Below, one piece after another: positions 1 to 64,000 of a stretch of DNA of 64,000 bases. The position numbers and the translations under genes were made by a program. Origin of the DNA: Fervidobacterium pennivorans (GTDB lineage Bacteria; Thermotogota; Thermotogae; Thermotogales; Fervidobacteriaceae). Within the stretch, counting starts at the first letter, position 1. The number at the start of each line of letters is the position of its first letter. The stretch spans positions 372,001-436,000 of the forward strand of contig NZ_CP011393.1 in the NCBI RefSeq assembly GCF_001644665.1. Reading direction: 5' to 3'. The notes beneath the pieces are model-generated. The model worked only from the letters and a program-made list of their open reading frames with translations, was not told the origin of the DNA and ran no database searches.

Positions 1-1265
1 AAAAGAAAGAGGAAAAGAAGAATTCCTGCAATCGCAACGAAAACTTTCTTTACTTTTCCTTTCTTTTTCCTTTTTTCAACAGGTCTATCACCATACAGTT
101 CGGATGGGGAAATTTGGGAAAATTCCATGCTACGGTAGGCAAGGATAATGATAGGAACAATCATGGCAATAAGGATACCAAGGACGATGGTTGAGAGCGA
201 TATGCTGAAAGGTATTCTATCCTGGACAAATGCAAAGAGCTGGTCTTCTCTTCTGAATGAGTTGATTTTATCAAGTAGGTAGATACCGAAAAATATCCCA
301 GCAACTGCACCAACGATTTCTGAAGATATCAGGTAAAGCAATCCTTCAACAAATAGGACTGAGAACATGCGAAGACTTGTGTAACCCAACGCCCTTAATA
401 CACCAAGTGAACGTTTGCGTTCCTCAACGATAATGCCAAAGAACGAGGAGACGAAAAGAAAGCTTGAAATAACTGTGAACCCGGAAAATCCAATGAAGAG
501 ATAGCCGATAATTTTATTCAACGGGGAAGTTGATAATCTGTATTTGCCAGCGGTGATTCGTATTGAGCCTTCTTTCCCTTCCAATTCTTTAGCAAATGTT
601 TTGTGTTGTTCGACGAGCAAATTCGTGGAGACAAAATAGACGTTCGGGTCTTTCAATGGATAAACGCCGTATTCTTCAAAATAACTTTCTGGCAAAAAGA
701 TAGTCCCGTTTGCCGAGGCTGTTTCGCCACGAAAATTGAGTATACCTTTACCAAAGGCTCCAATTTTGATGTTGAAAGAGGTTTTCGCCGTGATTATCTC
801 TATCTCATCACCGATGTTAATTCCAAATGCTTTTGCTGTATCTTCACTGATGGTGAACGGCTGAACCTTCTGCCCAAGAAATTTTTCAAAGTTCTTGTTA
901 ATCGCTATTGCAAATAGGTCAACGTATTTTCCTTTTATTCTAGCAGTTACTTGGGCAAGTTTGACAGGGACGTATTTTTTTACTTGAGGGTATTGCTTGA
1001 GCAATGACTCGACAGATTCTGCATTAACAGCCTTTGGCAAGAATATCGTGTCCGCCTTATCTTTGATTATTAAATCAACTTCCCCGAAGTTTTTCGTAAG
1101 TTTTTCATGCAAATAAGCGGAAACAGAATCATTAAGAGAAAGGCCACCAACAAGGAGCATGGTGGCCACCATCGTGCCAAGGATTGCAAGTAAGCCTACT
1201 TTCCAGTGTTTGATGAAGTTTCTGAAGGAGATTTTTAATATCGTGTCGTAAATTTGTCTTATCAT
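1..1265 (-). CDS. FtsX/MacB-type ABC transporter permease (C-terminus beyond window)
   Basis: Reading from an ATG at 1265 the frame stays open to the window edge (about 421 codons), so the gene is partial. The N-terminus has an amphipathic start (MIRQIYDTILKISFRNF) followed by a hydrophobic segment at about residues 20-45. A periplasmic-type domain follows, then several membrane segments. Near the window edge (about nt 100-240) reads LSTIVLGILIAMIVPIIILA followed by RSMEFSQISP, typical of the FtsX permease core. This family forms the membrane part of MacB/LolCDE-like ABC systems; the ATPase partner would lie outside the window. It starts 20 bp after rpoD and is probably cotranscribed with dnaG-rpoD. 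Substrate cannot be told. Confidence 0.8.
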   Translation of the reverse strand, partial: MIRQIYDTILKISFRNFIKHWKVGLLAILGTMVATMLLVGGLSLNDSVSAYLHEKLTKNFGEVDLIIKDKADTIFLPKAVNAESVESLLKQYPQVKKYVPVKLAQVTARIKGKYVDLFAIAINKNFEKFLGQKVQPFTISEDTAKAFGINIGDEIEIITAKTSFNIKIGAFGKGILNFRGETASANGTIFLPESYFEEYGVYPLKDPNVYFVSTNLLVEQHKTFAKELEGKEGSIRITAGKYRLSTSPLNKIIGYLFIGFSGFTVISSFLFVSSFFGIIVEERKRSLGVLRALGYTSLRMFSVLFVEGLLYLISSEIVGAVAGIFFGIYLLDKINSFRREDQLFAFVQDRIPFSISLSTIVLGILIAMIVPIIILAYRSMEFSQISPSELYGDRPVEKRKKKGKVKKVFVAIAGILLFLFL

Positions 1266-1285
1266 GGTCTCATTCCTTAATATTT

Positions 1286-2401
1286 TTAGTCTTCTTCGGC
1301 GAGTTTCTGGAGTAACCTTAAGTATCTGCTACGTGAAGGATGTCTGAGTTTTCTTAGCGCTTTGACTTCTATCTGCCTTATCCTTTCACGAGTGACACCG
1401 AAGTACTGACCGACTTCTTCAAGTGTTTTGGGCTTCCCATCGAGTATACCGTACCTCATCTTTAAAACCATCTTTTCTCTGTCGTTGAGTGTTTCCAATA
1501 ATTTATCGATTTCTTCTTTCATGAGCGTTCTTATTGCTTCTTTCTTAGGTGAACCAACGGATTCGTCGGCAACAAAATCAGCCATAGAAGAGTCTTCTTC
1601 TTCGCCTACAGGTGTTTCCAAAGAGAGTGTTTCAGGAGTTGATTGCAAGATTTCCTCTATTTTTTCAACCGGTTTTCCAACCTGTTCGGCGATGTATTCT
1701 AGAGGTGGTTCTTCTCCATGCTCTTGCATGTATTCTCTTTTTATTTTTTGTATTTTGTTTATTGTTTCAACCATGTGGACGGGTACCCTGATTGTTCTTG
1801 CTTGGTCAGCTATAGCCCTTGTTATCGCCTGTCTAATCCACCAGGTTGCGTATGTGGAAAATTTGTAACCTTTTGACCAGTCGAATTTTTCAACTGCTTT
1901 TATCAATCCCAAGCTACCTTCTTGGATAAGGTCGAGGAAAGAAAGTCCCTTACCGAGGTATCTTTTTGCCATACTGACAACAAGTCTAAGGTTTGAGATG
2001 ATGAGTTCTTCTTTTGCTTTTTTGTCGCCCATCTGGGCTCTCTGAGCAAGCCTGCGTTCTTCAGATGGTGTAAGCAATCTGATTTTTCCAATATCACGTA
2101 GGTACATTTTTATTAAATCCTTGGGTTCTGTGCTGTCGAATACCTCAGGACCTTCGCTTAGGTAACTTTTCAATTCTTCTTCCATGTTGGCAAAATCAGT
2201 TGTATCTCTAATTTCTATTTTGTTCTTTTCAAGTGTTTCGTAAACAAGATCCAAATTACCATCGACTTCCTCACTTTCCCCTGGTGGGAATGTGCGGTCA
2301 ATGTCGTCGTATGTGATGTATCCTTTCCTTTTACCGAGTTCGATGAGCTTCTCGAGCTTTTTCTGTAGTTCGGTGTTCTCTTTTACCGCTGTTTTTGACA
2401 T
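1286..2401 (-). CDS. rpoD: RNA polymerase primary sigma factor (sigma-70/SigA)
   Basis: 371 residues from an ATG at 2401, chosen because GAGGAGGTG lies 7 nt upstream; a longer frame to 2443 has no ribosome site and overlaps dnaG. Region 1.1 is present at the N-terminus ([18 protein letters not shown]). Region 1.2 and 2 follow ([16 protein letters not shown], then the core-binding and -10 recognition helices with [16 protein letters not shown]), then region 3 and a region 4 helix-turn-helix ([20 protein letters not shown]). The length is normal for a short SigA without the large region-1 insert. It follows dnaG by 38 bp, the classic dnaG-rpoD macromolecular synthesis pairing. This is the factor expected to read the TTGAAA/TATAAT promoters listed here. 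Confidence 0.97.
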
Positions 2402-2439
2402 ACAAAAACACCTCCTCACCATTTTGAGGAACTTTATTT

Positions 2440-4158
2440 TCATTTTTGATTTTTTATTTTCATCTTCTGCCGGACCAGTTCTGTTCTGGCTTTCAAAAGT
2501 ATGCGCTTTTCTTCATCGGATGTAACTTTTAAAACGAGGGAGTCGATTTCCGCAATGCGTTTGTCAATACGCCTTAGCTCGAGGTCTTTCTTAATGTATT
2601 CCACTATTTTATCATCGACTTCGAAATCAATTTTGTCAAACACCTCTTTAACATACTCGCCCATATGTTTAGACAACGAATCTAACGAAACGTTCAAATC
2701 TTTTGCGATTAAAAAGAATTCTCTTGCCTTTCCCTCGAGCAAATCTGGGGTGAATTCAATTTGTTTGAATAATTCTGGGTAGTTGAAATACATGTAAACA
2801 AGGTAATCTTCCGTTGTTGGGACTTTTTTGACAGGTGTTTTGGGAAGTTGGATGTTTTGGTGCTGATAGCTTCTGTATTGCAGATTGTATTGATTATTCT
2901 GACCACCTTGTTTTTGTGCTTGTTCAGATACAAGTAAGCTTTTTAATTCTTCCTTCATCACACCCGCTGTTACGCTCGCATACTCGTAAAATTTCTCCAA
3001 GCTTTTGGGGTTAGATGAGAACAAACGTTCCCAGTTTCTGAGAATTTTTATGAAAGTATTGAACCCACTTGGGTTGGATAAATCGTATTGTTTTGCCAAG
3101 CTTTCAACAACGAATTGCTCGGCACCGATGCTGTTGTCAAGGACTTTGACAAGACCTTCCACTCCAAGTTTCGAGTATGTTTCATCGGCATCTTTTGCTT
3201 GTTCAAATTTTGCAATGGCAACGTTGAATCCTTCAGGTATGAGCATCTCTAAGCTTCTCAACGCTGCTTTAATCCCAGCGCTATCTGAATCGAAAGCAAG
3301 AACAATGTTTGGTGTAAGTTTTTTGAGTTTATAAATATGCGATTTTGTCAGCGCTGTTCCGAGTGTTGCAACCGCGTTCTTTATACCGGCTCTGTGAAAT
3401 GCCAAAGCATCAAAGTATCCTTCGCAGATAATTGCGTAATCTACTTGCTTTATGTATTCTTTCGCAAAGCTGAACAGATAGAGTGTGGAGGATTTTTTGA
3501 AAAGTAACGTGTCTTGCGAATTGAGGTATTTTGGAACGCCTTCACCGATGAGTCTACCACCGAATGCAATGACCCTACCAAAATCATCGGCGATAGGTAT
3601 GATAAGTCTACCAGCAAATGGGTCTGTGTTTGAAAAGCCGAATTTTTCTAGCTCTTCTTTGCTTAGTCCTAATCTTTGCGCAACTTGCTGTGGGAGTTTC
3701 GAATCGACAGGTGAAAAGCCGAATTCATACAAAGAAATTTCCCGCGCATCGTAGCCACGTTTTTTTAGATATTCAATTACATTTTGATTTTGACTTAGTC
3801 TGGATTTGTAGAGCTGATGGAGTTCTTTGTAAAATGCGTAGTATTTCGTTCTGACTTCGTCTTCTTCTGTAAACGAAACAGTTATACCTACACGTTCACC
3901 AAGCTTTCGAACCGCTTCCACGTACGAGATGTTTTCAATCTCTTGGACAAACTTGATAACATCACCGGAGGCTCCGCAACCGAAACAGTGGAATATCTTT
4001 TTTTGTGGGCTTACGTAAAACGAAGGGGTGGTCTCAAGATGAAATGGACAAAGCCCTCGGTAATTTGAACCCACTTTTTGGAGGTTCACGTATTCCGAGA
4101 TAACCTCAACAATGTCGTTCTTCTCCCGAATTCTTTCGATTATATCCCTTGGTATCAT
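2440..4158 (-). CDS. dnaG: DNA primase
   Basis: 572 residues from the ATG at 4158; a GGGGCGGTGAAGGGT stretch just upstream supplies the ribosome site, and a longer frame to 4257 runs into the rpsI terminator and is rejected. The N-terminal zinc finger has C37, H40, C58 and C61 (CPFH...CFGCG). The catalytic core follows with FGGRLIGEG, and a TOPRIM domain with [13 protein letters not shown] and the acidic FDSDSAG. The C-terminal roughly 150 residues, the DnaB-interacting region, are variable and lysine rich. It makes RNA primers at the replication fork. It is first in dnaG-rpoD-permease; no clear promoter was found in the 70 bp after the upstream terminator, so read-through from the ribosomal operon is possible. 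Confidence 0.96.
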
Positions 4159-4227
4159 ACCCTTCACCGCCCCTTTCTCGAAGCGGGGGAAAGAAAAAGA
4201 TGAGTGACAGAAAATGGAAAAATCATG

Positions 4228-4265
4228 AAAATAAAGGTAGCAGATGGAACACGCCATCCGCCACC
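4228..4265 (-). terminator. Rho-independent terminator after rpsI
   Basis: On the minus strand a 12-bp stem (GGTGGCGGATGG with CCATCTGCTACC, two G-U pairs) closes a 6-nt loop and is followed by TTTATTTT. It ends the rplU-rpsI operon before dnaG. Confidence 0.8.
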
Positions 4266-4325
4266 TGATTTGTAGTCTCGTAGATCGTTAACAGCAAAGT
4301 GTAAGTGGAATTTGAGACTTCCAAA

Positions 4326-4724
4326 TTAACGTTTGGAGAATTGTGGAGCTCTTCTTGCTTTCTTGAGACCGTATTTCTTTCTTTCGACCATTCTTGGGTC
4401 TCTTGTAAGGAATCCTTTGTCTCTGAGTGTCTTTCTGAGGTCTGGATTGAATGCAACGAGTGCTCTTGCCAAACCAAGCCTGACTGCTCCGGCTTGTCCG
4501 TTCTTACCGCCACCTTCGACCCTGATTTGGATGTCGAATGTACCCTCAAGACCTGTTACCTTGAGTGGTTCAATCGCGTGCATTGTCCAGACTTTATTTT
4601 CAAAGTATTCATTGAAATCGTTGTAGACTTTGTCGTTTATCTCTATCTTCCCTGTCCCTGGTCTGAGGTAAACTCTGGCAGTTGAAGTTTTCCTCCTACC
4701 TGTGCCCATGTAGATTTCAGCCAT
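4326..4724 (-). CDS. rpsI: 30S ribosomal protein S9
   Basis: 132 residues, full length. It begins [20 protein letters not shown], contains the conserved [10 protein letters not shown] segment, and ends in the basic tail RAPQFSKR that reaches the P-site tRNA in ribosomes of this family. It lies 15 bp after rplM, the universal L13-S9 pair, and is the last gene of the operon before the terminator at 4228-4265. Confidence 0.98.
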
Positions 4725-4739
4725 TTATTTCCCTCCCTA

Positions 4740-5186
4740 TCAGAGAAGTTCTACCTTCTCAGGTTTTTGCGCTTCATGTGGGTGTGTTTCACCAGCGTAG
4801 ACCTTCAATCTCTTGAATTGGTGTCTGCCGAGTGTTGTCTTTGGAAGCATTCTTTTGACCGCAAGTTCGATGAGTCTTTCAGGGTGTTTTTGGAGAATTT
4901 GTTCTGCGGTTTGTGATTTAAGTCCACCAGGGTATCCTGAGTGGTGGTAATAGACTTTCTGCTTGATTTTCTTACCTGTGAGTTTTACTTTTTCTGCGTT
5001 TATTACAACAACAAAATTGCCGTTGTCATAGTGTGGAGACCATGTCGGTTCGTTCTTGCCTTGGAGCAAGAGCGCTATTCTTGTCGCAAGCCTTCCAAGT
5101 GGCTTGCCTGCTGCATCGACAAGATACCATTTTCTTTCTACTTTTTTCGGGAATGTGGTTTTCTGTATTGGTAATGGCCTTGCCAT
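4740..5186 (-). CDS. rplM: 50S ribosomal protein L13
   Basis: 148 residues. [19 protein letters not shown], the GDFVVV-like [17 protein letters not shown] and [19 protein letters not shown] are L13 signatures. A GAAGGGAGG ribosome site precedes the ATG. L13 is an early assembly protein of the large subunit. It sits between the ECF transporter gene and rpsI in one operon, so its supply is tied to L21 and L27. Confidence 0.98.
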
Positions 5187-5232
5187 TTTGTTTTCCTCCC
5201 TTCACTTTTCACTTTCTTCGTTTCGACTGTCA

Positions 5233-5757
5233 TTATTCAAATATTTTCTCAATTCGCTCTCTAATTAAGGCAGTTACAACCGCATCTATTGAGAATTTTA
5301 TCGCGTTAAAACCTGCTATGTACGGTAAATATTTCAGTGTCTCTTTGAGTGGGATTTTCCAGTAGAACGGAACAACTACCATATTGAGAACGGTCATTAC
5401 ACCTGAAACTACGAGCACACCAACTACGTAACCAATTATCTCGAATACCCTATTTTCCCTAATTCGGTAGATGTAGATAACCGGTAACAGGAACGAAACA
5501 CCTGCTGCAAAGTTCATCATGATGCCTACAATATCTCCGGATTTCAGTAAATAAAAGAGTATATCTTTGATTAATAACACCAAAATTCCGTCGATGGGTC
5601 CAAAAATAAATCCTGCAAGCAATGGAAGTATATCGCTTGGGTCGAATTTTAAGAAATTCACCGATGGAAATATGGGAAGTTCTAAGAACATGAGTCCGGT
5701 TGCTAGTGCAGACATTATTCCAATTGTTGCAATTCTTACCGCAGAACTGTTCTTCAT
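5233..5757 (-). CDS. ribU: ECF transporter substrate-binding (S) protein, riboflavin-type
   Basis: 174 residues from the ATG at 5757, which has AAGGGGGAAC just upstream; a longer frame (to 5811) overlaps rpmA and lacks a site. About six membrane segments are visible. The motif FLKFDPSDILPLLAGFIFGP near residue 37 matches the RibU group of energy-coupling factor S proteins, which bind riboflavin and dock to a shared EcfAAT module encoded elsewhere. I recall T. maritima having a RibU in the same ribosomal setting, not checked here. No FMN riboswitch was seen. The specificity is inferred from the motif only; another vitamin is possible. Confidence 0.75.
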   Translation of the reverse strand: MKNSSAVRIATIGIMSALATGLMFLELPIFPSVNFLKFDPSDILPLLAGFIFGPIDGILVLLIKDILFYLLKSGDIVGIMMNFAAGVSFLLPVIYIYRIRENRVFEIIGYVVGVLVVSGVMTVLNMVVVPFYWKIPLKETLKYLPYIAGFNAIKFSIDAVVTALIRERIEKIFE

Positions 5758-5794
5758 ACTGTGTTCCCCCTTCGATGGGAAGAAGTTGGGGTTC

Positions 5795-6067
5795 TTATTG
5801 TTCTTCGACAACCGTTACGTATCTTCTGTTGTTCTTTTCGACAATCTTCACAATACCGTCTTTGAGTGCGAAGAGTGTGAAGTCTCTACCCATTCCAACG
5901 TTCTGACCGGGCCAGAATTTTGTGCCTCTCTGTCTGAGTATTATGTTCCCTGCGATGACTCTTTCACCATCGTATTTCTTGAAACCCAAGTATTTTGGAT
6001 TGCTGTCTCTTCCGTTTCTGCCTGCGCCACTGGCTTTTGCAAAGAGTTGTATATTAATGCGCATCAT
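5795..6067 (-). CDS. rpmA: 50S ribosomal protein L27, with N-terminal extension cleaved by Prp
   Basis: 90 residues. GGAGGTG lies 4 nt before the first of two adjacent ATGs (6067 and 6064); either may be used. The start [10 protein letters not shown] is a short leader before [18 protein letters not shown], the true L27 N-terminus. This arrangement is known from Firmicutes, where the cysteine protease Prp cuts after the conserved Phe-(Ala/Phe) before the ribosome can function. The prp gene overlaps it by 14 bp upstream, supporting the same processing here. L27 reaches the peptidyl transferase centre with its mature N-terminus. Confidence 0.97.
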
Positions 6068-6365
6068 CGTTCACCTCCACTCTGACGTATCTTGGATACT
6101 GACTTGCGATATCTTCCAGTGTTTTTCTAAGTTCTTCTACGAATCTTTGCGAGATATTGTCTTTCGGAATCTTTTCAACTTTCAGGTATCCTTCTTCAAT
6201 TTCTAACTGCGCTCCGTCTTCACTCAACGCCCTCGCCGTATGCTGAGAAACCGTACTTACCGCCGCGCAGACTATGTCTTTTCCCTTCTTTGCATACAAC
6301 GCATGTCCTGAGATTTCAAATGCTTCATAGAAGCCTTTTAATACCTTAAACTTGCACACAATCAT
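6054..6365 (-). CDS. prp: Ribosomal-processing cysteine protease Prp
   Basis: 103 residues. H21 (SGHALY) and C33 (DIVCAAVS) are the expected catalytic pair of the Prp family, which removes the N-terminal leader of L27. It is placed between rplU and rpmA, the usual site for the family, and its last codons overlap the rpmA start. The L27 in this window indeed carries a cleavable-looking leader, so the two genes form a consistent enzyme and substrate pair. Confidence 0.93.
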
Positions 6366-6374
6366 CTTATGTGA

Positions 6375-6692
6375 TTATTTCACTTCTATCTTTTCAATCT
6401 TGATAGTGGTGTACCACTGTCTGTGCCCTTTGATTGTCTTGTGGCCTTTTCTTGGAATGAACTGCCCAACGAGCACTTTTCTTGCCCTTGCGTGTTCGAC
6501 AACAGTTCCTGTAACCTTTACGTTTGTGAGGTATGGTTGTCCAACAAGGACTTTACCATCGTCTGTTTTGACCATGACAACTTTGTCAAGCTCGATGGTT
6601 TCACCTGGAGCCACGTTGAGCTTTTCTGTGTGTAGTAGTTGTCCAGCCTCGACTTTGTACTGTTTTCCACCACTTTCCACTATCGCGTACAC
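6375..6692 (-). CDS. rplU: 50S ribosomal protein L21
   Basis: 105 residues from a GTG at 6692, giving the family's usual N-terminus (V/M)[21 protein letters not shown] lies 6 nt upstream; the GTG at 6701 is part of that ribosome site and is rejected as the start. [15 protein letters not shown] and [14 protein letters not shown] complete the L21 pattern. It is first in the operon, and the leader upstream folds into a large hairpin (6720-6788), which suggests feedback control of the operon. Confidence 0.96.
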
Positions 6693-6719
6693 AAAGTTCA
6701 CCTCCCTGAGTGTTTTACA

Positions 6720-6788
6720 GGTACTAAAACAACGTAGGTTGGAGACGTGCGGGGAATCCCCAACCGTTTAAGACGCGTTTTAAGTACC
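6720..6788 (-). ncRNA. Structured mRNA leader upstream of rplU (L21-leader-like)
   Basis: On the minus strand an outer arm GGTACTTAAAACGCGT pairs with ACGTTGTTTTAGTACC (one bulged T plus internal mismatches). Inside it GGTTGGGGA pairs with TCTCCAACC across a G/C-rich loop. No U-tract follows, so this is not a simple terminator. The fold lies about 30 nt upstream of the L21 ribosome site. Ribosomal protein leaders, including an L21 leader, are known regulators in other bacteria; whether this belongs to that class is inference. Confidence 0.6.
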
Positions 6789-6822
6789 CGTTTTTTGCAT
6801 ATGAAACTTGCATACGTGTATT

Positions 6823-6849
6823 ATTTTACCATTGAGGAAAGTTTTTCAA
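6823..6849 (-). promoter_or_regulatory. Probable promoter of the rplU operon
   Basis: TTGAAA and TAAAAT on the minus strand are separated by only 15 bp, so the match is imperfect. The position just upstream of the leader hairpin fits. Confidence 0.4.
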
Positions 6850-6921
6850 GAAAAATTTTCGTTAATATATGCTTACAGAGATGTTGCTAACCAATCAGGC
6901 GGGATAATTAAAGTTTCTTAA

Positions 6922-6950
6922 TTGACGGACGATAATTTGTATGGTAAAAT
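6922..6950 (+). promoter_or_regulatory. Promoter of the UDP-sugar dehydrogenase gene
   Basis: TTGACG and TAAAAT with a 17-bp spacer, a good sigma-70 match, about 70 bp upstream of the chosen start codon. A palindrome overlaps its 3' end. The rest of the 6693-7021 gap holds the rplU leader and divergent promoter. Confidence 0.75.
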
Positions 6951-6967
6951 TCATTCAGTGAATGAAT
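6949..6967. promoter_or_regulatory. Operator-like palindrome at the transcription start
   Basis: ATTCATTCAGTGAATGAAT is a perfect inverted repeat with 8-bp arms and a 3-nt centre. It begins within the -10 box and covers the expected start of transcription, where a bound repressor would block the promoter. The regulator is unknown. Confidence 0.5.
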
Positions 6968-7021
6968 ATTTTAAAATTCTTGAGCGAGTGTGGGATAATA
7001 AAGCTGGCTGGAGGGATGAAG

Positions 7022-8320
7022 ATGAGTTTGTATGAAAAGATTCTAAGCAAGGAAGCGGTTGTCGGTGTAATTGGAATGGGGTATGTGGGACTGCCTTTGG
7101 CGGTTGAGAAAGCAAGGGCGGGCTACAAAGTTGTTGGGTTTGATATACAGCAAAAGCGCGTTGATATGATTAACAGAGGGGAAAATTATATCGGTGATGT
7201 TGATGACAACGAGTTGAGAGAACTTGTCCAAGCAAAGAAGTTAAGGGCGACTACTGATTTTGATGAATTGGGAAATTGTGATGTGATAAGTATATGCGTG
7301 CCTACACCACTTGATAAGTTCAAGCAACCAGATTTGAGTTATATAACCAACAGTGCGAATGAAATAAAGAAAAGGTTGAGAAAAGGGCAGCTTGTTGTTC
7401 TTGAGAGTACAACGTATCCGGGCACAACGGAGGAGGTTGTCCTACCAATTTTGCAAGAAACAGGACTAAAGGTTGGAAAGGATTTTTATCTTGCTTTCAG
7501 TCCAGAACGTGTTGACCCAGGTAACCCGAGGTACAAGACGAGGAATACGCCCAAAGTCGTCGGTGGAGTTACCCCAGAATGCACAAAGCATGCCGTTGCA
7601 TTGTATGAAAACGTGCTCGAAGCTGGCGTTTTCCCCGTTTCTTCACCAAGGGCAGCAGAGATGACGAAGATATTGGAGAACACATTCAGACTTGTGAATA
7701 TCGCACTTGTTCAAGAAATGACAAAGGTTGCTGAAAAGATGAAAATCAATATCTGGGAGGTTATCGACGCAGCGGCAACGAAACCGTTCGGTTACATGCC
7801 GTTCTATCCTGGACCTGGTATTGGCGGGCATTGTATACCCATTGACCCGTTTTATCTTGTATACAAAGCGAAGGAATACGACCTGCATATGATGCTTGTG
7901 GAAGTGGCAGGAGAAATTTCCGATAGTATGCCATATTACGTTGTTGATAGGCTTACTGACATATTTAACGAAAGAAAGCAGTGTTTGAACGGAAGGAATA
8001 TTCTGCTTCTTGGAGTTACCTACAAGGGGAATATAGACGATTTGAGGGAAAGTCCCGCGTTGAAGGTGATTGAAATACTCGAAAAGAAAAAGGCAAACGT
8101 GTTCTACTATGACCCATTCGTCCCTGAATTCACTCACAAAGGAAAACAGTACAAGAGAATTGAACTAACAGAAGAGAATTTAAAGAAGATGGACGGGGCT
8201 ATTGTAACATCCGGACATACGATTGGTATCGATTATGAGTTTGTTGCAAAGAACGTGCCATTTGTGTTTGATACAAAGAACGTGACCAAAGGAAAGTATG
8301 AAAACGTGATATTGCTTTGA
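7022..8320 (+). CDS. UDP-N-acetyl-hexosamine 6-dehydrogenase (WecC/WbpA type)
   Basis: 432 residues from the ATG at 7022, 6 nt after GGAGGG; longer frames to 6962 start inside the promoter/operator and are rejected. The N-terminal Rossmann motif is VGVIGMGYVGLPLA. The catalytic cysteine is C271 in GIGGHCIPIDP. The C-terminal UDP-binding part has LLGVTYKGNIDDLRESPA. The family oxidises UDP-GlcNAc or UDP-ManNAc to the uronate using two NAD+, for surface polysaccharides. The sequence resembles the WecC/WbpA branch more than UDP-glucose dehydrogenase, but the exact sugar cannot be fixed by eye. It is a single-gene unit with its own promoter, operator-like palindrome and terminator. Confidence 0.85.
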   Translation: MSLYEKILSKEAVVGVIGMGYVGLPLAVEKARAGYKVVGFDIQQKRVDMINRGENYIGDVDDNELRELVQAKKLRATTDFDELGNCDVISICVPTPLDKFKQPDLSYITNSANEIKKRLRKGQLVVLESTTYPGTTEEVVLPILQETGLKVGKDFYLAFSPERVDPGNPRYKTRNTPKVVGGVTPECTKHAVALYENVLEAGVFPVSSPRAAEMTKILENTFRLVNIALVQEMTKVAEKMKINIWEVIDAAATKPFGYMPFYPGPGIGGHCIPIDPFYLVYKAKEYDLHMMLVEVAGEISDSMPYYVVDRLTDIFNERKQCLNGRNILLLGVTYKGNIDDLRESPALKVIEILEKKKANVFYYDPFVPEFTHKGKQYKRIELTEENLKKMDGAIVTSGHTIGIDYEFVAKNVPFVFDTKNVTKGKYENVILL

Positions 8321-8356
8321 TATATGTGATATAACTAATTTGAATCCAATTTTAGG

Positions 8357-8392
8357 CAGCACACCCTCAATTTCGAGGGTGTGTTGTTTTTT
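8357..8392 (+). terminator. Terminator after the UDP-sugar dehydrogenase gene
   Basis: The arms CAGCACACCCTC and GAGGGTGTGTTG (12 bp, one G-U) enclose a 6-nt loop and are followed by six T. Confidence 0.9.
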
Positions 8393-8398
8393 GGTTTG

Positions 8399-8407
8399 TG
8401 ATATAAT
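8399..8407 (+). promoter_or_regulatory. Extended -10 promoter of the lipoprotein gene
   Basis: TGATATAAT is a perfect extended -10 element; no convincing -35 box lies at the right distance. It is 49 bp upstream of the lipoprotein start. Confidence 0.6.
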
Positions 8408-8455
8408 TTAGTAGACGAAGAGTAGCATGAACAGTTTTACGGAAGGGGGATATAA

Positions 8456-10654
8456 ATGGTCTATCTGAGAGTTTTTTCTTCGAAAATAACTAAAGTTTTC
8501 TTCGTTATGTTTGTTTTGTTAGTGGTCTTGAGTTCGTGCGTAAATCCTTCAAACTCTAAGAAACCAGAACTTCTATCACCCAGAAACAACGAGGCTAATT
8601 TGAATTTCAACAACGTAAAGCTAACCTTTAATACCCCAACAAATGGTGAATATGAAGTGATAGTCAGAGAAAACGGCACAGGAACTACGGTCTTCACCCA
8701 AGTTGTTAGCGGTGGGCAAGGTATCCAGGTAGATGTTCCCAAAGGTAGGTTAAAACCTAATACTACCTACCGCTGGTATGTTAGGCTCAAGGGAAACGAT
8801 TCAGTTGCAAGTGAATATTGGAACTTTAGAACTAAAGAAAATTCTGTGCCGATTGTATTAAATCTAAAACCTGATAAGACCTCTGGTCATCCTTTTGGTG
8901 CTCTGGCGCTAACATGGAGCGCAAGTGATCCGGATAACGATGACCTGAAGTTCTATGTGAAGGTGTATGAAGCTGGGAAAGATAAACCAGTTTTTGAAAC
9001 AATTGTAGCCACAAACTCAGCCGTCGTGAAGGACCTGAAACAGTTAGCAAGTTACGAATGGTCAGTTCAGGCAGAAGATCCCTGGGGAGCTAAAAGCGAG
9101 CTAATCGTTGCAACATTTACAACGAAGCAGAACGAGGCACCGGACAGAATAGAACTACTTAATCCACGCGATGGAGAAAGAGATGTAAAGTTCAACAATT
9201 TAACACTCCGTTGGCAAGGATACGACAAAGATTACGAAGATTTGAAATATAGCGTCTCAATCAATGACAGTCAGAACCTGCTCAGTAATTCAACACTTAC
9301 AGAATTCACGGTTACAGGGCTAAAACCAAGCACTACGTACAAACTAACAATAACTGCGATAGATAAGTACAGTGAAACAAAAACGCAGAGTTTCTATTTC
9401 ACAACTAAAGCAAATACACCGCCTGATAAACCAACGCTAATTGCTCCAGAAAATGGAGCGAAGTTGAACTTTGCAAAGATCTCTAGTGTTAATTTCCAAT
9501 GGAGCTCGGCAAGTGACCCTGATGAGGATGAAGTTAGCTATGAGTTTGTTGTAGTTTCTGAAAACAAGGTTGTGCTGAGAAAGAGTCCTGTGCTTGGTAA
9601 CAGTATCAGTCTGAATGTCTCTGGTGTGTTTGAAATTGGAAAGACTTACACCTGGTATGTCTTAGCAAAAGACCCACACGGTGGAAGCACAAAGAGCGAT
9701 GAATTTACGTTTACCACTTACAGGAACAATCCACCAACGGTTCCTACATCACCATATCCATCGGATAAGGCTGATAATCTCCCTAATAGAATCCCGAGGT
9801 TTTCATGGGTATCAGAAGACCCAGACGGAGACCAGTTGAGGTATGATATTTATCTGGGTGAAAATCCTGATAATCTGCAACTGCTGGCAAGTGGACTAAC
9901 GACAAGTGTCTTTGAAACACCAAGGCTCTTCGAGTTTGGAAAGACGTACTATTGGAAGGTTGTGGTCTCGGATGGATACAACCCACCAGTGGAAGGTCCA
10001 ATCTGGAGTTTCAAAATAACTGACAAAGACGAGCCACCGACAGCACCTGAGCTTTTGTTACCAACAAACAACTCAAAAAACGTCGCTTTCAACAACGTTA
10101 CGTTGCGATGGAAAGCAAGTACGGATAAAGAAACTAGCGACCCAGCACAACTGGTGTATTATCTCTACATAGGTCAGCCTGACCAGATGACGCTCTATGC
10201 AACAATAACAGGCCAAACTAGTTCTGAAATTTCGCATGTTGTTGCAGGGCTTTCGCCAATCAAGACATACTACTGGAGAGTTGAGGTTAAAGATACGTTT
10301 GGTAATTATGCTTACAGTACCACTTGGAACTTTACAACGAAACCAAACGAAGCGCCCGACTTCCCATCAAATCCAAACCCGGCAGATGGAAGTGTAATTT
10401 CTTCGTCAAACACACCGACAACCATAATTCTTAGTTGGGGATGTTCTGATCCAGATGGAGATAACCTGACTTATGAGATTTACATCGCACGAACAAACGA
10501 TTTTACCGGTGTGGAACCGATAAGAACTTCTCAAAGATCTATCCAAGTTACATTGAACGAACCAGGTCTGTATTACTGGCGTGTTGTTGCAAAAGACCCA
10601 CATGATGGAGTAACAGAAGGAAAGGTTTGGAGATTTGAACTAAAAGTTCAGTAG
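8456..10654 (+). CDS. Lipoprotein of seven fibronectin type III-like modules
   Basis: 732 residues, ATG preceded by GAAGGGGG. A hydrophobic leader ends in the lipobox LSSC near residue 28, so it should be lipid anchored outside the inner membrane. The rest is about seven beta-sandwich modules of 90-100 residues. Most open with a P-rich linker (for example PDKPTLIAP, PPTVPTSPYP, APDFPSNPNP), carry an acidic DPDGD-like turn (DPDNDD, DPDEDE, DPDGDQ, DPDGDN) and end with YxWxVxxxDxxG...WxFxT. The acidic turns suggest calcium binding (inference). There is no catalytic domain. It could be a toga or surface adhesion or scaffold protein. It has its own promoter and terminator. Confidence 0.8.
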   Translation: MVYLRVFSSKITKVFFVMFVLLVVLSSCVNPSNSKKPELLSPRNNEANLNFNNVKLTFNTPTNGEYEVIVRENGTGTTVFTQVVSGGQGIQVDVPKGRLKPNTTYRWYVRLKGNDSVASEYWNFRTKENSVPIVLNLKPDKTSGHPFGALALTWSASDPDNDDLKFYVKVYEAGKDKPVFETIVATNSAVVKDLKQLASYEWSVQAEDPWGAKSELIVATFTTKQNEAPDRIELLNPRDGERDVKFNNLTLRWQGYDKDYEDLKYSVSINDSQNLLSNSTLTEFTVTGLKPSTTYKLTITAIDKYSETKTQSFYFTTKANTPPDKPTLIAPENGAKLNFAKISSVNFQWSSASDPDEDEVSYEFVVVSENKVVLRKSPVLGNSISLNVSGVFEIGKTYTWYVLAKDPHGGSTKSDEFTFTTYRNNPPTVPTSPYPSDKADNLPNRIPRFSWVSEDPDGDQLRYDIYLGENPDNLQLLASGLTTSVFETPRLFEFGKTYYWKVVVSDGYNPPVEGPIWSFKITDKDEPPTAPELLLPTNNSKNVAFNNVTLRWKASTDKETSDPAQLVYYLYIGQPDQMTLYATITGQTSSEISHVVAGLSPIKTYYWRVEVKDTFGNYAYSTTWNFTTKPNEAPDFPSNPNPADGSVISSSNTPTTIILSWGCSDPDGDNLTYEIYIARTNDFTGVEPIRTSQRSIQVTLNEPGLYYWRVVAKDPHDGVTEGKVWRFELKVQ

Positions 10655-10680
10655 TAGTCATTTGTAATCAAAATAAGCAT

Positions 10681-10705
10681 GCCGTGGCAAACGCCACGGC
10701 TTTTT
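10681..10705 (+). terminator. Terminator after the lipoprotein gene
   Basis: The 8-bp stem GCCGTGGC/GCCACGGC has the 4-nt loop AAAC and is followed by TTTTT. The IS copy 1 target duplication begins inside this T-run. Confidence 0.93.
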
Positions 10706-10709
10706 GAAA
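10702..10709. repeat. Target-site duplication of IS copy 1 (left)
   Basis: TTTTGAAA, identical to 11769-11776 on the other side of the element. Confidence 0.9.
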
Positions 10710-11768
10710 GATAGTGTTAACTTGTAGTGATGAAAGAGTGTAAGTGTGAAAGAATGCAATTGATATTGCCATTGTGTGTTTTCCAAAGATTCTTCACTAC
10801 ACAAAATCCTTGAATATATTTCGCTAAATTCTTCGTATTCTTCAGCCCTCGCTTGAGTCGGAAAAAGTCTTTCAACAATGAAAACTTAGATTCACATTGA
10901 TTGTTTTTACCGAGCGGTACCACTACGTGATTGATATTTCTGAACAACAGCTTTACTGCACTTTCATATGCACCAAGTCCATCAGTAATAAGTTCAATGT
11001 TTCTAGGTTTTGAATTACCAAAGAACTTCTCGAGCAATACTTTGACTTGTCCCATATCACGATACTTTGAGACATGCCAACAAAGAATTAAGTTAGTTTC
11101 GTGATCAACTAATAGCCAAACATAGTACTTTTGTTCTTTGAACACAAGAACAGTTTCATCAGCATGAACTGAGAAAACATTTTCGATGGTAAATGTTGGG
11201 AAAAGTACAGAGAATAAAGTACACAATTTAATAACCCATTTGTATATGGTGACATGAGATACTTTGATATTAAGAGAATGAGCAAGAGAGCGATAAGACA
11301 TATTGTGCTTCATATACAAAACGAAAGCCTTTAAGACGAAAAAGAGAGGAAAGCGGAAATATTTAAAGTTCTCAGGAATAAAAGTGACTGGTTCAGGAAA
11401 GTTAAAAGGTACTCTATCTTTGGTATGACGGGTTCTACAACGGAAAACAACGAAAGAGCGACGGACTTTGTGAATTTCCATAGCTTTACCACAAGAAGAG
11501 CATTTGGGATATGGGAAAGGAAAGTTTTTGCGTTTTTGAGAATGGGAAAGTTTGAAGGAATGATGGCAGAGTTTGCAAAGGAATTGTTGGTTACCGTATT
11601 TGTCGTGACCGTTTTTGTATAGGCTGGTGGAACCGCATTTTGGACAAGAGAGTGTTGAGTTGTTCATATCGGGATACCTCCTTTGTCGAGAGTTGGTTGG
11701 GGGGTGTCCCCTCTTTATAAGGATAATGCGGTTTTTGGAAAGTTTCAATACTTTTAGTTAACATTATC
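10710..11768 (-). mobile_element. Insertion sequence copy 1 (IS6-like, 1059 bp)
   Basis: The ends were set by comparing both copies, whose sequence identity stops exactly here. The terminal inverted repeats are GATAATGTTAACT (transposase 5' end, at 11768) and GATAGTGTTAACT (at 10710), 12 of 13 identical. Perfect 8-bp duplications TTTTGAAA flank it, the length known for the IS6 family. It landed in the T-run of the preceding terminator and 24 bp upstream of the start codon of the next gene. Confidence 0.93.
10717..11667 (-). CDS. IS6-like DDE transposase, copy 1
   Basis: 316 residues from the ATG at 11667, which follows AAAGGAGGT. An upstream TTG (11748) is part of the element's own -35 box, so it cannot be the start. 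Order of parts: zinc ribbon CPKCGS...CKLC, a second ribbon, a helix-turn-helix (SYRSLAHSLNIKVSHVTIYKWV), then a DDE catalytic domain with HADETVLVF, LITDGLGAYES and NQCESKFSLLKDF. Compared with copy 2, the second zinc ribbon has lost its last cysteine (CRTR instead of CRTC). Most differences between the copies cluster at residues 44-116, so this copy may be impaired. Confidence 0.9.
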   Translation of the reverse strand: MNNSTLSCPKCGSTSLYKNGHDKYGNQQFLCKLCHHSFKLSHSQKRKNFPFPYPKCSSCGKAMEIHKVRRSFVVFRCRTRHTKDRVPFNFPEPVTFIPENFKYFRFPLFFVLKAFVLYMKHNMSYRSLAHSLNIKVSHVTIYKWVIKLCTLFSVLFPTFTIENVFSVHADETVLVFKEQKYYVWLLVDHETNLILCWHVSKYRDMGQVKVLLEKFFGNSKPRNIELITDGLGAYESAVKLLFRNINHVVVPLGKNNQCESKFSLLKDFFRLKRGLKNTKNLAKYIQGFCVVKNLWKTHNGNINCILSHLHSFITTS

Positions 11769-11776
11769 TTTTGAAA
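11769..11776. repeat. Target-site duplication of IS copy 1 (right)
   Basis: TTTTGAAA, matching 10702-10709. Confidence 0.9.
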
Positions 11777-11792
11777 TAAGGGGAGGAATGAT

Positions 11793-12596
11793 TTGAAGGT
11801 AGCAATTATAGGCGGTGGGCCTGCAGGTATATCGTGCGCAGTCTTGTTGAAGAGATACGGTGTGGATGTTACAATTTATGAAAAGGATGAAATTGGTGGG
11901 TTGATAAGGAATGCATGGCGCGTTGAAAATTTCCCACCCGTTGGGTTTATCTCTGGGACAGGATTCGTGGATAAGTTAAAATGGTATATTAAAGAGTATA
12001 GGATAGAGGTTGTTCAGGATGAAATCTTGACTGTTGATGATTTTGAGATTACAGGTAGAGTGCGAAGATATCAATGCGATATCGCTGTTGTTGCCACTGG
12101 CACTGTTCCAAAACGGCTGGTAGACTTAGAGGGACCAAGGACGTTCTATGAATACATCCATCTTCCACAAGATGTTCAAACCGTTGCCATCTACGGTGGT
12201 GGGGATGTAGCGTTAGATTACGCTATCCATGCAAAAGAAGACAGTAGAGAACCTACCGTTTTTGTAAGAAGTAACAAGCTTAAAGCTGTTAGTAGGTTGG
12301 TTGAGTATGCAAAAGAAAGAGGAATTCCCATTAGACTCGGAGAAGCTATTGCATTTGTTGAACAGAAAGACGAGAAAGTCTACGTTTATACAAAAGCTGG
12401 GTCGTACATCTTCGATGCTCTTTTAATTGCGATTGGTAGAATAGCGAATGAACCTAAGATAAACGCGAGCTCTATGAAAGTATTTAAAATTGGAGATGTT
12501 GCTCATCCAAATTTTCGGCAATCATCGATAGCAATAGGTGATGGAATTAAGTGCGCAATGGAGATTGTGGAAATTGTAGAACAATTGAATAAATAA
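11793..12596 (+). CDS. FAD/NAD(P)-dependent oxidoreductase, thioredoxin reductase-like without the CxxC
   Basis: 267 residues from a TTG preceded by GGGGAGGAA. The FAD site is VAIIGGGPAGISCAVLL at the N-terminus; a second nucleotide-binding motif (VAIYGGGDVALDYAI, about residue 130) binds NAD(P)H. FKIGDVAHPNFRQSSIAIGDG near the end is the usual FAD-contacting GD motif. It is shorter than thioredoxin reductase (about 310), and no CxxC disulfide is present between the domains, so it should not reduce thioredoxin directly. It is first of five close plus-strand genes. IS copy 1 sits 24 bp upstream and has probably displaced or replaced its promoter. The substrate is unknown. Confidence 0.75.
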   Translation: MKVAIIGGGPAGISCAVLLKRYGVDVTIYEKDEIGGLIRNAWRVENFPPVGFISGTGFVDKLKWYIKEYRIEVVQDEILTVDDFEITGRVRRYQCDIAVVATGTVPKRLVDLEGPRTFYEYIHLPQDVQTVAIYGGGDVALDYAIHAKEDSREPTVFVRSNKLKAVSRLVEYAKERGIPIRLGEAIAFVEQKDEKVYVYTKAGSYIFDALLIAIGRIANEPKINASSMKVFKIGDVAHPNFRQSSIAIGDGIKCAMEIVEIVEQLNK

Positions 12597-12639
12597 ATAA
12601 ATAGAAAATAGAAAGGATTTGTGGAGGTGTGGCAAAGTT

Positions 12640-13614
12640 ATGGAATTTACGGAAGTTAAGGGTTTGCTCAATGATTTGAAAATCGTTGCAAGCTATGGCA
12701 AGGAAGACATCGCCATGGTTTATCTTGCCGAGAGTAAAAATGGTGCATTGATAGAGTTCGTTGAATCAATCCAACCCCCGATTCCGAGAGAGAAGAAATG
12801 GGTTTTGATTGTGTCGACTATGGACGGTTGTCCTGTTGGCTGTATGATGTGCGATGCAGGAGGGTATTACAAAAGGAAGCTCACGGAAGAAGAAATATTA
12901 GCTCAGATTTTGTTTTTAACCAATAAAAGATACGGTATGAGTGTCCCTGTTGAGAAGTTTAAAATCCAATTCGCACGTGTCGGAGAGCCGGCTTTAAACG
13001 ATAATGTGCTTGGCGTGCTTGAAAAACTCCCACACATGCTCGATGCACCAGGATTGATGCCTTCAATAAGTACCGTTGCACCAGTTGGGAGAGAAGGATG
13101 GTTCGAAAGATTGCTTGAGATAAAGAACAAATACTATATAGGTAGGTTCCAAATGCAATTTTCAATTCACAGTACGTCGAAAGAGCAAAGAGATAGGATT
13201 ATTCCTGTAAAGAAATGGGGTTTTGAAGAAATTACAAAGTACGGAGAACGGTTTGTTCAAAAAGGTGATAGAAAAGTGACACTGAATTTCGCACTCGCGC
13301 AGGAAAATGAAGTAGATGCATCGGTAATCATGGAGTACTTTGACCCTGAGAAATTCTTAATCAAAATTACTCCAGTCAATCCCACATACAGGGCTGTTGA
13401 GAATGGGTTAAATTCAGATGTTGATGAGCGAGGGCTTGTGTTTAAACACAGAAAGTTTGTCGCAGAGCTTGAGAAGAACGGGTACGAGGTTATAATCAGT
13501 GTTGGGGAGCTGGAAGAGAACAAAATCGGAAGTAATTGCGGTCAGTACGTTCAAAGGCATTTGGCAGCACAAAGGAAATTGGAAAATTCATATGTTTTTG
13601 TTAGGCAAGATTAG
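12640..13614 (+). CDS. RlmN-like radical SAM protein (short form)
   Basis: 324 residues from the ATG at 12640, behind GGAGGTG; the upstream TTG at 12619 overlaps that site. The iron-sulfur cysteines are C64, C68 and C71 (CPVGCMMC). Further RlmN/Cfr-like blocks are [10 protein letters not shown] (family GEP), [17 protein letters not shown] and a C-terminal SNCGQYV matching the second catalytic cysteine region of RlmN. It lacks the N-terminal helical RNA-binding domain and most motifs around the cluster differ from true RlmN. It is therefore probably a methyltransferase-like relative with another RNA or other target. It lies 43 bp after the oxidoreductase gene and may share electrons with it (inference). 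Confidence 0.7.
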
Positions 13615-13640
13615 TATTAGTATATATAGGAGCGATGTGT

Positions 13641-14051
13641 ATGAAAAGAATCCGAGTTGCGCTTATTGCACACGATAAGAAAAAATTAGATTTGGCAATG
13701 TTTGTTAAGGAGTGGATGCATGTATTTTCCAAATGCGATTTGTACGCAACAAGCACAACGGGGAAGGTTATAGAAGAAAAGATAGGGCTGAAGGTGAATA
13801 AGTTCCAGTCCGGACCATACGGGGGAGATTTGCAAATCGGTGCGTTGATAGTTAACAACGAAATCGATTTTGTGATTTTCTTACGAGACCCACTTACCGC
13901 TCAGCCCCACGAACCTGATGTAAGCGCACTCTTGAGGGTGTGCGACGTGCACAACGTACCGTTAGCAACGAATCTTGCAACTGCAGAAGCACTTGTGCTT
14001 GAGATTGAAAAGAAAATCATTAAGGAGACTAACGAAAATGAAGGAGAGTAA
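13641..14051 (+). CDS. mgsA: Methylglyoxal synthase
   Basis: 136 residues from the ATG at 13641 (AGGAG eight nt upstream; an ATG two codons earlier is less well placed). Conserved pieces: [21 protein letters not shown], the catalytic [11 protein letters not shown] with D63, and [15 protein letters not shown]. The enzyme converts dihydroxyacetone phosphate to methylglyoxal and phosphate, a glycolytic overflow route. Its stop codon is in frame with the next gene. Confidence 0.92.
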
Positions 14052-14099
14052 AAAGTCATTGCCGATAATATAAAAGCTGAAAAAGTACCTTACAGAGAT

Positions 14100-15053
14100 A
14101 TGTTGTTAGTTCTGTTTTATTTTCTGCTTTTCATATTCTTTGCTTGGAAAGTGCCTTTTGTCATTGGTGCACTCGTATTGGGCTATTATTTCTCCGTTAT
14201 TCTTAGTGTGCCTTATGACTATGTTCTGAAAAAAACAGGAAAACGCTTTCCTGCAATAGCATCTTACGTCTTTGTAATTGCAATATTCGTTTATGCAATT
14301 GCTTCTTTCTTCCCGTTAGTTATCAATCAAATAAATTCAGTTATACAAAGTGCGCAATCCGCAAGTCTTAATTTGGATTTACCCGCTTGGGCTTTGAAAT
14401 ATCTTGACGAATTCAAAAGTAATATCTCTTCTTTCCTCGCACAAGTGATAAAATACGTTGCCAATATCTTGCCGTCTCTCTTCACAATGGTTGTTTTGCT
14501 TATAGTCACGATGGCTGGTGTGGAGAGTATAAGATTTTATTTTAAAGAGAAAGTTCATTTTTTGTTTATCGATGACCCAAAGTACGGTGAACATTTTGTC
14601 GTTCACTTCTTTAATAACGTGAAGCGTTATCTAAGAGGGCAGGTTTTGGTTTCGTTTATTAGTGCATCTCTTACAACCGTCGGGCTTTACATCATTGGTG
14701 TACCTTCGGCGCTAACATTGGGTATTTTGTCTTTTATTGGCGGATTCTTCCCGTTCGTAGGGTTGCTGCTTACCGCTGTTCCTATGTGTCTTCTAGTGTT
14801 TACTTCTCAAGGGGTAAAGGGTATGGTTTGGCTGACCGTAGTGCTTGTTGCCGTTAATCAAACGGAATCTTGGTTCTACGGTCCAAAGATTCAGAGCAGT
14901 AATTTGAAGATTCATTGGTTTGTGATACTACTTTCGATATTCATTTTGGGTAGCGTTCTTGGATTTGTAGGAGTTTTGCTCGCTTTACCAATTTTGATAT
15001 TCATACGTGATTACTGGAATTTCTATGTGCTGAAGCTAAGAACTGAAAAATAG
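14100..15053 (+). CDS. AI-2E/YdiK family transporter-like membrane protein
   Basis: 317 residues from the ATG at 14100. About seven or eight membrane segments are visible, with the family block FIGGFFPFVGLLLTAVP and a C-terminal pair of segments ending GFVGVLLALPILIF. The start is uncertain: the ATG has no good ribosome site. The frame extends upstream without a stop to the mgsA TAA at 14049, with hydrophilic residues KAEKVPYRD typical of this family's N-terminus. A rare ATT at 14058, 11 nt after the GGAG in the mgsA 3' end, would fit. The family exports small molecules or ions (AI-2, Na+/H+ in some members); the substrate here is unknown. Confidence 0.75.
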   Translation: MLLVLFYFLLFIFFAWKVPFVIGALVLGYYFSVILSVPYDYVLKKTGKRFPAIASYVFVIAIFVYAIASFFPLVINQINSVIQSAQSASLNLDLPAWALKYLDEFKSNISSFLAQVIKYVANILPSLFTMVVLLIVTMAGVESIRFYFKEKVHFLFIDDPKYGEHFVVHFFNNVKRYLRGQVLVSFISASLTTVGLYIIGVPSALTLGILSFIGGFFPFVGLLLTAVPMCLLVFTSQGVKGMVWLTVVLVAVNQTESWFYGPKIQSSNLKIHWFVILLSIFILGSVLGFVGVLLALPILIFIRDYWNFYVLKLRTEK

Positions 15054-15064
15054 GTGGTGCACTG

Positions 15065-15547
15065 ATGGAAGATATTTCGGGATATAAAATATGTGATGTT
15101 TACACAGACGGTAGTTTCAGAGATGGCATCGTGGGAAGTGGTGTTGTAATCAAGTGTAGCGAAGTGATAGAGGAATTCGCGTTTAGCATAAAATCTGAAG
15201 TACTCTCCGTTCACAGAAATGTTTCAGGAGAGATTTACGCTGTGATGTACGCTGTCTTTTACGCTTCAAAGAAAGGCATAAATAAAATACGAATTTTCCA
15301 TGATTACTCGGGTCTTGCAAACTGGATTAGTGGTGAATGGAAAACAAAGACTGAGCTGACAAAGTTGTACAAAGCATTCCTGGAGCATTACATGAATTAT
15401 GTTGATATTGAATTTATCCAAGTGCAAGCACACAAAGGTAACCAGTTGAACAATCTGGCAGATAAATTGGCTAAGAAAGCTCTTGAAGGCGAGTTTCATG
15501 CCCCTTACTTTGAGGATTTTTTGACCCAGCTTGAGATGTTTAAATGA
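15065..15547 (+). CDS. Ribonuclease H family protein (RNase HI-like)
   Basis: 160 residues, ATG five nt after GGTGGTG. Acidic residues are in place: YTDGSF near the N-terminus, SGEIYAV, FHDYSG and NNLADKLAKKA near the C-terminus, the D-E-D-D set. The family cuts RNA in RNA-DNA hybrids. The N-terminal DVYTDGSFRDGIVGSGVV is divergent from E. coli RnhA, closer to small thermophile RNase HI proteins. It is the last gene of the five-gene run and ends at a terminator. Confidence 0.85.
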   Translation: MEDISGYKICDVYTDGSFRDGIVGSGVVIKCSEVIEEFAFSIKSEVLSVHRNVSGEIYAVMYAVFYASKKGINKIRIFHDYSGLANWISGEWKTKTELTKLYKAFLEHYMNYVDIEFIQVQAHKGNQLNNLADKLAKKALEGEFHAPYFEDFLTQLEMFK

Positions 15548-15576
15548 AAACTGCCCCACGGCATCGGGGCAGTTTT
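15547..15576. terminator. Bidirectional terminator between convergent genes
   Basis: The 11-bp stem AAAACTGCCCC/GGGGCAGTTTT with an 8-nt loop has A's on one side and T's on the other. It serves the RNase H gene (plus) and the glycosidase gene (minus). Confidence 0.88.
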
Positions 15577-15594
15577 ATATTTGGTTTTCACCTG

Positions 15595-17172
15595 TTATTT
15601 TACTCCTAACGCAACGGGTATATTTCTTGGGGTTCCGCTTGTTACGTATTTTCCTGCATAAACCATCGATGTCGAGCTACCTCCATCAAGCATCATCGCT
15701 GAATCGTAACCTTTGGATTTCAAGAACTGGGCCGCTTCGTCAAAATTCATACCAACCCCATTTTTGCCCTCTATTGTAATGAGATGAACTTTTCCGTCTT
15801 TTATCGCTATTATCGTCCTGTTCGCACGTGTCGTTGGTATGCCTCCACCGTATCTGAGTTTTTCTTCGGCTGCATCTGGAATGATGTTACCGTCTTGCAA
15901 TAGCAATGGACCTGCACCAACAGCGTTCTTGATTTGATATCCGTCATCCGTGTAAAGTTCAACTGTGACGGTTTGGCCAACCGTGAGATTAGGTAAAAAC
16001 TTGTTTTTTACATCGTTGCTAATCATTATGACCTCCGAATTTGATGGAACCGCTGAAATGTAGCCAATTGATGCAATTTTTCCATCCTTTACAACCACAT
16101 ACGTTCTAGTTCTGTCGTTGGGGATTTTGAGTGCAAACTCGGAAGTGTATAAGTTCACTTCTCCAAGAGATGTTGTATTGACACCTTTGACTAAGAGTAA
16201 AACATCTCCAATCCTTACCGTGATATCTACGTACGCTTTTTTAATAAACACTCTACCATCGGTTGTTTGTATGAACATGGGCCTCAATCCATACCTATGA
16301 GAAAGCACTCTTCCATTTGATATGACGATATCTATTGGTAACCCTGTTGCTGGATCAAAGTAGTTTGCATTGACACCGCTAGAAAATCCATGATAGGAAA
16401 GGATATTTGCCAATGTCGCCATTGAACCTATGCCTTTCGCTGGCAATAAGGGGGTGATATTGGTATGCCTCGGGTCCGCTATCATGTAATTAATTGTGAA
16501 AGTCCTTCCCGCAAATATTTCTGTACGCTTGGTGTATTCTATTTTTCTAATCACGGGTTCTATCCGTACGACTATCTTGTTCTCCGAATACGTAATGTTG
16601 TAGCCTGATACAGCTTTTTCAACCGTTATTATTGTAGTGTGATTTGTTCTTGAAACCGATACACCTGCAGGTGTTTTTAAATCACATTGAGCTGGTGAAA
16701 GTTTGAGCGAAAGCGTGTTGTTGGAAAGCGATGCACTGAGAAATTCTTTTTTGGCAGGCACTGAGGTGCCGATAGTGAGTACATCATCTGTATAATCAAT
16801 GAATGTTATCGAAAACGGTTTGTCGTAGTATACATCGTTCATTTTTGATAGTTTAAAAAAGCTTGATATGAAATCCGCCTTTACAAATACTACACCGTTG
16901 ACAATAGTATAGGCTTTTGGGACATATTCTTGAAAATCGACAAGAAAGTCACTATCTGAACCGATGATGAGCTTTCTGTTGTGTATGAGGTATACTCTCT
17001 CATTCTTAACAATGTTGAACCCCATGTCTCTGAGCTGTGACTCTGTGAAATAACCATTGCTTGGTTCGAAGACGTTGTTATTAATTAAAAAAACCTGGGC
17101 AGCCATAAAGGTTGCCAAGGTCAAGAAAAACAAAGAAAGTGTTTTCAGTAGCGCCGAGTTTTTTGCGTTCAC
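15595..17172 (-). CDS. Secreted NAGPA-domain phosphodiester glycosidase-like protein
   Basis: 525 residues from a GTG at 17172, 9 nt after AAGGGG; a GTG at 17184 touches the ribosome site. The N-terminal hydrophobic segment (LLKTLSLFFLTLATFMAAQ) is a signal peptide or anchor. The first 200 residues resemble copper-amine-oxidase-like or AMIN-type beta modules. The C-terminal 300 residues are a NAGPA domain, with GSMATLANILSYHGFSSGVN, NANYFDP, GAGPLLLQDGN, GGGIPTTRANRT and the hallmark MLDGGSSTSMVYAG. The family hydrolyses phosphodiester-linked sugars, and bacterial members are tied to exopolysaccharide or wall metabolism. The substrate is unknown. Own promoter at 17228-17256. Confidence 0.8.
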   Translation of the reverse strand: MNAKNSALLKTLSLFFLTLATFMAAQVFLINNNVFEPSNGYFTESQLRDMGFNIVKNERVYLIHNRKLIIGSDSDFLVDFQEYVPKAYTIVNGVVFVKADFISSFFKLSKMNDVYYDKPFSITFIDYTDDVLTIGTSVPAKKEFLSASLSNNTLSLKLSPAQCDLKTPAGVSVSRTNHTTIITVEKAVSGYNITYSENKIVVRIEPVIRKIEYTKRTEIFAGRTFTINYMIADPRHTNITPLLPAKGIGSMATLANILSYHGFSSGVNANYFDPATGLPIDIVISNGRVLSHRYGLRPMFIQTTDGRVFIKKAYVDITVRIGDVLLLVKGVNTTSLGEVNLYTSEFALKIPNDRTRTYVVVKDGKIASIGYISAVPSNSEVIMISNDVKNKFLPNLTVGQTVTVELYTDDGYQIKNAVGAGPLLLQDGNIIPDAAEEKLRYGGGIPTTRANRTIIAIKDGKVHLITIEGKNGVGMNFDEAAQFLKSKGYDSAMMLDGGSSTSMVYAGKYVTSGTPRNIPVALGVK

Positions 17173-17227
17173 GAAAGAGAACACCCCTTGGTTTGGATTT
17201 TTTATTTCTTTTCACCTTTCGAGCGTA

Positions 17228-17256
17228 ATTATACCATGTTTAAGTGTTTTAATCAA
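17228..17256 (-). promoter_or_regulatory. Promoter of the NAGPA-domain gene
   Basis: TTGATT and TATAAT on the minus strand are separated by exactly 17 bp, about 56 bp upstream of the start. Confidence 0.8.
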
Positions 17257-17273
17257 GAACAGCAAAAGGAAAT

Positions 17274-17301
17274 AAAAAGGGGGCTTTGTTCCTCAGCCCC
17301 C
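17274..17301 (-). terminator. Terminator after the pyrimidine phosphorylase gene
   Basis: On the minus strand GGGGGCT/AGCCCCC encloses a 9-nt loop and is followed by TTTTTA. Confidence 0.88.
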
Positions 17302-17347
17302 TCGGGTTCTTTTGTTCTCTTGTTTGCTTTTTTAGTCTTTGAAAACT

Positions 17348-18652
17348 TTATTTCACAATTCCTAAGATTATCGGTTTGTGTTCAGGTTTCTTGTCACTGA
17401 ATTTGTAACTTTCCGAGAGCAATTTTAATGCAGATTCTACATCGCTTTTTTCAGAGATATACAGTTTTGCAATAGGTTCACCTTTTTTCGTGTAATCGCC
17501 GAGTTTTTTGAGTATTTCGATACCAACACGGTAATCGATAGTGTCTTCTTTCGTCTTTCTTCCTGCACCAAGGTAGTTCGAAGCGATGCCTATTTTTTCG
17601 GTATCTATAGCTGTGATGTATCCGTCTTGCGTTGCAATGAAATCTACTGTTTTATCGGTCATGGGCAGAATTTCTGTTGGTCTGTCGACAACCTCTGGAT
17701 TGCCACCTTGGTATTCAACAAGTTGTCTGAACTTTTCAAGTGCTTTTCCGCTTTCTAAAGCTTCTTTAGCCATCGCAAGGCATTCTTCAAAGCTACCTTT
17801 CTCAGCAAGATGACACATCCAAGCAGCTAAATTTAGACACAGTTCTGTGAAATCTTCAGGACCTCTTCCTTTTAACGTTTCTATCGCTTCAAGCACTTCG
17901 AGGGAATTACCAACCATCTTTCCAAGTGGCACGTCCATGTTTGTGAGGACAGCTACAGCTTTTTTTCCATGTGCCTTTGCTATTCCAACCATTGCTTCAG
18001 CGAGTTCAGTCGCCTGCTCTAATGTTTTCATGAAAGCACCGCTACCTACCTTGACATCGAGCACGTAACCGTCTGCGCCACCTGCGAGTTTCTTGCTCAT
18101 GATACTTGAGGCGATGAGCGATACTTCATCAACAGTTGCTGTCGCATCACGGAGAGCGTATATCTTCTTGTCGGCCGGAACAAGGTTCGCTGTTTGCCCA
18201 ACTATCGCGATACCAATTTTTCTCACGTTTTCAAAAAACTCTTCCTCTGATAGGGAGGTGCGAAAACCCGGTATCGATTCGAGTTTATCTATCGTTCCCC
18301 CCGTGTGACCAAGAGCCCTACCAGACATCTTTGCAACAGGCACACCAAGTGAAGCAACGATAGGTCCAACAACAAGTGTCGTTTTATCTCCCACACCACC
18401 AGTCGAGTGCTTGTCTATCTTTATCCCAGGGATAGAAGAGAGGTCGATCCTATCACCCGAGTCTGCCATAACTTCTGTTAAAATAGCGCGTTCTTCTGGG
18501 TCCATGTGGCGGAAGTAAATCGCCATGAGGAATGCAGCCATCTGATAATCCGGAATTTCGCCTTTTACATAGCCATTAACCATGAACTCTATTTCTTCTT
18601 TCGAAAGTTTTCCTCCGTTTCGCTTTTTGAGGATGATATCGTAAGCTCTCAT
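17348..18652 (-). CDS. pdp: Pyrimidine-nucleoside (thymidine) phosphorylase
   Basis: 434 residues. The phosphate loop and active-site blocks KHSTGGVGDKTTLVV, KMSGRALGHTGGTIDKLE and the ALRDATATV segment are those of the DeoA/Pdp family. The C-terminal alpha/beta domain ends in the IAKLY swivel region. It splits thymidine, uridine or deoxyuridine to base and (deoxy)ribose-1-phosphate. It follows the histidine kinase gene by 23 bp and is probably in the same transcript. That is an unusual partner for a two-component system, while the pairing with tdk elsewhere in the window points to active nucleoside salvage. Confidence 0.94.
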   Translation of the reverse strand: MRAYDIILKKRNGGKLSKEEIEFMVNGYVKGEIPDYQMAAFLMAIYFRHMDPEERAILTEVMADSGDRIDLSSIPGIKIDKHSTGGVGDKTTLVVGPIVASLGVPVAKMSGRALGHTGGTIDKLESIPGFRTSLSEEEFFENVRKIGIAIVGQTANLVPADKKIYALRDATATVDEVSLIASSIMSKKLAGGADGYVLDVKVGSGAFMKTLEQATELAEAMVGIAKAHGKKAVAVLTNMDVPLGKMVGNSLEVLEAIETLKGRGPEDFTELCLNLAAWMCHLAEKGSFEECLAMAKEALESGKALEKFRQLVEYQGGNPEVVDRPTEILPMTDKTVDFIATQDGYITAIDTEKIGIASNYLGAGRKTKEDTIDYRVGIEILKKLGDYTKKGEPIAKLYISEKSDVESALKLLSESYKFSDKKPEHKPIILGIVK

Positions 18653-18675
18653 TTCCTACCGCCTCCAAATGTAAG

Positions 18676-19968
18676 TCAGTTACCTACTTTTTGTTTATCC
18701 GTTGTTTCAGACGGTTTCTCTTCTTCTTTGTATTTATCGAAAAACACCTTGAAAGTGGTGCCCTCACCAACTTTACTTTCAAACGTAATGGTTGCATTGT
18801 GGCGTTCAGCAATCGTTTTTACAATTGAAAGTCCAAGCCCTGTTCCTCCAACTTTTCTGCTTCTTGCCTTGTCGACACGGTAGAACCTTTCAAACAATCT
18901 CTTTTGTGCATCTTCTGGGATACCAGGACCTGTATCTTTTACCTCAAAGACGATTTTTCCTTCTTTTTCATAACACCTTGCGATAACTCTCTTTTCACCA
19001 GACTCTTTGGTAGATGTATATTTCACAGCGTTATCGACAAGGTTTAGAACCATTTGGACAAGTCTGTCAAAATCTCCCCAGACGACTTTTGGCTCATCGC
19101 ACTCCATGTCAAGCTCCACTCCATAATCATGAGCGAGTGGCTCAACGATGCTGTAAACCCTATCCATTACCTGACACATTTCAACAGGCGCAAAGTTGAA
19201 TTTAGTATCGCCAGATTCGAGCTTTTCTAAATCAAGTAAGTCGTTGATTAATCTTGTCATTCGGGCAGATTCGCTCTCTATTACATTAAGGAACTTCCTG
19301 ACGAGTTCTTTGTTCGAAAGGTCGTCTTCAAGGAGCGCTTCGGCATACCCGTGGATAGAAGTTAGTGGTGTTCTGAGCTCGTGGGAAACATTTGAGATGA
19401 ATTCTCTCCTTAATTTATCAAGTTGTTTCTCTTTCGTTGTGTCGTGCAAGACTATAATGTAACGTTCGCTTTCTTCGTCGAATTTTATCGGCACAACCTT
19501 TGCATCGTAATAACGGGGTTCGGCATCTACAACTAAAGACACATCCGCACTCTGTATTTCTCCTGTCTCAAGTGCCCTCTCGAATAATTCAAGTAGATGG
19601 TAGTTCTCGATGATATCATAGACCCTTCTACCCTCGATACCGGGGCGTGTGATATCTCGTGCGGCAATGTTGGCGAATGTTACAACACCATCGCCTCGCA
19701 CTATTATTATTGGGTCAGTGATGTTATTTAGGATTGTAAATATATTGCGTCTTTCACGCTCAGTCTCGGTAATTCTCTTTTCCAATTCTTCTAATTTTTT
19801 CCTCAAGCGCTCATAAACGTATAGGGGAGGAGTACCCGCCTCCTCTCCTATACTTAAAGCTATTTTATCCAAGTATTTCGCGTATGTTCTTTCGTTCCTT
19901 CTTGCTAAGCTGTAAAGAATTGCAAAAGTAACGGCAAGGATGATACTAACAATCGTGGCAATTACCAT
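18676..19968 (-). CDS. PhoR-like membrane sensor histidine kinase
   Basis: 430 residues. One membrane segment (about 2-22) is followed by a coiled coil (50-80), a PAS domain (about 75-180, ITDPIIIVRGDGVVTFAN), then HisKA with phospho-acceptor H196 (ISNVSHELRTPLTSIHGY). The HATPase domain has LNLVDNAVKYT (N box), VKDTGPGIPE (G1) and GGTGLGLSIVK (G2). There is almost no periplasmic domain, so the signal is probably cytoplasmic or in the membrane. It sits 4 bp after the response regulator gene, a clear cognate pair. The architecture matches PhoR, but no phosphate genes are nearby. Confidence 0.92.
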   Translation of the reverse strand: MVIATIVSIILAVTFAILYSLARRNERTYAKYLDKIALSIGEEAGTPPLYVYERLRKKLEELEKRITETERERRNIFTILNNITDPIIIVRGDGVVTFANIAARDITRPGIEGRRVYDIIENYHLLELFERALETGEIQSADVSLVVDAEPRYYDAKVVPIKFDEESERYIIVLHDTTKEKQLDKLRREFISNVSHELRTPLTSIHGYAEALLEDDLSNKELVRKFLNVIESESARMTRLINDLLDLEKLESGDTKFNFAPVEMCQVMDRVYSIVEPLAHDYGVELDMECDEPKVVWGDFDRLVQMVLNLVDNAVKYTSTKESGEKRVIARCYEKEGKIVFEVKDTGPGIPEDAQKRLFERFYRVDKARSRKVGGTGLGLSIVKTIAERHNATITFESKVGEGTTFKVFFDKYKEEEKPSETTDKQKVGN

Positions 19969-19972
19969 CTAC

Positions 19973-20695
19973 TTATTGTTCTTCCTTTCCAGGATCTCTA
20001 AATTTGTATCCTTTTCCACGCACAGTTACGACATACCTTGGATTTGAAGGATCTTCCTCAATTTTTGTTCTCAACCTTCTGATGTGTACGTCGACGGTTC
20101 TTGTATCACCGAAGTAATCGTAACCCCAAAGTTTGTCAAGAAGTACATCTCTTGAAAAGACCTTTCCTTCGTTTTCGGCAAGGAATCTGAGTAAGTCAAA
20201 TTCAAGTGGTGTAAGGCTAACTTTCTTACCCTTTACCCTAACTTCGTATTTGTCGATATCGATTTCGAGGTCTTTTGCAACTATTTTCTTTGGTTTTTCT
20301 TCTTTTACAACATTTCCAAGTTGCGTCCTTCTGAAGACTGCTCTAATTCTTGCAAGGAGCTCCCTTATGCTGAACGGTTTAACTATGTAGTCGTCCGCGC
20401 CAAGTTCCAACCCGAGCACTTTGTCGAATTCTTCTCCCTTTGCACTAAGGAATATTACAGGGGTTAGTTTGTGTTTTTCCGTTGCACGAATGTGTCTTAC
20501 GAATTCAAAACCATCCATGTTTGGAAGCATGATGTCAACGATAAACATGTCCACGTCTTTGTCTTTGAGCTCTTGTAACGCTTTTTCGGCATCTTCCACT
20601 GGAATGACTTCGTATCCCTCTTTTTGTAAAGTGAAGCTAACCAATTCGAGAATCTCTGGCTGGTCGTCGATAACCATAATCGTCTTTTTTGCCAT
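19973..20695 (-). CDS. PhoB/OmpR-family response regulator
   Basis: 240 residues behind AGGAGGG. The receiver domain has the acidic pair in MVIDDQPE, phospho-acceptor D54 (FIVDIMLPN), a serine at the switch position and K in DDYIVKPFS. The winged-helix DNA-binding domain spans about 130-235 (LTPLEFDLLRFLAENEGKVFSRDVLLDKLWG, RTVDVHIRRLR, VTVRGKGYKF). It acts with the adjacent kinase. Promoter with an 18-bp spacer just upstream. Confidence 0.93.
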   Translation of the reverse strand: MAKKTIMVIDDQPEILELVSFTLQKEGYEVIPVEDAEKALQELKDKDVDMFIVDIMLPNMDGFEFVRHIRATEKHKLTPVIFLSAKGEEFDKVLGLELGADDYIVKPFSIRELLARIRAVFRRTQLGNVVKEEKPKKIVAKDLEIDIDKYEVRVKGKKVSLTPLEFDLLRFLAENEGKVFSRDVLLDKLWGYDYFGDTRTVDVHIRRLRTKIEEDPSNPRYVVTVRGKGYKFRDPGKEEQ

Positions 20696-20733
20696 ACTTT
20701 TCCCTCCTTAAAATGATATTGAATTTCTTTAAG

Positions 20734-20763
20734 ATTATACCACAAACGTTTACCTTCTGTAAA
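20734..20763 (-). promoter_or_regulatory. Promoter of the response regulator-kinase-pdp operon
   Basis: TTTACA and TATAAT on the minus strand, 18-bp spacer. Confidence 0.75.
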
Positions 20764-20823
20764 GAGTTTTTTTATACCGTTGAGTTAAGTTTAAATGTTA
20801 CATTGTTACAATGGTTAATAAAT

Positions 20824-20851
20824 AAAAAAGCCCTGCGTTAAAGTGCAGGGC
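20824..20851 (-). terminator. Terminator after the outer-membrane barrel gene
   Basis: On the minus strand the 7-bp stem GCCCTGC/GCAGGGC has an 8-nt loop and is followed by TTTTTTATTT. Confidence 0.9.
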
Positions 20852-20902
20852 AAATTACAAAGTTTTAATGAGCAGGAAAAATTCAGCTTGAACTTGGCAA
20901 AC

Positions 20903-22426
20903 TTAGAAAGTATTTTTGTAATTAACTGAGAGGAAGTATTTATCGAAATCGATTGTTTTGTAAAACACAGTGAAGTTCTGCCATGTCAGTTTCAGTGAAA
21001 AGATGTTGTAACTTTTCTCCCCAGCCTTAGGTGGTGTTGTTGCACCGGGCTCTGAAACGTTTCCCGGCCAAGAATCCCAGAACCATTTCCACCTTATCGT
21101 TCCGTTATCGTCTACCAAGCCTTTAGTCAAAAGGTTGTACATGACTTGGAAGTCTGCACCGAGTAGGTTACCTTCTAAACCAAATGAAAACATCTTTGCA
21201 TCAGGTCCGTAGATAAAACCAAGTGGGTAGTCAAACATGAATCGACCACCTGGGTTGTTCTCTAAATCAAAGTGCCGAACATTTATTCTCAAATACGGCA
21301 GATAATTTGTCACATACATCCATTCAGATGTTTCAGCGTATTCGAACCACAGATTAATACCCCTGAGTTTTATTTTAGCACCGATATCATACGCGGATGC
21401 TCCGGGTTTGTAACCGTAACCTACCTCCGTTGGTCCTTCGATGTCGTCAAGAACGTATTCTCCATACAAATTTATAGGATTCCAATTTAGTGTAAAATCA
21501 ACACTACCGGTAACGTTTCTGTAACCTTCTCCGTACGTGTTATGGTAAATAAGTATAGGGTTCAAGTCTATTAAGTCCAGGTGTTTACCACCGACGATGT
21601 TGAGCTCTCCAAATCCCACCCTCAAATTGACATCTCCATACGTGTTGTAAAAATCCAACCTGTGTGCAATTATCCATTTTGATGGCTCGTAGAAGTATCT
21701 GCCTGATGTGTGTTGATCAGAGTAGTGTGTTTGAATGTGGTATTCGTTAGGAGAAAGTAGAGGGTAAGATGTTATTGCATGGAATGTGTAAGTCATGCCT
21801 GGGAATCTTATCGCAAATGTTGCGTTGTCTTGGTAAGTTGTTGGAGAGATGTGGACTGGAAATTTTGCATCTCCCCATTTCAATGGAAACCGTCCAACTG
21901 CGAAAAATAGTCGCTCATTAGCATAGTAGATGTATCCTATGGTTGGGAAATTTAAGTCTACGGAAAGTTTGCTCATATCAAGGGGATTAAGGAGATTGAA
22001 CGGTAAATTATTACCATCTGAAAGTGTCAGCAACGTGTTTCTGTATTCTTTTTTCAATGGCAGTTCAAGGTAAAATCCCATGTTCCCAGTTGTGTAGTCG
22101 AAGATAAGGTTCAAAAAAGGTGGTATTTCTTCGGGCAAGTAAAAGATGTTCTGGGCAGGGTTCGCCGGAACTCCCCACCAACCAGCATCTTTGGTCACTA
22201 TGGTATTCGACCAATTTGCTGTGTAGAGTGAGAAGTTTAGTTCCAGGCGTGTTTGTGCAATTACTGACGGATTTCCAAGCCACAGCTCAGGTACAGGGTA
22301 CGCACCCGTTAAGTTGGGTTGGACTTCGTTTGGAATCAAGATATGGGAAAAAGCTGTCGGTAATAATAGGAAAGTTACAAGGACAATGGTTGTAATTTTT
22401 AATGTCTTAAATCCTTCTGAAAGCAT
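20903..22426 (-). CDS. Outer-membrane beta-barrel protein, possibly Wzi-like
   Basis: 507 residues from the ATG at 22426, six nt after GGAGGCGG. The N-terminal signal peptide is visible (TTIVLVTFLLLPTAFS). The body alternates short aromatic strands (WSNTIVTK, FYLELPL, RLFFAVGRFPLKWG) with turns, and the last residue is Phe (VNYKNTF), the usual signal for outer-membrane insertion. LGRFPLKWG, LNPILIYHNTYGEG and INLYGEYVLDDI recall the Wzi capsule-assembly barrel family. That assignment is tentative; a Thermotogota toga porin is the alternative. The start overlaps the preceding gene by 20 bp, so translation is probably coupled. Confidence 0.65.
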   Translation of the reverse strand: MLSEGFKTLKITTIVLVTFLLLPTAFSHILIPNEVQPNLTGAYPVPELWLGNPSVIAQTRLELNFSLYTANWSNTIVTKDAGWWGVPANPAQNIFYLPEEIPPFLNLIFDYTTGNMGFYLELPLKKEYRNTLLTLSDGNNLPFNLLNPLDMSKLSVDLNFPTIGYIYYANERLFFAVGRFPLKWGDAKFPVHISPTTYQDNATFAIRFPGMTYTFHAITSYPLLSPNEYHIQTHYSDQHTSGRYFYEPSKWIIAHRLDFYNTYGDVNLRVGFGELNIVGGKHLDLIDLNPILIYHNTYGEGYRNVTGSVDFTLNWNPINLYGEYVLDDIEGPTEVGYGYKPGASAYDIGAKIKLRGINLWFEYAETSEWMYVTNYLPYLRINVRHFDLENNPGGRFMFDYPLGFIYGPDAKMFSFGLEGNLLGADFQVMYNLLTKGLVDDNGTIRWKWFWDSWPGNVSEPGATTPPKAGEKSYNIFSLKLTWQNFTVFYKTIDFDKYFLSVNYKNTF

Positions 22427-23015
22427 CGAGGACCGCCTCCGCAACGGCTCTTTCAAAACTACCTTCGATGACAGCTGTTCCGATTATGCTTTCTTCCACG
22501 TTATTGTATTGTTTTGTTATATGCACAAGCACATACTTTTTGCCAACAAAATAAACTTCAGCAATGTCATCGAAAGAAAGTGCGAAGTCATGGATTTCCG
22601 AAAGTGCATTCAGTACTGCGTTGCCAATAACCTTAGGAATATTTCTCGATGTCTTGGGACCTACGGATTCACCGTAAAATTCTTCTTCTCCGTGTTCTAT
22701 TGTGACCGTTACGCGAATGTTTCTTTCATCGATATGTTCGACCTTCAAACTGGATATCTGATACGGAAGAACCTTTTGAGTCTTGACATCAGATTCAACT
22801 TGTGCAATAGAGATGATTTTTCTATCAAGTCTTATCCCCGTACTTGCAAGTACAACGGTTTCGATATCCCTCACAAGCTGTTTGGGACTTTTGTCACTTG
22901 TTGTAATCACATGGATTTCATGTAGTCCAGCTCCATCACCAACAACTTTGACTGCCTTCACCCCTGGGACTTTAGATATTAACTCCTCAATTTTAACAGC
23001 ATCTACCACAGGCAT
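22407..23015 (-). CDS. Conserved-looking cytoplasmic protein of unknown function
   Basis: 202 residues, ATG behind AATGGGGGGAT. There is no signal or membrane segment. The N-terminal half reads as a small alpha/beta domain (EELISKVPGVKAVKVVGDG, VRDIETVVLASTGIRLDRK). The second half has a repeated strand-helix pattern with GEEEFYGESVGPKTSRNIPK and two alanine-rich helices (IGNAVLNALSEI, AVAEAVLDAF) after parallel strands, so it may be an internal duplication. I do not recognise the family. It is cotranscribed and overlapping with the outer-membrane barrel gene, under an extended -10 promoter at 23060. Confidence 0.6.
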   Translation of the reverse strand: MPVVDAVKIEELISKVPGVKAVKVVGDGAGLHEIHVITTSDKSPKQLVRDIETVVLASTGIRLDRKIISIAQVESDVKTQKVLPYQISSLKVEHIDERNIRVTVTIEHGEEEFYGESVGPKTSRNIPKVIGNAVLNALSEIHDFALSFDDIAEVYFVGKKYVLVHITKQYNNVEESIIGTAVIEGSFERAVAEAVLDAFRRI

Positions 23016-23059
23016 AATATCCCCCCATTCTGGGATAGCATTCTAAACATCTCAATTGA

Positions 23060-23065
23060 ATTATA
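23060..23065 (-). promoter_or_regulatory. Extended -10 promoter of the unknown/barrel operon
   Basis: Minus strand TGTGATATAAT contains TATAAT with the TG extension; no good -35 box was seen. Confidence 0.6.
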
Positions 23066-23121
23066 TCACAATCTTTACTAAAAGATGCTAAAGTTTTTTA
23101 ACCTTTCATACGATTTGCTTC

Positions 23122-23150
23122 TTGCTATTTTTCTGGAAAATTGTTAAACT
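23122..23150 (+). promoter_or_regulatory. Probable promoter of hslO
   Basis: TTGCTA and TAAACT with a 17-bp spacer, about 50 bp upstream of the start. Confidence 0.5.
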
Positions 23151-23202
23151 TATGATAAGCAATGCAAAAAAGCAAGGTAATGGTGTTAATGGAGGTGAAA
23201 TC

Positions 23203-24075
23203 ATGGCTAGATTAATCTATGGAACCGCTTACAGAGGGATGATTAGGTTTTCAATAACTGATTCAAAAGATGTTGTACATGAACTTAGAGAAAGGCACAA
23301 GCTTTCGTATTTGCCAACCGTTGTGCTTGGAAGGTTAGTCACTGCTTCAATACTAGTTATCCCTTGGCTTGGAGAAATGGAGACTATAACGTTTGTGATT
23401 AGTAGTACAGGACCTGCAGGTAATGTCGTCGCCCAATCAACATGGAAGGGAACTGTTAGAGGATACATAACAAATACGAAGTTCGAGCTGGAAAAGAACG
23501 AATTTGGCAAGTTCGACGTTAAAGGTGCTATTGTTGGAGGCGATTTGACTGTTGTAAGGGATGTAGGGCTTAAGACACCCCTGGTATCCAAAGTGCCAAT
23601 CGTGTCTGGTGAGATTGCCGAGGATATCGCTTATTATTACGCAAAGTCTGAACAAATTCCATCTGCTTTTGCTCTTGGAGTGTTGATGGACAAAGATGGT
23701 GTTGCAAAAGCTGGTGGACTCGCGATTCAGATTTTGGATAAGAGCATTTCTGAGGAAATTGTGTCAGGAATTGAGAAAAGGTTAAATGGATTTGCCATCA
23801 CCAGTTATTTGGGGGAAAAGAGTTTGGAAGATATTGCAAAATACGTGCTTGGAACTGAGGAATTGTTAGTTGAAGAGATGAACGTTGTTTTCAAATGCTT
23901 GTGTAGTAGGAAAAAGGCGTTCGAATCCCTGAAGGTGTTGGACCTAAGCGATTTGAACGAGATGCTTGGAGAAGGGAAAGCAGAAGTTACTTGCAAATGG
24001 TGTTCGACAACTTATACGTTCGAACCGGAAGAGATTAAGGTTGTGATTGAGGAAAAGAAAAAATTGGTGAATTAA
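23203..24075 (+). CDS. hslO: Redox-regulated chaperone Hsp33
   Basis: 290 residues from the ATG at 23203 behind GGAGGTGA; the frame upstream to 23122 crosses the promoter and is rejected. The N-terminal substrate-binding domain has the family YLPTVVLGRLVTASIL and GPAGNVVAQ blocks. The C-terminal switch has the four zinc cysteines as FKCLC and CKWC, separated by about 30 residues. Hsp33 is silent when reduced with zinc bound and becomes a holdase when the cysteines are oxidised, protecting an anaerobe from oxidative unfolding. It is a single gene with its own promoter and a terminator. Confidence 0.95.
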   Translation: MARLIYGTAYRGMIRFSITDSKDVVHELRERHKLSYLPTVVLGRLVTASILVIPWLGEMETITFVISSTGPAGNVVAQSTWKGTVRGYITNTKFELEKNEFGKFDVKGAIVGGDLTVVRDVGLKTPLVSKVPIVSGEIAEDIAYYYAKSEQIPSAFALGVLMDKDGVAKAGGLAIQILDKSISEEIVSGIEKRLNGFAITSYLGEKSLEDIAKYVLGTEELLVEEMNVVFKCLCSRKKAFESLKVLDLSDLNEMLGEGKAEVTCKWCSTTYTFEPEEIKVVIEEKKKLVN

Positions 24076-24093
24076 AAGGACATAATGAATAAT

Positions 24094-24132
24094 AAAAAGA
24101 CAGGAGCGTGTTTTACAAATCCTGCCTTTTTT
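24094..24132. terminator. Bidirectional terminator between hslO and the CapD-like gene
   Basis: The 12-bp stem AAAAAGACAGGA/TCCTGCCTTTTT has one mismatch and a 14-nt loop, with T's on both sense strands. Confidence 0.75.
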
Positions 24133-24144
24133 ATTTCTTAGCCA

Positions 24145-26016
24145 TTATTCGCCGCGGCTTACTACATTCACAATCTTTTGCAATAAGTCGACTGCTTCTT
24201 TTTCTTTTCCTGAAATGTAAAGTTCCATGGATTTTTTGACTATACTTTCTATCTCATCTGAGTTTAAAGCAATTTGAGTATACCTGACGCGGGAAATTTT
24301 GGGATGGTCTGTTGGTTCTGGTTTTTCAAAGTCGTAGAATAACTCTTCTTCTAATTTTTCACCAGGCACAGCGCCTGTGTAAATTACCGGTATGTCCGGT
24401 TTTCCCATAAGCTTTGCCAATGTTTTTGCCACCTTTTCGACAGGGATCTGCTCACCCATGTCCAGCACGTAAAGTTCTCTTTTGCTGGAAAAAGCGCCGG
24501 CCTGTATGACCAAAGAGACGGCTTCCGGTATACTCATCCAGTAGCGTTTCATCCTTGGGTCGGTTATTGTCAATGGACCACCTTTTTCAATTTGCTTTTT
24601 GAATTTCCACAACACGCTTCCTCGACTACCTATAACATTTCCGAAACGCACGATTGCGATACGTGTACTGCACGTTTCTGGAATTGTCAAAAGATAAAGT
24701 TCTGCAATCCGTTTGCTAAGTCCCATGTAAGAAGTTGGATGGACAGCCTTATCTGTAGAGATGAAGACGAATCTCTCGACATCGTATTTGCACGAAAGTT
24801 TCACTAAGTTTATTGTGCCAAGAGCGTTAACCCTCAACGCCTCGTAAAGATTTGTTTGCATGAAAAATACGTGCTTGTGGGCTGCCGCGTGAAATACAAT
24901 CTGAGGATTATAACTTGAAAAGACTTGGTCCATGAATTTTTCATCTGTAACATCAGCAATGACAGGAATTAGTTCAAAAACCGTCGTTTTTTCTTTAAGT
25001 TCGTTGTATATTTCGTATATGCTGTTCTCACCTCGACCGAGTAAGATGAGCCTTTTCGGTGAGAAATTTGCAACTTGCCTTGCGATTTCTGAACCGATAC
25101 TTCCACCTGCACCTGTAATCAAAACTGTCCTTCCTGATATGTATCCACTTATTGAATTAAGGTCAACTGTGACAGGTTCCCTTCCGATGATATCTTGGAT
25201 AGAAATCTCCCTAAGGTCCGCAATCGTTGGTTCTCTATCAAGCAATTGAGAGATTGGGGGGAACGTTTTTACTGTTACATGTTTTCCGCTGACTTTATCT
25301 GAAACTCTTTCGATGAGTTCTTTCGATGCCGAAGGAATTGCTATTAATATCTCGTCAAGTTCGAGTTCATCGATGAATTTGTCTATCTCATCGATTGTCC
25401 CAACAACTTTTACATTAGCTATCGTCCTGCGCAATTTTGCAGGATCATCATCAAAAAAAGCAACTACACGACCATAATTTGTGCGCTTTATTTCGTTGAG
25501 TAGTATGACCCCGGCATCGCCAGCACCGACTATACCTATGCGTTTTCCAGAACTTTTGCGAATACCAAGTAAGAATTGATAAGTAGTTCGAGCACTGAAG
25601 AGTAAAAAGTAACCACCAAGGAATGTGAGCATCCCCACAGACCTCGGTAGAACTGTGATTCGTGTAAAGTGTATAAAAATCACCGTTAAAGCGTAGCCTG
25701 TGAAGAGTCCTCTGAGAAGTTTGAGAAATTCAACAGGCTGGGCGTAACGCCAAACGATTTTGTATGTGCCGTTGAAAAGATTGGATAAAGATGTAAACAC
25801 TATCAACATCAAAACACCTGGTGCGTATTTTTGCATTTCTGTAAAGTCGAATCCAAACCTTACAAAAAGAGCGATGGCACCAGACAAGAAAAGTAAGGCA
25901 GTATCTATGAAAAAGAGCCAAAGATTTCTTGAGGATTTTAGAAGCAGTTTGATTTTTGAATATTCAAATGTGTTGGTTCTCTGTGAATTTTCTTTCTTTT
26001 GTGTCTTATTGGTCAA
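24145..26016 (-). CDS. CapD/WbpM-type membrane nucleotide-sugar 4,6-dehydratase
   Basis: 623 residues from a TTG at 26016 whose TTGA overlaps the murA stop; GGAGGTG lies 11 nt upstream. Four N-terminal membrane segments (about 30-145) are followed by a degenerate nucleotide-binding domain ([14 protein letters not shown]). The catalytic SDR domain then has [15 protein letters not shown] and [17 protein letters not shown]. The catalytic tyrosine of short SDRs is replaced by Met in this long form (Ser-Met-Lys type), as expected for the WbpM/PglF group. The reaction is 4,6-dehydration of UDP-GlcNAc or a similar sugar for surface glycans. It is the last gene of the envelope cluster. Confidence 0.9.
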
Positions 26017-27284
26017 ATTTCCGGAACACCTCCAGGTACGTATTTGATTTTCGCACCAATTTTCTCGAATTTTTCGATGACATTTTCATAGCCTCTAAAT
26101 ATATGTTCAACCTGAGTAACTTCCGTTGTTCCTTCCGCGGCAAGTCCTGCTATCACCAATGCGGCAGTCGCCCTTAAATCCGTGCCCATCACTGTAGTTC
26201 CTTCTAACTTTTGAACCCCGTTTATGAAAACCGTGTTGTCCTTTATTCTCATATCCGCACCCATTCTAACAAGTTCACCAACATGTGCAAAGCGTGTTTT
26301 GAAAACGTTTTCTGTAACCGTGCTTGAACCATCCGCAAGTGCGAGGTAAACGATTATCTGGGGTTGTAAGTCTGTTGGGAAACCTGGATAAGGTAGCACG
26401 TTGATGTCGCAGCCCTTCCATCGGTTCCAGGATTTGACTTCGACAAAGTCTGTTCCCTTCTTAACAACCGCACCTGTTCTTTCGAGCACAAACCATAACG
26501 CATCAAGGTGTGCTGGATTTACGTTCTTAATAACCCCTTCACCACGTGTCGCAAGGAATGCAATAGCGTACGTACCCGCTTCAATTCTGTCGGGTATAAC
26601 CGTGTGTTCACAACCGTGTAGTTGTTTAACACCTTCAACGACTATCCTACTCGTTCCGGCTCCCGAAATTTTTGCACCCATTTTCTTCAGTAAATCCTGA
26701 AGGTCCACTATTTCCGGTTCCATGGCGGCATTTTCAATAATAGTGACACCAGGTAGTATCGCTGCAGTGCTCATTATGTGTTCTGTGGCGCCGACACTCG
26801 GGAATGGAAGATAGACCGTTACCTCTTCTTGTTTTGTTCCCCGCTTGGCCAATATCTCACCATGGTCATAGGTGACCTCAAAGCCAAGCCTTTTGAGACC
26901 TTCAATGTGGAAATCGACAGGGCGAACACCTATAGCGCAACCACCTGGAAGTGGTGTGCTTGCTTCTCCCATGAGTGCCGCTATTGGTCCAAGGACGTTA
27001 AACGATGCACGCATCTTTCTTACTAAATCGTAAGGCACATGTGTTTGCTGGATAGGTCCAGATATGTGGACTGTGTTTTTATCTTTTTCAAATAACACCT
27101 TTTTACCCGTCGTTCTCAATATATCTATCATCGTTTCAACGTCAGATAAAACGGGTACTTTGTGTAGAACTACCTCCTCCTCGGTTAGAAGTGCAGCAGC
27201 CAACAGAGGAAGCGCAGAATTTTTTGCTCCGGAAATCTCGATTTCTCCTGTTAGCTGCGACCTCTCGACAATTATTGACCCCAT
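26013..27284 (-). CDS. murA: UDP-N-acetylglucosamine 1-carboxyvinyltransferase (MurA)
   Basis: 423 residues with an AAAGGAGAT ribosome site. [20 protein letters not shown] is the N-terminal signature, and the catalytic loop [16 protein letters not shown] has Cys116, the residue attacked by fosfomycin (not the Asp variant). FPTDLQPQ and [15 protein letters not shown] are further family blocks. It makes the first committed peptidoglycan precursor, UDP-GlcNAc-enolpyruvate. Placement between cell-shape genes and a nucleotide-sugar enzyme, with a 4-bp overlap to the latter, ties wall and glycan supply together. Confidence 0.97.
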
Positions 27285-27326
27285 TGTTAAATCTCCTTTC
27301 TGTAGCTAAAATACCTGGTGCTTTAC

Positions 27327-27926
27327 TTATTTGACCATTTTGACAAGTTCTTCAAGGTTTGTTGAATCTTCGGGATACGCTGCAAATTTTACCGTTGCAT
27401 CGATGTTGTGCAAAGCTAGTGCGTTTTCTATTCGCTCCTTGACCCTCAGTGCATTTTCTTTCGTGATTTCAGTTAACAGAACTATGAACTGGTCTTCCGC
27501 AGACCTTCCAACACTGTCGAGTGGAACTCTAACTAGTTCTTTGAGTAGTTTTCCAATGCTTAATAAGGCGTGTTCTTTTTCCATTTGTTCGAGTTTATCG
27601 AAATTGTTGATTGTAATCGTTACAAGTGCGTATCCAAAGTTTTCCTCAAATGCTTTTTGATGGTAGTAAGATATGAGTTTTAAAATATGTTCGTGAGAGT
27701 AAACCCTTGTGAGCGGGTCTATCATCCTACGTGTTCCAACATCTTTGATAAAATCATCAAAGACCTCGAACTGCTTTTTCATTATGGAGGAATACTCGCT
27801 TAAAAGCATCTCAAGCTCAGATTCGCGCATTTTAAGTCTGGAAACTTCGTCTTCCAGTTCTCGCATTCTTTGGATTAGCTCCTCTTTTGTTAATCTGTTG
27901 TAGTCCATGTTGCCCGTAGCTCCCAT
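27327..27926 (-). CDS. Coiled-coil protein with a degenerate GGDEF domain
   Basis: 199 residues from the ATG at 27926, preceded by AGGGGGG. Residues about 10-60 form a coiled coil (LTKEELIQRMRELEDEVSRL). A diguanylate cyclase fold follows (IDPLTRVYSHEHILKLI, ALVTITINNFDKLEQ, VKFAAYPEDS). The signature GGDEF is replaced by AEDQF at 143-147 and the upstream RxxD inhibitory site is gone, so neither synthesis nor product binding of c-di-GMP is expected. It lies between mreC and murA in a cell-shape and wall cluster, suggesting a structural or GTP-sensing role there (inference). Confidence 0.75.
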   Translation of the reverse strand: MGATGNMDYNRLTKEELIQRMRELEDEVSRLKMRESELEMLLSEYSSIMKKQFEVFDDFIKDVGTRRMIDPLTRVYSHEHILKLISYYHQKAFEENFGYALVTITINNFDKLEQMEKEHALLSIGKLLKELVRVPLDSVGRSAEDQFIVLLTEITKENALRVKERIENALALHNIDATVKFAAYPEDSTNLEELVKMVK

Positions 27927-27983
27927 AATTGTTCCCCCCCTGTCATGAGGATTCATCTAATTCAACCTGACTGGTATTGCGCT

Positions 27984-28616
27984 TTATTGCTCGTTTCTAT
28001 TGTCGTTCCCATAGCTTTCAAGTAAAATAACTCTTTCTGAAACTTTTGGGATGTTAATTTTGAAAATACCATTCTCGTAATATCCCAGGTGCATGCCGTA
28101 GTTTTTTAGAAGCTTTCCATACGGTAGGTATTCAGACATATAGACCTTAGCTTGAAGTTTTTCTAATGATATGTTTGGATCCGGGATAGTGATTCTATAG
28201 CCCTTGTAATAACCGGTAATGGTAAGATTGGTTGCTTCTAAAGTTACGGGAAATTCAGACTCCCACCATTTGGAAACATATCCAACATTTCCTGTCTTTT
28301 CAACAAATCCAACGAGTTGACCTTTCTCGTTTAAAACTATACCTGTCTTATTTAAATTTCGCACATAGTAACCTTTCAAATCTTCACTCAGAACCAGTAA
28401 CTCATCCGGTTTTTCGTTGGCAAAAATCTTTATGTTCTGAATTGTTATGTTTTTTTCAAAATATTTTTCAATCAGCACCTTCGCATTGAAAAGTGGTGAT
28501 GCAACCACTGAAAAGAACGTATGGATAGTCTGTGAAATGCTATTGTTTGTAAACACGTCGAGAAAGAAGAAGGTTAATAAAATTATGAACATCAAAGATA
28601 TATAGTTAATCCTCAT
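27984..28616 (-). CDS. mreC: Divergent rod-shape protein MreC
   Basis: 210 residues, shorter than usual MreC (about 270-300). An N-terminal membrane segment (about 5-25) and a short helix precede a beta-rich periplasmic part. [20 protein letters not shown] matches the family GxV-x-LVGxV pattern, and [11 protein letters not shown] the next strand. The coiled-coil portion is reduced. The start overlaps the mreB stop by 4 bp (ATGA), the classic mreB-mreC coupling, which carries much of the assignment. MreD is not adjacent. Confidence 0.75.
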
Positions 28617-29626
28617 TCTACACTCTTTAACCTCGCCAGTATGTCGATTTTATCAAGGACCAAGCCTGCACCTTTAGCCACACAACTAAGTGGCTCGTCC
28701 GCTTGATAAACCTTTATACCTGTTTCTTTTGACAACAACTCAGCAATTCCCCTTAGTAATGAACCACCACCTGTAATAACTATTCCACGCTCAGTGATAT
28801 CTGCAACAAGTTCCGGAGGTGTTTTTTCAAGTGTTACCTTAGCAGTTTCAACAATTTGCATAGCTGTTGGTCGAATCGCTTCTCTGATTTCACCACCGGT
28901 TAGTATCAATCTTTTTGGTAGACCGGAAGATAATTCTATTCCAACAACCTCGGTTTGGAGTTCATCGAATTCTTTGAGTGGGTAAACGTTTCCTATCTCT
29001 ATCTTAACTCGTTCCGCGGTTCTTACACCTATTGTAACCCTGTATATCTCTCTAACATATTGCATTATTGCTTCATCGAATTCGTCACCTGCTATTCTGG
29101 TGGATGTTGCGGTAACTATGGAACCGAGTGAAATAACGGCAGCTTCCGTTGTTCCTCCACCGATATCTATTATCATGCTACCTTGGGGTTCCTCAACGGG
29201 AAGTCCCGTACCCAAAGCAGCAGCCATGGGTTCTTCAATCAAGAACACCTTTTTAGCACCTGCTTCTTTACCAGCGGTTAGCAACGCTCGGCTCTCAACC
29301 TCTGTCACACCGTAAGGAACCCCGATAACAATCCTTGGACGGAAAAACGAAAATTTTTCTTGTGCTTTGTTTATGAAATATGTAAGCATTGCAAGCGCAA
29401 CATCGTAATCGGCTATGACCCCGTCTTTCAAAGGTCTGATAGCCTGGATGTACGACGGCGTTTTGCCAAGCATCTTCTTGGCTTCAGCCCCGACCTTTAT
29501 TATTTCGTTTGTTTCAACGTTAATTGCAATAACCGACGGTTCGTTGATAACTATGCCTTTACCACGCACATAAACCAGCGTATTCGCCGTTCCGAGATCT
29601 ATTCCTAAATCAGACCTGCCAAACAT
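28613..29626 (-). CDS. mreB: Rod-shape-determining actin homologue MreB
   Basis: 337 residues from the ATG at 29626, which shares one base with the alaS stop (TGATG). [14 protein letters not shown] (phosphate 1), [15 protein letters not shown] (phosphate 2) and [20 protein letters not shown] (adenosine motif) are intact. It polymerises on the inner membrane face and directs lateral wall synthesis with MreC and RodA/PBP2. This cluster also supplies MurA and UppS. Confidence 0.97.
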
Positions 29627-32229
29627 CACTGCACTTCCTTTCTTATTATCTTTTCAAATATTTCCAATGCTTCTGGTATACTTTGTGGTAACTTTCCACC
29701 AGCTTGAGCAAATGTTGGGCTTCCGCCCCCACCACCACCAAGGATTTTCGCCACAACCTTGGCAATATTTCCTGCGTGGTATTCGTTGGTCAACTCTTTT
29801 GGCACTTTCACTGTGAAGACCACCTTTTCGCCGATTTTAGAGACAAGTAAGACAACCCCCTTAATCCTTTCAGAAACCTCATCTGTCAGTTCTTTGAGAA
29901 CTTCTGGGTCAATATCTTCAAACGCAGCGGATACGTAATTTACGTTATTCCAAGTTTTTACATTGCTTGCCACACTCTCTGGGTTGACAAGCTTTTTCTT
30001 GAGGGTTGCAAGTTCGCGTTCCAACATTTTCCTTTCCTCAATGAGTTTTTCAACTTTCACACTCAATTCGTTAACTGGAGCTTCCAGCTTATCTTTTAGG
30101 CTTTCTAATATCTCGTCTTGCCTACGCACATATGCAAGCGAATTAAAGCCCGTTATCGCTTCTATCCTTCTAACACCTGCGCTTACTGCACTCTCTGATA
30201 CTATTTTAAATAGCCCAATTTCTCCTGTATTCTTGACATGTGTTCCACCACAGAGCTCTTCACTGAAATCTGCCACTTTTACAACTCTTACGTAATCTCC
30301 GTATTTTTCTTCAAAGAGTGCCATGGCACCTTCTTTCACAGCTTCATCGTAAGTCTTTACTTCCGTAACAACTGGAATGGCACTAAGTATTACCTCGTTG
30401 ACCAGGTCTTCTATCGCTGTTATCTGCTCTTTCGTTAATGCTTGGTAGTGTGTAAAGTCAAACCTCAATCTTTCAGGTTCGACGAGCGAACCTGCTTGAC
30501 GTACGTGAGTTCCTAATACTTTTCTTAGCGCAGCGTGGAGTAAATGTGTGGCAGTGTGGTTTCTCATCGTCCATTTTCTGATAGGGTCAACTTTGGAGAA
30601 AACCTTCTGACCTATGCTAAGCTTTCCTGTTAATTTTCCTCTGTGGACGATAATACCTTCCACTGGGTTATAGACATATTCGACTTCGAATTTGCCACTT
30701 TCCCAAGTTATCGTTCCCTTATCCGATACCTGCCCGCCTTTTTCTGCATAGAACGGTGTGACATCCAAAACTAGCTCGCACTGGATTGGTTCTGAAGTCT
30801 CTACGTTATCTATAAATTCATTATCTTTTCTGATTTTCATAACAGTTCCTTCGGACTCCATTGTTTCGTAACCTACGAAAACGGTCTCTATGTCAAGTGT
30901 TTCGTAACCTGTCTTTTGTGCAAACTCGACCTCACCTTGTGCTTTTCTTGACCTTTCGCGTTGCTGCTGTAAGTATGCCTCAAAACCTTTTTCATCGAGT
31001 TCGTAGTTGTTTTCTTGCGCAATATCGCGCAGGATATCTATTGGGAAGCCGTATGTATCATACAGTTTGAATGCATCTTCCGCAGTTATTTTACCCTTTG
31101 TCTCGATAATCTTTTGAACAAGCTCAAGACCCCTTGAGAGGTTCGAAATGAATTTGAGTTCTTCCCCTTTGACTATGTTCTCAACAAAACTACGCTTTTC
31201 GACTATCTCAGGATATATATGACCCATTTTTTGAACAACACTTTCAACTATCTTGTAAAGGAACGGTTCTTTTGCACCAAGAAGAACCCCATGTCTCAAA
31301 GCCCTTCTGAGAACCCTTCTAAGAACATAGCCTCTTCCTTCGTTCGATGGAAGAACGCCATCGGCTATCATGAATGTGACCGCTCTAACATGGTCAGCGA
31401 TAACCCTTATGGAAACATCTTTTTTCGGGTCTTCTTTGTATTTGACGTTGAGAACATTTTGTATTCTTTCGATAATTGGTGCGAACAAGTCAGTATCGAA
31501 ATTCCAAAGCACTCCTTGCATCATCGCAGAGATTCTTTCAAGACCTGCGCCCGTGTCTATGTTTTTTCTTGGCAGTGGATGGAGATTACCCTCTTCGTCT
31601 TGGTAAAATTCTGTGAAAACAAGGTTCCAAATTTCAATAAACCTTCCATCGGTATTTGCCGGTGTTGGTATACCTCCATCTTTGACAGGCACTTCAAGAC
31701 CCGTATCGTAATGAATTTCAGAGCATGGTCCACATGGACCCGTAGGACCTGCGGGTCCCCAGAAGTTGTCCTCTTTCCCCATTCTAATTATTTTGTGTTC
31801 TGGAACCCCTATACTTTTCCAAATCTCGAAAGCTTCGTCATCGTATTCGTAAATTGTTACCCAAAGTTTTTCCTCTGGCATCTCAAGAACTTTCGTCACA
31901 AATTCCCATGCCCATTCAATCGCTTCTTTTTTGAAGTAATCACCAAAAGAAAAGTTACCAAGCATTTCAAAGAATGTATGGTGTCTGGGAGTCCTTCCCA
32001 CGTTTTCTATATCATTTGTTCGAACACATTTCTGGCAGGTTGTAACCCTTGTATAAACAGGGTCAACCTTTCCCCAGAAGATAGGTTTGAATGGAACCAT
32101 ACCAGCAACAGTGAACATGAGTTGTGGGTCATCCGGTATGAGCGATGCACTTGGTAACCGTTTGTGCCCTTTGCTCTCAAAAAATGAAAGAAACGCTTCG
32201 CGTATTTCGTCACTTGTCATGTATTTCAT
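29626..32229 (-). CDS. alaS: Alanyl-tRNA synthetase
   Basis: 867 residues from the ATG at 32229, 9 nt after GGAGGTG; a GTG at 32241 lies inside that site. The class II core opens with [19 protein letters not shown]. The editing domain has the [11 protein letters not shown] zinc/editing motif and [13 protein letters not shown]. The C-Ala domain ends with [15 protein letters not shown]. It charges tRNA-Ala and clears Ser/Gly mischarging. A promoter with a 17-bp spacer is visible at 32285-32313, inside the end of cdsA, and a 10-bp tandem repeat lies in the leader. Confidence 0.97.
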
Positions 32230-32253
32230 TAATCTTCGCACCTCCGACTTAAA

Positions 32254-32273
32254 CGTTTTAGATCGTTTTAGAT
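32254..32273. repeat. Tandem 10-bp repeat in the alaS leader
   Basis: CGTTTTAGAT occurs twice in direct succession between the -10 box and the alaS ribosome site. Confidence 0.7.
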
Positions 32274-32284
32274 TTCTTTTCTCT

Positions 32285-32313
32285 ATTTTATCAATATAAC
32301 AGATTCAAAACAA
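32285..32313 (-). promoter_or_regulatory. Probable alaS promoter
   Basis: TTGTTT and TAAAAT on the minus strand, 17-bp spacer, overlapping the cdsA 3' end. Confidence 0.55.
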
Positions 32314-33154
32314 TGTAAATAACAGGTGTCATGAACAACAAGCCATCGATTCTATCGAGCATTCCGCCGTGTCCTGGCATGAGGTTGCCCATATGTTTAA
32401 CACCGTAATGTCTTTTTATGGATGATTCGAATATGTCGCCAAATGTATCGAAGATTCCGGTTACGAAGGTAAGTATGAGTGCCAACAAAAGGTCTATATG
32501 CATACGGGCTTTAAAAACATTGTTTGCAACAAATTGGTATATCAAGATATAAATGAATGTTCCAAATACCCCACCGTAAAACCCTTCCCAGCTTTTGTTC
32601 GGACTGTAATAGCTTCCGAATTTGTGTTTGCCCATAGTCATACCAAACGCAAAGGCAAAACTATCGTAAGACCAGGAAAGTGTTAGTGTGAGTAATGCGA
32701 TTGCTGCTCCGTGTTTGTCATACAACGGTATGAAAAACGAAAGCAAAAAGCTTATGTAAATTAGGGCTATAGAGTATGCAAAATATACCTCCGTTATTAT
32801 CTCTCTGTTCTTAACCCTGCTTAGTGCGAAGATTGCTCCAACCATAAAAACGGCAGCCAACAACTCCATCGGATTGTTGCGGAACACAATACCATAAAGA
32901 ACTGGGTAGGTTGTAACTAAAGCTGTGTAAATTATAGAAAGCCAAGGATCATGTTTCTTCAGTGTGGTAAAGAAAAATTCCCCAGAAGATATCATAACAA
33001 TGGTTGCAACAAGCCCAACCAAGCTTGGGTACGATACAAAACAAAATACGACAAATGGAGCAACTATGAACGCGCTTATAACCCTTTGTATAGTCTCTCT
33101 TTTCAACGAATTGCTCTTTTCCAAACTTTTATTAGTGTTATTTTGCTCCTGCAT
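32291..33154 (-). CDS. cdsA: Phosphatidate cytidylyltransferase
   Basis: 287 residues with about eight membrane segments after a hydrophilic 20-residue start. The C-terminal signature is present: [16 protein letters not shown], then [40 protein letters not shown]. It makes CDP-diacylglycerol from phosphatidic acid and CTP for phospholipid synthesis. It starts 1 bp after the uppS stop, the common frr-uppS-cdsA order. Confidence 0.96.
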
Positions 33155-33155
33155 T

Positions 33156-33860
33156 TTAACCGTTTATCCCCCCGAAACGTCGCTCACGACGTCTGTAAGA
33201 TTCTATTGCTTTATCAAGCTCTTCTTCATTAAAATCTGGCCAAAGAAGTTCACTGAAATACAGTTCACTGTAAGCACCTTGCCATATCAAAAAATTGCTT
33301 AGTCTCATTTCACCTGAGGTTCTGATTATGAGATCAGGATCCGGAATATCCGGTGCGTACAGGTACTTTCTAAAGGTTTCATCGTCCAAATCTTGAGGAT
33401 TAGCACTCGATTCTAAGATTCTCTTCACCGCATCTATGATTTCCGCCCTACCACCATAATTTAAGGCGATTATAGCTTGTATTCTATCAAACTGCTTTGT
33501 TTTTTCCTCGTACTCGTAACACTTTTGTCTAACGGGTTCGGGAAGTTCGTGAACTCTTCCAATGAAACGTAATCTTACGTGCTCCTTTGCCATCCGTTCG
33601 TAGAATTCACCTATTTTTTCAACAAGCAAGCCTAATATAAAGTTGACCTCTTCAGGTGGGCGTTTCCAGTTCTCCGTTGAAAATGCATAGAACGTGGCGT
33701 ACTTTACGCCACGTTCAGCGCACCATCGGACAACGTCTTCTATTTTGTACGCACCAACGTAATGACCATATGTTCGCGGCCTTCCTTGACGCTTTGCCCA
33801 TCGACCGTTTCCATCCATTATGAATGCGATGTGCGTTAGCGGTAGTGCTTCTCTGGTCAT
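33156..33860 (-). CDS. uppS: Undecaprenyl diphosphate synthase
   Basis: 234 residues. IAFIMDGNGRWAKRQGRPR carries the catalytic Asp16. FYAFSTENWKRP, LNYGGRAEI, LIIRTSGEMRLSNFLIWQGAYSELYF and a basic C-terminus complete the cis-prenyltransferase pattern. It extends farnesyl diphosphate with IPP to the C55 carrier lipid for the wall. The ATG shares one base with the frr stop. Confidence 0.97.
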   Translation of the reverse strand: MTREALPLTHIAFIMDGNGRWAKRQGRPRTYGHYVGAYKIEDVVRWCAERGVKYATFYAFSTENWKRPPEEVNFILGLLVEKIGEFYERMAKEHVRLRFIGRVHELPEPVRQKCYEYEEKTKQFDRIQAIIALNYGGRAEIIDAVKRILESSANPQDLDDETFRKYLYAPDIPDPDLIIRTSGEMRLSNFLIWQGAYSELYFSELLWPDFNEEELDKAIESYRRRERRFGGING

Positions 33861-34414
33861 CAGAATTCCATTATCTCCTTTTCTTTCTTTTCGAATAGTT
33901 TATCCAGCTCGGCTATATATTTGTCCGTGAGGTTCTGTATTTCTTTTTCTAGTCTTTTTTCATCATCTTCAGATATCTTTCCTTCTTTTTTAGCATCTTT
34001 GACATCTTTCAACACATCTCTTCTGATATTCCTAACAGCTATCTTCCCTTCTTCTACAATTTCTTTAGCCTTCTTGACCCATTTTTGTCTTTGTTCTGTT
34101 GTTGGTGTTGGAAAATTAATTCTCACAACGGTTCCATCGTTCACAGGAGTAAGTCCCAAATCACTTGCAAGTATCGCCTTTTCTATCGCAGATAGTAGGT
34201 TCCTTTCCCAGGGTTTGACTATGAGTTGCCTTTCTTCCGTTGTTACTTGGGCAACTTGAAGAACAGGAGTCGTAACACCGTAGTAATCTACTTTAATTTC
34301 TTCAAGAACAGCGGGTGTTGCCCTTCCCGTTCTGAGGTGTTTAAGTTCTTCTGCAATTTTCTCGACAGATTTTTTCATCTTTTCTTCTGCCTGTTTCAGG
34401 AAGGAATTTACCAT
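33860..34414 (-). CDS. frr: Ribosome recycling factor
   Basis: 184 residues from the ATG at 34414, 6 nt after GGAGGTG; a longer frame to 34429 overlaps that site. [40 protein letters not shown] and the [15 protein letters not shown] helix are RRF hallmarks. It splits post-termination ribosomes with EF-G. First of frr-uppS-cdsA. Confidence 0.97.
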
Positions 34415-34462
34415 CTCCCACACCTCCATCTTTCTATTTTTTAACCTTTAGATTTTCAAGCT

Positions 34463-35443
34463 TCAAACCTTATCAACATTGGTTACACATATTGCAGTTA
34501 TTCCCCTCATCTCAGACTCAGGGTATACTCCGTTGCCGGATTTGAACTTTATCGACACTGGACAACCTAAAACATTTTCGAGCTTTTCTGATATCTTTTC
34601 CCGATAATCTTTCAGCTTAATCGGTGAAATTATAACACAATCTGCGGACGATGGGAAGAAACCGCTTTTATTAACGGTTTGAACAACTATTTCCAACATC
34701 TCCAAGCTACTGCGCCCTTTGTTTTCGTCGTTTTCTGGAAAGATTGCTCCTATGTCTTTTTTTAAAGATACTCCAAGTAGGCTATCGATGAGCGCATGGC
34801 AAAGGACATCCGCATCGGAATGACCATGGAGTCCAAGTTGAGATTGTATGTCAACTCCACCAAGTATTAATTTCCTTCCCTGGACAAGTGGATGAGTATC
34901 CCATCCGAGACCTGTTAATGTATGGTAGTCGCAAAATTTCGAAAAACGTTTCAATTTTGGATGAACATGTGACCCTTCGTTAAAACTGAAACGTTCGTAC
35001 AAGTCAGGATCTATCGTATCGACTATTACTTTCTTGTACCTACTGGACTTGATGAACCTGTACAGAAGTAGTTCTTTCTGCTCTCCAGCCAGCGATACGA
35101 TATACAAATCATCAACCGAGAAATCAAACAATATCCTTTCAATAATGTAAATCATCTTTGCCCCTACGGGTATTATCTTCAATCCAAGTACACGGAACCA
35201 CTTTTGGTATCCGTGACGAAATTCCGCCTTGGTTGCATAGAGTAGAACCGCATCTACATTCTTCCCATCTTGAAGCACGATGCAATTTTTCTTTACAAAA
35301 GGCGGTATATCAGATTCAAAAGCCTTTTTCAAGTATTTCGGTGCATTTTTTCCGAAGAGTTCATCGTAAAACTCTTTCTTTTCTTCGTATATTAAACTTA
35401 CAACTTCGTCAATATTGTCTTTATTTACAACCGTTGTTTGCAA
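34463..35443 (-). CDS. ispF: Fusion of a GNAT-like domain with 2-C-methyl-D-erythritol 2,4-cyclodiphosphate synthase (IspF)
   Basis: 326 residues from a TTG six nt after AGAGGTGG; IspF alone is about 155. Residues 175-326 are IspF: GLGWDTHPL gives the zinc ligands D182 and H184, GLHGHSDADVLCHALIDSLLG gives H208, and DIGAIFPENDENK is conserved. The 3' active-site block is altered: the family TTTE is KSGN (301-304), and the GFTGRGEGI segment is YPESEMRGI. The N-terminal 170 residues look like a degenerate GNAT fold (VDAVLLYATKAEF, DDLYIVSLAGEQKE, VIVDTIDPDLYERFSF) without the acetyl-CoA loop. IspF closes the MEP ring for isoprenoids, and uppS downstream uses the product. N-terminal domain call is tentative. 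Confidence 0.78.
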   Translation of the reverse strand: MQTTVVNKDNIDEVVSLIYEEKKEFYDELFGKNAPKYLKKAFESDIPPFVKKNCIVLQDGKNVDAVLLYATKAEFRHGYQKWFRVLGLKIIPVGAKMIYIIERILFDFSVDDLYIVSLAGEQKELLLYRFIKSSRYKKVIVDTIDPDLYERFSFNEGSHVHPKLKRFSKFCDYHTLTGLGWDTHPLVQGRKLILGGVDIQSQLGLHGHSDADVLCHALIDSLLGVSLKKDIGAIFPENDENKGRSSLEMLEIVVQTVNKSGFFPSSADCVIISPIKLKDYREKISEKLENVLGCPVSIKFKSGNGVYPESEMRGITAICVTNVDKV

Positions 35444-35494
35444 AATACCACCTCTGTTTTTGGGCTTATTTGAGGATTAGTGTTAGTCCAAAGA

Positions 35495-36481
35495 TTACTT
35501 ACTAAATAAATAGACGATAATAAGCAAGGCACCTGTGATTAAGAGAGTGGTCATAAGCGAGATAAGGAGTTCCGTCCCTGTTGTAGATGGTATTTCAACT
35601 TTGATGGTTTTTGGATATTTTTCATGTGTTTGCTTTGGTTCATATTCACGTTGCTTTTTCTTCTTGGCAAAGTATGTTTCATCACTGAGAATTTTCAAAG
35701 CCGGGCTGACAAGTGACTTTGCCACTAATCCGTCCTTTAACTCAACTTTTATCAGATACAGGTTGCCACCTTTTACCCTAACAAGCTCTTTACTCAAAAG
35801 CGTTGCTTCTATGGAAAGTTTATCTTTGTCGAAATTTGGGAATTTCTCACGGATTTGTTTTTCGTATTTACCTGGGTTAAGAATTACGACTGGGATTTTG
35901 TCTCCAACATCAAACTGGACAATCGAAGAACCGTTGATAGGGTCAATAACGGGAAAGACCTCAGGTAAATCCGCCACATCAGGTCGTGTGTAAGCTCTTG
36001 TTACGTTTTCATCAGAAAAATCTTCCTGCATCGTAAGGAAAGTGTAAGCTGAGTATTCTTCCAAAAGCATTCCCTGGGCTTTCACTAAGACTTCCATCTT
36101 GGGGCTCCATTCTTCGAGCAAGTCACCGATGATAACTTTGAGCACTTCAATGTCGTTTTCTTTTATCGCGGTAGAAAATTCTATACCCAAAGGTATTTTT
36201 CCACGCCGATTCATCATGTTGTTGAGATATGCAAGAAATGCTATGGTAACGTCGTAAACACCTGACAATTCCTTTACTTTTTGTTTCGCTTTTTCAAGTT
36301 TCTCTTTAAATTCTCTAAGGTCTTCCTCCAAAGTAATGTCATCTATCAATTCAGAGTAACGGAAAGGAACCACCAGAAAGTCAAAATCTGGTGCCCCATT
36401 TGTCTTTCCGAAAAAATATCCTACTATTTCTTCCGCTGTTCCCTTACTGCGTGCCCTTACCTTTATGAAGTAAAGGTCCAC
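35495..36481 (-). CDS. Tail-anchored protein of unknown function
   Basis: 328 residues. There is no N-terminal signal. The body is soluble, with a charged helical stretch (LEEDLREFKEKLEKAKQKVKEL) and a VIDPINGSSIVQFDVGDKIPVVILNPG segment. A single hydrophobic segment ends the protein (about 304-326, ISLMTTLLITGALLIIVYLF), so it is probably anchored by its C-terminus with the body in the cytoplasm. I do not recognise the family. It lies between glgC and the ispF fusion on the same strand with short gaps, so it could be in either transcript. Confidence 0.65.
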   Translation of the reverse strand: MDLYFIKVRARSKGTAEEIVGYFFGKTNGAPDFDFLVVPFRYSELIDDITLEEDLREFKEKLEKAKQKVKELSGVYDVTIAFLAYLNNMMNRRGKIPLGIEFSTAIKENDIEVLKVIIGDLLEEWSPKMEVLVKAQGMLLEEYSAYTFLTMQEDFSDENVTRAYTRPDVADLPEVFPVIDPINGSSIVQFDVGDKIPVVILNPGKYEKQIREKFPNFDKDKLSIEATLLSKELVRVKGGNLYLIKVELKDGLVAKSLVSPALKILSDETYFAKKKKQREYEPKQTHEKYPKTIKVEIPSTTGTELLISLMTTLLITGALLIIVYLFSK

Positions 36482-36535
36482 CGTAATTCCTCCCTTTGAT
36501 TGCTACGGCTAAAATTGAGTTTTCGCATTGAGACA

Positions 36536-37783
36536 TCACAAGAAGTAACCGCCACTTTCTAGTCTGGTGCCCTTTGGAACAATTTTATCGTTGCCGACAA
36601 CTACGTTTTTGCCAAACTCACAATCTTCTTCCACCACTGTGTCCATTCCAATGACAGTGATATGCGAATTGTACACTTTCTTATCGTATTTGCTCTCAGC
36701 ATATTCACCCAATCCTATTTTGCAACCATTTTTGATAATTGTGTTTTCCGCAATAATTGCATCTTCAATTATCACATTATCACCAATTTCTACCTTTGTC
36801 ATTATCACACTGTTTCTAACTACGCTGTTTTCTCCAATAGTTACACCTTGTGAAATGATACTGTTCTCAACTAGCCCGTGTATTTCACACCCTTCGCTAA
36901 CGATAGAATTTCTTACCTCACCACTTGGAGAGATATACGCCGGTTGCATCTCTTCGGATCTTGTATATATCCTCCAATTCGGGTCATGAATATTGAATGG
37001 CGGAATGGGTCTGACAAGTTCTAGGTTTGTCTCCCAGTAAGACATAATTGTTCCCACGTCTTGCCAGTAACCTTCAAACGGGTATGCGTAAACCCTTTCT
37101 GTAGACAATATCTTTGGAATAACGTTCTTCCCAAAATCGTGCTCACTTGCCTCGTCTTTCGCATCTTCGATAAGCACCTGCTTTATGAAATCCCAGTTGA
37201 AGACATAAATACCAAGGGAAGCGAGATTAGATTTCGGTTGCTTTGGCTTTTCCTGGAAGTCAATAATCTTGTAGTCTATGTCAGTTACCATTATACCGAA
37301 CCTGTGTGCCTCTGATATGGGCACTTCCATACAAGCTATGGTTGCCAGTGCACCCTTTGACACATGGTAATAAACGAACTCGCTGTAATCCATCGAATAT
37401 ATGTGATCACCTGATAAAACCACAACATATTCAGGATTGTATTCATCAACAAATTCTATGTTCTGATAAACAGCATCCGCAGTACCTTTATACCAAACAC
37501 TCTCAGTTAGCGTAGAATAAGGCTGGAGTATAGTCACTCCCCCACCTTTTCTGTCCAGGTCCCAAGGTTTACCAATTCCAATATGTTTGTTGAGTAGATG
37601 GGGTCTGTACTGAGCAAGTACTCCCACTCTGTAAATACCGGAGTTAACGCAATTGCTCAGAGTAAAATCTATTATCCTGTACTTTCCTCCGAATTGCACT
37701 GCTGGCTTGGGAATCTTCTCAGTCAGCACTCCCAACCTCGTTCCCTGACCACCAGCAAGTATCAACGCAACTACATTTGTCAT
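36536..37783 (-). CDS. glgC: Glucose-1-phosphate adenylyltransferase, catalytic subunit
   Basis: 415 residues from the ATG at 37783 behind GGGGGTG; the frame to 37855 has no site. The nucleotide site [16 protein letters not shown] and [19 protein letters not shown] are intact, as are [10 protein letters not shown] and EKPKQPKS. The C-terminal left-handed beta helix shows hexapeptide repeats ([28 protein letters not shown]). It makes ADP-glucose for glycogen and is usually allosteric. It is paired with glgD, 81 bp upstream. With malEFG in the same window the organism appears to import maltodextrin and store glucan. Confidence 0.95.
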
Positions 37784-37864
37784 TATAAACACCCCCAAAT
37801 TAAACATGGAAAAGCAAAGAAACAACAGCCATGAAAAGTGCGAAAAATCGCTCAATCCGGAATG

Positions 37865-38980
37865 TTAGACGACCATCCATTTTTCGAGTACAACAGGCTC
37901 AAAGTCTCCGACAAGCATCTGTTCAGCCCTTATTACACAGTTCTTATCAATTATCGCATTTCTAACAATTGCACCTTCCTCGATTACCGTATCCTGCATC
38001 ACTATAGAATTCTCAACCCTTGCACCAGCTTTTACGACAACTCCTCTAAACAACACAGAATTCTTAACGTTTCCCGAGATTATACAACCATCCGCTATTA
38101 TTGAATTGCTCACTTTTGCAGTATTGGTATATTTAGCAGGTGGATAGTCTTTTAGCTTAGTGTATACTTTACCGTATTTGACGAAAAGCTCCTCACGGAG
38201 CGCTTGACTGTTCAGAACTTCCATGTTCATCTTGTAATACTCGTTGATACCTTTTTTCACATTTCTCCAATATCCTTTGAATTCGTACGCATACACACGA
38301 AGTTTCGAAAGGTTCGGTATAACAACATCCAAAAGTAAATCGTACTTACCTGCTGGAACTGTGTCATATAGAAGTTCGAGTAGCAGGTATTTGTTGATAA
38401 AGTAAACCCCCAAGAAGGCTTTTCGAGTCGGTGGATTTTGGACCTTTTCTTTTATCTCTATAATCCTTCCGTCGGGTTCTGTAACAACCGTTCCATACTG
38501 TGTTATATCGTATGTGTCATCCAGCTCCTTAACAAGTAACGTAATGTCTGCACTTTTCGCAAAGTGGTATCTGAACAAGTCGTCGTAAAGCATTTTGTAT
38601 ATATGGTCCCCAGAGCCTATCAATACGTAATCTTCATCACCTCTTCGAAGCATTGTTGTGTTCTGGAAGATAGCATCCGCAGTCCCTCGGTACCAATATT
38701 CACCAGTCATACCAATGTAGGGCTGTAGTATGTAAAGACCGCCGTGTTTTCTATCAAGGTCCCATTCTTTCCCAGAACCGAGGTGGTCCATCAGACTTCT
38801 TGGATTGTATTGCGTTAAAACACCTACTTTGTATATTCCGGAATTCACCATGTTACTGAGCGTGAAATCTATTGCCCTGTATTTTCCAAAGACTGGAACT
38901 GCGGCACTTGCTCTTTTGTACACAAGCTTACCCAGAGCATCGCTTTTACCACCAGCCAAAATTAACCCCAACACCTTCAT
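37865..38980 (-). CDS. glgD: Glucose-1-phosphate adenylyltransferase-like regulatory subunit GlgD
   Basis: 371 residues behind GGGGGTGG. It is GlgC-like (FGKYRAIDFTLSNMVNSGIYKVGVLTQYNP, GSGDHIYKMLYDD, C-terminal beta-helix repeats) but the catalytic loop is GGKSDALGKL instead of [10 protein letters not shown], losing the arginine. That is the mark of GlgD, which in Firmicutes raises GlgC activity in a mixed tetramer. It is the first gene of the pair. IS copy 2 ends 23 bp before its start codon, so its native promoter is probably gone or moved. Confidence 0.92.
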   Translation of the reverse strand: MKVLGLILAGGKSDALGKLVYKRASAAVPVFGKYRAIDFTLSNMVNSGIYKVGVLTQYNPRSLMDHLGSGKEWDLDRKHGGLYILQPYIGMTGEYWYRGTADAIFQNTTMLRRGDEDYVLIGSGDHIYKMLYDDLFRYHFAKSADITLLVKELDDTYDITQYGTVVTEPDGRIIEIKEKVQNPPTRKAFLGVYFINKYLLLELLYDTVPAGKYDLLLDVVIPNLSKLRVYAYEFKGYWRNVKKGINEYYKMNMEVLNSQALREELFVKYGKVYTKLKDYPPAKYTNTAKVSNSIIADGCIISGNVKNSVLFRGVVVKAGARVENSIVMQDTVIEEGAIVRNAIIDKNCVIRAEQMLVGDFEPVVLEKWMVV

Positions 38981-39023
38981 TGGACCACCCCCAAAGTTTA
39001 TTAGATAATGTTAACTAAAAGTA

Positions 39024-39052
39024 TTGAAACTTTCCAAAAACCGCATTATCCT
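39024..39052 (+). promoter_or_regulatory. Transposase promoter inside the IS
   Basis: TTGAAA and TATCCT with a 17-bp spacer. The same sequence is present in copy 1 on the other strand. It rules out the TTG at 39024 as a start codon. Confidence 0.7.
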
Positions 39053-39104
39053 TATAAAGAGGGGACACCCCCCAACCAACTCTCGACAAAGGAGGTATCC
39101 CGAT

Positions 39105-40055
39105 ATGAACAACTCAACGCTCTCTTGTCCAAAATGCGGTTCCACCAGCTTATACAAAAACGGTCATGACAAATACGGTAACCAACAATTCCTTTGCAAA
39201 CTCTGCCATCATTCTTTCAAACTCTCCCATTCTCACAAACGCAAAAACTTCTCTTTCCCTTATCCCAAATGCCCTTCTTGTGGTAAATCTATGGAAATTT
39301 ACAAAGTCCGTCGCTCTTTCGTCGTCTTCCGTTGTAGAACTTGTCGTACCAAAGATAGAGTACCTTTTAACCTCCCCGAACCAGTCACCCTTATTCCTGA
39401 GAAATTTAAATATTTCCGTTTTCCTATCTACTTCATCTTAAAAGCTTTCGTTTTGTATATGAAACACAATATGTCTTATCGCTCTCTTGCTCATTCTCTT
39501 AATATCAAAGTATCTCATGTCACCATATACAAATGGGTTATTAAATTGTGTACTTTATTCTCTGTACTTTTTCCAACATTTACCATCGAAAATGTTTTCT
39601 CAGTTCATGCTGATGAAACTGTTCTTGTGTTCAAAGAACAAAAGTACTATGTTTGGCTATTAGTTGATCACGAAACTAACTTAATTCTTTGTTGGCATGT
39701 CTCAAAGTATCGTGATATGGGACAAGTCAAAGTATTGCTCGAGAAGTTCTTTGGTAATTCAAAACCTAAAAACATTGAACTTATTACTGATGGACTTGGT
39801 GCATATGAAAGTGCAGTAAAGCTGTTGTTCAGAAATATCAATCACGTAGTGGTACCGCTCGGTAAAAACAATCAATGTGAATCTAAGTTTTCATTGTTGA
39901 AAGACTTTTTCCGACTCAAGCGAGGGCTGAAGAATACGAAGAACTTAGCGAAATATATTCAAGGATTTTGTGTAGTGAAGAATCTTTGGAAAACGCACAA
40001 TGGCAATATCAATCGCATTCTTTCACAATTACACTCTTTCATCACTACAAGTTAA
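39105..40055 (+). CDS. IS6-like DDE transposase, copy 2
   Basis: 316 residues from the ATG at 39105 after AAAGGAGGT. Both zinc ribbons are complete (CPKCGS...CKLC and CPSCGK...CRTC), followed by helix-turn-helix and the DDE domain (HADETVLVF, LITDGLGAYES, CESKFSLLKDF). This is likely the active version; copy 1 lacks the eighth cysteine. The minus-strand gene beyond it (40104-40619) has no visible terminator and would be read into this gene as antisense. Confidence 0.92.
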   Translation: MNNSTLSCPKCGSTSLYKNGHDKYGNQQFLCKLCHHSFKLSHSHKRKNFSFPYPKCPSCGKSMEIYKVRRSFVVFRCRTCRTKDRVPFNLPEPVTLIPEKFKYFRFPIYFILKAFVLYMKHNMSYRSLAHSLNIKVSHVTIYKWVIKLCTLFSVLFPTFTIENVFSVHADETVLVFKEQKYYVWLLVDHETNLILCWHVSKYRDMGQVKVLLEKFFGNSKPKNIELITDGLGAYESAVKLLFRNINHVVVPLGKNNQCESKFSLLKDFFRLKRGLKNTKNLAKYIQGFCVVKNLWKTHNGNINRILSQLHSFITTS

Positions 40056-40103
40056 CACTATCGCAGTATTCCGGAATTCTTTTATGAGAGATATGAATAT
40101 TAA

Positions 40104-40619
40104 CTACACGGTTGCATTCAAAATAATTCCAACAAGCAGTTCTGGAATCTTCATACCTGCCATAAGCGCGTTTATAGCCATCGTAAGTAAAAGAATCTGT
40201 TGTAACAATTTTTCTCGCTCCGTAGGATCCACTGTTTGTTGAAGCTTTCTATACAGTTCATCTATCTTCCTTTCGATTTCGTTTCTTTTCAAATTACTGT
40301 CCTCACCTATTTTGTTTTGTTGGTTTTCTTGTGAGGTATTACCATTTTGCTGCCCAGGTACATAGATTAAGACTTTGGTTTTACCTGCAACTGCCGCTAG
40401 GAAAGAGCCTCGTTTTTGAACATCAAGGTATATACCGCCGTATATTATAAATCCACCCTGCTCAGCAGCTTGCTTTTTAAAGTCAATATAATTTGCAAAT
40501 TCTTGGCTCATCACTCTTAGGAAGCTTTGACTCGCCGGTGCACCAAAAGGAACACCGGGTTCTCCGGGATCTAATTTGTAACCCAAGACGGGGTTGACCA
40601 CACTTGGTGAATTTGTCAC
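40104..40619 (-). CDS. Protein of unknown function downstream of ruvA
   Basis: 171 residues from a GTG at 40619 with GGTGGAA six nt before. There is no signal. The first 80 residues contain SFLRVMSQEFANYIDFKKQA and a beta-rich IIYGGIYLDVQKRGSFLAAVAGKTKVLIYVPG. The middle is Gln/Asn rich, then comes a coiled coil (NEIERKIDELYRKLQQTVDPTEREKL) and a hydrophobic C-terminal helix. The frame is open five more turns upstream (GVGPVGGIS), where an ATG with AAGG behind it is out of frame by one base in a GGGG run. The true start may be there if that run is a sequence error or recent frameshift. Family not recognised. Confidence 0.6.
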   Translation of the reverse strand: MTNSPSVVNPVLGYKLDPGEPGVPFGAPASQSFLRVMSQEFANYIDFKKQAAEQGGFIIYGGIYLDVQKRGSFLAAVAGKTKVLIYVPGQQNGNTSQENQQNKIGEDSNLKRNEIERKIDELYRKLQQTVDPTEREKLLQQILLLTMAINALMAGMKIPELLVGIILNATV

Positions 40620-40686
40620 GGAAATTCCACCAACAGGACCTACCCCATACTAATACCTTCTTTCTTCATTCTTTCCTTATGTTTCT

Positions 40687-41250
40687 TTACATCTTTGACA
40701 AAATCTTGAGTGCTTCTTTTATCAATTTCGATAGATTTGCATCTGGAGATTCTTTCCTTGCTTGTTTTACTGCATTTTGGGCTTGTGTTTTCGCATATCC
40801 AAGTGATACTAGCGCTTCGATTGCTTCAAGTGAGACATTATCAACCTGCACCGGCTCAAATTCATCCTTAAGTTCAGCAACTATTCTTTCTGCCGTTTTT
40901 CTTCCAATACCAGGAATTGATGAAAGTCTTTCAATGTCACCATTTGCAATTGCCGTTGATAAAAATTCTATACTTGCTGAAGATAGAATCTTTATCGCAC
41001 TCTTTGGTCCTAACTTTGATACTTTTATGAGCTTTTCAAATACATCTCTCTTTTCCTTCGAATCGAAACCGTATATACTTATATCTTCTTGCGTTACTAT
41101 CAGTTTTGTAAACACAATGATTTCTTGTTCTTCCTTTGTTTCCGAAAAACTTTCCGCATCGCAAATAATACCAATTACTAAACTACCGATGTTAACTAGT
41201 ACTTTTCCTTCGCTACGTCCCAAAAATTTTCCGCGTACTAGCTCTATCAT
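40687..41250 (-). CDS. ruvA: Holliday junction DNA helicase subunit RuvA
   Basis: 187 residues. The N-terminal OB domain opens MIELVRGKFLG. Two helix-hairpin-helix motifs follow (KLIKVSKLGPKSAIKIL and LSSIPGIGRKTAERIVAEL). The C-terminal domain III (EAIEALVSLGYAKTQAQNAVKQA) contacts RuvB. It binds four-way junctions and recruits RuvB for branch migration. The ATG overlaps the tatD stop by 4 bp. ruvB is not in the window. Confidence 0.95.
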   Translation of the reverse strand: MIELVRGKFLGRSEGKVLVNIGSLVIGIICDAESFSETKEEQEIIVFTKLIVTQEDISIYGFDSKEKRDVFEKLIKVSKLGPKSAIKILSSASIEFLSTAIANGDIERLSSIPGIGRKTAERIVAELKDEFEPVQVDNVSLEAIEALVSLGYAKTQAQNAVKQARKESPDANLSKLIKEALKILSKM

Positions 41251-42092
41251 TTTTCATCATCTCCAGATTCCGTGCCTTGTTCAATGTTTTTAAAACTGTC
41301 ATCAAAGCTACCTTCAAAGATTTCTTTAACATTTTTCCATAATTGTTCCGAGATGTCGTAATTAAATATTTTTTCGAGTTCCTCATAGACATATGATACA
41401 TAGGCTGGTTCATTTCGTTTACCTCTGTAAGGTTGTGGTGGTAGATAAGGACAATCCGTCTCTGGAACGATATTTTCCTCTCCTATTATTTTGACCACTG
41501 ACCTTAGCATTTCGTTCTTTGGATAAGTGATGGGACCTCCAATTCCTATTTTAAAGCCCAATTTAACAAAACGCTTTGCCCAAATCTCATCACTACTGAA
41601 AGCATGTACTATTCCACGTAAGCTTCCATAAGAAAAGGCTCTAAGAATGTCGTATGTATCATCGTATGCATCCCTGATGTGTAAAATTATTGGTAGTTTT
41701 AAGTGAAGTGCCAGTGTCACCTGGTCGGCAAAAATTTTCTTTTGAACATCCACAGGAGATAGATTCCGATAGTAATCCAAACCTATCTCGCCTATAGCAA
41801 TAACTCTATTTACTTTCGTTGCACTTTTTTCTAAAATATCAAGGTATTCTGTTCCGGTTTTGAAAGCATCTTTTGAATCATGCGGATGAATTCCTATAGC
41901 TACGTAGGTGTTTCCCAGATTTTTGGCGACATCAATGCATGGTTGTATATCGTTCAAACTTGTCGAAACGTTCAGGACAAAACGTAGCCGAGAAGTCCTT
42001 TCGAGGACACTTTGGAAATCTGATTTGAAATGTGGCATATGTAAATGTGCATGAGTATCTACAAGTTTTTTTTCATATCTTTCTATTTCCAT
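41247..42092 (-). CDS. tatD: TatD-family metal-dependent hydrolase/DNase
   Basis: 281 residues behind AAAGGAGG. Metal ligands are in place: LVDTHAHLH near the N-terminus, the central AIGEIGLDYYR glutamate, LHIRDAYDD, VHAFSS and PETDCPYLPP. The C-terminal 25 residues are acidic and extra. TatD proteins are 3'-5' DNases/exonucleases in DNA repair. Overlap with ruvA makes a repair pair under one promoter with a palindrome at 42111. Confidence 0.93.
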   Translation of the reverse strand: MEIERYEKKLVDTHAHLHMPHFKSDFQSVLERTSRLRFVLNVSTSLNDIQPCIDVAKNLGNTYVAIGIHPHDSKDAFKTGTEYLDILEKSATKVNRVIAIGEIGLDYYRNLSPVDVQKKIFADQVTLALHLKLPIILHIRDAYDDTYDILRAFSYGSLRGIVHAFSSDEIWAKRFVKLGFKIGIGGPITYPKNEMLRSVVKIIGEENIVPETDCPYLPPQPYRGKRNEPAYVSYVYEELEKIFNYDISEQLWKNVKEIFEGSFDDSFKNIEQGTESGDDEK

Positions 42093-42110
42093 TTTTTTAT
42101 TCCTCCTTTT

Positions 42111-42130
42111 TCTGGTATAATTATACCAGA
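42111..42130. promoter_or_regulatory. Perfect 20-bp palindrome at the tatD-ruvA promoter
   Basis: TCTGGTATAATTATACCAGA is fully symmetric and contains TATAAT on both strands. On the minus strand that box lies 28 bp before the tatD start and can serve as its -10. A bound repressor would cover it. It has no T-run and is not a terminator. Confidence 0.5.
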
Positions 42131-42255
42131 AATGCTAAAATTTTTTACAGTTGCTCTGTTTTATCGACAAAAACTTAACTTTGTGGTAATATGATAAAAG
42201 GTGTAAACTTTAACAAACATAGGGCAAAAGAAAAGAGAGGTGTAAATGTTAAACT

Positions 42256-42858
42256 ATGAAAACGATAGGGAAGCTCACTGTAATTACTGGTCCCATGTAT
42301 TCAGGTAAGACAACCGAACTTCTAAACTTTGCGGAGATTTACGAAATTGGCAAGAAGAAAACTCTGATTTTCAAACCAGCTATCGATACACGCTACAGTG
42401 CAGAGGATGTCGTAACTCACAAGTTTCACAAAATGCCAGCAAGAGTTGTTAAAGATTCGACCGAGCTTTTTGAATACTATAATTCTTTAATCGAACAGCC
42501 GGATGCGGTCTTCGTAGATGAGGTTCACTTTTTCGATGTTGAACTAGTAGATATTGCCAAGAAAATAACCTTAGATGGAGTAGATGTTTATTGTGCAGGA
42601 CTGGATATGAGTTATTTGTGGGAACCTTTTGAAACGACTGCGAAATTAATGGCACTTGCAGATGATATTATCAAAAAGAAAGCAGTCTGTGAAGTGTGTG
42701 GCGAATATAAAGCGACCTTATCTTACAAGTTAAAAAGCAACGGTGGTGTTTTTGATGTTGGGGGGAAAGACAAATACATCGCAGTTTGTAAAGATTGTTA
42801 TGAAAGTTATGAAAGAAATGCACAAAACATAAATGAAGAGGAGGGAAGAACATTATGA
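42256..42858 (+). CDS. tdk: Thymidine kinase
   Basis: 200 residues. The P-loop is ITGPMYSGKTTEL, the catalytic Glu lies in AVFVDEVHFF, and the lasso/zinc part has AVCEVCGEYKATLSYK and CKDCYESY. This is the type II (bacterial/TK1-like) form. It phosphorylates thymidine for salvage. The nearest ribosome site (AGAGGTG, 42236-42242) is 13 nt upstream of this ATG, unusually far. It sits 3 nt from an out-of-frame ATG at 42246 that opens a 20-codon frame overlapping the tdk start. It overlaps the next gene by 4 bp. Confidence 0.95.
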   Translation: MKTIGKLTVITGPMYSGKTTELLNFAEIYEIGKKKTLIFKPAIDTRYSAEDVVTHKFHKMPARVVKDSTELFEYYNSLIEQPDAVFVDEVHFFDVELVDIAKKITLDGVDVYCAGLDMSYLWEPFETTAKLMALADDIIKKKAVCEVCGEYKATLSYKLKSNGGVFDVGGKDKYIAVCKDCYESYERNAQNINEEEGRTL

Positions 42859-44654
42859 AAGGGAGAAAGACATTTACACTGATAGGTTTATTTGTTCTGG
42901 CAGTTTTAGTCTTAGGTCAAACTACTTCAACAACGGTCACTATTATTCATACTGCCAATATTTATGGTAACGTCCTTCCGTTCAATTATTTCACGAATAC
43001 TTATGAACCAAAAGGTTTGGTGCAAATTTATTCGTATGTTGCACAGCTCAGACAAAAATCATCAGATTTGTTATTAGTTGACACAGGGAATTTATTATAC
43101 GGCAGTCCTTTTGGTGACTACTTTGTAGAGAACGACACAATCGAAAATCCTGTCGTTACTTTGTTCAATCAAATTGGATATGATGTGTTCGTTCCTGGCA
43201 CATTTGAGTTAACGCTCGAAAATCAGAAATTTGAAAAAACTTTGAAGAGCTTGAAAGCTTATGTACTGGCGTCTAATTTAGTGAATAAGTTTGGTTTTGT
43301 TAAGAATTACTATGTCAAAGTTTTTCGCAACGGTTTAAAAGTTGCTACAGTAGGTGTCGTTCCACCATATTTTAATTTAGCTTCAGCAGACTATATTAAC
43401 ACGATTAAATCAGTTATACAAAGGTTGAAATCTGAGGTTCAGCCGGATGTTATTATCTTAGCAACAAGTGGTGGAATAACGTATGATCCTGTAAGTGGTA
43501 AGCAGATCTCAATTCAAAGTGGTTTGAACATAGGTGATATTTTGATTAAAGAATTCGGCAAAGACGTAGATATTTTCCTTTTCGGTAACCAAACAATTGT
43601 TTACACAAACATGAACAAGCAGAATAAAGTTTTTTCAATTCCCGGTAGTGAAGGGGCTTCCGTAAATCAGATAGACATATCTCTTTCGCGAACAGGAGGC
43701 AACTGGAAAATCAGTAAGGTAGCAGTACAAAACGTGAAGTTAGAAAAGCTAAAGCCTGTAGAAAACGTAGTGAACTGGGCTCAGCAATTCGAGACATACG
43801 TAGAGAAGTGGTTAGATACTCCCATCATAAGGTCGAATGTAACAATAGGATTTAACAAGTACATGGCAATTTTAGAAGACACTTTAGTCACAGAAATAGT
43901 TAACAAATCAATAATTGAGTACACAAAATCTCATACTGGAATATGGAATGTATTTAACCCAAGTTTCGGAGGCTTTATTGAAGGAGACGTTACGAGGCGA
44001 GACCTTTATGCTTTAGTGGGGAGAACAACTACAGTTAAAACTTTGCAGTTAACAGGAAAACAGGTGAAAGAAATTATCGTAAAGAGTTTGAACATGCTTT
44101 CTTTTAAGGATGGAAAGGTTGTTTTTGAAAAAAGTCTCGTAAGTTCTCCTTGGATTTACGATTTGTTCGAAAATTTTGAATACGAAGTTGTAATTAACAA
44201 AAAGGAATTGAGAAGGATACAATTTATGGGGAAGGTCGTTAATGACGATGATGTCTTTGTTGTTTCTGTTCCATCAGTGAGAACTTACGGTCAAAACGGT
44301 ATTATTAGCGGTGTAGTATTAAGGGAATTTGAAATACCTGTTCAAGAAATTCTCTTCTCCCAAGTTAAAAAAATCTTGCCCGAAGGTCTCTTAGATACAA
44401 AAGAAGATAATAATCGAGTTTCGTTGGTTCAACTTACTTATACTGTGCAACCTGGAGATACTTTAGCTCGGATAGCTTACAGATTAGGTATTGCAACTTC
44501 AGATGAGGACCTGCCATGGGCAATTGTGGAACTTATGACACTTAATCCCATTATCAAAAACCCAAACCTTATTAGACCCGGCTGGGAAATTGTTTACTAC
44601 AAGAAGTATTTGGACCTTATACCACCTCTCAAAGAGCTTTTTGAAGCAAGGTAA
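42855..44654 (+). CDS. Secreted 5'-nucleotidase homologue lacking metal ligands, with C-terminal LysM
   Basis: 599 residues. Signal peptide (about 1-21, LIGLFVLAVLVLG). The layout is that of UshA-type 5'-nucleotidases: metallophosphatase (about 25-330), substrate-binding domain (about 340-520), then a LysM domain (YTVQPGDTLARIAYRLGI). The metal motifs are broken: TNDxHG is TANIYG (34-38), DxGD is DTGN (76-79), GNHE is GTFE (115-118), and the late histidine motifs read TSGG and FGNQT. Catalysis by the standard mechanism is not expected. It probably binds a ligand and, through LysM, peptidoglycan. It is translationally coupled to tdk. Confidence 0.82.
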   Translation: MKGRKTFTLIGLFVLAVLVLGQTTSTTVTIIHTANIYGNVLPFNYFTNTYEPKGLVQIYSYVAQLRQKSSDLLLVDTGNLLYGSPFGDYFVENDTIENPVVTLFNQIGYDVFVPGTFELTLENQKFEKTLKSLKAYVLASNLVNKFGFVKNYYVKVFRNGLKVATVGVVPPYFNLASADYINTIKSVIQRLKSEVQPDVIILATSGGITYDPVSGKQISIQSGLNIGDILIKEFGKDVDIFLFGNQTIVYTNMNKQNKVFSIPGSEGASVNQIDISLSRTGGNWKISKVAVQNVKLEKLKPVENVVNWAQQFETYVEKWLDTPIIRSNVTIGFNKYMAILEDTLVTEIVNKSIIEYTKSHTGIWNVFNPSFGGFIEGDVTRRDLYALVGRTTTVKTLQLTGKQVKEIIVKSLNMLSFKDGKVVFEKSLVSSPWIYDLFENFEYEVVINKKELRRIQFMGKVVNDDDVFVVSVPSVRTYGQNGIISGVVLREFEIPVQEILFSQVKKILPEGLLDTKEDNNRVSLVQLTYTVQPGDTLARIAYRLGIATSDEDLPWAIVELMTLNPIIKNPNLIRPGWEIVYYKKYLDLIPPLKELFEAR

Positions 44655-44699
44655 AGGTTATTAGCTTAATACGTGACGCCTTAATTTATAGCAATGGTG

Positions 44700-44731
44700 C
44701 GAGGTGGAAAGTTCTTCCACCTCGTGTTTTT
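44700..44731 (+). terminator. Terminator after tdk and the nucleotidase-like gene
   Basis: The 10-bp stem CGAGGTGGAA/TTCCACCTCG has a 5-nt loop and is followed by TGTTTTTA. Confidence 0.88.
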
Positions 44732-44778
44732 ATAGTCAGTAAAGTTTTCACAAGTTTCACACAATAAGATTTAAAGTG

Positions 44779-44787
44779 TGGTATAAT
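44779..44787 (+). promoter_or_regulatory. Extended -10 promoter of metG
   Basis: TGGTATAAT, 46 bp upstream of the GTG start; the -35 region is weak. Confidence 0.6.
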
Positions 44788-44832
44788 ATACGAAGAATCA
44801 CATTATCATAGACTTTTTGGAGGTGCTATAAA

Positions 44833-46794
44833 GTGAAAAAGTTTTATATTACAACCCCTATTTATTATGTGAATGCGGAGCCACACATTGGAAGTTCTTA
44901 TACAACTATAATCGGCGACATTCTTGCTCGTTACAAGCGAATGATGGGCTACGATGTTTTTTACCTGACTGGAACCGACGAACATGGGCAAAAAATAGCG
45001 CAAGCAGCGAAGGAAAGAGGAGTTGAACCACAGCAACTGTGTGATGAATTAGCCCAAAAATTCAAGGAGCTTTGGAAAGAACTTGAAATTACTAACGATT
45101 ATTTCATTAGAACAACCGATGAACATCACATGAAAACTGTTCAGTTTTTTGTTTCAAAGATGATGGAAAATGGCGACATTTACAAGGGAACCTACGAAGG
45201 TTGGTATTGTGTGCCTTGTGAAACTTATTGGAATGAAGATGAACTTGAGCACTCAGAGGATGGAAAACATCTTTGCCCTTCATGCAAAAGAGAAGTGCAG
45301 TTAATTAGAGAAGAGAATTATTTCTTCAAACTTTCAAAATACAACGAACCGCTTTTGAAACATTTTAAAGAAAATCCAGATTTTGTGGAACCAGATTTTC
45401 GAAGAAACGAGATGCTGAAGATTCTTGAATCGGGGTTGAAAGACCTTTCAATAACTCGTACGACTCTGAAATGGGGAATTCCGATGCCAAATGACCCGGA
45501 GCATGTTATATACGTTTGGGTTGACGCACTTATAAACTACGTTTCTGCTATAGGATATCCCGATAATATGGAGACATTCAACAAATGGTGGCCTGCTGAC
45601 GTGCATCTGATTGGTAAGGAAATTAACAGGTTCCATAGCTTGATTTGGCCTGCAATGTTAATGTCGGTTGGTTTGCCATTACCTAAGAAAATCTTCGCGC
45701 ACGGATGGCTAACGGTAAATGGTCAAAAGATCAGCAAGTCTCTTGGGAATGCCATAGATCCAAGGGAATACGTTAAAAAGTACGGTAACGATGTTGTTAG
45801 GTATTACCTTGTGAGAGACATTGTCTTCGGTAAAGATGGGGATTTTTCTGAAGAAAACTTAGTCAAGAGACTAAATTCAGACCTTGCCAATGATTACGGA
45901 AATCTTTTACATAGAACCCTTGCAATGATCGTAAAACATTTCGATGCCCAAATACCAGGAATTGGAGAACTGGAGGAATTGGACAAGAAGTTAGTGGAAA
46001 ATTATGAAAAGACTAGGCAAGCCTATATTGAACTTATGGATAGATACAGAATTACGGAAGCACTGGAAATACTCTGGCAGTTCATAGGTGATTTGAACAA
46101 GTATTTTGATGAAGCAAAACCTTGGATACTTGCTAAAGAAGGAAACAAGGGAAGACTTGGAACAGTACTTTCTCTTGTAACTGAAAGTATATTCAAAGTA
46201 GCAACACTTGTATCGTGCGTGATGCCGAATTCCTCGAGGGAGATATACAGCAGGCTTTCAGTCAGTGAAGCGTTCTCGGAAAAGTTTTTGGAAGGGTGGA
46301 ACATACTTAAGGGGAATAAAGTTGTTCATGGAGAACCACTATTCAAAAAGATAGAGAAAACAGAAAAGGAAGTTCAAAAACCGCAAAAATCTAATAAGCA
46401 GGGGGATAAACCTATGGAAAAGCAAGAGAGTGTTGTGAGCCAAGCAGAAAATGTGGTTTCTTTGGAGGAACTTATAGATATTGATTACTTCAAAAGGGTT
46501 GATCTAAGAGTAGCAAAGATTCTATCAGCCGAAAAGGTTGAGAAATCAGAAAAGTTGGTTAAATTGCAAATCGACCTGGGAGAACTTGGGACACGACAAA
46601 TCGTTGCCGGAATCGCTCAATTCTACAAGCCTGAAGAACTTGTTGGAAGGTTAATAGTTGTTGTAGCAAACCTAAAACCAGCAAAGCTTATGGGAATTGA
46701 ATCTAGAGGCATGCTTCTTGCTGCGAAAAAGAATGACAAACTTACACTTTTAACAGTGTCTGGTGAAATAGGACCAGGAGCGAAAATTTCCTAA
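44833..46794 (+). CDS. metG: Methionyl-tRNA synthetase with C-terminal tRNA-binding domain
   Basis: 653 residues from a GTG after GGAGGTG. ITTPIYYVNAEPHIGSSYTT holds the HIGH motif, the zinc site has CVPCETYW and LCPSCKREV, and NGQKISKSLGNAID is the KMSKS loop. A charged linker rich in Lys/Gln (about 510-545) leads to an EMAP/Trbp111-like domain (FKRVDLRVAKILSAEKVEKS, VAGIAQFYKPEELVGR) that binds tRNA. It charges initiator and elongator tRNA-Met. Single-gene unit. Confidence 0.97.
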   Translation: MKKFYITTPIYYVNAEPHIGSSYTTIIGDILARYKRMMGYDVFYLTGTDEHGQKIAQAAKERGVEPQQLCDELAQKFKELWKELEITNDYFIRTTDEHHMKTVQFFVSKMMENGDIYKGTYEGWYCVPCETYWNEDELEHSEDGKHLCPSCKREVQLIREENYFFKLSKYNEPLLKHFKENPDFVEPDFRRNEMLKILESGLKDLSITRTTLKWGIPMPNDPEHVIYVWVDALINYVSAIGYPDNMETFNKWWPADVHLIGKEINRFHSLIWPAMLMSVGLPLPKKIFAHGWLTVNGQKISKSLGNAIDPREYVKKYGNDVVRYYLVRDIVFGKDGDFSEENLVKRLNSDLANDYGNLLHRTLAMIVKHFDAQIPGIGELEELDKKLVENYEKTRQAYIELMDRYRITEALEILWQFIGDLNKYFDEAKPWILAKEGNKGRLGTVLSLVTESIFKVATLVSCVMPNSSREIYSRLSVSEAFSEKFLEGWNILKGNKVVHGEPLFKKIEKTEKEVQKPQKSNKQGDKPMEKQESVVSQAENVVSLEELIDIDYFKRVDLRVAKILSAEKVEKSEKLVKLQIDLGELGTRQIVAGIAQFYKPEELVGRLIVVVANLKPAKLMGIESRGMLLAAKKNDKLTLLTVSGEIGPGAKIS

Positions 46795-46820
46795 TCGAGT
46801 AGCTTAAATTTAAACAAAGT

Positions 46821-46834
46821 CAAACTAATGTTTG
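46821..46834. promoter_or_regulatory. SOS-box-like palindrome upstream of gyrA-archease-lexA
   Basis: CAAACTAATGTTTG has 5-bp arms and a 4-nt centre, agreeing at 12 of 14 positions with the Gram-positive LexA box (CGAACRNRYGTTYG as I recall it). It lies 24 bp upstream of the gyrA start in a transcript that contains lexA. No matching box was recognised elsewhere. Confidence 0.4.
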
Positions 46835-46858
46835 AAAACATTGGGGAGGTAATTTTCT

Positions 46859-49339
46859 GTGGATGAAAGAGAAATCAACAGGGATGTGTTAGCGAATAAT
46901 GAGTTAAAAGAGGATAGCAATTCAAATGTAATAGAACGTGTACTCGAGGAAGAGCTTGTTAAGTCTTACTTGAGTTATTCAATGAGTGTCATTATTGGTC
47001 GTGCAATACCGGATGTGAGAGATGGACTAAAGCCAGTACAACGAAGGATATTATATTCCATGTATGAGCTTGGATTGCTTCACAACAAACCATTTAAGAA
47101 GTCAGCACGTATTGTTGGTGAAGTCATGGGTAAATACCACCCTCATGGTGATGCTGCAATATACGAGGCGCTTGTTCGAATGGCACAGCCTTGGTCGATG
47201 AGATACCCACTCGTTGAAGGGCAGGGGAATTTCGGATCCATCGACCGTGATCCACCTGCTGCAATGAGGTATACTGAAGCCAGGTTGCACAAAATTGCCG
47301 AAGAAATGCTCGAAGACATAGACAAATCAACAGTTCGGATGCTCGATAATTTCGATGGTTCACTGCAGGAACCAGAAGTGCTTCCCTCAAAGATACCAAA
47401 TCTTCTTTTAAATGGTGCAAGTGGTATTGCTGTTGGAATGGCAACGAGTATTCCTACGCACAATTTACGTGACGTTGTTGATACTATAATTGCGGTTATA
47501 AAGAAACCTGATATATCGATGGAAGAGTTGATTGATATAATAAAAGGTCCTGATTTTCCAACAGGAGGTATCATTATAGGTAAAGCCGGTATTAGGGAAA
47601 TGTACGTTACCGGTAAAGGAAGCTTCACAATTAGGGGCAGAGTGGAAGTAAAACATGATAAAAAGAAAAAGTCAATCATTATAACTGAGATACCGTATGG
47701 TGTGAGCAAAGCAGACCTGATAAATCAAATAGCTGCCTACTTACAAGAAGAAGAGGTTCCTGTTAGAGACTTAAGGGATGAAAGTGATAAAGAGGGACTC
47801 AGAATAGTTATAGAATTTCCTGAGGATATAAACGAAGAGGTTATCTTAAACAATCTTTATCAAAAAACAAGTCTTCAGACACGATTTAACGCTACATTTC
47901 TTGTTATTGATGCTGACAAACAGCCGAAATTGATGAATTTAAAGCAGCTTGTTGAAGCTTATATAAAGCACAGATTTGAAGTTATCAGGAAAAGGACGCA
48001 GTACGCTTATCAACAAGACTCGCGAAAAGCGCATATTTTGGAGGGGCTAATAAAGGCTTCAAGGTCTATTGACACCGTTGTGGATATTATTCGGAATGCA
48101 AAAGATATATCTGACGCTATGGCTCAGCTTATGGAAATCTTACAGATGACTGAAGAACAGGCAAAAGCTGTGCTCGATATGAGACTTGGTAGATTAACCA
48201 ACCTCGAGACGCAAAATCTTCAATCAGAATACAGAGAGGTCCTCTTAAGACTTGAAAAAGAAAAAGAACTCTTAATGAGCGATGAAAAAGTTTACGAAGT
48301 GATAGTCCAAGAGTTACTCGAGGTTAAAGAAAAGTATGGAGATGACCGTAGAACGGAGATAACTGAGTACGAAGAAGTTATAACGAAATTTGACAAGAAA
48401 GACCTTATACCAAACAAAGATGTTGTTATGACACTTACAAGAAAAGGGTTCCTGAAGCTCATGGATTTGAACGCATTCAGAACGCAAAGAAGAAATGGTA
48501 AAGGCGTTACCGGAGCAAATTTAATGGAAGACGACATAATATCTCAGATTATTTACACCAAGTTGCACAATAAAACATTATTCTTCACTTCGCAAGGTAA
48601 AGTATATGAAATTGAGAACATAGAAATAGAAGAAAGTGGTAGAGCTACAAAAGGAAAACCAATTACTAAATATATTAAATTAGAACCAAATGAAAGAGTG
48701 CTTGCTATGATGGATATCTCGGATTACAAAGGGGATTTGTTGTTTGTCACGAAAAACGGAGTGGTTAAGCGAACAAGTTTAGAAGACTTCAAGAATATTA
48801 CATCTAAAGGTATAAGGGCAATTACTTTTAAGGATGGAGATGAACTCGTTTCGGTCTTGCTTGTAGAATCAGGGGACAGCACTGTTTTAATCTCTACCAA
48901 ACTTGGTATGAGTATAAGGTTCTCAGTTGATGAAGTTCGCACAATGGGTAGGAATGCTGCAGGTGTTAGAGGCATTAAGTTAAGAGAAGGGGATCAAGTA
49001 GTTTCTGCCACAGTTTTAAAAGACGATAGCGGATATATACTGACGATAACCGAAAAAGGTTTCGGAAAACTTACCGAAGCAAGTGAATACAGAAAACAAT
49101 CGAGGGACGGATTAGGAATCAAGAATATTGCAGAAGTTGAAAAAACAGGTCCTGTTGTTGGAGTTGCTTACGTAAAGGGAGATGAAGAAGTTGTGGTCTT
49201 TACAAAAGACGGAGCCTCCATAAAATTCAAAGTGGCTGATGTTCCTCTGAGGGGAAGAATTGCTCAAGGTGTCAGAGTTATCCACTTAGCAGATGGTGAC
49301 ATAGTTGCTGATTTTGCAGTTATAGGTGGTGAAGAGTAA
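46859..49339 (+). CDS. gyrA: DNA gyrase subunit A
   Basis: 826 residues from a GTG after GGGGAGG. The breakage-reunion domain has [28 protein letters not shown] and catalytic Tyr138 ([10 protein letters not shown]). The C-terminal beta-pinwheel repeats and the GyrA box (QRRNGKGV) needed for supercoiling are present, so it is gyrase, not topoisomerase IV. At the quinolone site the residue matching E. coli Ser83 is Ala99 and Asp87 is Glu103. It is transcribed with archease and lexA. Confidence 0.97.
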
Positions 49340-49340
49340 T

Positions 49341-49781
49341 TTGTTCAAAGAAATCTCTCATACTGCAGACCTTGCTTATGAAATAGAAGCTGCAAACGTA
49401 ACTGAGCTGTTACAGGATTTTATAACCATGATTATTCAAAATTCTGAAATTTTCGAGACGTCTAACTCAGATGTTCCAGAATCGATTCGCAATACCGTTA
49501 GTGAAAGTTACAACCATGGCGCAACAAATTTGCAAAATGTTATGAAAAAATGTTATAATATTAACAATGGTAGTGACGAAGAATTTGTAGACAACTTATT
49601 CGACACCGTCAACGATATAATTTCTTTGGTTGACAGAGGGTACTTTCCGATGAAAGTAGAGAATCAATGTGTGTATTTTACCAGAAAGCGCATCATAACG
49701 CGTATCAAAGCGCTAACGTATCATGGGCTGGAAGTAAAACTAGGAGAGAGAATAAGCCTAAAGGTGGTGTTTGATATATGA
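49341..49781 (+). CDS. Archease-like protein
   Basis: 146 residues from a TTG at 49341, eight nt after GGTGGTGA; GTGs at 49326/49329 overlap the gyrA end and are alternatives. FKEISHTADLAYEIEAANVTELLQDF, RIKALTYHGLEVKLG and the final VVFDI match the archease fold and its conserved ends. The middle (about 45-90) is divergent and Asn rich. Archease activates the RNA ligase RtcB in other organisms; no rtcB is in the window. It overlaps lexA by 4 bp. Confidence 0.78.
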   Translation: MFKEISHTADLAYEIEAANVTELLQDFITMIIQNSEIFETSNSDVPESIRNTVSESYNHGATNLQNVMKKCYNINNGSDEEFVDNLFDTVNDIISLVDRGYFPMKVENQCVYFTRKRIITRIKALTYHGLEVKLGERISLKVVFDI

Positions 49782-50374
49782 GGGAATTAACCGAAAGACA
49801 GAAGCAAATCTACGAGTTTATAAAAGAGTACATGACAATAAAGGGTTATGCACCTTCGATTAGAGATGTTGCACGACATTTTAAAATGACTCCCAGGGGA
49901 GCTCAACAACACATTATTGCTCTCGAAAAGAAAGGGTATATAAAACGATCCAGAGGCGCAAGAGCTATAACACTTGCAGACCGCAAGGAGAGTATAGTAG
50001 TACCCGTTAAGGGAAAGATTGCTGCTGGTCAAGCCATAGAAATGTTTGAAGAAGTTGACGAAGAGATAGAAGTTCCTATCGAAATGCTTCGAGGCTACGG
50101 CGAATATTTTGCTCTCAGAGTTCAAGGAGATAGCATGACAAATGCACACATTATTGACGGGGACTACGTCATACTTAAGAAACAATACACAGCAGAAAAC
50201 AACTCAATAGTAGCTGCGGTTGTTGATGATAAAATAACCTTGAAAAGATTCGTTTTAAAAGACAATTTGGTGGAACTTGTTCCAGAGAATGAGTCGTATC
50301 CAATTATGCGATATGACCCGAAAAAAGTGAGAATCATCGGAAAGATGGTAGGATTAATAAGGATTATAAGATAG
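49778..50374 (+). CDS. lexA: SOS repressor LexA
   Basis: 198 residues. The N-terminal winged helix has SIRDVARHFKMTPRGAQQHI. Self-cleavage occurs between A83 and G84 (KIAAGQ), with nucleophile S119 (VQGDSM) and general base K156 (DKITLKRF). All three are intact, so it is a functional repressor cleaved upon RecA activation. The position at the end of gyrA-archease-lexA links the SOS switch to gyrase expression. A possible box lies at 46821-46834. Confidence 0.95.
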   Translation: MRELTERQKQIYEFIKEYMTIKGYAPSIRDVARHFKMTPRGAQQHIIALEKKGYIKRSRGARAITLADRKESIVVPVKGKIAAGQAIEMFEEVDEEIEVPIEMLRGYGEYFALRVQGDSMTNAHIIDGDYVILKKQYTAENNSIVAAVVDDKITLKRFVLKDNLVELVPENESYPIMRYDPKKVRIIGKMVGLIRIIR

Positions 50375-50405
50375 ATTAAACTCTAGAACGTTTGGGGTGA
50401 TGAGT

Positions 50406-50741
50406 ATGCAAACAAGTGTGATGGGCGATATTATAAAATTTGTTATCCCAGAGGAGTTAGAATTAACCAATGCACAACAAATCAAGAAAATGATTTATGA
50501 GGAAGCTTTTGAAAAAGGGTTCAAGAAGGTAATTTTGGACCTCTCAAAAACAAAGTACATTGATTCTACTGGGTTGGGAGTAATGGTTGCAATACATAAG
50601 CAGGCGCTCATGAACGCGGGAGCTGTTGTCTTTTTGAACCTAGACAGCAATATAAAAAGTCTGCTCAAAATGACAGCGCTCGATAGGATTTTGAATATAT
50701 ACGATAGTGAAGAGGAAGCTGTCGAATTTTTAAATAAGTAA
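50406..50741 (+). CDS. STAS-domain anti-sigma factor antagonist (first of two)
   Basis: 111 residues from the ATG at 50406, behind GGGGTGA. It is one STAS domain: VILDLSKTKYIDSTGLGVMVAIHKQA carries the DSxGLG signature with the phospho-accepting serine, and FLNLDSNIKSLLKMTALDRILNIY follows. Such proteins bind or are phosphorylated by RsbW/SpoIIAB-like kinases to free a sigma factor. No such kinase is nearby. Confidence 0.88.
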   Translation: MQTSVMGDIIKFVIPEELELTNAQQIKKMIYEEAFEKGFKKVILDLSKTKYIDSTGLGVMVAIHKQALMNAGAVVFLNLDSNIKSLLKMTALDRILNIYDSEEEAVEFLNK

Positions 50742-50781
50742 ACAACTTTGAACAATTCTTGCAAAGGGAGGTATGAGATTT

Positions 50782-51117
50782 ATGTACACGTACACTGAAC
50801 AATTTGGTGTAATTATCGTTTCTCTTGAAGGCGACATCACTATGCAAAATGCAATGACTTTAAGAAATTGGGTGGTCGACAACCTTATCAAGAAGGGTAA
50901 ATCAAAAATCGTGTTTGATTTCACAAGAGTTAATTCAGTTGACAGTTTTGGGTTGGGCACATTTGTTAGTTTGCACAAAACTGCATTGTCCGCGAATGGA
51001 ACTATAGCTTTTGCTAACATCAACGACAACGTCAAAAAGCTTCTTACAATGACCGCTTTGGACAAGGTTATTAAAGTATTCCCTTCGGTTATGGATGCTG
51101 TTAACTCTATTAAGTAA
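50782..51117 (+). CDS. STAS-domain anti-sigma factor antagonist (second of two)
   Basis: 111 residues from the ATG at 50782, ten nt after GGAGG. It is paralogous to its neighbour: KIVFDFTRVNSVDSFGLGTFVSLHKTA has DSFGLG, and TMTALDKVIKVFPSVMDAV is the shared C-terminal helix. The residue after the serine differs (Phe instead of Thr), which may change kinase choice. The 40-bp gap suggests one transcript with the first copy, so the pair may report to two regulators. Confidence 0.87.
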   Translation: MYTYTEQFGVIIVSLEGDITMQNAMTLRNWVVDNLIKKGKSKIVFDFTRVNSVDSFGLGTFVSLHKTALSANGTIAFANINDNVKKLLTMTALDKVIKVFPSVMDAVNSIK

Positions 51118-51145
51118 CGATTATATATCATAGGAGTGCATAGAA

Positions 51146-51583
51146 ATGAAAATAGCAATAGGTAGTGACCACGCTGCTTTTGAATTAAAGGAGAGAGTAA
51201 AGGAACATCTTCAGAAGGCAGGTATAGAGGTTATCGATTGCGGCACCTATTCGATTGAAAGTGTTGATTATCCTGACTACGCGAAGAAGGTTGCAGAAAA
51301 AGTTACAAGCAAAGAGTGCGATTTTGGAATCCTTATGTGTGGAACAGGGATAGGAATGTCTATTGCGGCAAATAAGGTAAAAGGTATTCGTGCTGCTCTC
51401 TGCTTGTTCCCAGAAATGGCTGCATATGCACGCAAGCATAATAACGCAAATATTTTAGTATTACCCGGGCGATTGATGGGAATAGAATTGGCAAAGTGGA
51501 CGGTCGACGCGTTCCTGAATTCCTCTTTTGAGGGCGGAAGACATGAAAGAAGGGTTAAGAAAATCGAGGAGCTCGAGAAATAA
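51146..51583 (+). CDS. rpiB: Ribose-5-phosphate isomerase B
   Basis: 145 residues after AGGAGTG. IAIGSDHAAFELK (D8, H9) and the active-site cysteine C65 in LMCGTGIGMSIAANK are conserved, with RKHNNANIL and a C-terminal FEGGRHERRV. It interconverts ribulose-5- and ribose-5-phosphate. It directly abuts the next gene (no gap), so the two are surely cotranscribed. Confidence 0.95.
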   Translation: MKIAIGSDHAAFELKERVKEHLQKAGIEVIDCGTYSIESVDYPDYAKKVAEKVTSKECDFGILMCGTGIGMSIAANKVKGIRAALCLFPEMAAYARKHNNANILVLPGRLMGIELAKWTVDAFLNSSFEGGRHERRVKKIEELEK

Positions 51584-52567
51584 ATGTTAGATGGCAAAAA
51601 GAATCGTTTGTTTTTCTGCGCTGACTTGAATGAGTATTTTGTTCCAAGAAAAGAAATAGATAACGGAAAGTTTATAAGAAATCCTGAGAACCCAAGCAGG
51701 CTGAAGCTTGTTTTAAATTATCTTCAAGAAAATTTTCAGGCGATTCAACCATTTGAGTTCGGCGAAGAACATATCCTTAAAGTGCACAGCGAAAAGTACT
51801 TTAACTATTTAGTCAAGAAATCTCAGGAAGTGGAGGACGAATACCTCCCAGAAGTATTTTTTGTTGACCAAATATTTGATACCGGAACCCCTATCAAGAA
51901 AGAGATTTTCTTTGCAGCCAAAAGGGCTGTGGATATAGTTCTCAGTGCAACAAAATATGCTTTCGAGCAAAAAGTTATAACGTACGCGCTTACACGACCA
52001 CCGGGACACCATGCGATGGTCAATTATGGTGGTGGATATTGTTATTTCAACAACGCTGCAGTTGCAGCTAGGTACCTTGAAGAAAAAGGTATGCGGGTTG
52101 CTGTTCTTGACTTAGATTTCCACCACGGCAATGGGACGCAGGATATATTTTACAAAGACCCAAACGTGCTTTACGTTTCTATACATGGAGACCCCAGAAA
52201 GTTTTACCCGTGGTTCAGCGGTTACGAGACAGAATGTGGAGAAGGGAACGCGTATGGAACGAATTTAAATATTCCTTTGCCTGAGAACTCAGATATAAAT
52301 GCATATGGCGAGGCTTTAAAAAAGGCTATTCAAAAGTTGAAGGACTTTAAACCAGACGCGCTTATGATTTCTTTCGGTACAGACACGCATATAAAAGACC
52401 CCGTTGGAAGATTTGCTCTTTTATCTGAAGACTACAAAACCATTGGCTCTTCGATATCTAACTCCTTGGTGATTGACTATCTAATTATTGTGCATGAAGG
52501 CGGTTACAACTCAAGGTCTAACCTTGTAGCAGTTAAAAATTTTCTTGCAGGTCTTCTTGGAGAGTAG
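51584..52567 (+). CDS. Histone deacetylase/acetylpolyamine amidohydrolase family protein
   Basis: 327 residues. Zinc and charge-relay motifs are complete: RPPGHHAM, VAVLDLDFHHGNGTQDIF, ISFGTDTHIKDP and VHEGGYNS. In bacteria this fold removes acetyl from polyamines or from acetyl-lysine on enzymes such as AcsA. Thermophiles make unusual long polyamines, so a polyamine substrate is attractive but unproven. The start ATG follows the rpiB stop directly; GAGGAG at its 3' end acts as ribosome site. Confidence 0.88.
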   Translation: MLDGKKNRLFFCADLNEYFVPRKEIDNGKFIRNPENPSRLKLVLNYLQENFQAIQPFEFGEEHILKVHSEKYFNYLVKKSQEVEDEYLPEVFFVDQIFDTGTPIKKEIFFAAKRAVDIVLSATKYAFEQKVITYALTRPPGHHAMVNYGGGYCYFNNAAVAARYLEEKGMRVAVLDLDFHHGNGTQDIFYKDPNVLYVSIHGDPRKFYPWFSGYETECGEGNAYGTNLNIPLPENSDINAYGEALKKAIQKLKDFKPDALMISFGTDTHIKDPVGRFALLSEDYKTIGSSISNSLVIDYLIIVHEGGYNSRSNLVAVKNFLAGLLGE

Positions 52568-52606
52568 CTCGAAGTTAAACTGTTTAAGGACAGAAGGAGG
52601 ATTCAT

Positions 52607-53050
52607 ATGGGACTTAAGGAAAAAATACTCAATGACATGAAAGAAGCTATGAGAAATAAGGATGAAATAAGATTGCGAGTCTTAAGATCCATCAAAACTG
52701 CTATCGGCTATTTCGAAGTTGAAGGAGAGAAAAAAGAGGCGTCCGATGAGGACGTGCAAAAGCTTATTCTTAAAGAAATTAAAAAGCGTCAAGAATCAAT
52801 AGAAGCTTATAGGGCGGCAGGTAGAGAAGACTTAGCGAAAGCTGAAGAAGAAGAGCTCAAAATACTAGAAGAATACGCTCCTAAGATGCTTTCCAAAGAA
52901 GAAATAGAACAGATTGTTTCAGCTGTAATAGCAGAGCTGAATGCTACACCTAAAGACTTTGGAAAGGTTATGAAAGAAGTAATGGCAAGGGTAAAAGGCT
53001 CTGCCGATGGAAAATTAGTGAACGAAGTTGTAAAGGAGCTCCTCAAGTGA
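52607..53050 (+). CDS. GatB/YqeY domain protein
   Basis: 147 residues behind AGGAGG. LKEKILNDMKEAMRNKDEIRLRVLRSIKTAI, the charged helix RQESIEAYRAAGREDLA and EYAPKMLSKEEIEQIV...ADGKLVNEVVKELL match stand-alone YqeY. The family is related to the tRNA-binding tail of the GatB amidotransferase subunit; its own role is not settled. It overlaps the next gene by 4 bp (GTGA). Confidence 0.9.
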   Translation: MGLKEKILNDMKEAMRNKDEIRLRVLRSIKTAIGYFEVEGEKKEASDEDVQKLILKEIKKRQESIEAYRAAGREDLAKAEEEELKILEEYAPKMLSKEEIEQIVSAVIAELNATPKDFGKVMKEVMARVKGSADGKLVNEVVKELLK

Positions 53051-54024
53051 ATCAGGTGGAATTAAAAGAAAAAGCAGGTGAAAGAAAACCTAAGATATTT
53101 CCAGTCTTTCTACCGAACCTTGGTTGTAAGACACGTTGTGTTTATTGTAACCAGGTTATAATGACAGGTGAAACAATCCCAAATATTGGCAAAATTGCCG
53201 AAGAGCTTTCGTCTGTAAACCAAATAGATGAGATAGCGTTCTATGGTGGCACATTTACAGGCTTGAATTTGGAACTAATGGAAAAGTTACTTTCGATAAG
53301 ACCAGACATACCAAAAAGAATTTCCACAAGGCCCGATGTTATTGATGAAAATATTGTTGAGATTTTAAAAAGAGGGAACGTAAAAACGATAGAATTAGGT
53401 ATTGAAAGTATAGATGATGAGGTACTTTTTTACTCTGGGCGCAATTATTCGAGACTCGATATCTTTAAAACGATATCACTATTAAAGGGCAATTTTGAAA
53501 TTGTTGCACATTTAATGACCGGACTACCTAAAGACAGCAAAGAGAAAGATTTGGAAAGTGTCAGGCTCCTTATCAATGAAGGTATCAAAATTTTTAGGAT
53601 ACATCCTACAATTGTTTTTAGAAACACTGAGCTAGAAGAACTTTTAGAGAAAGGTCAGTACAAACCTCAGACACTTGAAGAAGCTACAATTGTTGTGGCT
53701 GAAATGGTTGTGATTGCTGAAGCTAACAATGGAAAAGTTATTAGAATTGGCTATCATATTCCGCAATCTCAATTAAGATTTGTTGTTGCTGGTCCGTACC
53801 ATCCTTCGTTTGGTGACTTGGTGCGGAGCAGAATTATAAGGATGATAGTTGAGAGGTTTGAAGTGAAACATATTGCTTATGGTCGAAGATTCACATCTTG
53901 GGTAAAAGGTTACGGAAATGAAAAACTTCAAGTAAAATTTCTCGAACTTGCTGAGGAAGAGAATATATTCTTTGATGGTATACCGCTTTCAGAAATGCTA
54001 AAGAAATATTCAGCAGTAATTTGA
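53047..54024 (+). CDS. Elp3-like radical SAM protein without acetyltransferase domain
   Basis: 325 residues from a GTG overlapping the yqeY stop. The iron-sulfur cysteines are C27, C31 and C34 (CKTRCVYC). IAFYGGTFTGLNLELM, RISTRPDVIDENIVEILKRGNVKTIELGIES and HLMTGLPKDS match the Elp3/YhcC group. It stops before the GNAT domain that true Elp3 (about 500+ residues) carries, so a tRNA wobble-uridine role is possible only by analogy. The substrate is unknown. Confidence 0.8.
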   Translation: MNQVELKEKAGERKPKIFPVFLPNLGCKTRCVYCNQVIMTGETIPNIGKIAEELSSVNQIDEIAFYGGTFTGLNLELMEKLLSIRPDIPKRISTRPDVIDENIVEILKRGNVKTIELGIESIDDEVLFYSGRNYSRLDIFKTISLLKGNFEIVAHLMTGLPKDSKEKDLESVRLLINEGIKIFRIHPTIVFRNTELEELLEKGQYKPQTLEEATIVVAEMVVIAEANNGKVIRIGYHIPQSQLRFVVAGPYHPSFGDLVRSRIIRMIVERFEVKHIAYGRRFTSWVKGYGNEKLQVKFLELAEEENIFFDGIPLSEMLKKYSAVI

Positions 54025-54057
54025 AAAGATTTTCACAGGTCAAATTGGGGTGGTCAA

Positions 54058-54714
54058 ATGCAAGAACTTATATTCTGGTTGATTTTTTCTGTTGTAGCAG
54101 CAACATTGATAATTACTCAAACGGTTGCGTTGACAGAGAGACCGACAGTTCCTCAACTTACAAAAGTTGAGCTACCGGACTTGAGAAAAAAAGATGCTAA
54201 TGCACAGTTGATATATGAAAATGAAATTCTCAGTGAAAAACTGAGTAAATTTCTCGAAGGGAAAGTTATTATTTATTCATTAGGAGAATTTTCAGGTCCT
54301 ACTTTTAATGAAAAAAGCGTTAGAGAAGGAGCTCAACAAATAGCCTTTCAGGGGTTAATCGTGCATTTAGAAACTGTGAAAAAAAATCTTATAGAACAGC
54401 TTGTTTCGATTTTCAATGCAGAAAAGGGACAAATAATAAGTGTAAAGATTGCAGAACTGTTTGACCAGCTTTACCAAAGAATACCGTTTGATGAGGTTTT
54501 GGCTGTTACATACAGAATTTGGAAAAAAAGCAACGGAGAAGTTGCGACGTATTATTATCTTGTTATTTTTGATGACGAATATGCGAGGATACTAATAGAA
54601 TCCGTAGCAACCGACCTTATTCAAGAACTTCAAAGTTATGGAATTTCTTTTAGCGACTTGTGGCGAAAAGCAATTAATAAATATGCTGAACAAATAAAAT
54701 TACAGAACCAATGA
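54058..54714 (+). CDS. N-terminally anchored protein of unknown function
   Basis: 218 residues behind TTGGGGTGG. A single membrane segment (about 3-25, LIFWLIFSVVAATLIITQTVAL) anchors it, with the body most likely outside. The rest is helical and charged with a beta pair near 160-175 (ATYYYLVIFDDEYARIL). There are no known motifs. It is the last gene before the convergent tRNA-Ser and has no obvious terminator of its own. Confidence 0.65.
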   Translation: MQELIFWLIFSVVAATLIITQTVALTERPTVPQLTKVELPDLRKKDANAQLIYENEILSEKLSKFLEGKVIIYSLGEFSGPTFNEKSVREGAQQIAFQGLIVHLETVKKNLIEQLVSIFNAEKGQIISVKIAELFDQLYQRIPFDEVLAVTYRIWKKSNGEVATYYYLVIFDDEYARILIESVATDLIQELQSYGISFSDLWRKAINKYAEQIKLQNQ

Positions 54715-54747
54715 CCCGTGGATTCCAAGCAGATTTATTAAAAAAAA

Positions 54748-54836
54748 TGGCGGAGGCGGTGGGACTCGAACCCACAAGGACCGTAAGGTCCACCGATTTT
54801 CGAGACCGGCTCCTTAGCCAGTTCGGACACGCCTCC
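54748..54836 (-). tRNA. tRNA-Ser (anticodon CGA)
   Basis: Minus strand, 89 nt including encoded CCA. The acceptor stem GGAGGCG/CGCCTCC is perfect and the discriminator is G. The anticodon loop CTCGAAA gives CGA, reading UCG. A long class II variable arm (GGACC...GGTCC) and the T arm GTGGG-TTCGAGT-CCCAC are present. It is followed directly by eight T. Confidence 0.97.
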
Positions 54837-54850
54837 GTCCAGCAGTAGAT

Positions 54851-54878
54851 AGTATACCATAGCTTTTGTAATTTTCAA
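54851..54878 (-). promoter_or_regulatory. Promoter of tRNA-Ser
   Basis: TTGAAA and TATACT on the minus strand, 16-bp spacer, ending 14 bp before the tRNA 5' end. Confidence 0.75.
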
Positions 54879-54938
54879 TATTTTAAAGTTTTGCAATAGG
54901 CTGAACCTTAATTACTTTTTGAGCTAGGGGTGGAGTCC

Positions 54939-55628
54939 ATGGAAAACGCTCCAAAAATTCTGATTGTTGAAGATGACAGAAAACTTCGCCGACTTCTAGA
55001 GATGGAACTTGAACATGCAGGTTACAAAGTAGCTTCATTTGATAATGGTATAGATGCTCTTGAGAATTTCAAGCAATTAGCACCAGATTTAGTGATACTC
55101 GATATAATGCTTCCAGATATGGACGGTTATGAAATAGCGCAAAATCTAAGAAAACTTAGTCCAGATGTGCTAATCTTGATGCTCACAGCTCTTGGGATGA
55201 AAAAAGATAAACTTACAGGATTTGAGTCAGGAGCAGATGATTACCTTACAAAGCCTTTTGATAATGAAGAACTCTTAGCTCGTATTAAAGCACTTTTAAG
55301 AAGAAAGCATATCGATGTCTCAAGACCATACAGGATAGGTCGTTTAGAAATCTACGAAGATAGAAGAACTGTGTACTATGATGGTAAAGAAATTGACCTA
55401 ACAAAAACTGAGTTTGAGTTGTTGATGTATTTAGTTAAAAACAGAAATCGAGCTGTTAGCAAAGAAGAAATACTAAATGCTGTTTGGGGCATAGATTATT
55501 ATGGTTCAGACAACACTGTGGAGGTTTACATAAATTACCTCAGAAAAAAGCTCTCACCTGATTTGATAAAAACAGTGAGGGGAATAGGTTACAGACTGGT
55601 TGGTGAAGAACTTGAAACTAACCACTAA
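54939..55628 (+). CDS. OmpR-family response regulator
   Basis: 229 residues from the ATG at 54939, five nt after GGGGTGG. The receiver has VEDDRKLRR, D55 (LVILDIMLPDMDGYE), T in LMLTAL and K in DDYLTKPF. The winged helix has LTKTEFELLMYLVKNRNRAVSKEEILNAVWG and VEVYINYLRKKL...TVRGIGYRL. It pairs with the kinase gene, which begins inside its last codons. Confidence 0.93.
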   Translation: MENAPKILIVEDDRKLRRLLEMELEHAGYKVASFDNGIDALENFKQLAPDLVILDIMLPDMDGYEIAQNLRKLSPDVLILMLTALGMKKDKLTGFESGADDYLTKPFDNEELLARIKALLRRKHIDVSRPYRIGRLEIYEDRRTVYYDGKEIDLTKTEFELLMYLVKNRNRAVSKEEILNAVWGIDYYGSDNTVEVYINYLRKKLSPDLIKTVRGIGYRLVGEELETNH

Positions 55629-56829
55629 GCTTGCGCTTGTAAATACTTTTGCAACGGTCATTCTGGTTTCGTTCGTTTTAGGACTTACTTATCTATACTT
55701 CTACAAGCTCGCCATGAGACCTGTCCTTGAAGATTTTTCCAACCCCGGAAGGTTTGTAACCGTTGTTTCTACACCTTTTGGTAAGCAATACATTGTGTTA
55801 AGATGGGATGTATATGTTGCAGATTTGGAAGAACGGGTAGTAGTTAATGACCCATATGGAATAGGTCTAGTTGAAGAAACGGGGTTAAAGAAAATAGGAA
55901 ATCGCTATTTTTACATGATGTCCGTTCAAAATGTGATAGTAGGAAAGGAAATAACTGCAGTAATCAGATTTCTCGAAAACATTCGGAAGCTTTTTATCCT
56001 CGCTATTTTGCTTCTTGCAATAGGTGTAGCAGTGTTTACTTACTTTCTGACAAGGAAGAACGTTAAAGAATTGAAGGAGTTCATAGCACAAATTGAATTG
56101 CTTGGTGGCACGGATGTTACAAAAAGAGTTGAGATGGCGACTACCACGTATGAATTGAAAGAGCTGGTTCAAAAGTTCAACGAATTGATGGAAAGAATAG
56201 AGAGGTCCTATAAAGCTCAAGAAGCTTTTGTTTCGGCCGTATCGCACGAATTAAGAACACCTGTTGCAACGTTGGTAGGTTATGTTAATATGCTTAAACG
56301 TTGGGGTATGAACAACGAGAATGTTTTGAGGGAGTCAGTTCAGGCAATAGAGGAAAGTAGTAAAGAGATAAAAGAAATAATTGAAAACATGCTATTGATT
56401 GCGAGGGTGGAAACTCTTACAGAAGAGAATATAGAGCTCAAAAGTTTTTGCTATGAATTACTGCAGCAGAAATTTAGAAACAGAAACCATGAATCTACCG
56501 ATGTGGAAATTCGTGGAGAAGGAGTAATGAAAACAAATAGGGAAGGGCTGGGTATAATTTTGACGATATTGCTGGACAACGCTTTTAACCATGGAGCGCC
56601 TCCTTACTTAATTGAGATAAAAAATAACGAAATTGCCGTTGTCAACCATGGTGAAAAGATACCTGAAGAGGTTATTCCGAAAATCTTTGAGCGCTTCTTC
56701 AAAGGTGAGAAATCGACAGGAACTGGTTTGGGACTTTATATCGCAAACGAAATCGCTAAAAAATTGGGTTTAAAGATACAAGTTGATAGCACAGAAGAAA
56801 GGACTATCTTTAAGATAGTGAAAGACTGA
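55612..56829 (+). CDS. Membrane sensor histidine kinase
   Basis: 405 residues from a TTG at 55612 (GGTGA five nt upstream); GTG 55603 is an alternative. Two membrane segments (about 8-28 and 126-147) enclose a roughly 95-residue sensor domain, then come HAMP (about 150-200), HisKA with H212 (VSAVSHELRTPVATLVGY) and a compact ATPase domain. The ATPase N box is LLDNAFNHGAPP and the G2 box is GTGLGLYIAN. The G1 box is reduced (AVVNHGEKIPEEV instead of DxGxG), so ATP binding may be modified. It overlaps the response regulator gene by 17 bp. Confidence 0.9.
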   Translation: MKLTTKLALVNTFATVILVSFVLGLTYLYFYKLAMRPVLEDFSNPGRFVTVVSTPFGKQYIVLRWDVYVADLEERVVVNDPYGIGLVEETGLKKIGNRYFYMMSVQNVIVGKEITAVIRFLENIRKLFILAILLLAIGVAVFTYFLTRKNVKELKEFIAQIELLGGTDVTKRVEMATTTYELKELVQKFNELMERIERSYKAQEAFVSAVSHELRTPVATLVGYVNMLKRWGMNNENVLRESVQAIEESSKEIKEIIENMLLIARVETLTEENIELKSFCYELLQQKFRNRNHESTDVEIRGEGVMKTNREGLGIILTILLDNAFNHGAPPYLIEIKNNEIAVVNHGEKIPEEVIPKIFERFFKGEKSTGTGLGLYIANEIAKKLGLKIQVDSTEERTIFKIVKD

Positions 56830-56840
56830 CAAGAAAACCG

Positions 56841-56867
56841 TAAAATAAATTCTGTTTTTGCCGATAA
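56841..56867 (+). promoter_or_regulatory. Sigma-28 (FliA) flagellar promoter
   Basis: TAAA, then exactly 15 bp, then GCCGATAA: a perfect match to the flagellar sigma-28 consensus. It lies 20 bp upstream of the small gene's start. Confidence 0.85.
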
Positions 56868-56887
56868 TAATACAAGAGGTGATATGT

Positions 56888-57130
56888 ATGACTATTTCTG
56901 GTATAAACAGCATTTTAGGACCCATGTACCATCAAATGTCCGTTGGAGTAAAGGGTGTATCAACTTCCGGACCATCTGTTTCTGACGTGAACCAGCAAGT
57001 TGAGCAAGCGAAAGAGCTTATGCTTAGAACTTTGGAATTCGCGTTTTACAAACAACAAGACATGAATCTCAAGCTTGTAAGGATTGCTGGTGAACTTTTT
57101 CAAGGTAAGAACCTTGATGTAACAGTGTAG
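56888..57130 (+). CDS. Small putative motility-associated protein
   Basis: 80 residues from the ATG at 56888, seven nt after GAGGTGAT. There is no signal or membrane segment. The N-terminus (TISGINSILGPMYHQMSVG) is hydrophobic and followed by a Ser/Gly-rich linker, then one long amphipathic helix (VNQQVEQAKELMLRTLEFAFY, continued by DMNLKLVRIAGELF). The layout is loosely like the small YjfB-type putative motility proteins. The sigma-28 promoter places it in the flagellar/chemotaxis regulon whatever its family. No other motility gene is in the window. Confidence 0.65.
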   Translation: MTISGINSILGPMYHQMSVGVKGVSTSGPSVSDVNQQVEQAKELMLRTLEFAFYKQQDMNLKLVRIAGELFQGKNLDVTV

Positions 57131-57182
57131 TCAGGGATTATATTATGAATTAAACAACCCAATAAAGTTTGTTATACTTAGG

Positions 57183-57220
57183 AAAAAGCGGGTGTGTTTT
57201 TAACACACCCGCTTGATTTT
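57183..57220. terminator. Bidirectional terminator
   Basis: The 11-bp stem AAGCGGGTGTG/CACACCCGCTT has a 7-nt loop, A's to the left and GATTTTTT to the right. It is shared by the small gene and the convergent cDPG-like gene. Confidence 0.9.
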
Positions 57221-57234
57221 TTGTTGTTTTGTGA

Positions 57235-58578
57235 TTATTTCAAAAGTCCTTTCTTCTTGAGGAAGTCTGTAAGAATTTGGTCAAGTGTTGGTTCACCTAT
57301 CTCTTGGAGTTCGTATCTAACTCTGACTGCAGGTTTGTTGAGTTTCAAAACCCTTCTCAAATCGATAGGTGTGCCTATTATAACGACTTCTGCATCAGAC
57401 TTGTTGATTGTTTCCTCTAATTCTTTCATTTGCTTTTCACCATAACCCATCGCTGGAAGTATAACATCTAAGTGGCTGTATTTCTTGTATGTATCAACAA
57501 TTGAACCAACTGCGAATGGTCTTGGGTCAATTATTTCTTTTGCTCCAAACCTCTTTGCTGCAACGTATCCGGCACCGTATCTCATATCACCATGTGTTAG
57601 GGTTGGACCATCTTCGACAACTAAGACCTTCTTCCCTCTTATCAATGATGGATCATCAACGAAGATTGGGGAAGCGGCATCAACTACTATTGCATTAGGA
57701 TTCCATTTAGCAATGTTCTTTCTAACTGTCTCAATGTCATCTCTATTTGCTGTTTCCTCTTTGTTAATGACTATTACGTCTGCCATAAGTAGATTTGTCA
57801 TTCCGGGGTAGTAAGTAATTTCATGACCAGGTCTGTGCGGGTCAACTACAACGATGTGTAAATCCGTTTTGTAGAATGGGAAGTCGTTGTTACCACCATC
57901 CCAGAGGATAATATCTGGATTTTCCGCTTCTGCTGCTCTGAGAATAGCTTCGTAATCAACTCCAGCGTAAATTACACTCTTTCTGTCGATGTGTGGTTCG
58001 TACTCTTCCCTTTCCTCAATTGTACAATTGTGTTTGTCTAAATCTGAGTAATCCGCGAATCTTTGAACCTTTTGTGCAACCAAGTCACCGTAAGGCATTG
58101 GGTGTCTTATAGAGATTACCTTGAGTCCTTTGCTTCTTAAAATGTCAAGCACCCTTCTTGTTGTCTGACTCTTTCCACAACCAGTTCGGACAGCACATAC
58201 AGAAACAACAGGTTTGGTTGATTCTATCATCGTTGAATCCGGACCCATGAGTTTGAAGTCGGCACCTGCTGCAAGGGCAATTGCGGCCCTTTCCATCACA
58301 TATTGATGTGGTAGGTCGCTATAAGCAAGAATAACTTCGTCTACATCGTATTTTTTAATGAGTTCTGGAAGCTGTGCTTCATCTTCGATAGGGATTCCAT
58401 TTGGATAGAGTGGACCAGCAAGTTCAGGAGGATAAATTCTACCAGCTATATCAGGAATCTGTGTAGCAGTGAAAGCTACAACCTCATAATCTGGGTTGTT
58501 CCTAAAGAACGTGTTAAAGTTGTGGAAGTCCCTACCGGCGGCACCAAGTATAATAACTCTTCTCCTTCTTTTTTCCAT
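57235..58578 (-). CDS. Cyclic 2,3-diphosphoglycerate synthetase-like P-loop protein
   Basis: 447 residues from the ATG at 58578 behind GGAGGTGA; the frame to 58641 crosses the promoter. The N-terminal Rossmann-like domain has RVIILGAAGRDFHNFN and YDVDEVILAYSDLPH. The P-loop domain starts VSVCAVRTGCGKSQTTRRVLD, with ILWDGGNNDFPF as Walker-B-like and ADVIVINKEE as base recognition. The whole resembles the archaeal cDPG synthetase family, which makes a thermoprotective phosphate ring. Bacterial homologues are unproven and may be other nucleotide-dependent enzymes. Strong own promoter. Confidence 0.78.
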   Translation of the reverse strand: MEKRRRRVIILGAAGRDFHNFNTFFRNNPDYEVVAFTATQIPDIAGRIYPPELAGPLYPNGIPIEDEAQLPELIKKYDVDEVILAYSDLPHQYVMERAAIALAAGADFKLMGPDSTMIESTKPVVSVCAVRTGCGKSQTTRRVLDILRSKGLKVISIRHPMPYGDLVAQKVQRFADYSDLDKHNCTIEEREEYEPHIDRKSVIYAGVDYEAILRAAEAENPDIILWDGGNNDFPFYKTDLHIVVVDPHRPGHEITYYPGMTNLLMADVIVINKEETANRDDIETVRKNIAKWNPNAIVVDAASPIFVDDPSLIRGKKVLVVEDGPTLTHGDMRYGAGYVAAKRFGAKEIIDPRPFAVGSIVDTYKKYSHLDVILPAMGYGEKQMKELEETINKSDAEVVIIGTPIDLRRVLKLNKPAVRVRYELQEIGEPTLDQILTDFLKKKGLLK

Positions 58579-58632
58579 GTTGTTCACCTCCGTTTGTTTA
58601 GTTGATAGATGATGATAATTAACAGCATTAGA

Positions 58633-58661
58633 ATTATACAAGTAGTAGCTCTACATTTCAA
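58633..58661 (-). promoter_or_regulatory. Promoter of the cDPG synthetase-like gene
   Basis: TTGAAA and TATAAT on the minus strand, 17-bp spacer, among the best matches in the window. Confidence 0.85.
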
Positions 58662-58716
58662 TACCAGGTATTCCGAATTATCAATGACAATTTCTTTGTT
58701 ATTGTTCTATCCTTTG

Positions 58717-58741
58717 GTATGCTTTAGTATGCTAAAGTATG
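58717..58741. repeat. GTATG repeats phased at 10 bp with an embedded palindrome
   Basis: GTATG occurs at 58717, 58727 and 58737, exactly one helical turn apart. CTTTAGTATGCTAAAG (58722-58737) within it is a perfect inverted repeat. It lies between the divergent cDPG-like and malE promoters, in the 322-bp gap 58579-58900, and is a likely regulator site. Confidence 0.5.
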
Positions 58742-58807
58742 TTTTTTTTGCGTACAATTATATCAGTACGGCTTAAAAATACGTATTCTGGAATTTTCAC
58801 AGAGTTC

Positions 58808-58823
58808 TTGGAAACTTTTCCAA
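58808..58823. promoter_or_regulatory. Operator-like palindrome upstream of malE
   Basis: TTGGAAACTTTTCCAA has perfect 7-bp arms and a 2-nt centre. It ends 7 bp before the malE -35 box, where a sugar-responsive regulator could act. Confidence 0.5.
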
Positions 58824-58830
58824 ACTAGCG

Positions 58831-58858
58831 TTCACTTCTAGACAGGTTGTAGTATAAT
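58831..58858 (+). promoter_or_regulatory. malE promoter
   Basis: TTCACT and TATAAT with a 16-bp spacer; the start codon is 42 bp downstream. Confidence 0.75.
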
Positions 58859-58900
58859 ATAAATGGTTTCCACATTATCCTGAAAGGGGAGGTAGAGCGT

Positions 58901-60088
58901 ATGAGAAAGTGGCTAACAGTTGTTTTGGCAGTTCTTTTTGTTTTCTTGGCATTTGCTCAAGCCAAGAAGATCACTATTTGGACATCAGAAGCGCAGGTTC
59001 CTATTCTTAAGAAACTTGCAGACCAGTACAAAGCGAAGTACGGTGTTCAGGTTGATGTTATTCAGGTCAATTTCGGGGATATCAAATCAAAATTCTTGAC
59101 AGCAGCACCAGCAGGTGAAGGTCCGGATATCATTGTTGGAGCACACGACTGGGTTGGTGAACTTGTTGTTAACGGGTTGCTTGAACCAATTAACCTCCCA
59201 GAAAAAGAAAAATACTTCCCAGCTCCACTTCAAGGATTTACCTACAACGGCAAGGTTTACGGTGTTCCATATGCATTCGATGGTCCAGCACTAATGTACA
59301 ACAAAGACTACGTTCAGAACCCACCAAAAACATTTGATGAGCTCATCGCACTTGCAAAGAAAATAGAAAAAGACTATGGCGGAGAAGTTAGAGGATTTAT
59401 TTACGACTACAAGAACTTCTACTTCAGCTCATTTGCATTCTTTGGTATGGGCGGTTACGTGTTTGGAACTGATAAGACGGGAAAAATCAATGTGAAAGAT
59501 GTTGGACTTGCAAATGCTGGAGCGATTGAAGGTCTCAAACTTATTAAGAAACTTGTTGACGAAAAGATACTGACACCTGGCGACAACTACAACACAATGG
59601 ATGGTCTGTTCAAAGACGGTTTGGCAGCAATGATAATCAATGGTCCATGGGCAGTTCCTGGCTACAAACAGGCTGGTATCAATTTTGATGTTGCTCCAAT
59701 TCCAGACCTTCCTGGTGGAAAGAAACCAAAGCCGTTCTTTGGTGCACAAGGTTTCATGGTTAACGCAAAGAGCAAAAACAAACTCTTCGCACTTGACTTC
59801 TTGACAAAGTTCATAGCAACCAAAGATATCATGTACCAGATTTGGCAAGCAGATCCAAGATGTCCATCTAGAACGGACGTTAATGAACTCGTTATGGCAA
59901 AAGACCCACTTACAAAGAAGTTTGCCGACTTCCTTGGAAAATATGGTCTTCCAATGCCGAATGTACCAGAGATGGCAGCAGTTTGGGGAGCAATGGGTGA
60001 TGCTCTAGCAAAAGCGCTTGACCAGGGTGTTCCTGCAGAAAAGGCTCTTGCTGACGCTGTTGCCCAGATAAAAGCACAGATTAAGTAA
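58901..60088 (+). CDS. malE: Maltose/maltodextrin ABC transporter substrate-binding protein
   Basis: 395 residues behind GGGGAGG. The signal peptide is MRKWLTVVLAVLFVFLAFAQA. The mature part opens KKITIWTSEAQ and has GEGPDIIVGAHDWVGELV, PYAFDGPALMYNKDYV, AAMIINGPWAVPGYKQAGI and ADPRCPSRTDV, the MalE layout. It captures maltose or malto-oligosaccharide in the periplasm. The C-terminal tail is Ala rich. A strong hairpin after the gene should let it outnumber the permease transcripts. Confidence 0.93.
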   Translation: MRKWLTVVLAVLFVFLAFAQAKKITIWTSEAQVPILKKLADQYKAKYGVQVDVIQVNFGDIKSKFLTAAPAGEGPDIIVGAHDWVGELVVNGLLEPINLPEKEKYFPAPLQGFTYNGKVYGVPYAFDGPALMYNKDYVQNPPKTFDELIALAKKIEKDYGGEVRGFIYDYKNFYFSSFAFFGMGGYVFGTDKTGKINVKDVGLANAGAIEGLKLIKKLVDEKILTPGDNYNTMDGLFKDGLAAMIINGPWAVPGYKQAGINFDVAPIPDLPGGKKPKPFFGAQGFMVNAKSKNKLFALDFLTKFIATKDIMYQIWQADPRCPSRTDVNELVMAKDPLTKKFADFLGKYGLPMPNVPEMAAVWGAMGDALAKALDQGVPAEKALADAVAQIKAQIK

Positions 60089-60107
60089 TAACATCGAATA
60101 ATAAGGG

Positions 60108-60134
60108 GCACGGGGGTATGCCCCCGTGCTTTTT
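60108..60134 (+). terminator. Terminator or attenuator between malE and malF
   Basis: The 9-bp stem GCACGGGGG/CCCCCGTGC has the loop TATG and is followed by TTTTT. Partial read-through would give the usual excess of binding protein over permease. Confidence 0.9.
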
Positions 60135-60239
60135 CTTAAGCAAATGACGCAGAAATTATGAAAACAGTCGTAGTATTGGTTTTCAGAAAAAGTTACAATA
60201 AAGCAAGTTCCTCAAAATGATTACAAGGAGGATGAACAA

Positions 60240-61946
60240 ATGAAGTTTTGGAAAGTTATTGGTTACGTAATGCTCACTGCATTCACTGTCTTCAGCATAC
60301 TTGGTGCCATCTTTCTTTTTGGAAGAGGTTTCTACGAGTTGTCTGTAACGCTCTTTGTTTTGATATTCTTGATAGACTTTTTTATTCTTAATAGGAACGC
60401 CTACCCATACCGCTACATGATACCAGCTTTGATTCTACTTTTTATTCTTGTTCTCTATCCAATTGCCTTCACGATAAGAACCGCATTTACAAATTATGGA
60501 ACCGGTCACATTATGACTCGTCAAGAGGTTGTCGAAAGATTGCTGGTGGACCCGATTTATACTTACGTTGTTCCAGACAGTTCGCCACTAACTTACAGCG
60601 TTTATGTGAGGTTTGAAGGTACTCAACCAACTAACGATTTTAGAACTATCGTATTTGATGGTTCAAGTTACTACGTTGCTAGAGAATATCGTGTTCTGAA
60701 AAGCGAAGCAGGGCAATTGATATTAGGTGAGGCGGAACTGATAAAGCTTAGTGAAAGTGGATTGAGTTTAGAAAGGCAAAACGGCAAAATAGAGCTTATT
60801 CGAGATAGCGGGAAGATTTACAGGTACTTTTATAACCCTGAAGATAGCTCAACATACATAAATGAAGATTATTTCAAATATTCAATACTTTTCCCAATTA
60901 TGAGTAAAATAGAATTTGTTGACAGTAATGGTAATAGATTTGCAGTCAGGCAAAATGAAGATGGAAAGCTTTTAATGTACAATATCAGACATTTGTATAA
61001 ACTAGGTCTTGCTGAAACAATAGAAAAGGGAAAAAGTATAGTTAAGACAGTTCTCATAAATACAATCACAAATAGGCCACTGATTGAAGAGAATGGTACG
61101 ATATACGATATAAATGAAAAGGGAGAGAAGGTAGCTGTTGGTGGATACATTTCTTATTATGGTTTGAAGAATTTTACAAGAATATTCACCGATCCAACTG
61201 TTTCCGGTCCATTCGCAAAAATATTTGTTTGGAACTTCACATGGGCTGCTTTGAGCGTCTTGTTCACTTTTGTAATAGGTTTGATACTTGCCCTTGTTCT
61301 TAATAATCCAAACCTAAGAGGTCGTGCAATCTACAGGTCTCTTTTAATTATACCTTGGGCGATACCTGCCTTCATATCGGTTCTCGTTTGGAAGAACGGG
61401 TTCTTCAATGAAACATATGGTATTTTAAACAAGTTTATAATTACACAAATTTTTGGTAAGGAACCCATCAGGTGGTTTAACGACCCGTTTTGGGCTAAGG
61501 TTGCTGTATTGACAGTCAACACATGGCTTGGTTTTCCCTACATGATGGTTGTTTCACTGGGTGCTTTGCAGAGTATTCCTGAAGATTACTACGAAGCTGC
61601 TGCTATCGATGGCGCTAACAAATGGCAAAGATTTTGGAAGATTACATTCCCATTGCTTATGACTACTATCGCACCTTTATTGGTTGGTAGTTTTGCGTTC
61701 AATTTCAACAACTTTGTCAACATATACCTCCTTACCGGTGGTGGACCTGCAATGCCAAATACCACAACACCTGCTGGTTCTACAGATATTTTGATTTCTT
61801 ACACATACAAACTTGCTTTCGAAGGAGGACGTGGTCAAGATTTCGGTTTTGCTTCAGCAATATCTATTATCATATTCTTCATAGTCGGAACACTGAGCTT
61901 TATCAACTTCCGCCTGTCTGGGTCCTTTGAGGAGGTGAATAGATAA
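60240..61946 (+). CDS. malF: Maltose ABC transporter permease MalF
   Basis: 568 residues behind AAGGAGG. Three N-terminal membrane segments (about 5-85) precede a large periplasmic insert (about 90-300), the counterpart of the E. coli P2 loop that touches MalE. The permease core then has the EAA loop YYEAAAIDGANKWQRFWKITFPLL that docks the ATPase. LLTGGGPAMPNTTTPAGSTD and the final segment are MalF-like. The stop and the malG start share a base (TAATG), so the two are coupled. No malK is in the window; Thermotogales often keep it elsewhere. Confidence 0.94.
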   Translation: MKFWKVIGYVMLTAFTVFSILGAIFLFGRGFYELSVTLFVLIFLIDFFILNRNAYPYRYMIPALILLFILVLYPIAFTIRTAFTNYGTGHIMTRQEVVERLLVDPIYTYVVPDSSPLTYSVYVRFEGTQPTNDFRTIVFDGSSYYVAREYRVLKSEAGQLILGEAELIKLSESGLSLERQNGKIELIRDSGKIYRYFYNPEDSSTYINEDYFKYSILFPIMSKIEFVDSNGNRFAVRQNEDGKLLMYNIRHLYKLGLAETIEKGKSIVKTVLINTITNRPLIEENGTIYDINEKGEKVAVGGYISYYGLKNFTRIFTDPTVSGPFAKIFVWNFTWAALSVLFTFVIGLILALVLNNPNLRGRAIYRSLLIIPWAIPAFISVLVWKNGFFNETYGILNKFIITQIFGKEPIRWFNDPFWAKVAVLTVNTWLGFPYMMVVSLGALQSIPEDYYEAAAIDGANKWQRFWKITFPLLMTTIAPLLVGSFAFNFNNFVNIYLLTGGGPAMPNTTTPAGSTDILISYTYKLAFEGGRGQDFGFASAISIIIFFIVGTLSFINFRLSGSFEEVNR

Positions 61947-64000
61947 TGGTTCGAAAAGAAAGAAAATGGCTCACACATATCATCCTTATAATAGTCTCTA
62001 TAGTTGTTTTATTCCCAATTGTCTGGGTCGTCTCTACGTCCTTAAGACGTGACAATGCAGCGTTTTCAACTAAATTGTTTAGTAGTAGAATGACTCTTCA
62101 AAACTACATAGATCTTATAGCACCCGAGAAAAATGGACCAAGATTGGTTTCTGATATGGACGCACTTATTCTGATGGCACCTCCTCATGATAAGATTACG
62201 ATCGAAAAAGCAAAAGAACTTTTCCAGAACGATGTCAAAAGATTCAAGATGTACATTCAAGAAACCGAAAAATTGAAAAAAGAAATAGACAATGCAATTT
62301 CTTATCTTAATGATTATTTTGAAAAGAATTCGCAGTCGCTCACGAAATCTTACATAGCTGATATAGACAGCATTATTAAAGAACTCCAATTTGAAAAACC
62401 AAAAAAATATTTAGAGGTTGCTGCTTATGAATTGTACTCTCAGGGTGAGGACCTAAGCTCTATCCCAGAAGTTGACCCATATGCAGGTCAACAGGACTGG
62501 GAAGATATGATTGGTAAAAGAAAAGCGAAATTAGAAGAGTTGAATAATGAAAAGGTGACTTTGCAAAGTGCTATTGAACCTCTGGAAAAAACATATCGAA
62601 CATACCAAAGTCAATATCTAAGCCTTTCTAGAACCATTCGGTCTTTCTTGGTTCCACAGCTAAAGGAATACTCCTTGGTTCTCAATTCTGCGTCTGACTT
62701 GCTCGATGCTGCGAAGGTCTCTAATGTTTTGGCAGAATCATTACCAGAAGAAAATACAATATTAGAAAGTTTCAAAACAACATTTGAACAGATAAAAGGT
62801 ATCCAATTGAATGTTCAGAAGTTTGATGATTTGAAAGATATTGGCGAAGCGTTGTCAGAATTTCAGAAGGGATATAACCAAGTAATTAACAAATGGGCAC
62901 AGGCAACAAACAAGGATAAAGCACCATTTGCCGATTTCTTGAATACAATAGATGTCTTTACAACGAGAATAGCAAGTACAATAAACGAAACTGTAAGCTT
63001 AATGAACAGGTTAAACAAAGTAACCGAGAAAATGTTACAATTGCAAGTGGAAATAACGAAATACAAGAGCAGGTATGCTAAGATTGAAGAAGAAATCAAC
63101 AACATTAGTGCTGAGCTTACAAAAGCTTACGAGCTTTTACATGATTCATTGTTGTACCTAAAAGCGAAACTTGCAATTACCCAACTTGAAAAAATAAAAA
63201 CTTTAGTTGCTAACATGAAACTCCCAGCTCAACTCCAAATGCTTAACATTCAATCTAAGAGGATATTCGGAATCACGACAGATGTAGCAAGCATGATAAA
63301 TGACCAAAAGAAGCAGAATAAGGTCAGGAAAATAGCTTCTAAGCTCGATTGGCCAGGTACTGCGAAAGACATGTTTACGAACTACGAAATTTTCTCGCAA
63401 AACTATGAATCTTTCATAAATGATTTAAAGGTTTACCTTGCGGATATAGAAATTCAGGGTCCTAAGTTTATGCCTGTTTCGAAGACAGGCGTAAAGGTCA
63501 GACCTGTTGCTATGGAACGTCTAATCGATACGGTGCTTTCTGTGTACAGGAACAACGTAGTACCTAATATGAATGTTATGTCGAGAAAGTCTTCCGAACT
63601 ATCTGATAAGCTAAATATAAAAGAACTTTCAGTGAGCTTGAAAAAACTCGATGGGGCGGCATTCAGGATCGACCAAATTTGGCAAAGAAAACCAGACCAT
63701 TATATGTTGAAGTGGATTATGAACAGTGTTATTGTCTCTCTCAGCGTAGCAATTATAATAACTGCGGTAACTGCTCTTGCAGCGTATCCATTCAGTAGGA
63801 TGAGGTTTAGAGGGAGAAAGTATGGAATCATGGCGTTATTGCTCATTCAAATGTTCCCAGCAATTATGTACATGATAGCTATTTACACATTCTTATCGTT
63901 CGCTGGAAAGTATATTCCAGGGTTTGGATTGAGTAAGCTATCTGGTTTGATATTTGCTTATCTTGGTGGTATTGCATATAATATGTACCTTATAAAAGGT
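61946..64000 (+). CDS. malG: Maltose ABC transporter permease MalG with a giant extracytoplasmic insert (partial)
   Basis: The ATG at 61946 overlaps the malF stop; the frame is open to the window end (685 codons so far). Residues 1-30 are the first membrane segment (THIILIIVSIVVLFPIVWVVSTSLR) and SRMTLQNYIDL opens like a normal MalG. About 550 residues are then inserted (roughly 45-585), made almost entirely of long charged heptad-like helices (KAKELFQNDVKRFKMYIQ, KRKAKLEELNNEKVTL). The permease core resumes at KWIMNSVIVSLSVAIIITAV, with AAYPFSRMRFRGRKYG and LIQMFPAIMYMIAIY. E. coli MalG is 296 residues. The EAA loop and C-terminus lie beyond the window. Confidence 0.92.
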   Translation, partial: MVRKERKWLTHIILIIVSIVVLFPIVWVVSTSLRRDNAAFSTKLFSSRMTLQNYIDLIAPEKNGPRLVSDMDALILMAPPHDKITIEKAKELFQNDVKRFKMYIQETEKLKKEIDNAISYLNDYFEKNSQSLTKSYIADIDSIIKELQFEKPKKYLEVAAYELYSQGEDLSSIPEVDPYAGQQDWEDMIGKRKAKLEELNNEKVTLQSAIEPLEKTYRTYQSQYLSLSRTIRSFLVPQLKEYSLVLNSASDLLDAAKVSNVLAESLPEENTILESFKTTFEQIKGIQLNVQKFDDLKDIGEALSEFQKGYNQVINKWAQATNKDKAPFADFLNTIDVFTTRIASTINETVSLMNRLNKVTEKMLQLQVEITKYKSRYAKIEEEINNISAELTKAYELLHDSLLYLKAKLAITQLEKIKTLVANMKLPAQLQMLNIQSKRIFGITTDVASMINDQKKQNKVRKIASKLDWPGTAKDMFTNYEIFSQNYESFINDLKVYLADIEIQGPKFMPVSKTGVKVRPVAMERLIDTVLSVYRNNVVPNMNVMSRKSSELSDKLNIKELSVSLKKLDGAAFRIDQIWQRKPDHYMLKWIMNSVIVSLSVAIIITAVTALAAYPFSRMRFRGRKYGIMALLLIQMFPAIMYMIAIYTFLSFAGKYIPGFGLSKLSGLIFAYLGGIAYNMYLIKG

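Follow-up and report, generated by a model that had tools for sequence, protein, structure and literature searches.

The closest described relatives of the protein analysed here are the canonical IspF enzymes (PF02542), represented by structures from E. coli, Burkholderia and Bacillus. In the accessible text of two reports, residue 135 (E. coli numbering, Ec) is almost always Glu or Asp (PMC3927217, PMC2151065), and the former gives Glu in 81% and Asp in 18% of the 854 sequences considered. Lys at another site of the same motif (Burkholderia numbering, Bc, Lys134) occurs in 20% of these 854 sequences, and the equivalent Lys touches the alpha-phosphate in Burkholderia IspF and the beta-phosphate in Thermus IspF; the zinc histidine of the Burkholderia enzyme is Bc His44 (PMC3927217, from the same portion of the text). 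Along the threefold axis of E. coli and Mycobacterium IspF, isoprenoid diphosphates are bound in a cavity lined by the equivalent of Ec Phe7, the amide of residue 139 holding the ligand (PMC2151065, accessible text), and a feedback role of this cavity is described as unsettled in the part of PMC5821942 available to us. The IspF encoded in the window (the whole stretch of 64,000 nucleotides from Fervidobacterium pennivorans that was analysed) shares with the canonical enzymes the domain, the zinc triad, the ribose-binding residues D230-G232 and the occurrence as a single copy beside the pathway. However, it differs from them in the change of Glu135 to Asn and of Ala131 to Phe, the loss of cis-Pro103, the replacement of Gly-Phe by Tyr-Pro at the mouth of the cavity, and the presence of an N-terminal GNAT domain.

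Both domains are encoded in one frame (Table 1), and a purine-rich sequence like AGAGGTGG precedes the starts of many relatives. On the 3' side, the gene is followed by frr and uppS, identified by Pfam RRF and Prenyltransf matches, and then by a gene of the cytidylyltransferase family; a DUF4899 gene and a glgC-like gene lie on the 5' side. The adjacency to frr-uppS reported in the preliminary description is therefore real in the window, but it holds for only part of the family to which the window belongs (f1, comprising Fervidobacterium and Thermosipho; families are designated here by f and a number), in which glgC upstream is the conserved neighbour. This comparison covered loci L002-L070, several of which are too short to extend beyond the direct neighbours. 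Two adjacent glgC-like genes, of 439 and 371 aa, are located upstream of ispF (window 36536-38980), the first of which consists of an NTP_transferase domain and hexapeptide repeats, and two glgC-like matches adjoin ispF in L046-L049 as well.

Table 1. Features of the fused ispF gene and its product, with positions in the window.
Feature	Position	Strand	Basis
Pseudo-GNAT-IspF fusion gene	34463..35443	-	326 aa, TTG start; single in-frame ORF; exact bounds from ORF check
Shine-Dalgarno-like AGAGGTGG, 4 bases before TTG	35448..35455	-	read by eye
Predicted degenerate GNAT domain, residues 1-171	34931..35443	-	AlphaFold2 pLDDT 85, pTM 0.83; Foldseek 4m85; VIA
Helical insert between beta3 and beta4 of the predicted GNAT fold, residues 72-110	35114..35230	-	12/39 residues invariant
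Place of motif A, residues 117-126 (SLAGEQKELL), (Q/R)xxGx(G/A) missing	35066..35095	-	script test
IspF (YgbB) domain, residues 177-323	34475..34915	-	Pfam PF02542 E 1.9e-39; PDB IspFs
D182, zinc ligand	34898..34900	-	D in 96/96 rows with a letter there
H184, zinc ligand	34892..34894	-	H in 96/96 rows with a letter there
H216, third zinc ligand	34796..34798	-	H in 97/97 rows; spacing equals Bc His36/His44
KSGN, residues 301-304 (Ec T132K, T133S, T134G, E135N)	34532..34543	-	alignments
YPESEMRGI, residues 307-315, replacing GFxGRGEGI at the mouth of the central cavity	34499..34525	-	Y307, P308 in 20/20 f1

The C-terminal part is an IspF domain, matching PF02542 with 135.9 bits (cut-off 26.7), and the best PDB sequence matches of the fused protein are IspF and IspD-IspF proteins; the score for TIGR00151 (the ispF equivalog domain), 112.1, is just below the cut-off of 116.45. 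The zinc triad, Asp-x-His ... His, is present. D182 and H184 were correctly named as ligands in the preliminary description, but the third is H216 and not H208, which lies eight residues before it and aligns with Ec His34/Bc His36, both histidines being present in the protein. The triad, together with D220, D230 and G232, is retained in all 20 f1 proteins. Elsewhere in the phylum, 36 of the 37 rows of f9 and f10 (e.g. L055, L017) have Asn or Ser in place of the ribose-binding Asp56, which the window protein retains as D230: Asn in 16 of 17 in f9, and 13 Ser and seven Asn among the 20 of f10.

Profile searches did not reveal the nature of the N-terminal part. The first 171 or so residues gave no significant Pfam match, none of the GNAT profiles exceeding its cut-off for the window domain (0 families), and a profile of the N-terminal domains (alignment A1, 20 proteins) found only chance-level matches among PDB sequences. 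The GNAT character was recognized from the fold instead. An AlphaFold2 model made from eight sequences shows the GNAT order of strands and helices; its best Foldseek match was the N-acetyltransferase 4m85 (E 3.4e-6, TM 0.66), and VIA-align gave Z 16.0 and rmsd 2.9 over 163 residues for the same entry. A GNAT fold is thus predicted both from the topology and from the significant match to solved GNATs. Two of the 20 f1 domains match Acetyltransf_7 (best E 0.017), and the profile shows kinship to two free-standing GNATs carrying GNAT Pfam domains, namely L092 (E 2e-6, probability 89.5) and, more weakly, L095 (E 7e-4, probability only 26.7).

In GNATs, the pyrophosphate of CoA is bound by motif A, (Q/R)xxGx(G/A). 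By a script test, none of the 20 fused domains contains this motif, whereas both L092 and L095 do, and in alignment A1 the corresponding stretch differs by three residues in length between the genera. The extra domain of about 170 residues with the look of a degenerate acetyltransferase, as initially described, is thus borne out by the fold and by the loss of the CoA-binding motif, and the sequence and model together indicate that the N-terminal part is a catalytically degenerate GNAT domain. The domain has a low dN/dS (0.09, 0.07 and 0.11 in the three closest pairs; 0.03-0.15 for the IspF domain in the same pairs), which shows that it is being kept by purifying selection; dN/dS was reported for the 22 closest of 190 pairs, synonymous sites being near saturation beyond the first three or four. 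Nevertheless, it evolves faster than the IspF domain, with mean pairwise identities of 0.52 vs 0.63 (190 pairs). Of the 29 invariant residues of the domain, 12 lie in the helical insert (Fisher p 0.012 against the rest, for a segment chosen after the alignment had been seen), and K72, R76 and K96 are invariant charged residues. Residues 71-110, which include the most highly conserved part, are also the least confidently modelled stretch of the domain (block means 64-78). The full-length model is ordered (pLDDT 86), with a very short linker, the last GNAT strand being at residues 164-170 and the first IspF strand beginning at 174.

The search for IspF covered 103 genomes of the phylum (all called Thermotogota here, a label inferred from the named records). 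IspF was found in 97 of them, and one of the six genomes without it has a completeness of 90% or more and a contamination of 5% or less. The fusion is present in all 20 f1 genomes, with open frames of 329-359 aa and proteins of 326-332 aa from the chosen starts, whereas in f2, f3 and the other Thermotogota families IspF is either unfused or has a different extension. So, although the N-terminal domain is universal in f1, it is not a common extension of IspF. The N-terminal profile matched the 20 fused genes and gave four other, weak matches in the 103 genomes, and it matched seven loci, all fused, in a wider collection of genome contigs; because the latter scan gave fewer members than the former, its silence elsewhere carries little weight. 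In the IspF tree, f1 forms a single group (98, starred), and two changes are required for the extension label, one of them being an unrelated-looking extension in f11. This is a different extension of about 120 residues before IspF in two genomes (L067, 2131-2490, and L068, 1928-2290), the end of which looks like a GNAT remnant by eye. Since no relationship emerged when this extension was compared with the N-terminal profile, and Pfam gave nothing convincing, we do not claim a common origin with the f1 domain. In one f10 genome (L071; G041:C7:407989-408445), IspF is split over three overlapping frames, representing either a pseudogene or sequencing errors. A literature search by title and beginning of abstract found nothing on a GNAT-IspF fusion or on E135N, although either could still have been published.

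The alignments to solved IspFs confirmed that KSGN (K301-S302-G303-N304) occupies the place of the (T/K)T(T/N)E motif and that YPESEMRGI replaces GFxGRGEGI, as first noted from the sequence. When one Thermotogota IspF was aligned to 3ike, the motif fell on AKTNE; taking 3ike to follow the Burkholderia numbering of PMC3927217, N304 corresponds to Glu137 (Ec Glu135) and K301 to Lys134. The window protein therefore has Asn where the canonical two-metal IspF has an acidic residue for Mg or Mn. From the frequencies at these two sites in the accessible portion of PMC3927217, Lys alone is common and Asn is the rare part of the combination. Lys at Ec132 and Asn at Ec135 occur together in all 81 readable IspFs of f1, f2, f3, f9, f10 and f11, and Thr and Glu in all 14 of f6, f7 and f8. 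In a tree of 95 rows built without the motif columns (a fragment from G033 and the split gene of G041 were dropped, their motifs being unreadable), this distribution requires a single change, and E135N thus arose once among the Thermotogota IspFs sampled. These counts cover Thermotogota genomes, and we do not claim a restriction to this phylum; for an outside comparison, a profile scan yielded three IspFs from viral contigs, all with Glu at 135. The conserved cis-proline of the cytosine pocket (Ec Pro103) is likewise absent from 81 of the 82 readable rows of the same six families, the single keeper being an f11 protein. It is I275 in the window and is missing from all 20 f1 rows, with a one-residue alignment gap adjoining. 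Ec Ala131 is Phe in the window protein. The f9 IspFs lack the loop after the motif.

Because the KSGN-type change is common to fused and unfused IspFs, it cannot have resulted from the fusion, and it does not serve as a mark of the fusion or of a changed substrate. As to whether the altered motif is normal in IspFs of thermophiles, it is the usual form in most Thermotogota, with or without the fusion, and is not unique to the window protein. In our view, the loss of the second-metal carboxylate throughout this lineage is of more interest than the fusion. At the threefold-axis cavity, Pro at 139, Trp at the Phe7 site and Tyr at the Gly138 site are each found in 20 of 20 f1 proteins. Only the Tyr is confined to f1 in the set aligned: Pro at 139 was also found in two of three f7 proteins, which are unfused and have Glu135, and Trp in three of 14 f3 proteins, so that neither is specific to the fusion.

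The fused protein most likely still makes MEcPP, to judge from its genome: it is the sole IspF there, and IspD, IspE, IspG, IspH and the N-terminal domain of DXR were also found. This genome consists of one contig of 2.06 Mb and was judged 99.98% complete, and the search for a second, canonical ispF, proposed in the preliminary description, gave no match other than the fused gene. Likewise, 96 of the 97 genomes with IspF have exactly one match, and the remaining one has the single gene split into three pieces. Fusion also affects another gene of the pathway: in L107 (1-2334, minus strand; near 1425419-1426234 of C1 in the genome of the window), IspH (LytB) is fused in one open frame to four or more S1 RNA-binding domains, and LytB-S1 fusions occur in other bacteria.

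We consider it moderately probable that the protein is a working MEcPP synthase with an active site of the Thermotogota type, fused to a non-catalytic GNAT module with a role in effector binding or in bracing the trimer. In this type, the zinc triad is kept and the second-metal carboxylate is lost (E135N), and Lys at 132 would probably neutralise the diphosphate in place of the second metal; Burkholderia IspF, aligned through 3ike, has Lys and Glu together, so that the replacement of the metal by the lysine is not a forced conclusion. A GNAT gene would have been joined in frame to the 5' end of ispF in the ancestor of Fervidobacterium and Thermosipho, the GNAT part then losing its CoA-pyrophosphate loop and being kept as a module whose conserved helices at residues 72-110 most likely serve to bind an effector or to brace the IspF trimer. 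A regulatory role is possible, and is our leading guess. Under a rather doubtful alternative, the domain is a passive spacer for thermostability or assembly that binds no ligand and simply braces the trimer in a thermophile, as might be expected from the loss of the CoA loop under low dN/dS and from the very short linker. However, the IspFs of f2, f3 and the other Thermotogota families do without this domain, which speaks against a general need, and the invariant K72, R76 and K96 suggest a binding surface. A bifunctional protein, in which the N-terminal domain binds CoA through an unusual loop and is active as an acyltransferase, is quite improbable: the GNAT fold extends over the whole domain and purifying selection is evident, but motif A is missing from all 20 proteins, in a stretch that is not even constant in length between the genera.

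A changed substrate, raised in the preliminary description, is not favoured either. Action of the IspF domain on another nucleotide diphosphate, with MEcPP no longer being made, could be suspected from E135N, A131F, T132K and the widespread loss of the cis-proline, but we regard it as very improbable, since the enzymes before and after this step of the MEP pathway are present and almost every genome with IspF has exactly one match. Hardly credible is the view that there are two adjacent genes with an internal translation restart and no true fusion. A possible start codon does lie within the 22 codons before GWDTH in 14 of the 20 genes, but this stretch contains none in the other six, and the IspF part is therefore not a separately translated gene; moreover, the frame is open throughout in 20 of 20, and the two domains are continuous in the full-length model. 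Bolder than the working synthase with a non-catalytic module, and rather unlikely, is a reading in which one Glu to Asn event gave most Thermotogota an IspF using zinc alone, with Lys on the diphosphate, and in which feedback sensing later moved to the dead GNAT domain as the f1 cavity was rebuilt. The rebuilding would be due to Trp at Phe7 and Tyr-Pro at Gly138-Phe139, the proline having no amide to offer to a diphosphate. The Asn-bearing lineage makes the need for the second metal directly testable with natural enzymes, and the fusion is a candidate for the regulation of isoprenoid supply in Fervidobacterium and Thermosipho.

The bifunctional IspD-IspF enzymes (8xhu, 1w55) likewise have a domain at the N-terminus of IspF. 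This partner is, however, the cytidylyltransferase of the same pathway, whereas that of Fervidobacterium is a predicted GNAT domain and IspD is separate. The free-standing Thermotogota GNATs L092 and L095 resemble the fused domain in an alignable beginning and a helical insert before strand 4, but they retain RxxGxG and exceed the GNAT Pfam cut-offs, while the fused domains lack the motif. The C-terminal domain of human O-GlcNAcase (3zj0, rank 29 in VIA-align), called a pseudo histone acetyltransferase in the title of the entry, is another GNAT fold within an enzyme of other activity; its partner enzyme is unrelated to IspF, and a common origin with the fused domain is not supported.

Follow-up and report, generated by a model that had tools for sequence, protein, structure and literature searches.

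The window analysed here, a stretch of 64,000 nucleotides from Fervidobacterium pennivorans (host genome of 2.06 Mb, single contig), closes on an operon with the gene order malE-malF-malG, which encodes a substrate-binding protein and two permeases (Table 1). No malK was found among the genes adjoining this operon. The malG frame is open to the window edge, with 685 amino acids inside the window, and is complete in the whole genome, where it encodes 803 aa and ends 357 bases past the window. MalE scored 253.6 bits with the MalE model, below its cut-off of 291, and is probably soluble, since none of the MalE sequences recovered carries a lipobox-like motif.

Two separate parts of the 803-aa protein resemble ordinary MalG. 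Its N-terminal residues 3-41 match the first transmembrane segment (TM1) of Escherichia coli MalG, and its C-terminal 222 residues (582-803) form a MalG core that is 45-47% identical to the E. coli and Vibrio proteins. This core includes the EAA loop for the ATPase, a 27-residue stretch from aa 693 within a nearly invariant region, and scores over the cut-off of PF00528 (BPD_transp_1; 67.5 bits). The match to the MalG model (E 1.2e-70, positions 76-296) reached 237.8 bits and not the NCBI equivalog cut-off of 261 bits, probably a length effect of an insert that splits off the N-terminal part; the name MalG in its strict equivalog sense is thus not proven for this protein. Ligands reported for relatives are maltose, mannooligosaccharides or trehalose (PMC2246101).

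Table 1. Features of the malE-malF-malG operon, with positions in the window
Feature	Positions	Strand	Basis
malE, substrate-binding protein, probably soluble, 395 aa	58901..60088	+	signal peptide; SBP_bac_8 9e-51
malF, permease with large P2-type periplasmic loop, 568 aa	60240..61946	+	MalF model, 397.8 bits (cut-off 392)
malG, 5' 685 of 803 codons	61946..64000	+	ORF and whole-genome sequence
MalG TM1, aa ~10-31	61973..62038	+	match to E. coli MalG residues 9-47; model helix 8-37, low confidence there
Helical insert in the MalG TM1-TM2 loop, aa ~64-578	62135..63679	+	E. coli comparison, AlphaFold2, composition
Insert N-terminal base, conserved, aa 61-110 (N63, P80, Y103)	62126..62275	+	conservation profile and invariants
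Long helix, aa 178-258, 81 residues, putative ascending arm	62477..62719	+	AlphaFold2 model
Presumed tip, aa 259-325, lowest conservation within the insert	62720..62920	+	model and conservation profile
Longest helix, aa 326-421, 96 residues, putative descending arm	62921..63208	+	AlphaFold2 model
Insert C-terminal base, conserved, aa 461-580 (W469, G515, L552, W579)	63326..63685	+	model and conservation profile
Start of ordinary MalG core, aa 582-685	63689..64000	+	model match and E. coli comparison

Coding status and predicted fold of the MalG insert

Between TM1 and the core lies an uninterrupted insert of about 515 residues, somewhat shorter than the ~550 residues of the first-pass annotation, whose description of an intact insert flanked by normal MalG sequence is otherwise borne out by the open frame, the TM1 match and the identity of the core. 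Because the frame is unbroken both in the complete genome and in relatives, an artefact from a frameshift or a fusion at the edge of the window was ruled out; a chance open frame or annotation artefact was ruled out by conservation and by substitution patterns. Among close relatives, the insert has a dN/dS of 0.10-0.17 against 0.01-0.025 in the core, a roughly six- to twelve-fold difference. The insert is a real protein under purifying selection.

The composition of the insert (Gly+Pro 5.5%, charged residues 28%) is accompanied by a hydrophobic period of 3.5; all six inserts tested have a peak at 3.5-3.6 that lies above all 200 of their shuffles, and the window insert displays the heptad repeat of hydrophobic residues that marks coiled coils. 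It contains no membrane-like segment, the best 19-residue hydrophobicity average being only +0.88. No Pfam or NCBIfam model matched it over cut-off, with only chance matches to coiled coils, and no plasmid-borne homologue was found in a plasmid search. A homologue elsewhere in the same genome was also considered and rejected, the single weak match (E 7e-5) being read as coiled-coil noise.

Modelling with AlphaFold2 of the whole MalG, using 42 related sequences, predicted residues 64-579 to be all helical, mostly with pLDDT values of 85-95, in agreement with the long amphipathic helices poor in Gly and Pro that had been proposed from the sequence. The longest helix would measure ~144 Angstrom if straight. 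The membrane core was poorly modelled (pTM 0.52), probably because the alignment held close relatives only. When the insert of a Thermotoga-type relative, 22% identical to that of the window, was modelled alone, the same helix order was obtained with a pLDDT of 93.2 and a pTM of 0.70. Foldseek searches with the insert alone returned no match at E < 0.001; the best matches were SMC/MukB arms and the dynein stalk, with TM-scores of at most 0.25, a weak likeness of shape only, as the insert has neither ATPase heads nor a hinge. From the order of the helices and from these weak structural matches, which are to antiparallel coiled coils, we infer an antiparallel pairing of the long helices into a rod.

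In solved structures of E. coli MalG, the TM1-TM2 loop is periplasmic. By homology, the insert should therefore be extracytoplasmic, as had been anticipated, and the confident helices together with this loop position speak against a disordered or cytoplasmic segment. The E. coli protein (PDB 2r6g, 3puy, 9bcr) shares with the window MalG its TM1-TM2 topology, its MalF (P2 loop) and MalE partners and a core of 45% identity; in contrast, it has only 296 aa, with a short TM1-TM2 loop and no rod.

Distribution, origin and earlier description

A ~500-residue hydrophilic region between TM helices 1 and 2 of Thermotogales MalG1 and MalG2 was described by Noll et al. in 2008, in a set that included Fervidobacterium and Thermosipho (PMC2246101). 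That description relied on TMpred only and offered no fold; its authors regarded the function as unknown and reported the region to be absent from every other MalG (PMC2246101). Gene, position between TM1 and TM2, and size all coincide, and the window insert is this already known feature; the earlier remark that its role was not known agrees with the literature, although the trait itself had been published. What is added here is the near phylum-wide spread, the copies in Dictyoglomota, the conservation pattern and the other long permeases of the genome. No paper on the insert fold or on the Dictyoglomota copies was found in a literature search that left subscription journals mostly outside its reach.

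Consistent with the suggestion of a lineage-wide trait, a long MalG frame (stretches of 662-963 aa) was detected in 97 of 103 Thermotogota species genomes, a count in which two frames seem cut by contig ends (G062, G102) and one has in-frame stops (G085), while one of the six genomes left uncounted (G066) has its frame at a contig end. The MalG-like frame of G085 (C17, ~16.5-18.7 kb) has five such stops and represents either a broken gene or a poor assembly. Insert length varies almost two-fold, from 345 to 642 residues; three Dictyoglomota copies that are complete have 456-460, most Thermotogales ~490-542 and some other families 626-642. The shortest intact long MalG (G048, L049; 638 aa) has the 345-residue insert with both conserved junctions, and this insert is possibly close to the minimal functional one.

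A scan of 84,980 species genomes with one junction motif gave matches only in Thermotogota, including metagenome-assembled genomes (MAGs), and in one Dictyoglomaceae MAG. This motif missed Dictyoglomota carriers that were later found by whole-genome search, so further phyla may also carry the insert. The whole-genome search revealed long MalG frames of 748-801 aa in four of seven Dictyoglomota genomes, two of them on a chromosome-size contig, and partial copies in two more; the 2008 statement that no other MalG carries the region thus no longer holds. The same genomes also encode an ordinary MalG of ~285 aa, with a core 54-57% identical to that of the window protein. The long malG of Dictyoglomota belongs to an operon ordered regulator-malE-malF-malG-GH53 galactanase (L124, L126), in which the GntR/LacI-like regulator and the GH53 endo-galactanase-like gene were named by reading their sequences; this arrangement suggests galactan oligosaccharides as a possible substrate of the importer.

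In a tree based on the core only, all long MalG sequences formed one clade (support 91/89), the Dictyoglomota copies were nested inside Thermotogota (99/83) and the window MalG fell inside its own genus group. The insert was, in the best reading of this tree, gained once and then transferred to Dictyoglomota.

Conservation along the insert and its candidate roles

Conservation along the insert peaks at its two ends, with N63, P80, W469, G515, L552 and W579 invariant within the taxonomic order, and reaches its minimum at residues 261-320, within the presumed tip. In the same operons, the P2 region of MalF occupies 221-236 residues and the MalG insert 456-642, with no significant dependence between the two lengths (23 operons, rho 0.37, p 0.08). 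P2 is the loop that docks MalE in the E. coli maltose transporter. Enterobacterial P2, like the MalG insert, adds a sizeable periplasmic domain to one permease subunit of this importer; it differs in being globular and located in another loop of the other subunit, and it is also present in Thermotogota.

Our tentative reading, to which we assign a probability of about 0.4, is that of a type I maltose/oligosaccharide importer in which MalG gained once an extracytoplasmic helical rod acting as a scaffold that holds or guides soluble MalE at its docking site. The first periplasmic loop of MalG would have received, in a single event, a large all-helical insert, whose long helices would pair antiparallel into the rod and whose two ends would form a base close to the membrane. 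By homology, this base would lie next to the P2 loop of MalF and the face at which MalE docks, and the outer part of the rod may serve in the periplasm as a spacer or fence under weak constraint. Because the base is conserved and would adjoin this docking face, we infer that a scaffold for soluble MalE is the most likely role of the rod. The poor conservation of the tip, the lack of a lipobox-like motif in MalE and the near-constant length of P2 beside a variable insert were likewise counted in its favour. On the other hand, a conserved base is equally expected from a purely structural attachment, and P2 already performs MalE docking in E. coli.

The same conservation profile bears on the possibility that the rod is an envelope tether, spanning the periplasm so that its tip binds peptidoglycan, the outer membrane or a toga protein and fixes the importer under the sheath or near porins. 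The helices are predicted to be long enough to cross much of a periplasm, and insert length is roughly constant within groups, yet we consider this role unlikely: the presumed tip is the least conserved stretch, the domain search found no cell-wall or membrane-binding domain in the insert, insert length spans 345-642 residues overall, and the insert is also found in Dictyoglomota. To our knowledge, Dictyoglomota have no toga. With the insert retained in this phylum and so little conservation at the tip, the toga appears a poor partner, and the toga-specific link raised in the first-pass annotation is weakened, also by the almost two-fold length variation.

Coiled-coil-like, fast-evolving surfaces are typical of self-association. 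Rods of neighbouring transporters might associate with one another and so draw MalFGK2 complexes together in patches. A precedent is MmpL5 (PDB 9mvz), a mycobacterial transporter with a periplasmic coiled coil that assembles as a trimer (PMC12501195). MmpL5 resembles MalG as a membrane transporter with a periplasmic coiled-coil extension; in contrast, it is an RND exporter with a trimeric tube for drug transport, and its match to the insert is weak (E 0.22). Such clustering seems improbable, as a confident monomeric fold of the insert was predicted without partners.

Most hosts are thermophiles, and the conserved base would also suit a passive stabiliser that clamps MalF-MalG or MalE at high temperature. 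The mesophilic genus Mesotoga, however, has the insert at full length (L104), indicating that the insert is not tied to heat, and most other importer permeases of the F. pennivorans genome are devoid of such inserts, which makes this explanation very improbable. Least probable of all is that the loop merely tolerates a gain of neutral or selfish sequence with no specific role. It would account for the elevated dN/dS of the insert relative to the core and for its variable length, but the absolute dN/dS is still low, nearly all Thermotogota genomes have kept the insert, base residues (N63, P80, W469, G515 and L552) are conserved and the insert is present in another phylum after transfer.

Other long permeases and significance

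The genome has 42 permease matches, most of them of ordinary length. Besides MalG, three importer permeases, all encoded outside the window, have large TM1-TM2 inserts. The first, a 719-aa permease of sugar type (L154:6455-8611, minus strand; G000:C1 ~276.45-278.61 kb), carries between TM1 and its core an insert of ~430 residues and is recognisable in 46 of the 103 Thermotogota genomes; BLAST detected no homology of its insert with that of MalG (E 0.044). The others are a DppC-type permease of 828 aa (L155:1108-3594, minus strand) and an OppC-type permease of 571 aa (L156:1223-2938, plus strand), with inserts of ~520 and ~270 residues, respectively, between TM1 and a conserved GTD-GRD-like core; these two inserts were read by eye. 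Further long frames occur in a Thermotoga-type genome (G037; 704 and 541 aa) and in G067 (806 and 554 aa). The MalF-like partner of the 719-aa permease (L154:8600-9959, minus strand) seems split into a 332-aa ORF followed by a permease match in another frame; its counterpart in a Thermotoga-type relative has 433 aa, and the split is either a sequencing error or a broken gene.

A broader and doubtful proposal is that several type I importers of Thermotogota, and by transfer of Dictyoglomota, independently gained large extracytoplasmic domains in the TM1-TM2 loop of one permease subunit, the MalG rod being one case. Serving as arms in a wide periplasm, these domains would catch or steer the soluble binding protein. 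We know of no such capture step in the uptake of model ABC importers.

The maltose transporter is a textbook ABC importer, and a whole phylum keeps on it a rod of 350-640 residues whose role has been in question since 2008. The confident fold, the conserved base, the second recipient phylum and the existence of sister permeases without a rod make this question testable, for instance in Thermotoga maritima. If the rod does handle the binding protein, it would add an extra step to the way importers obtain their cargo.
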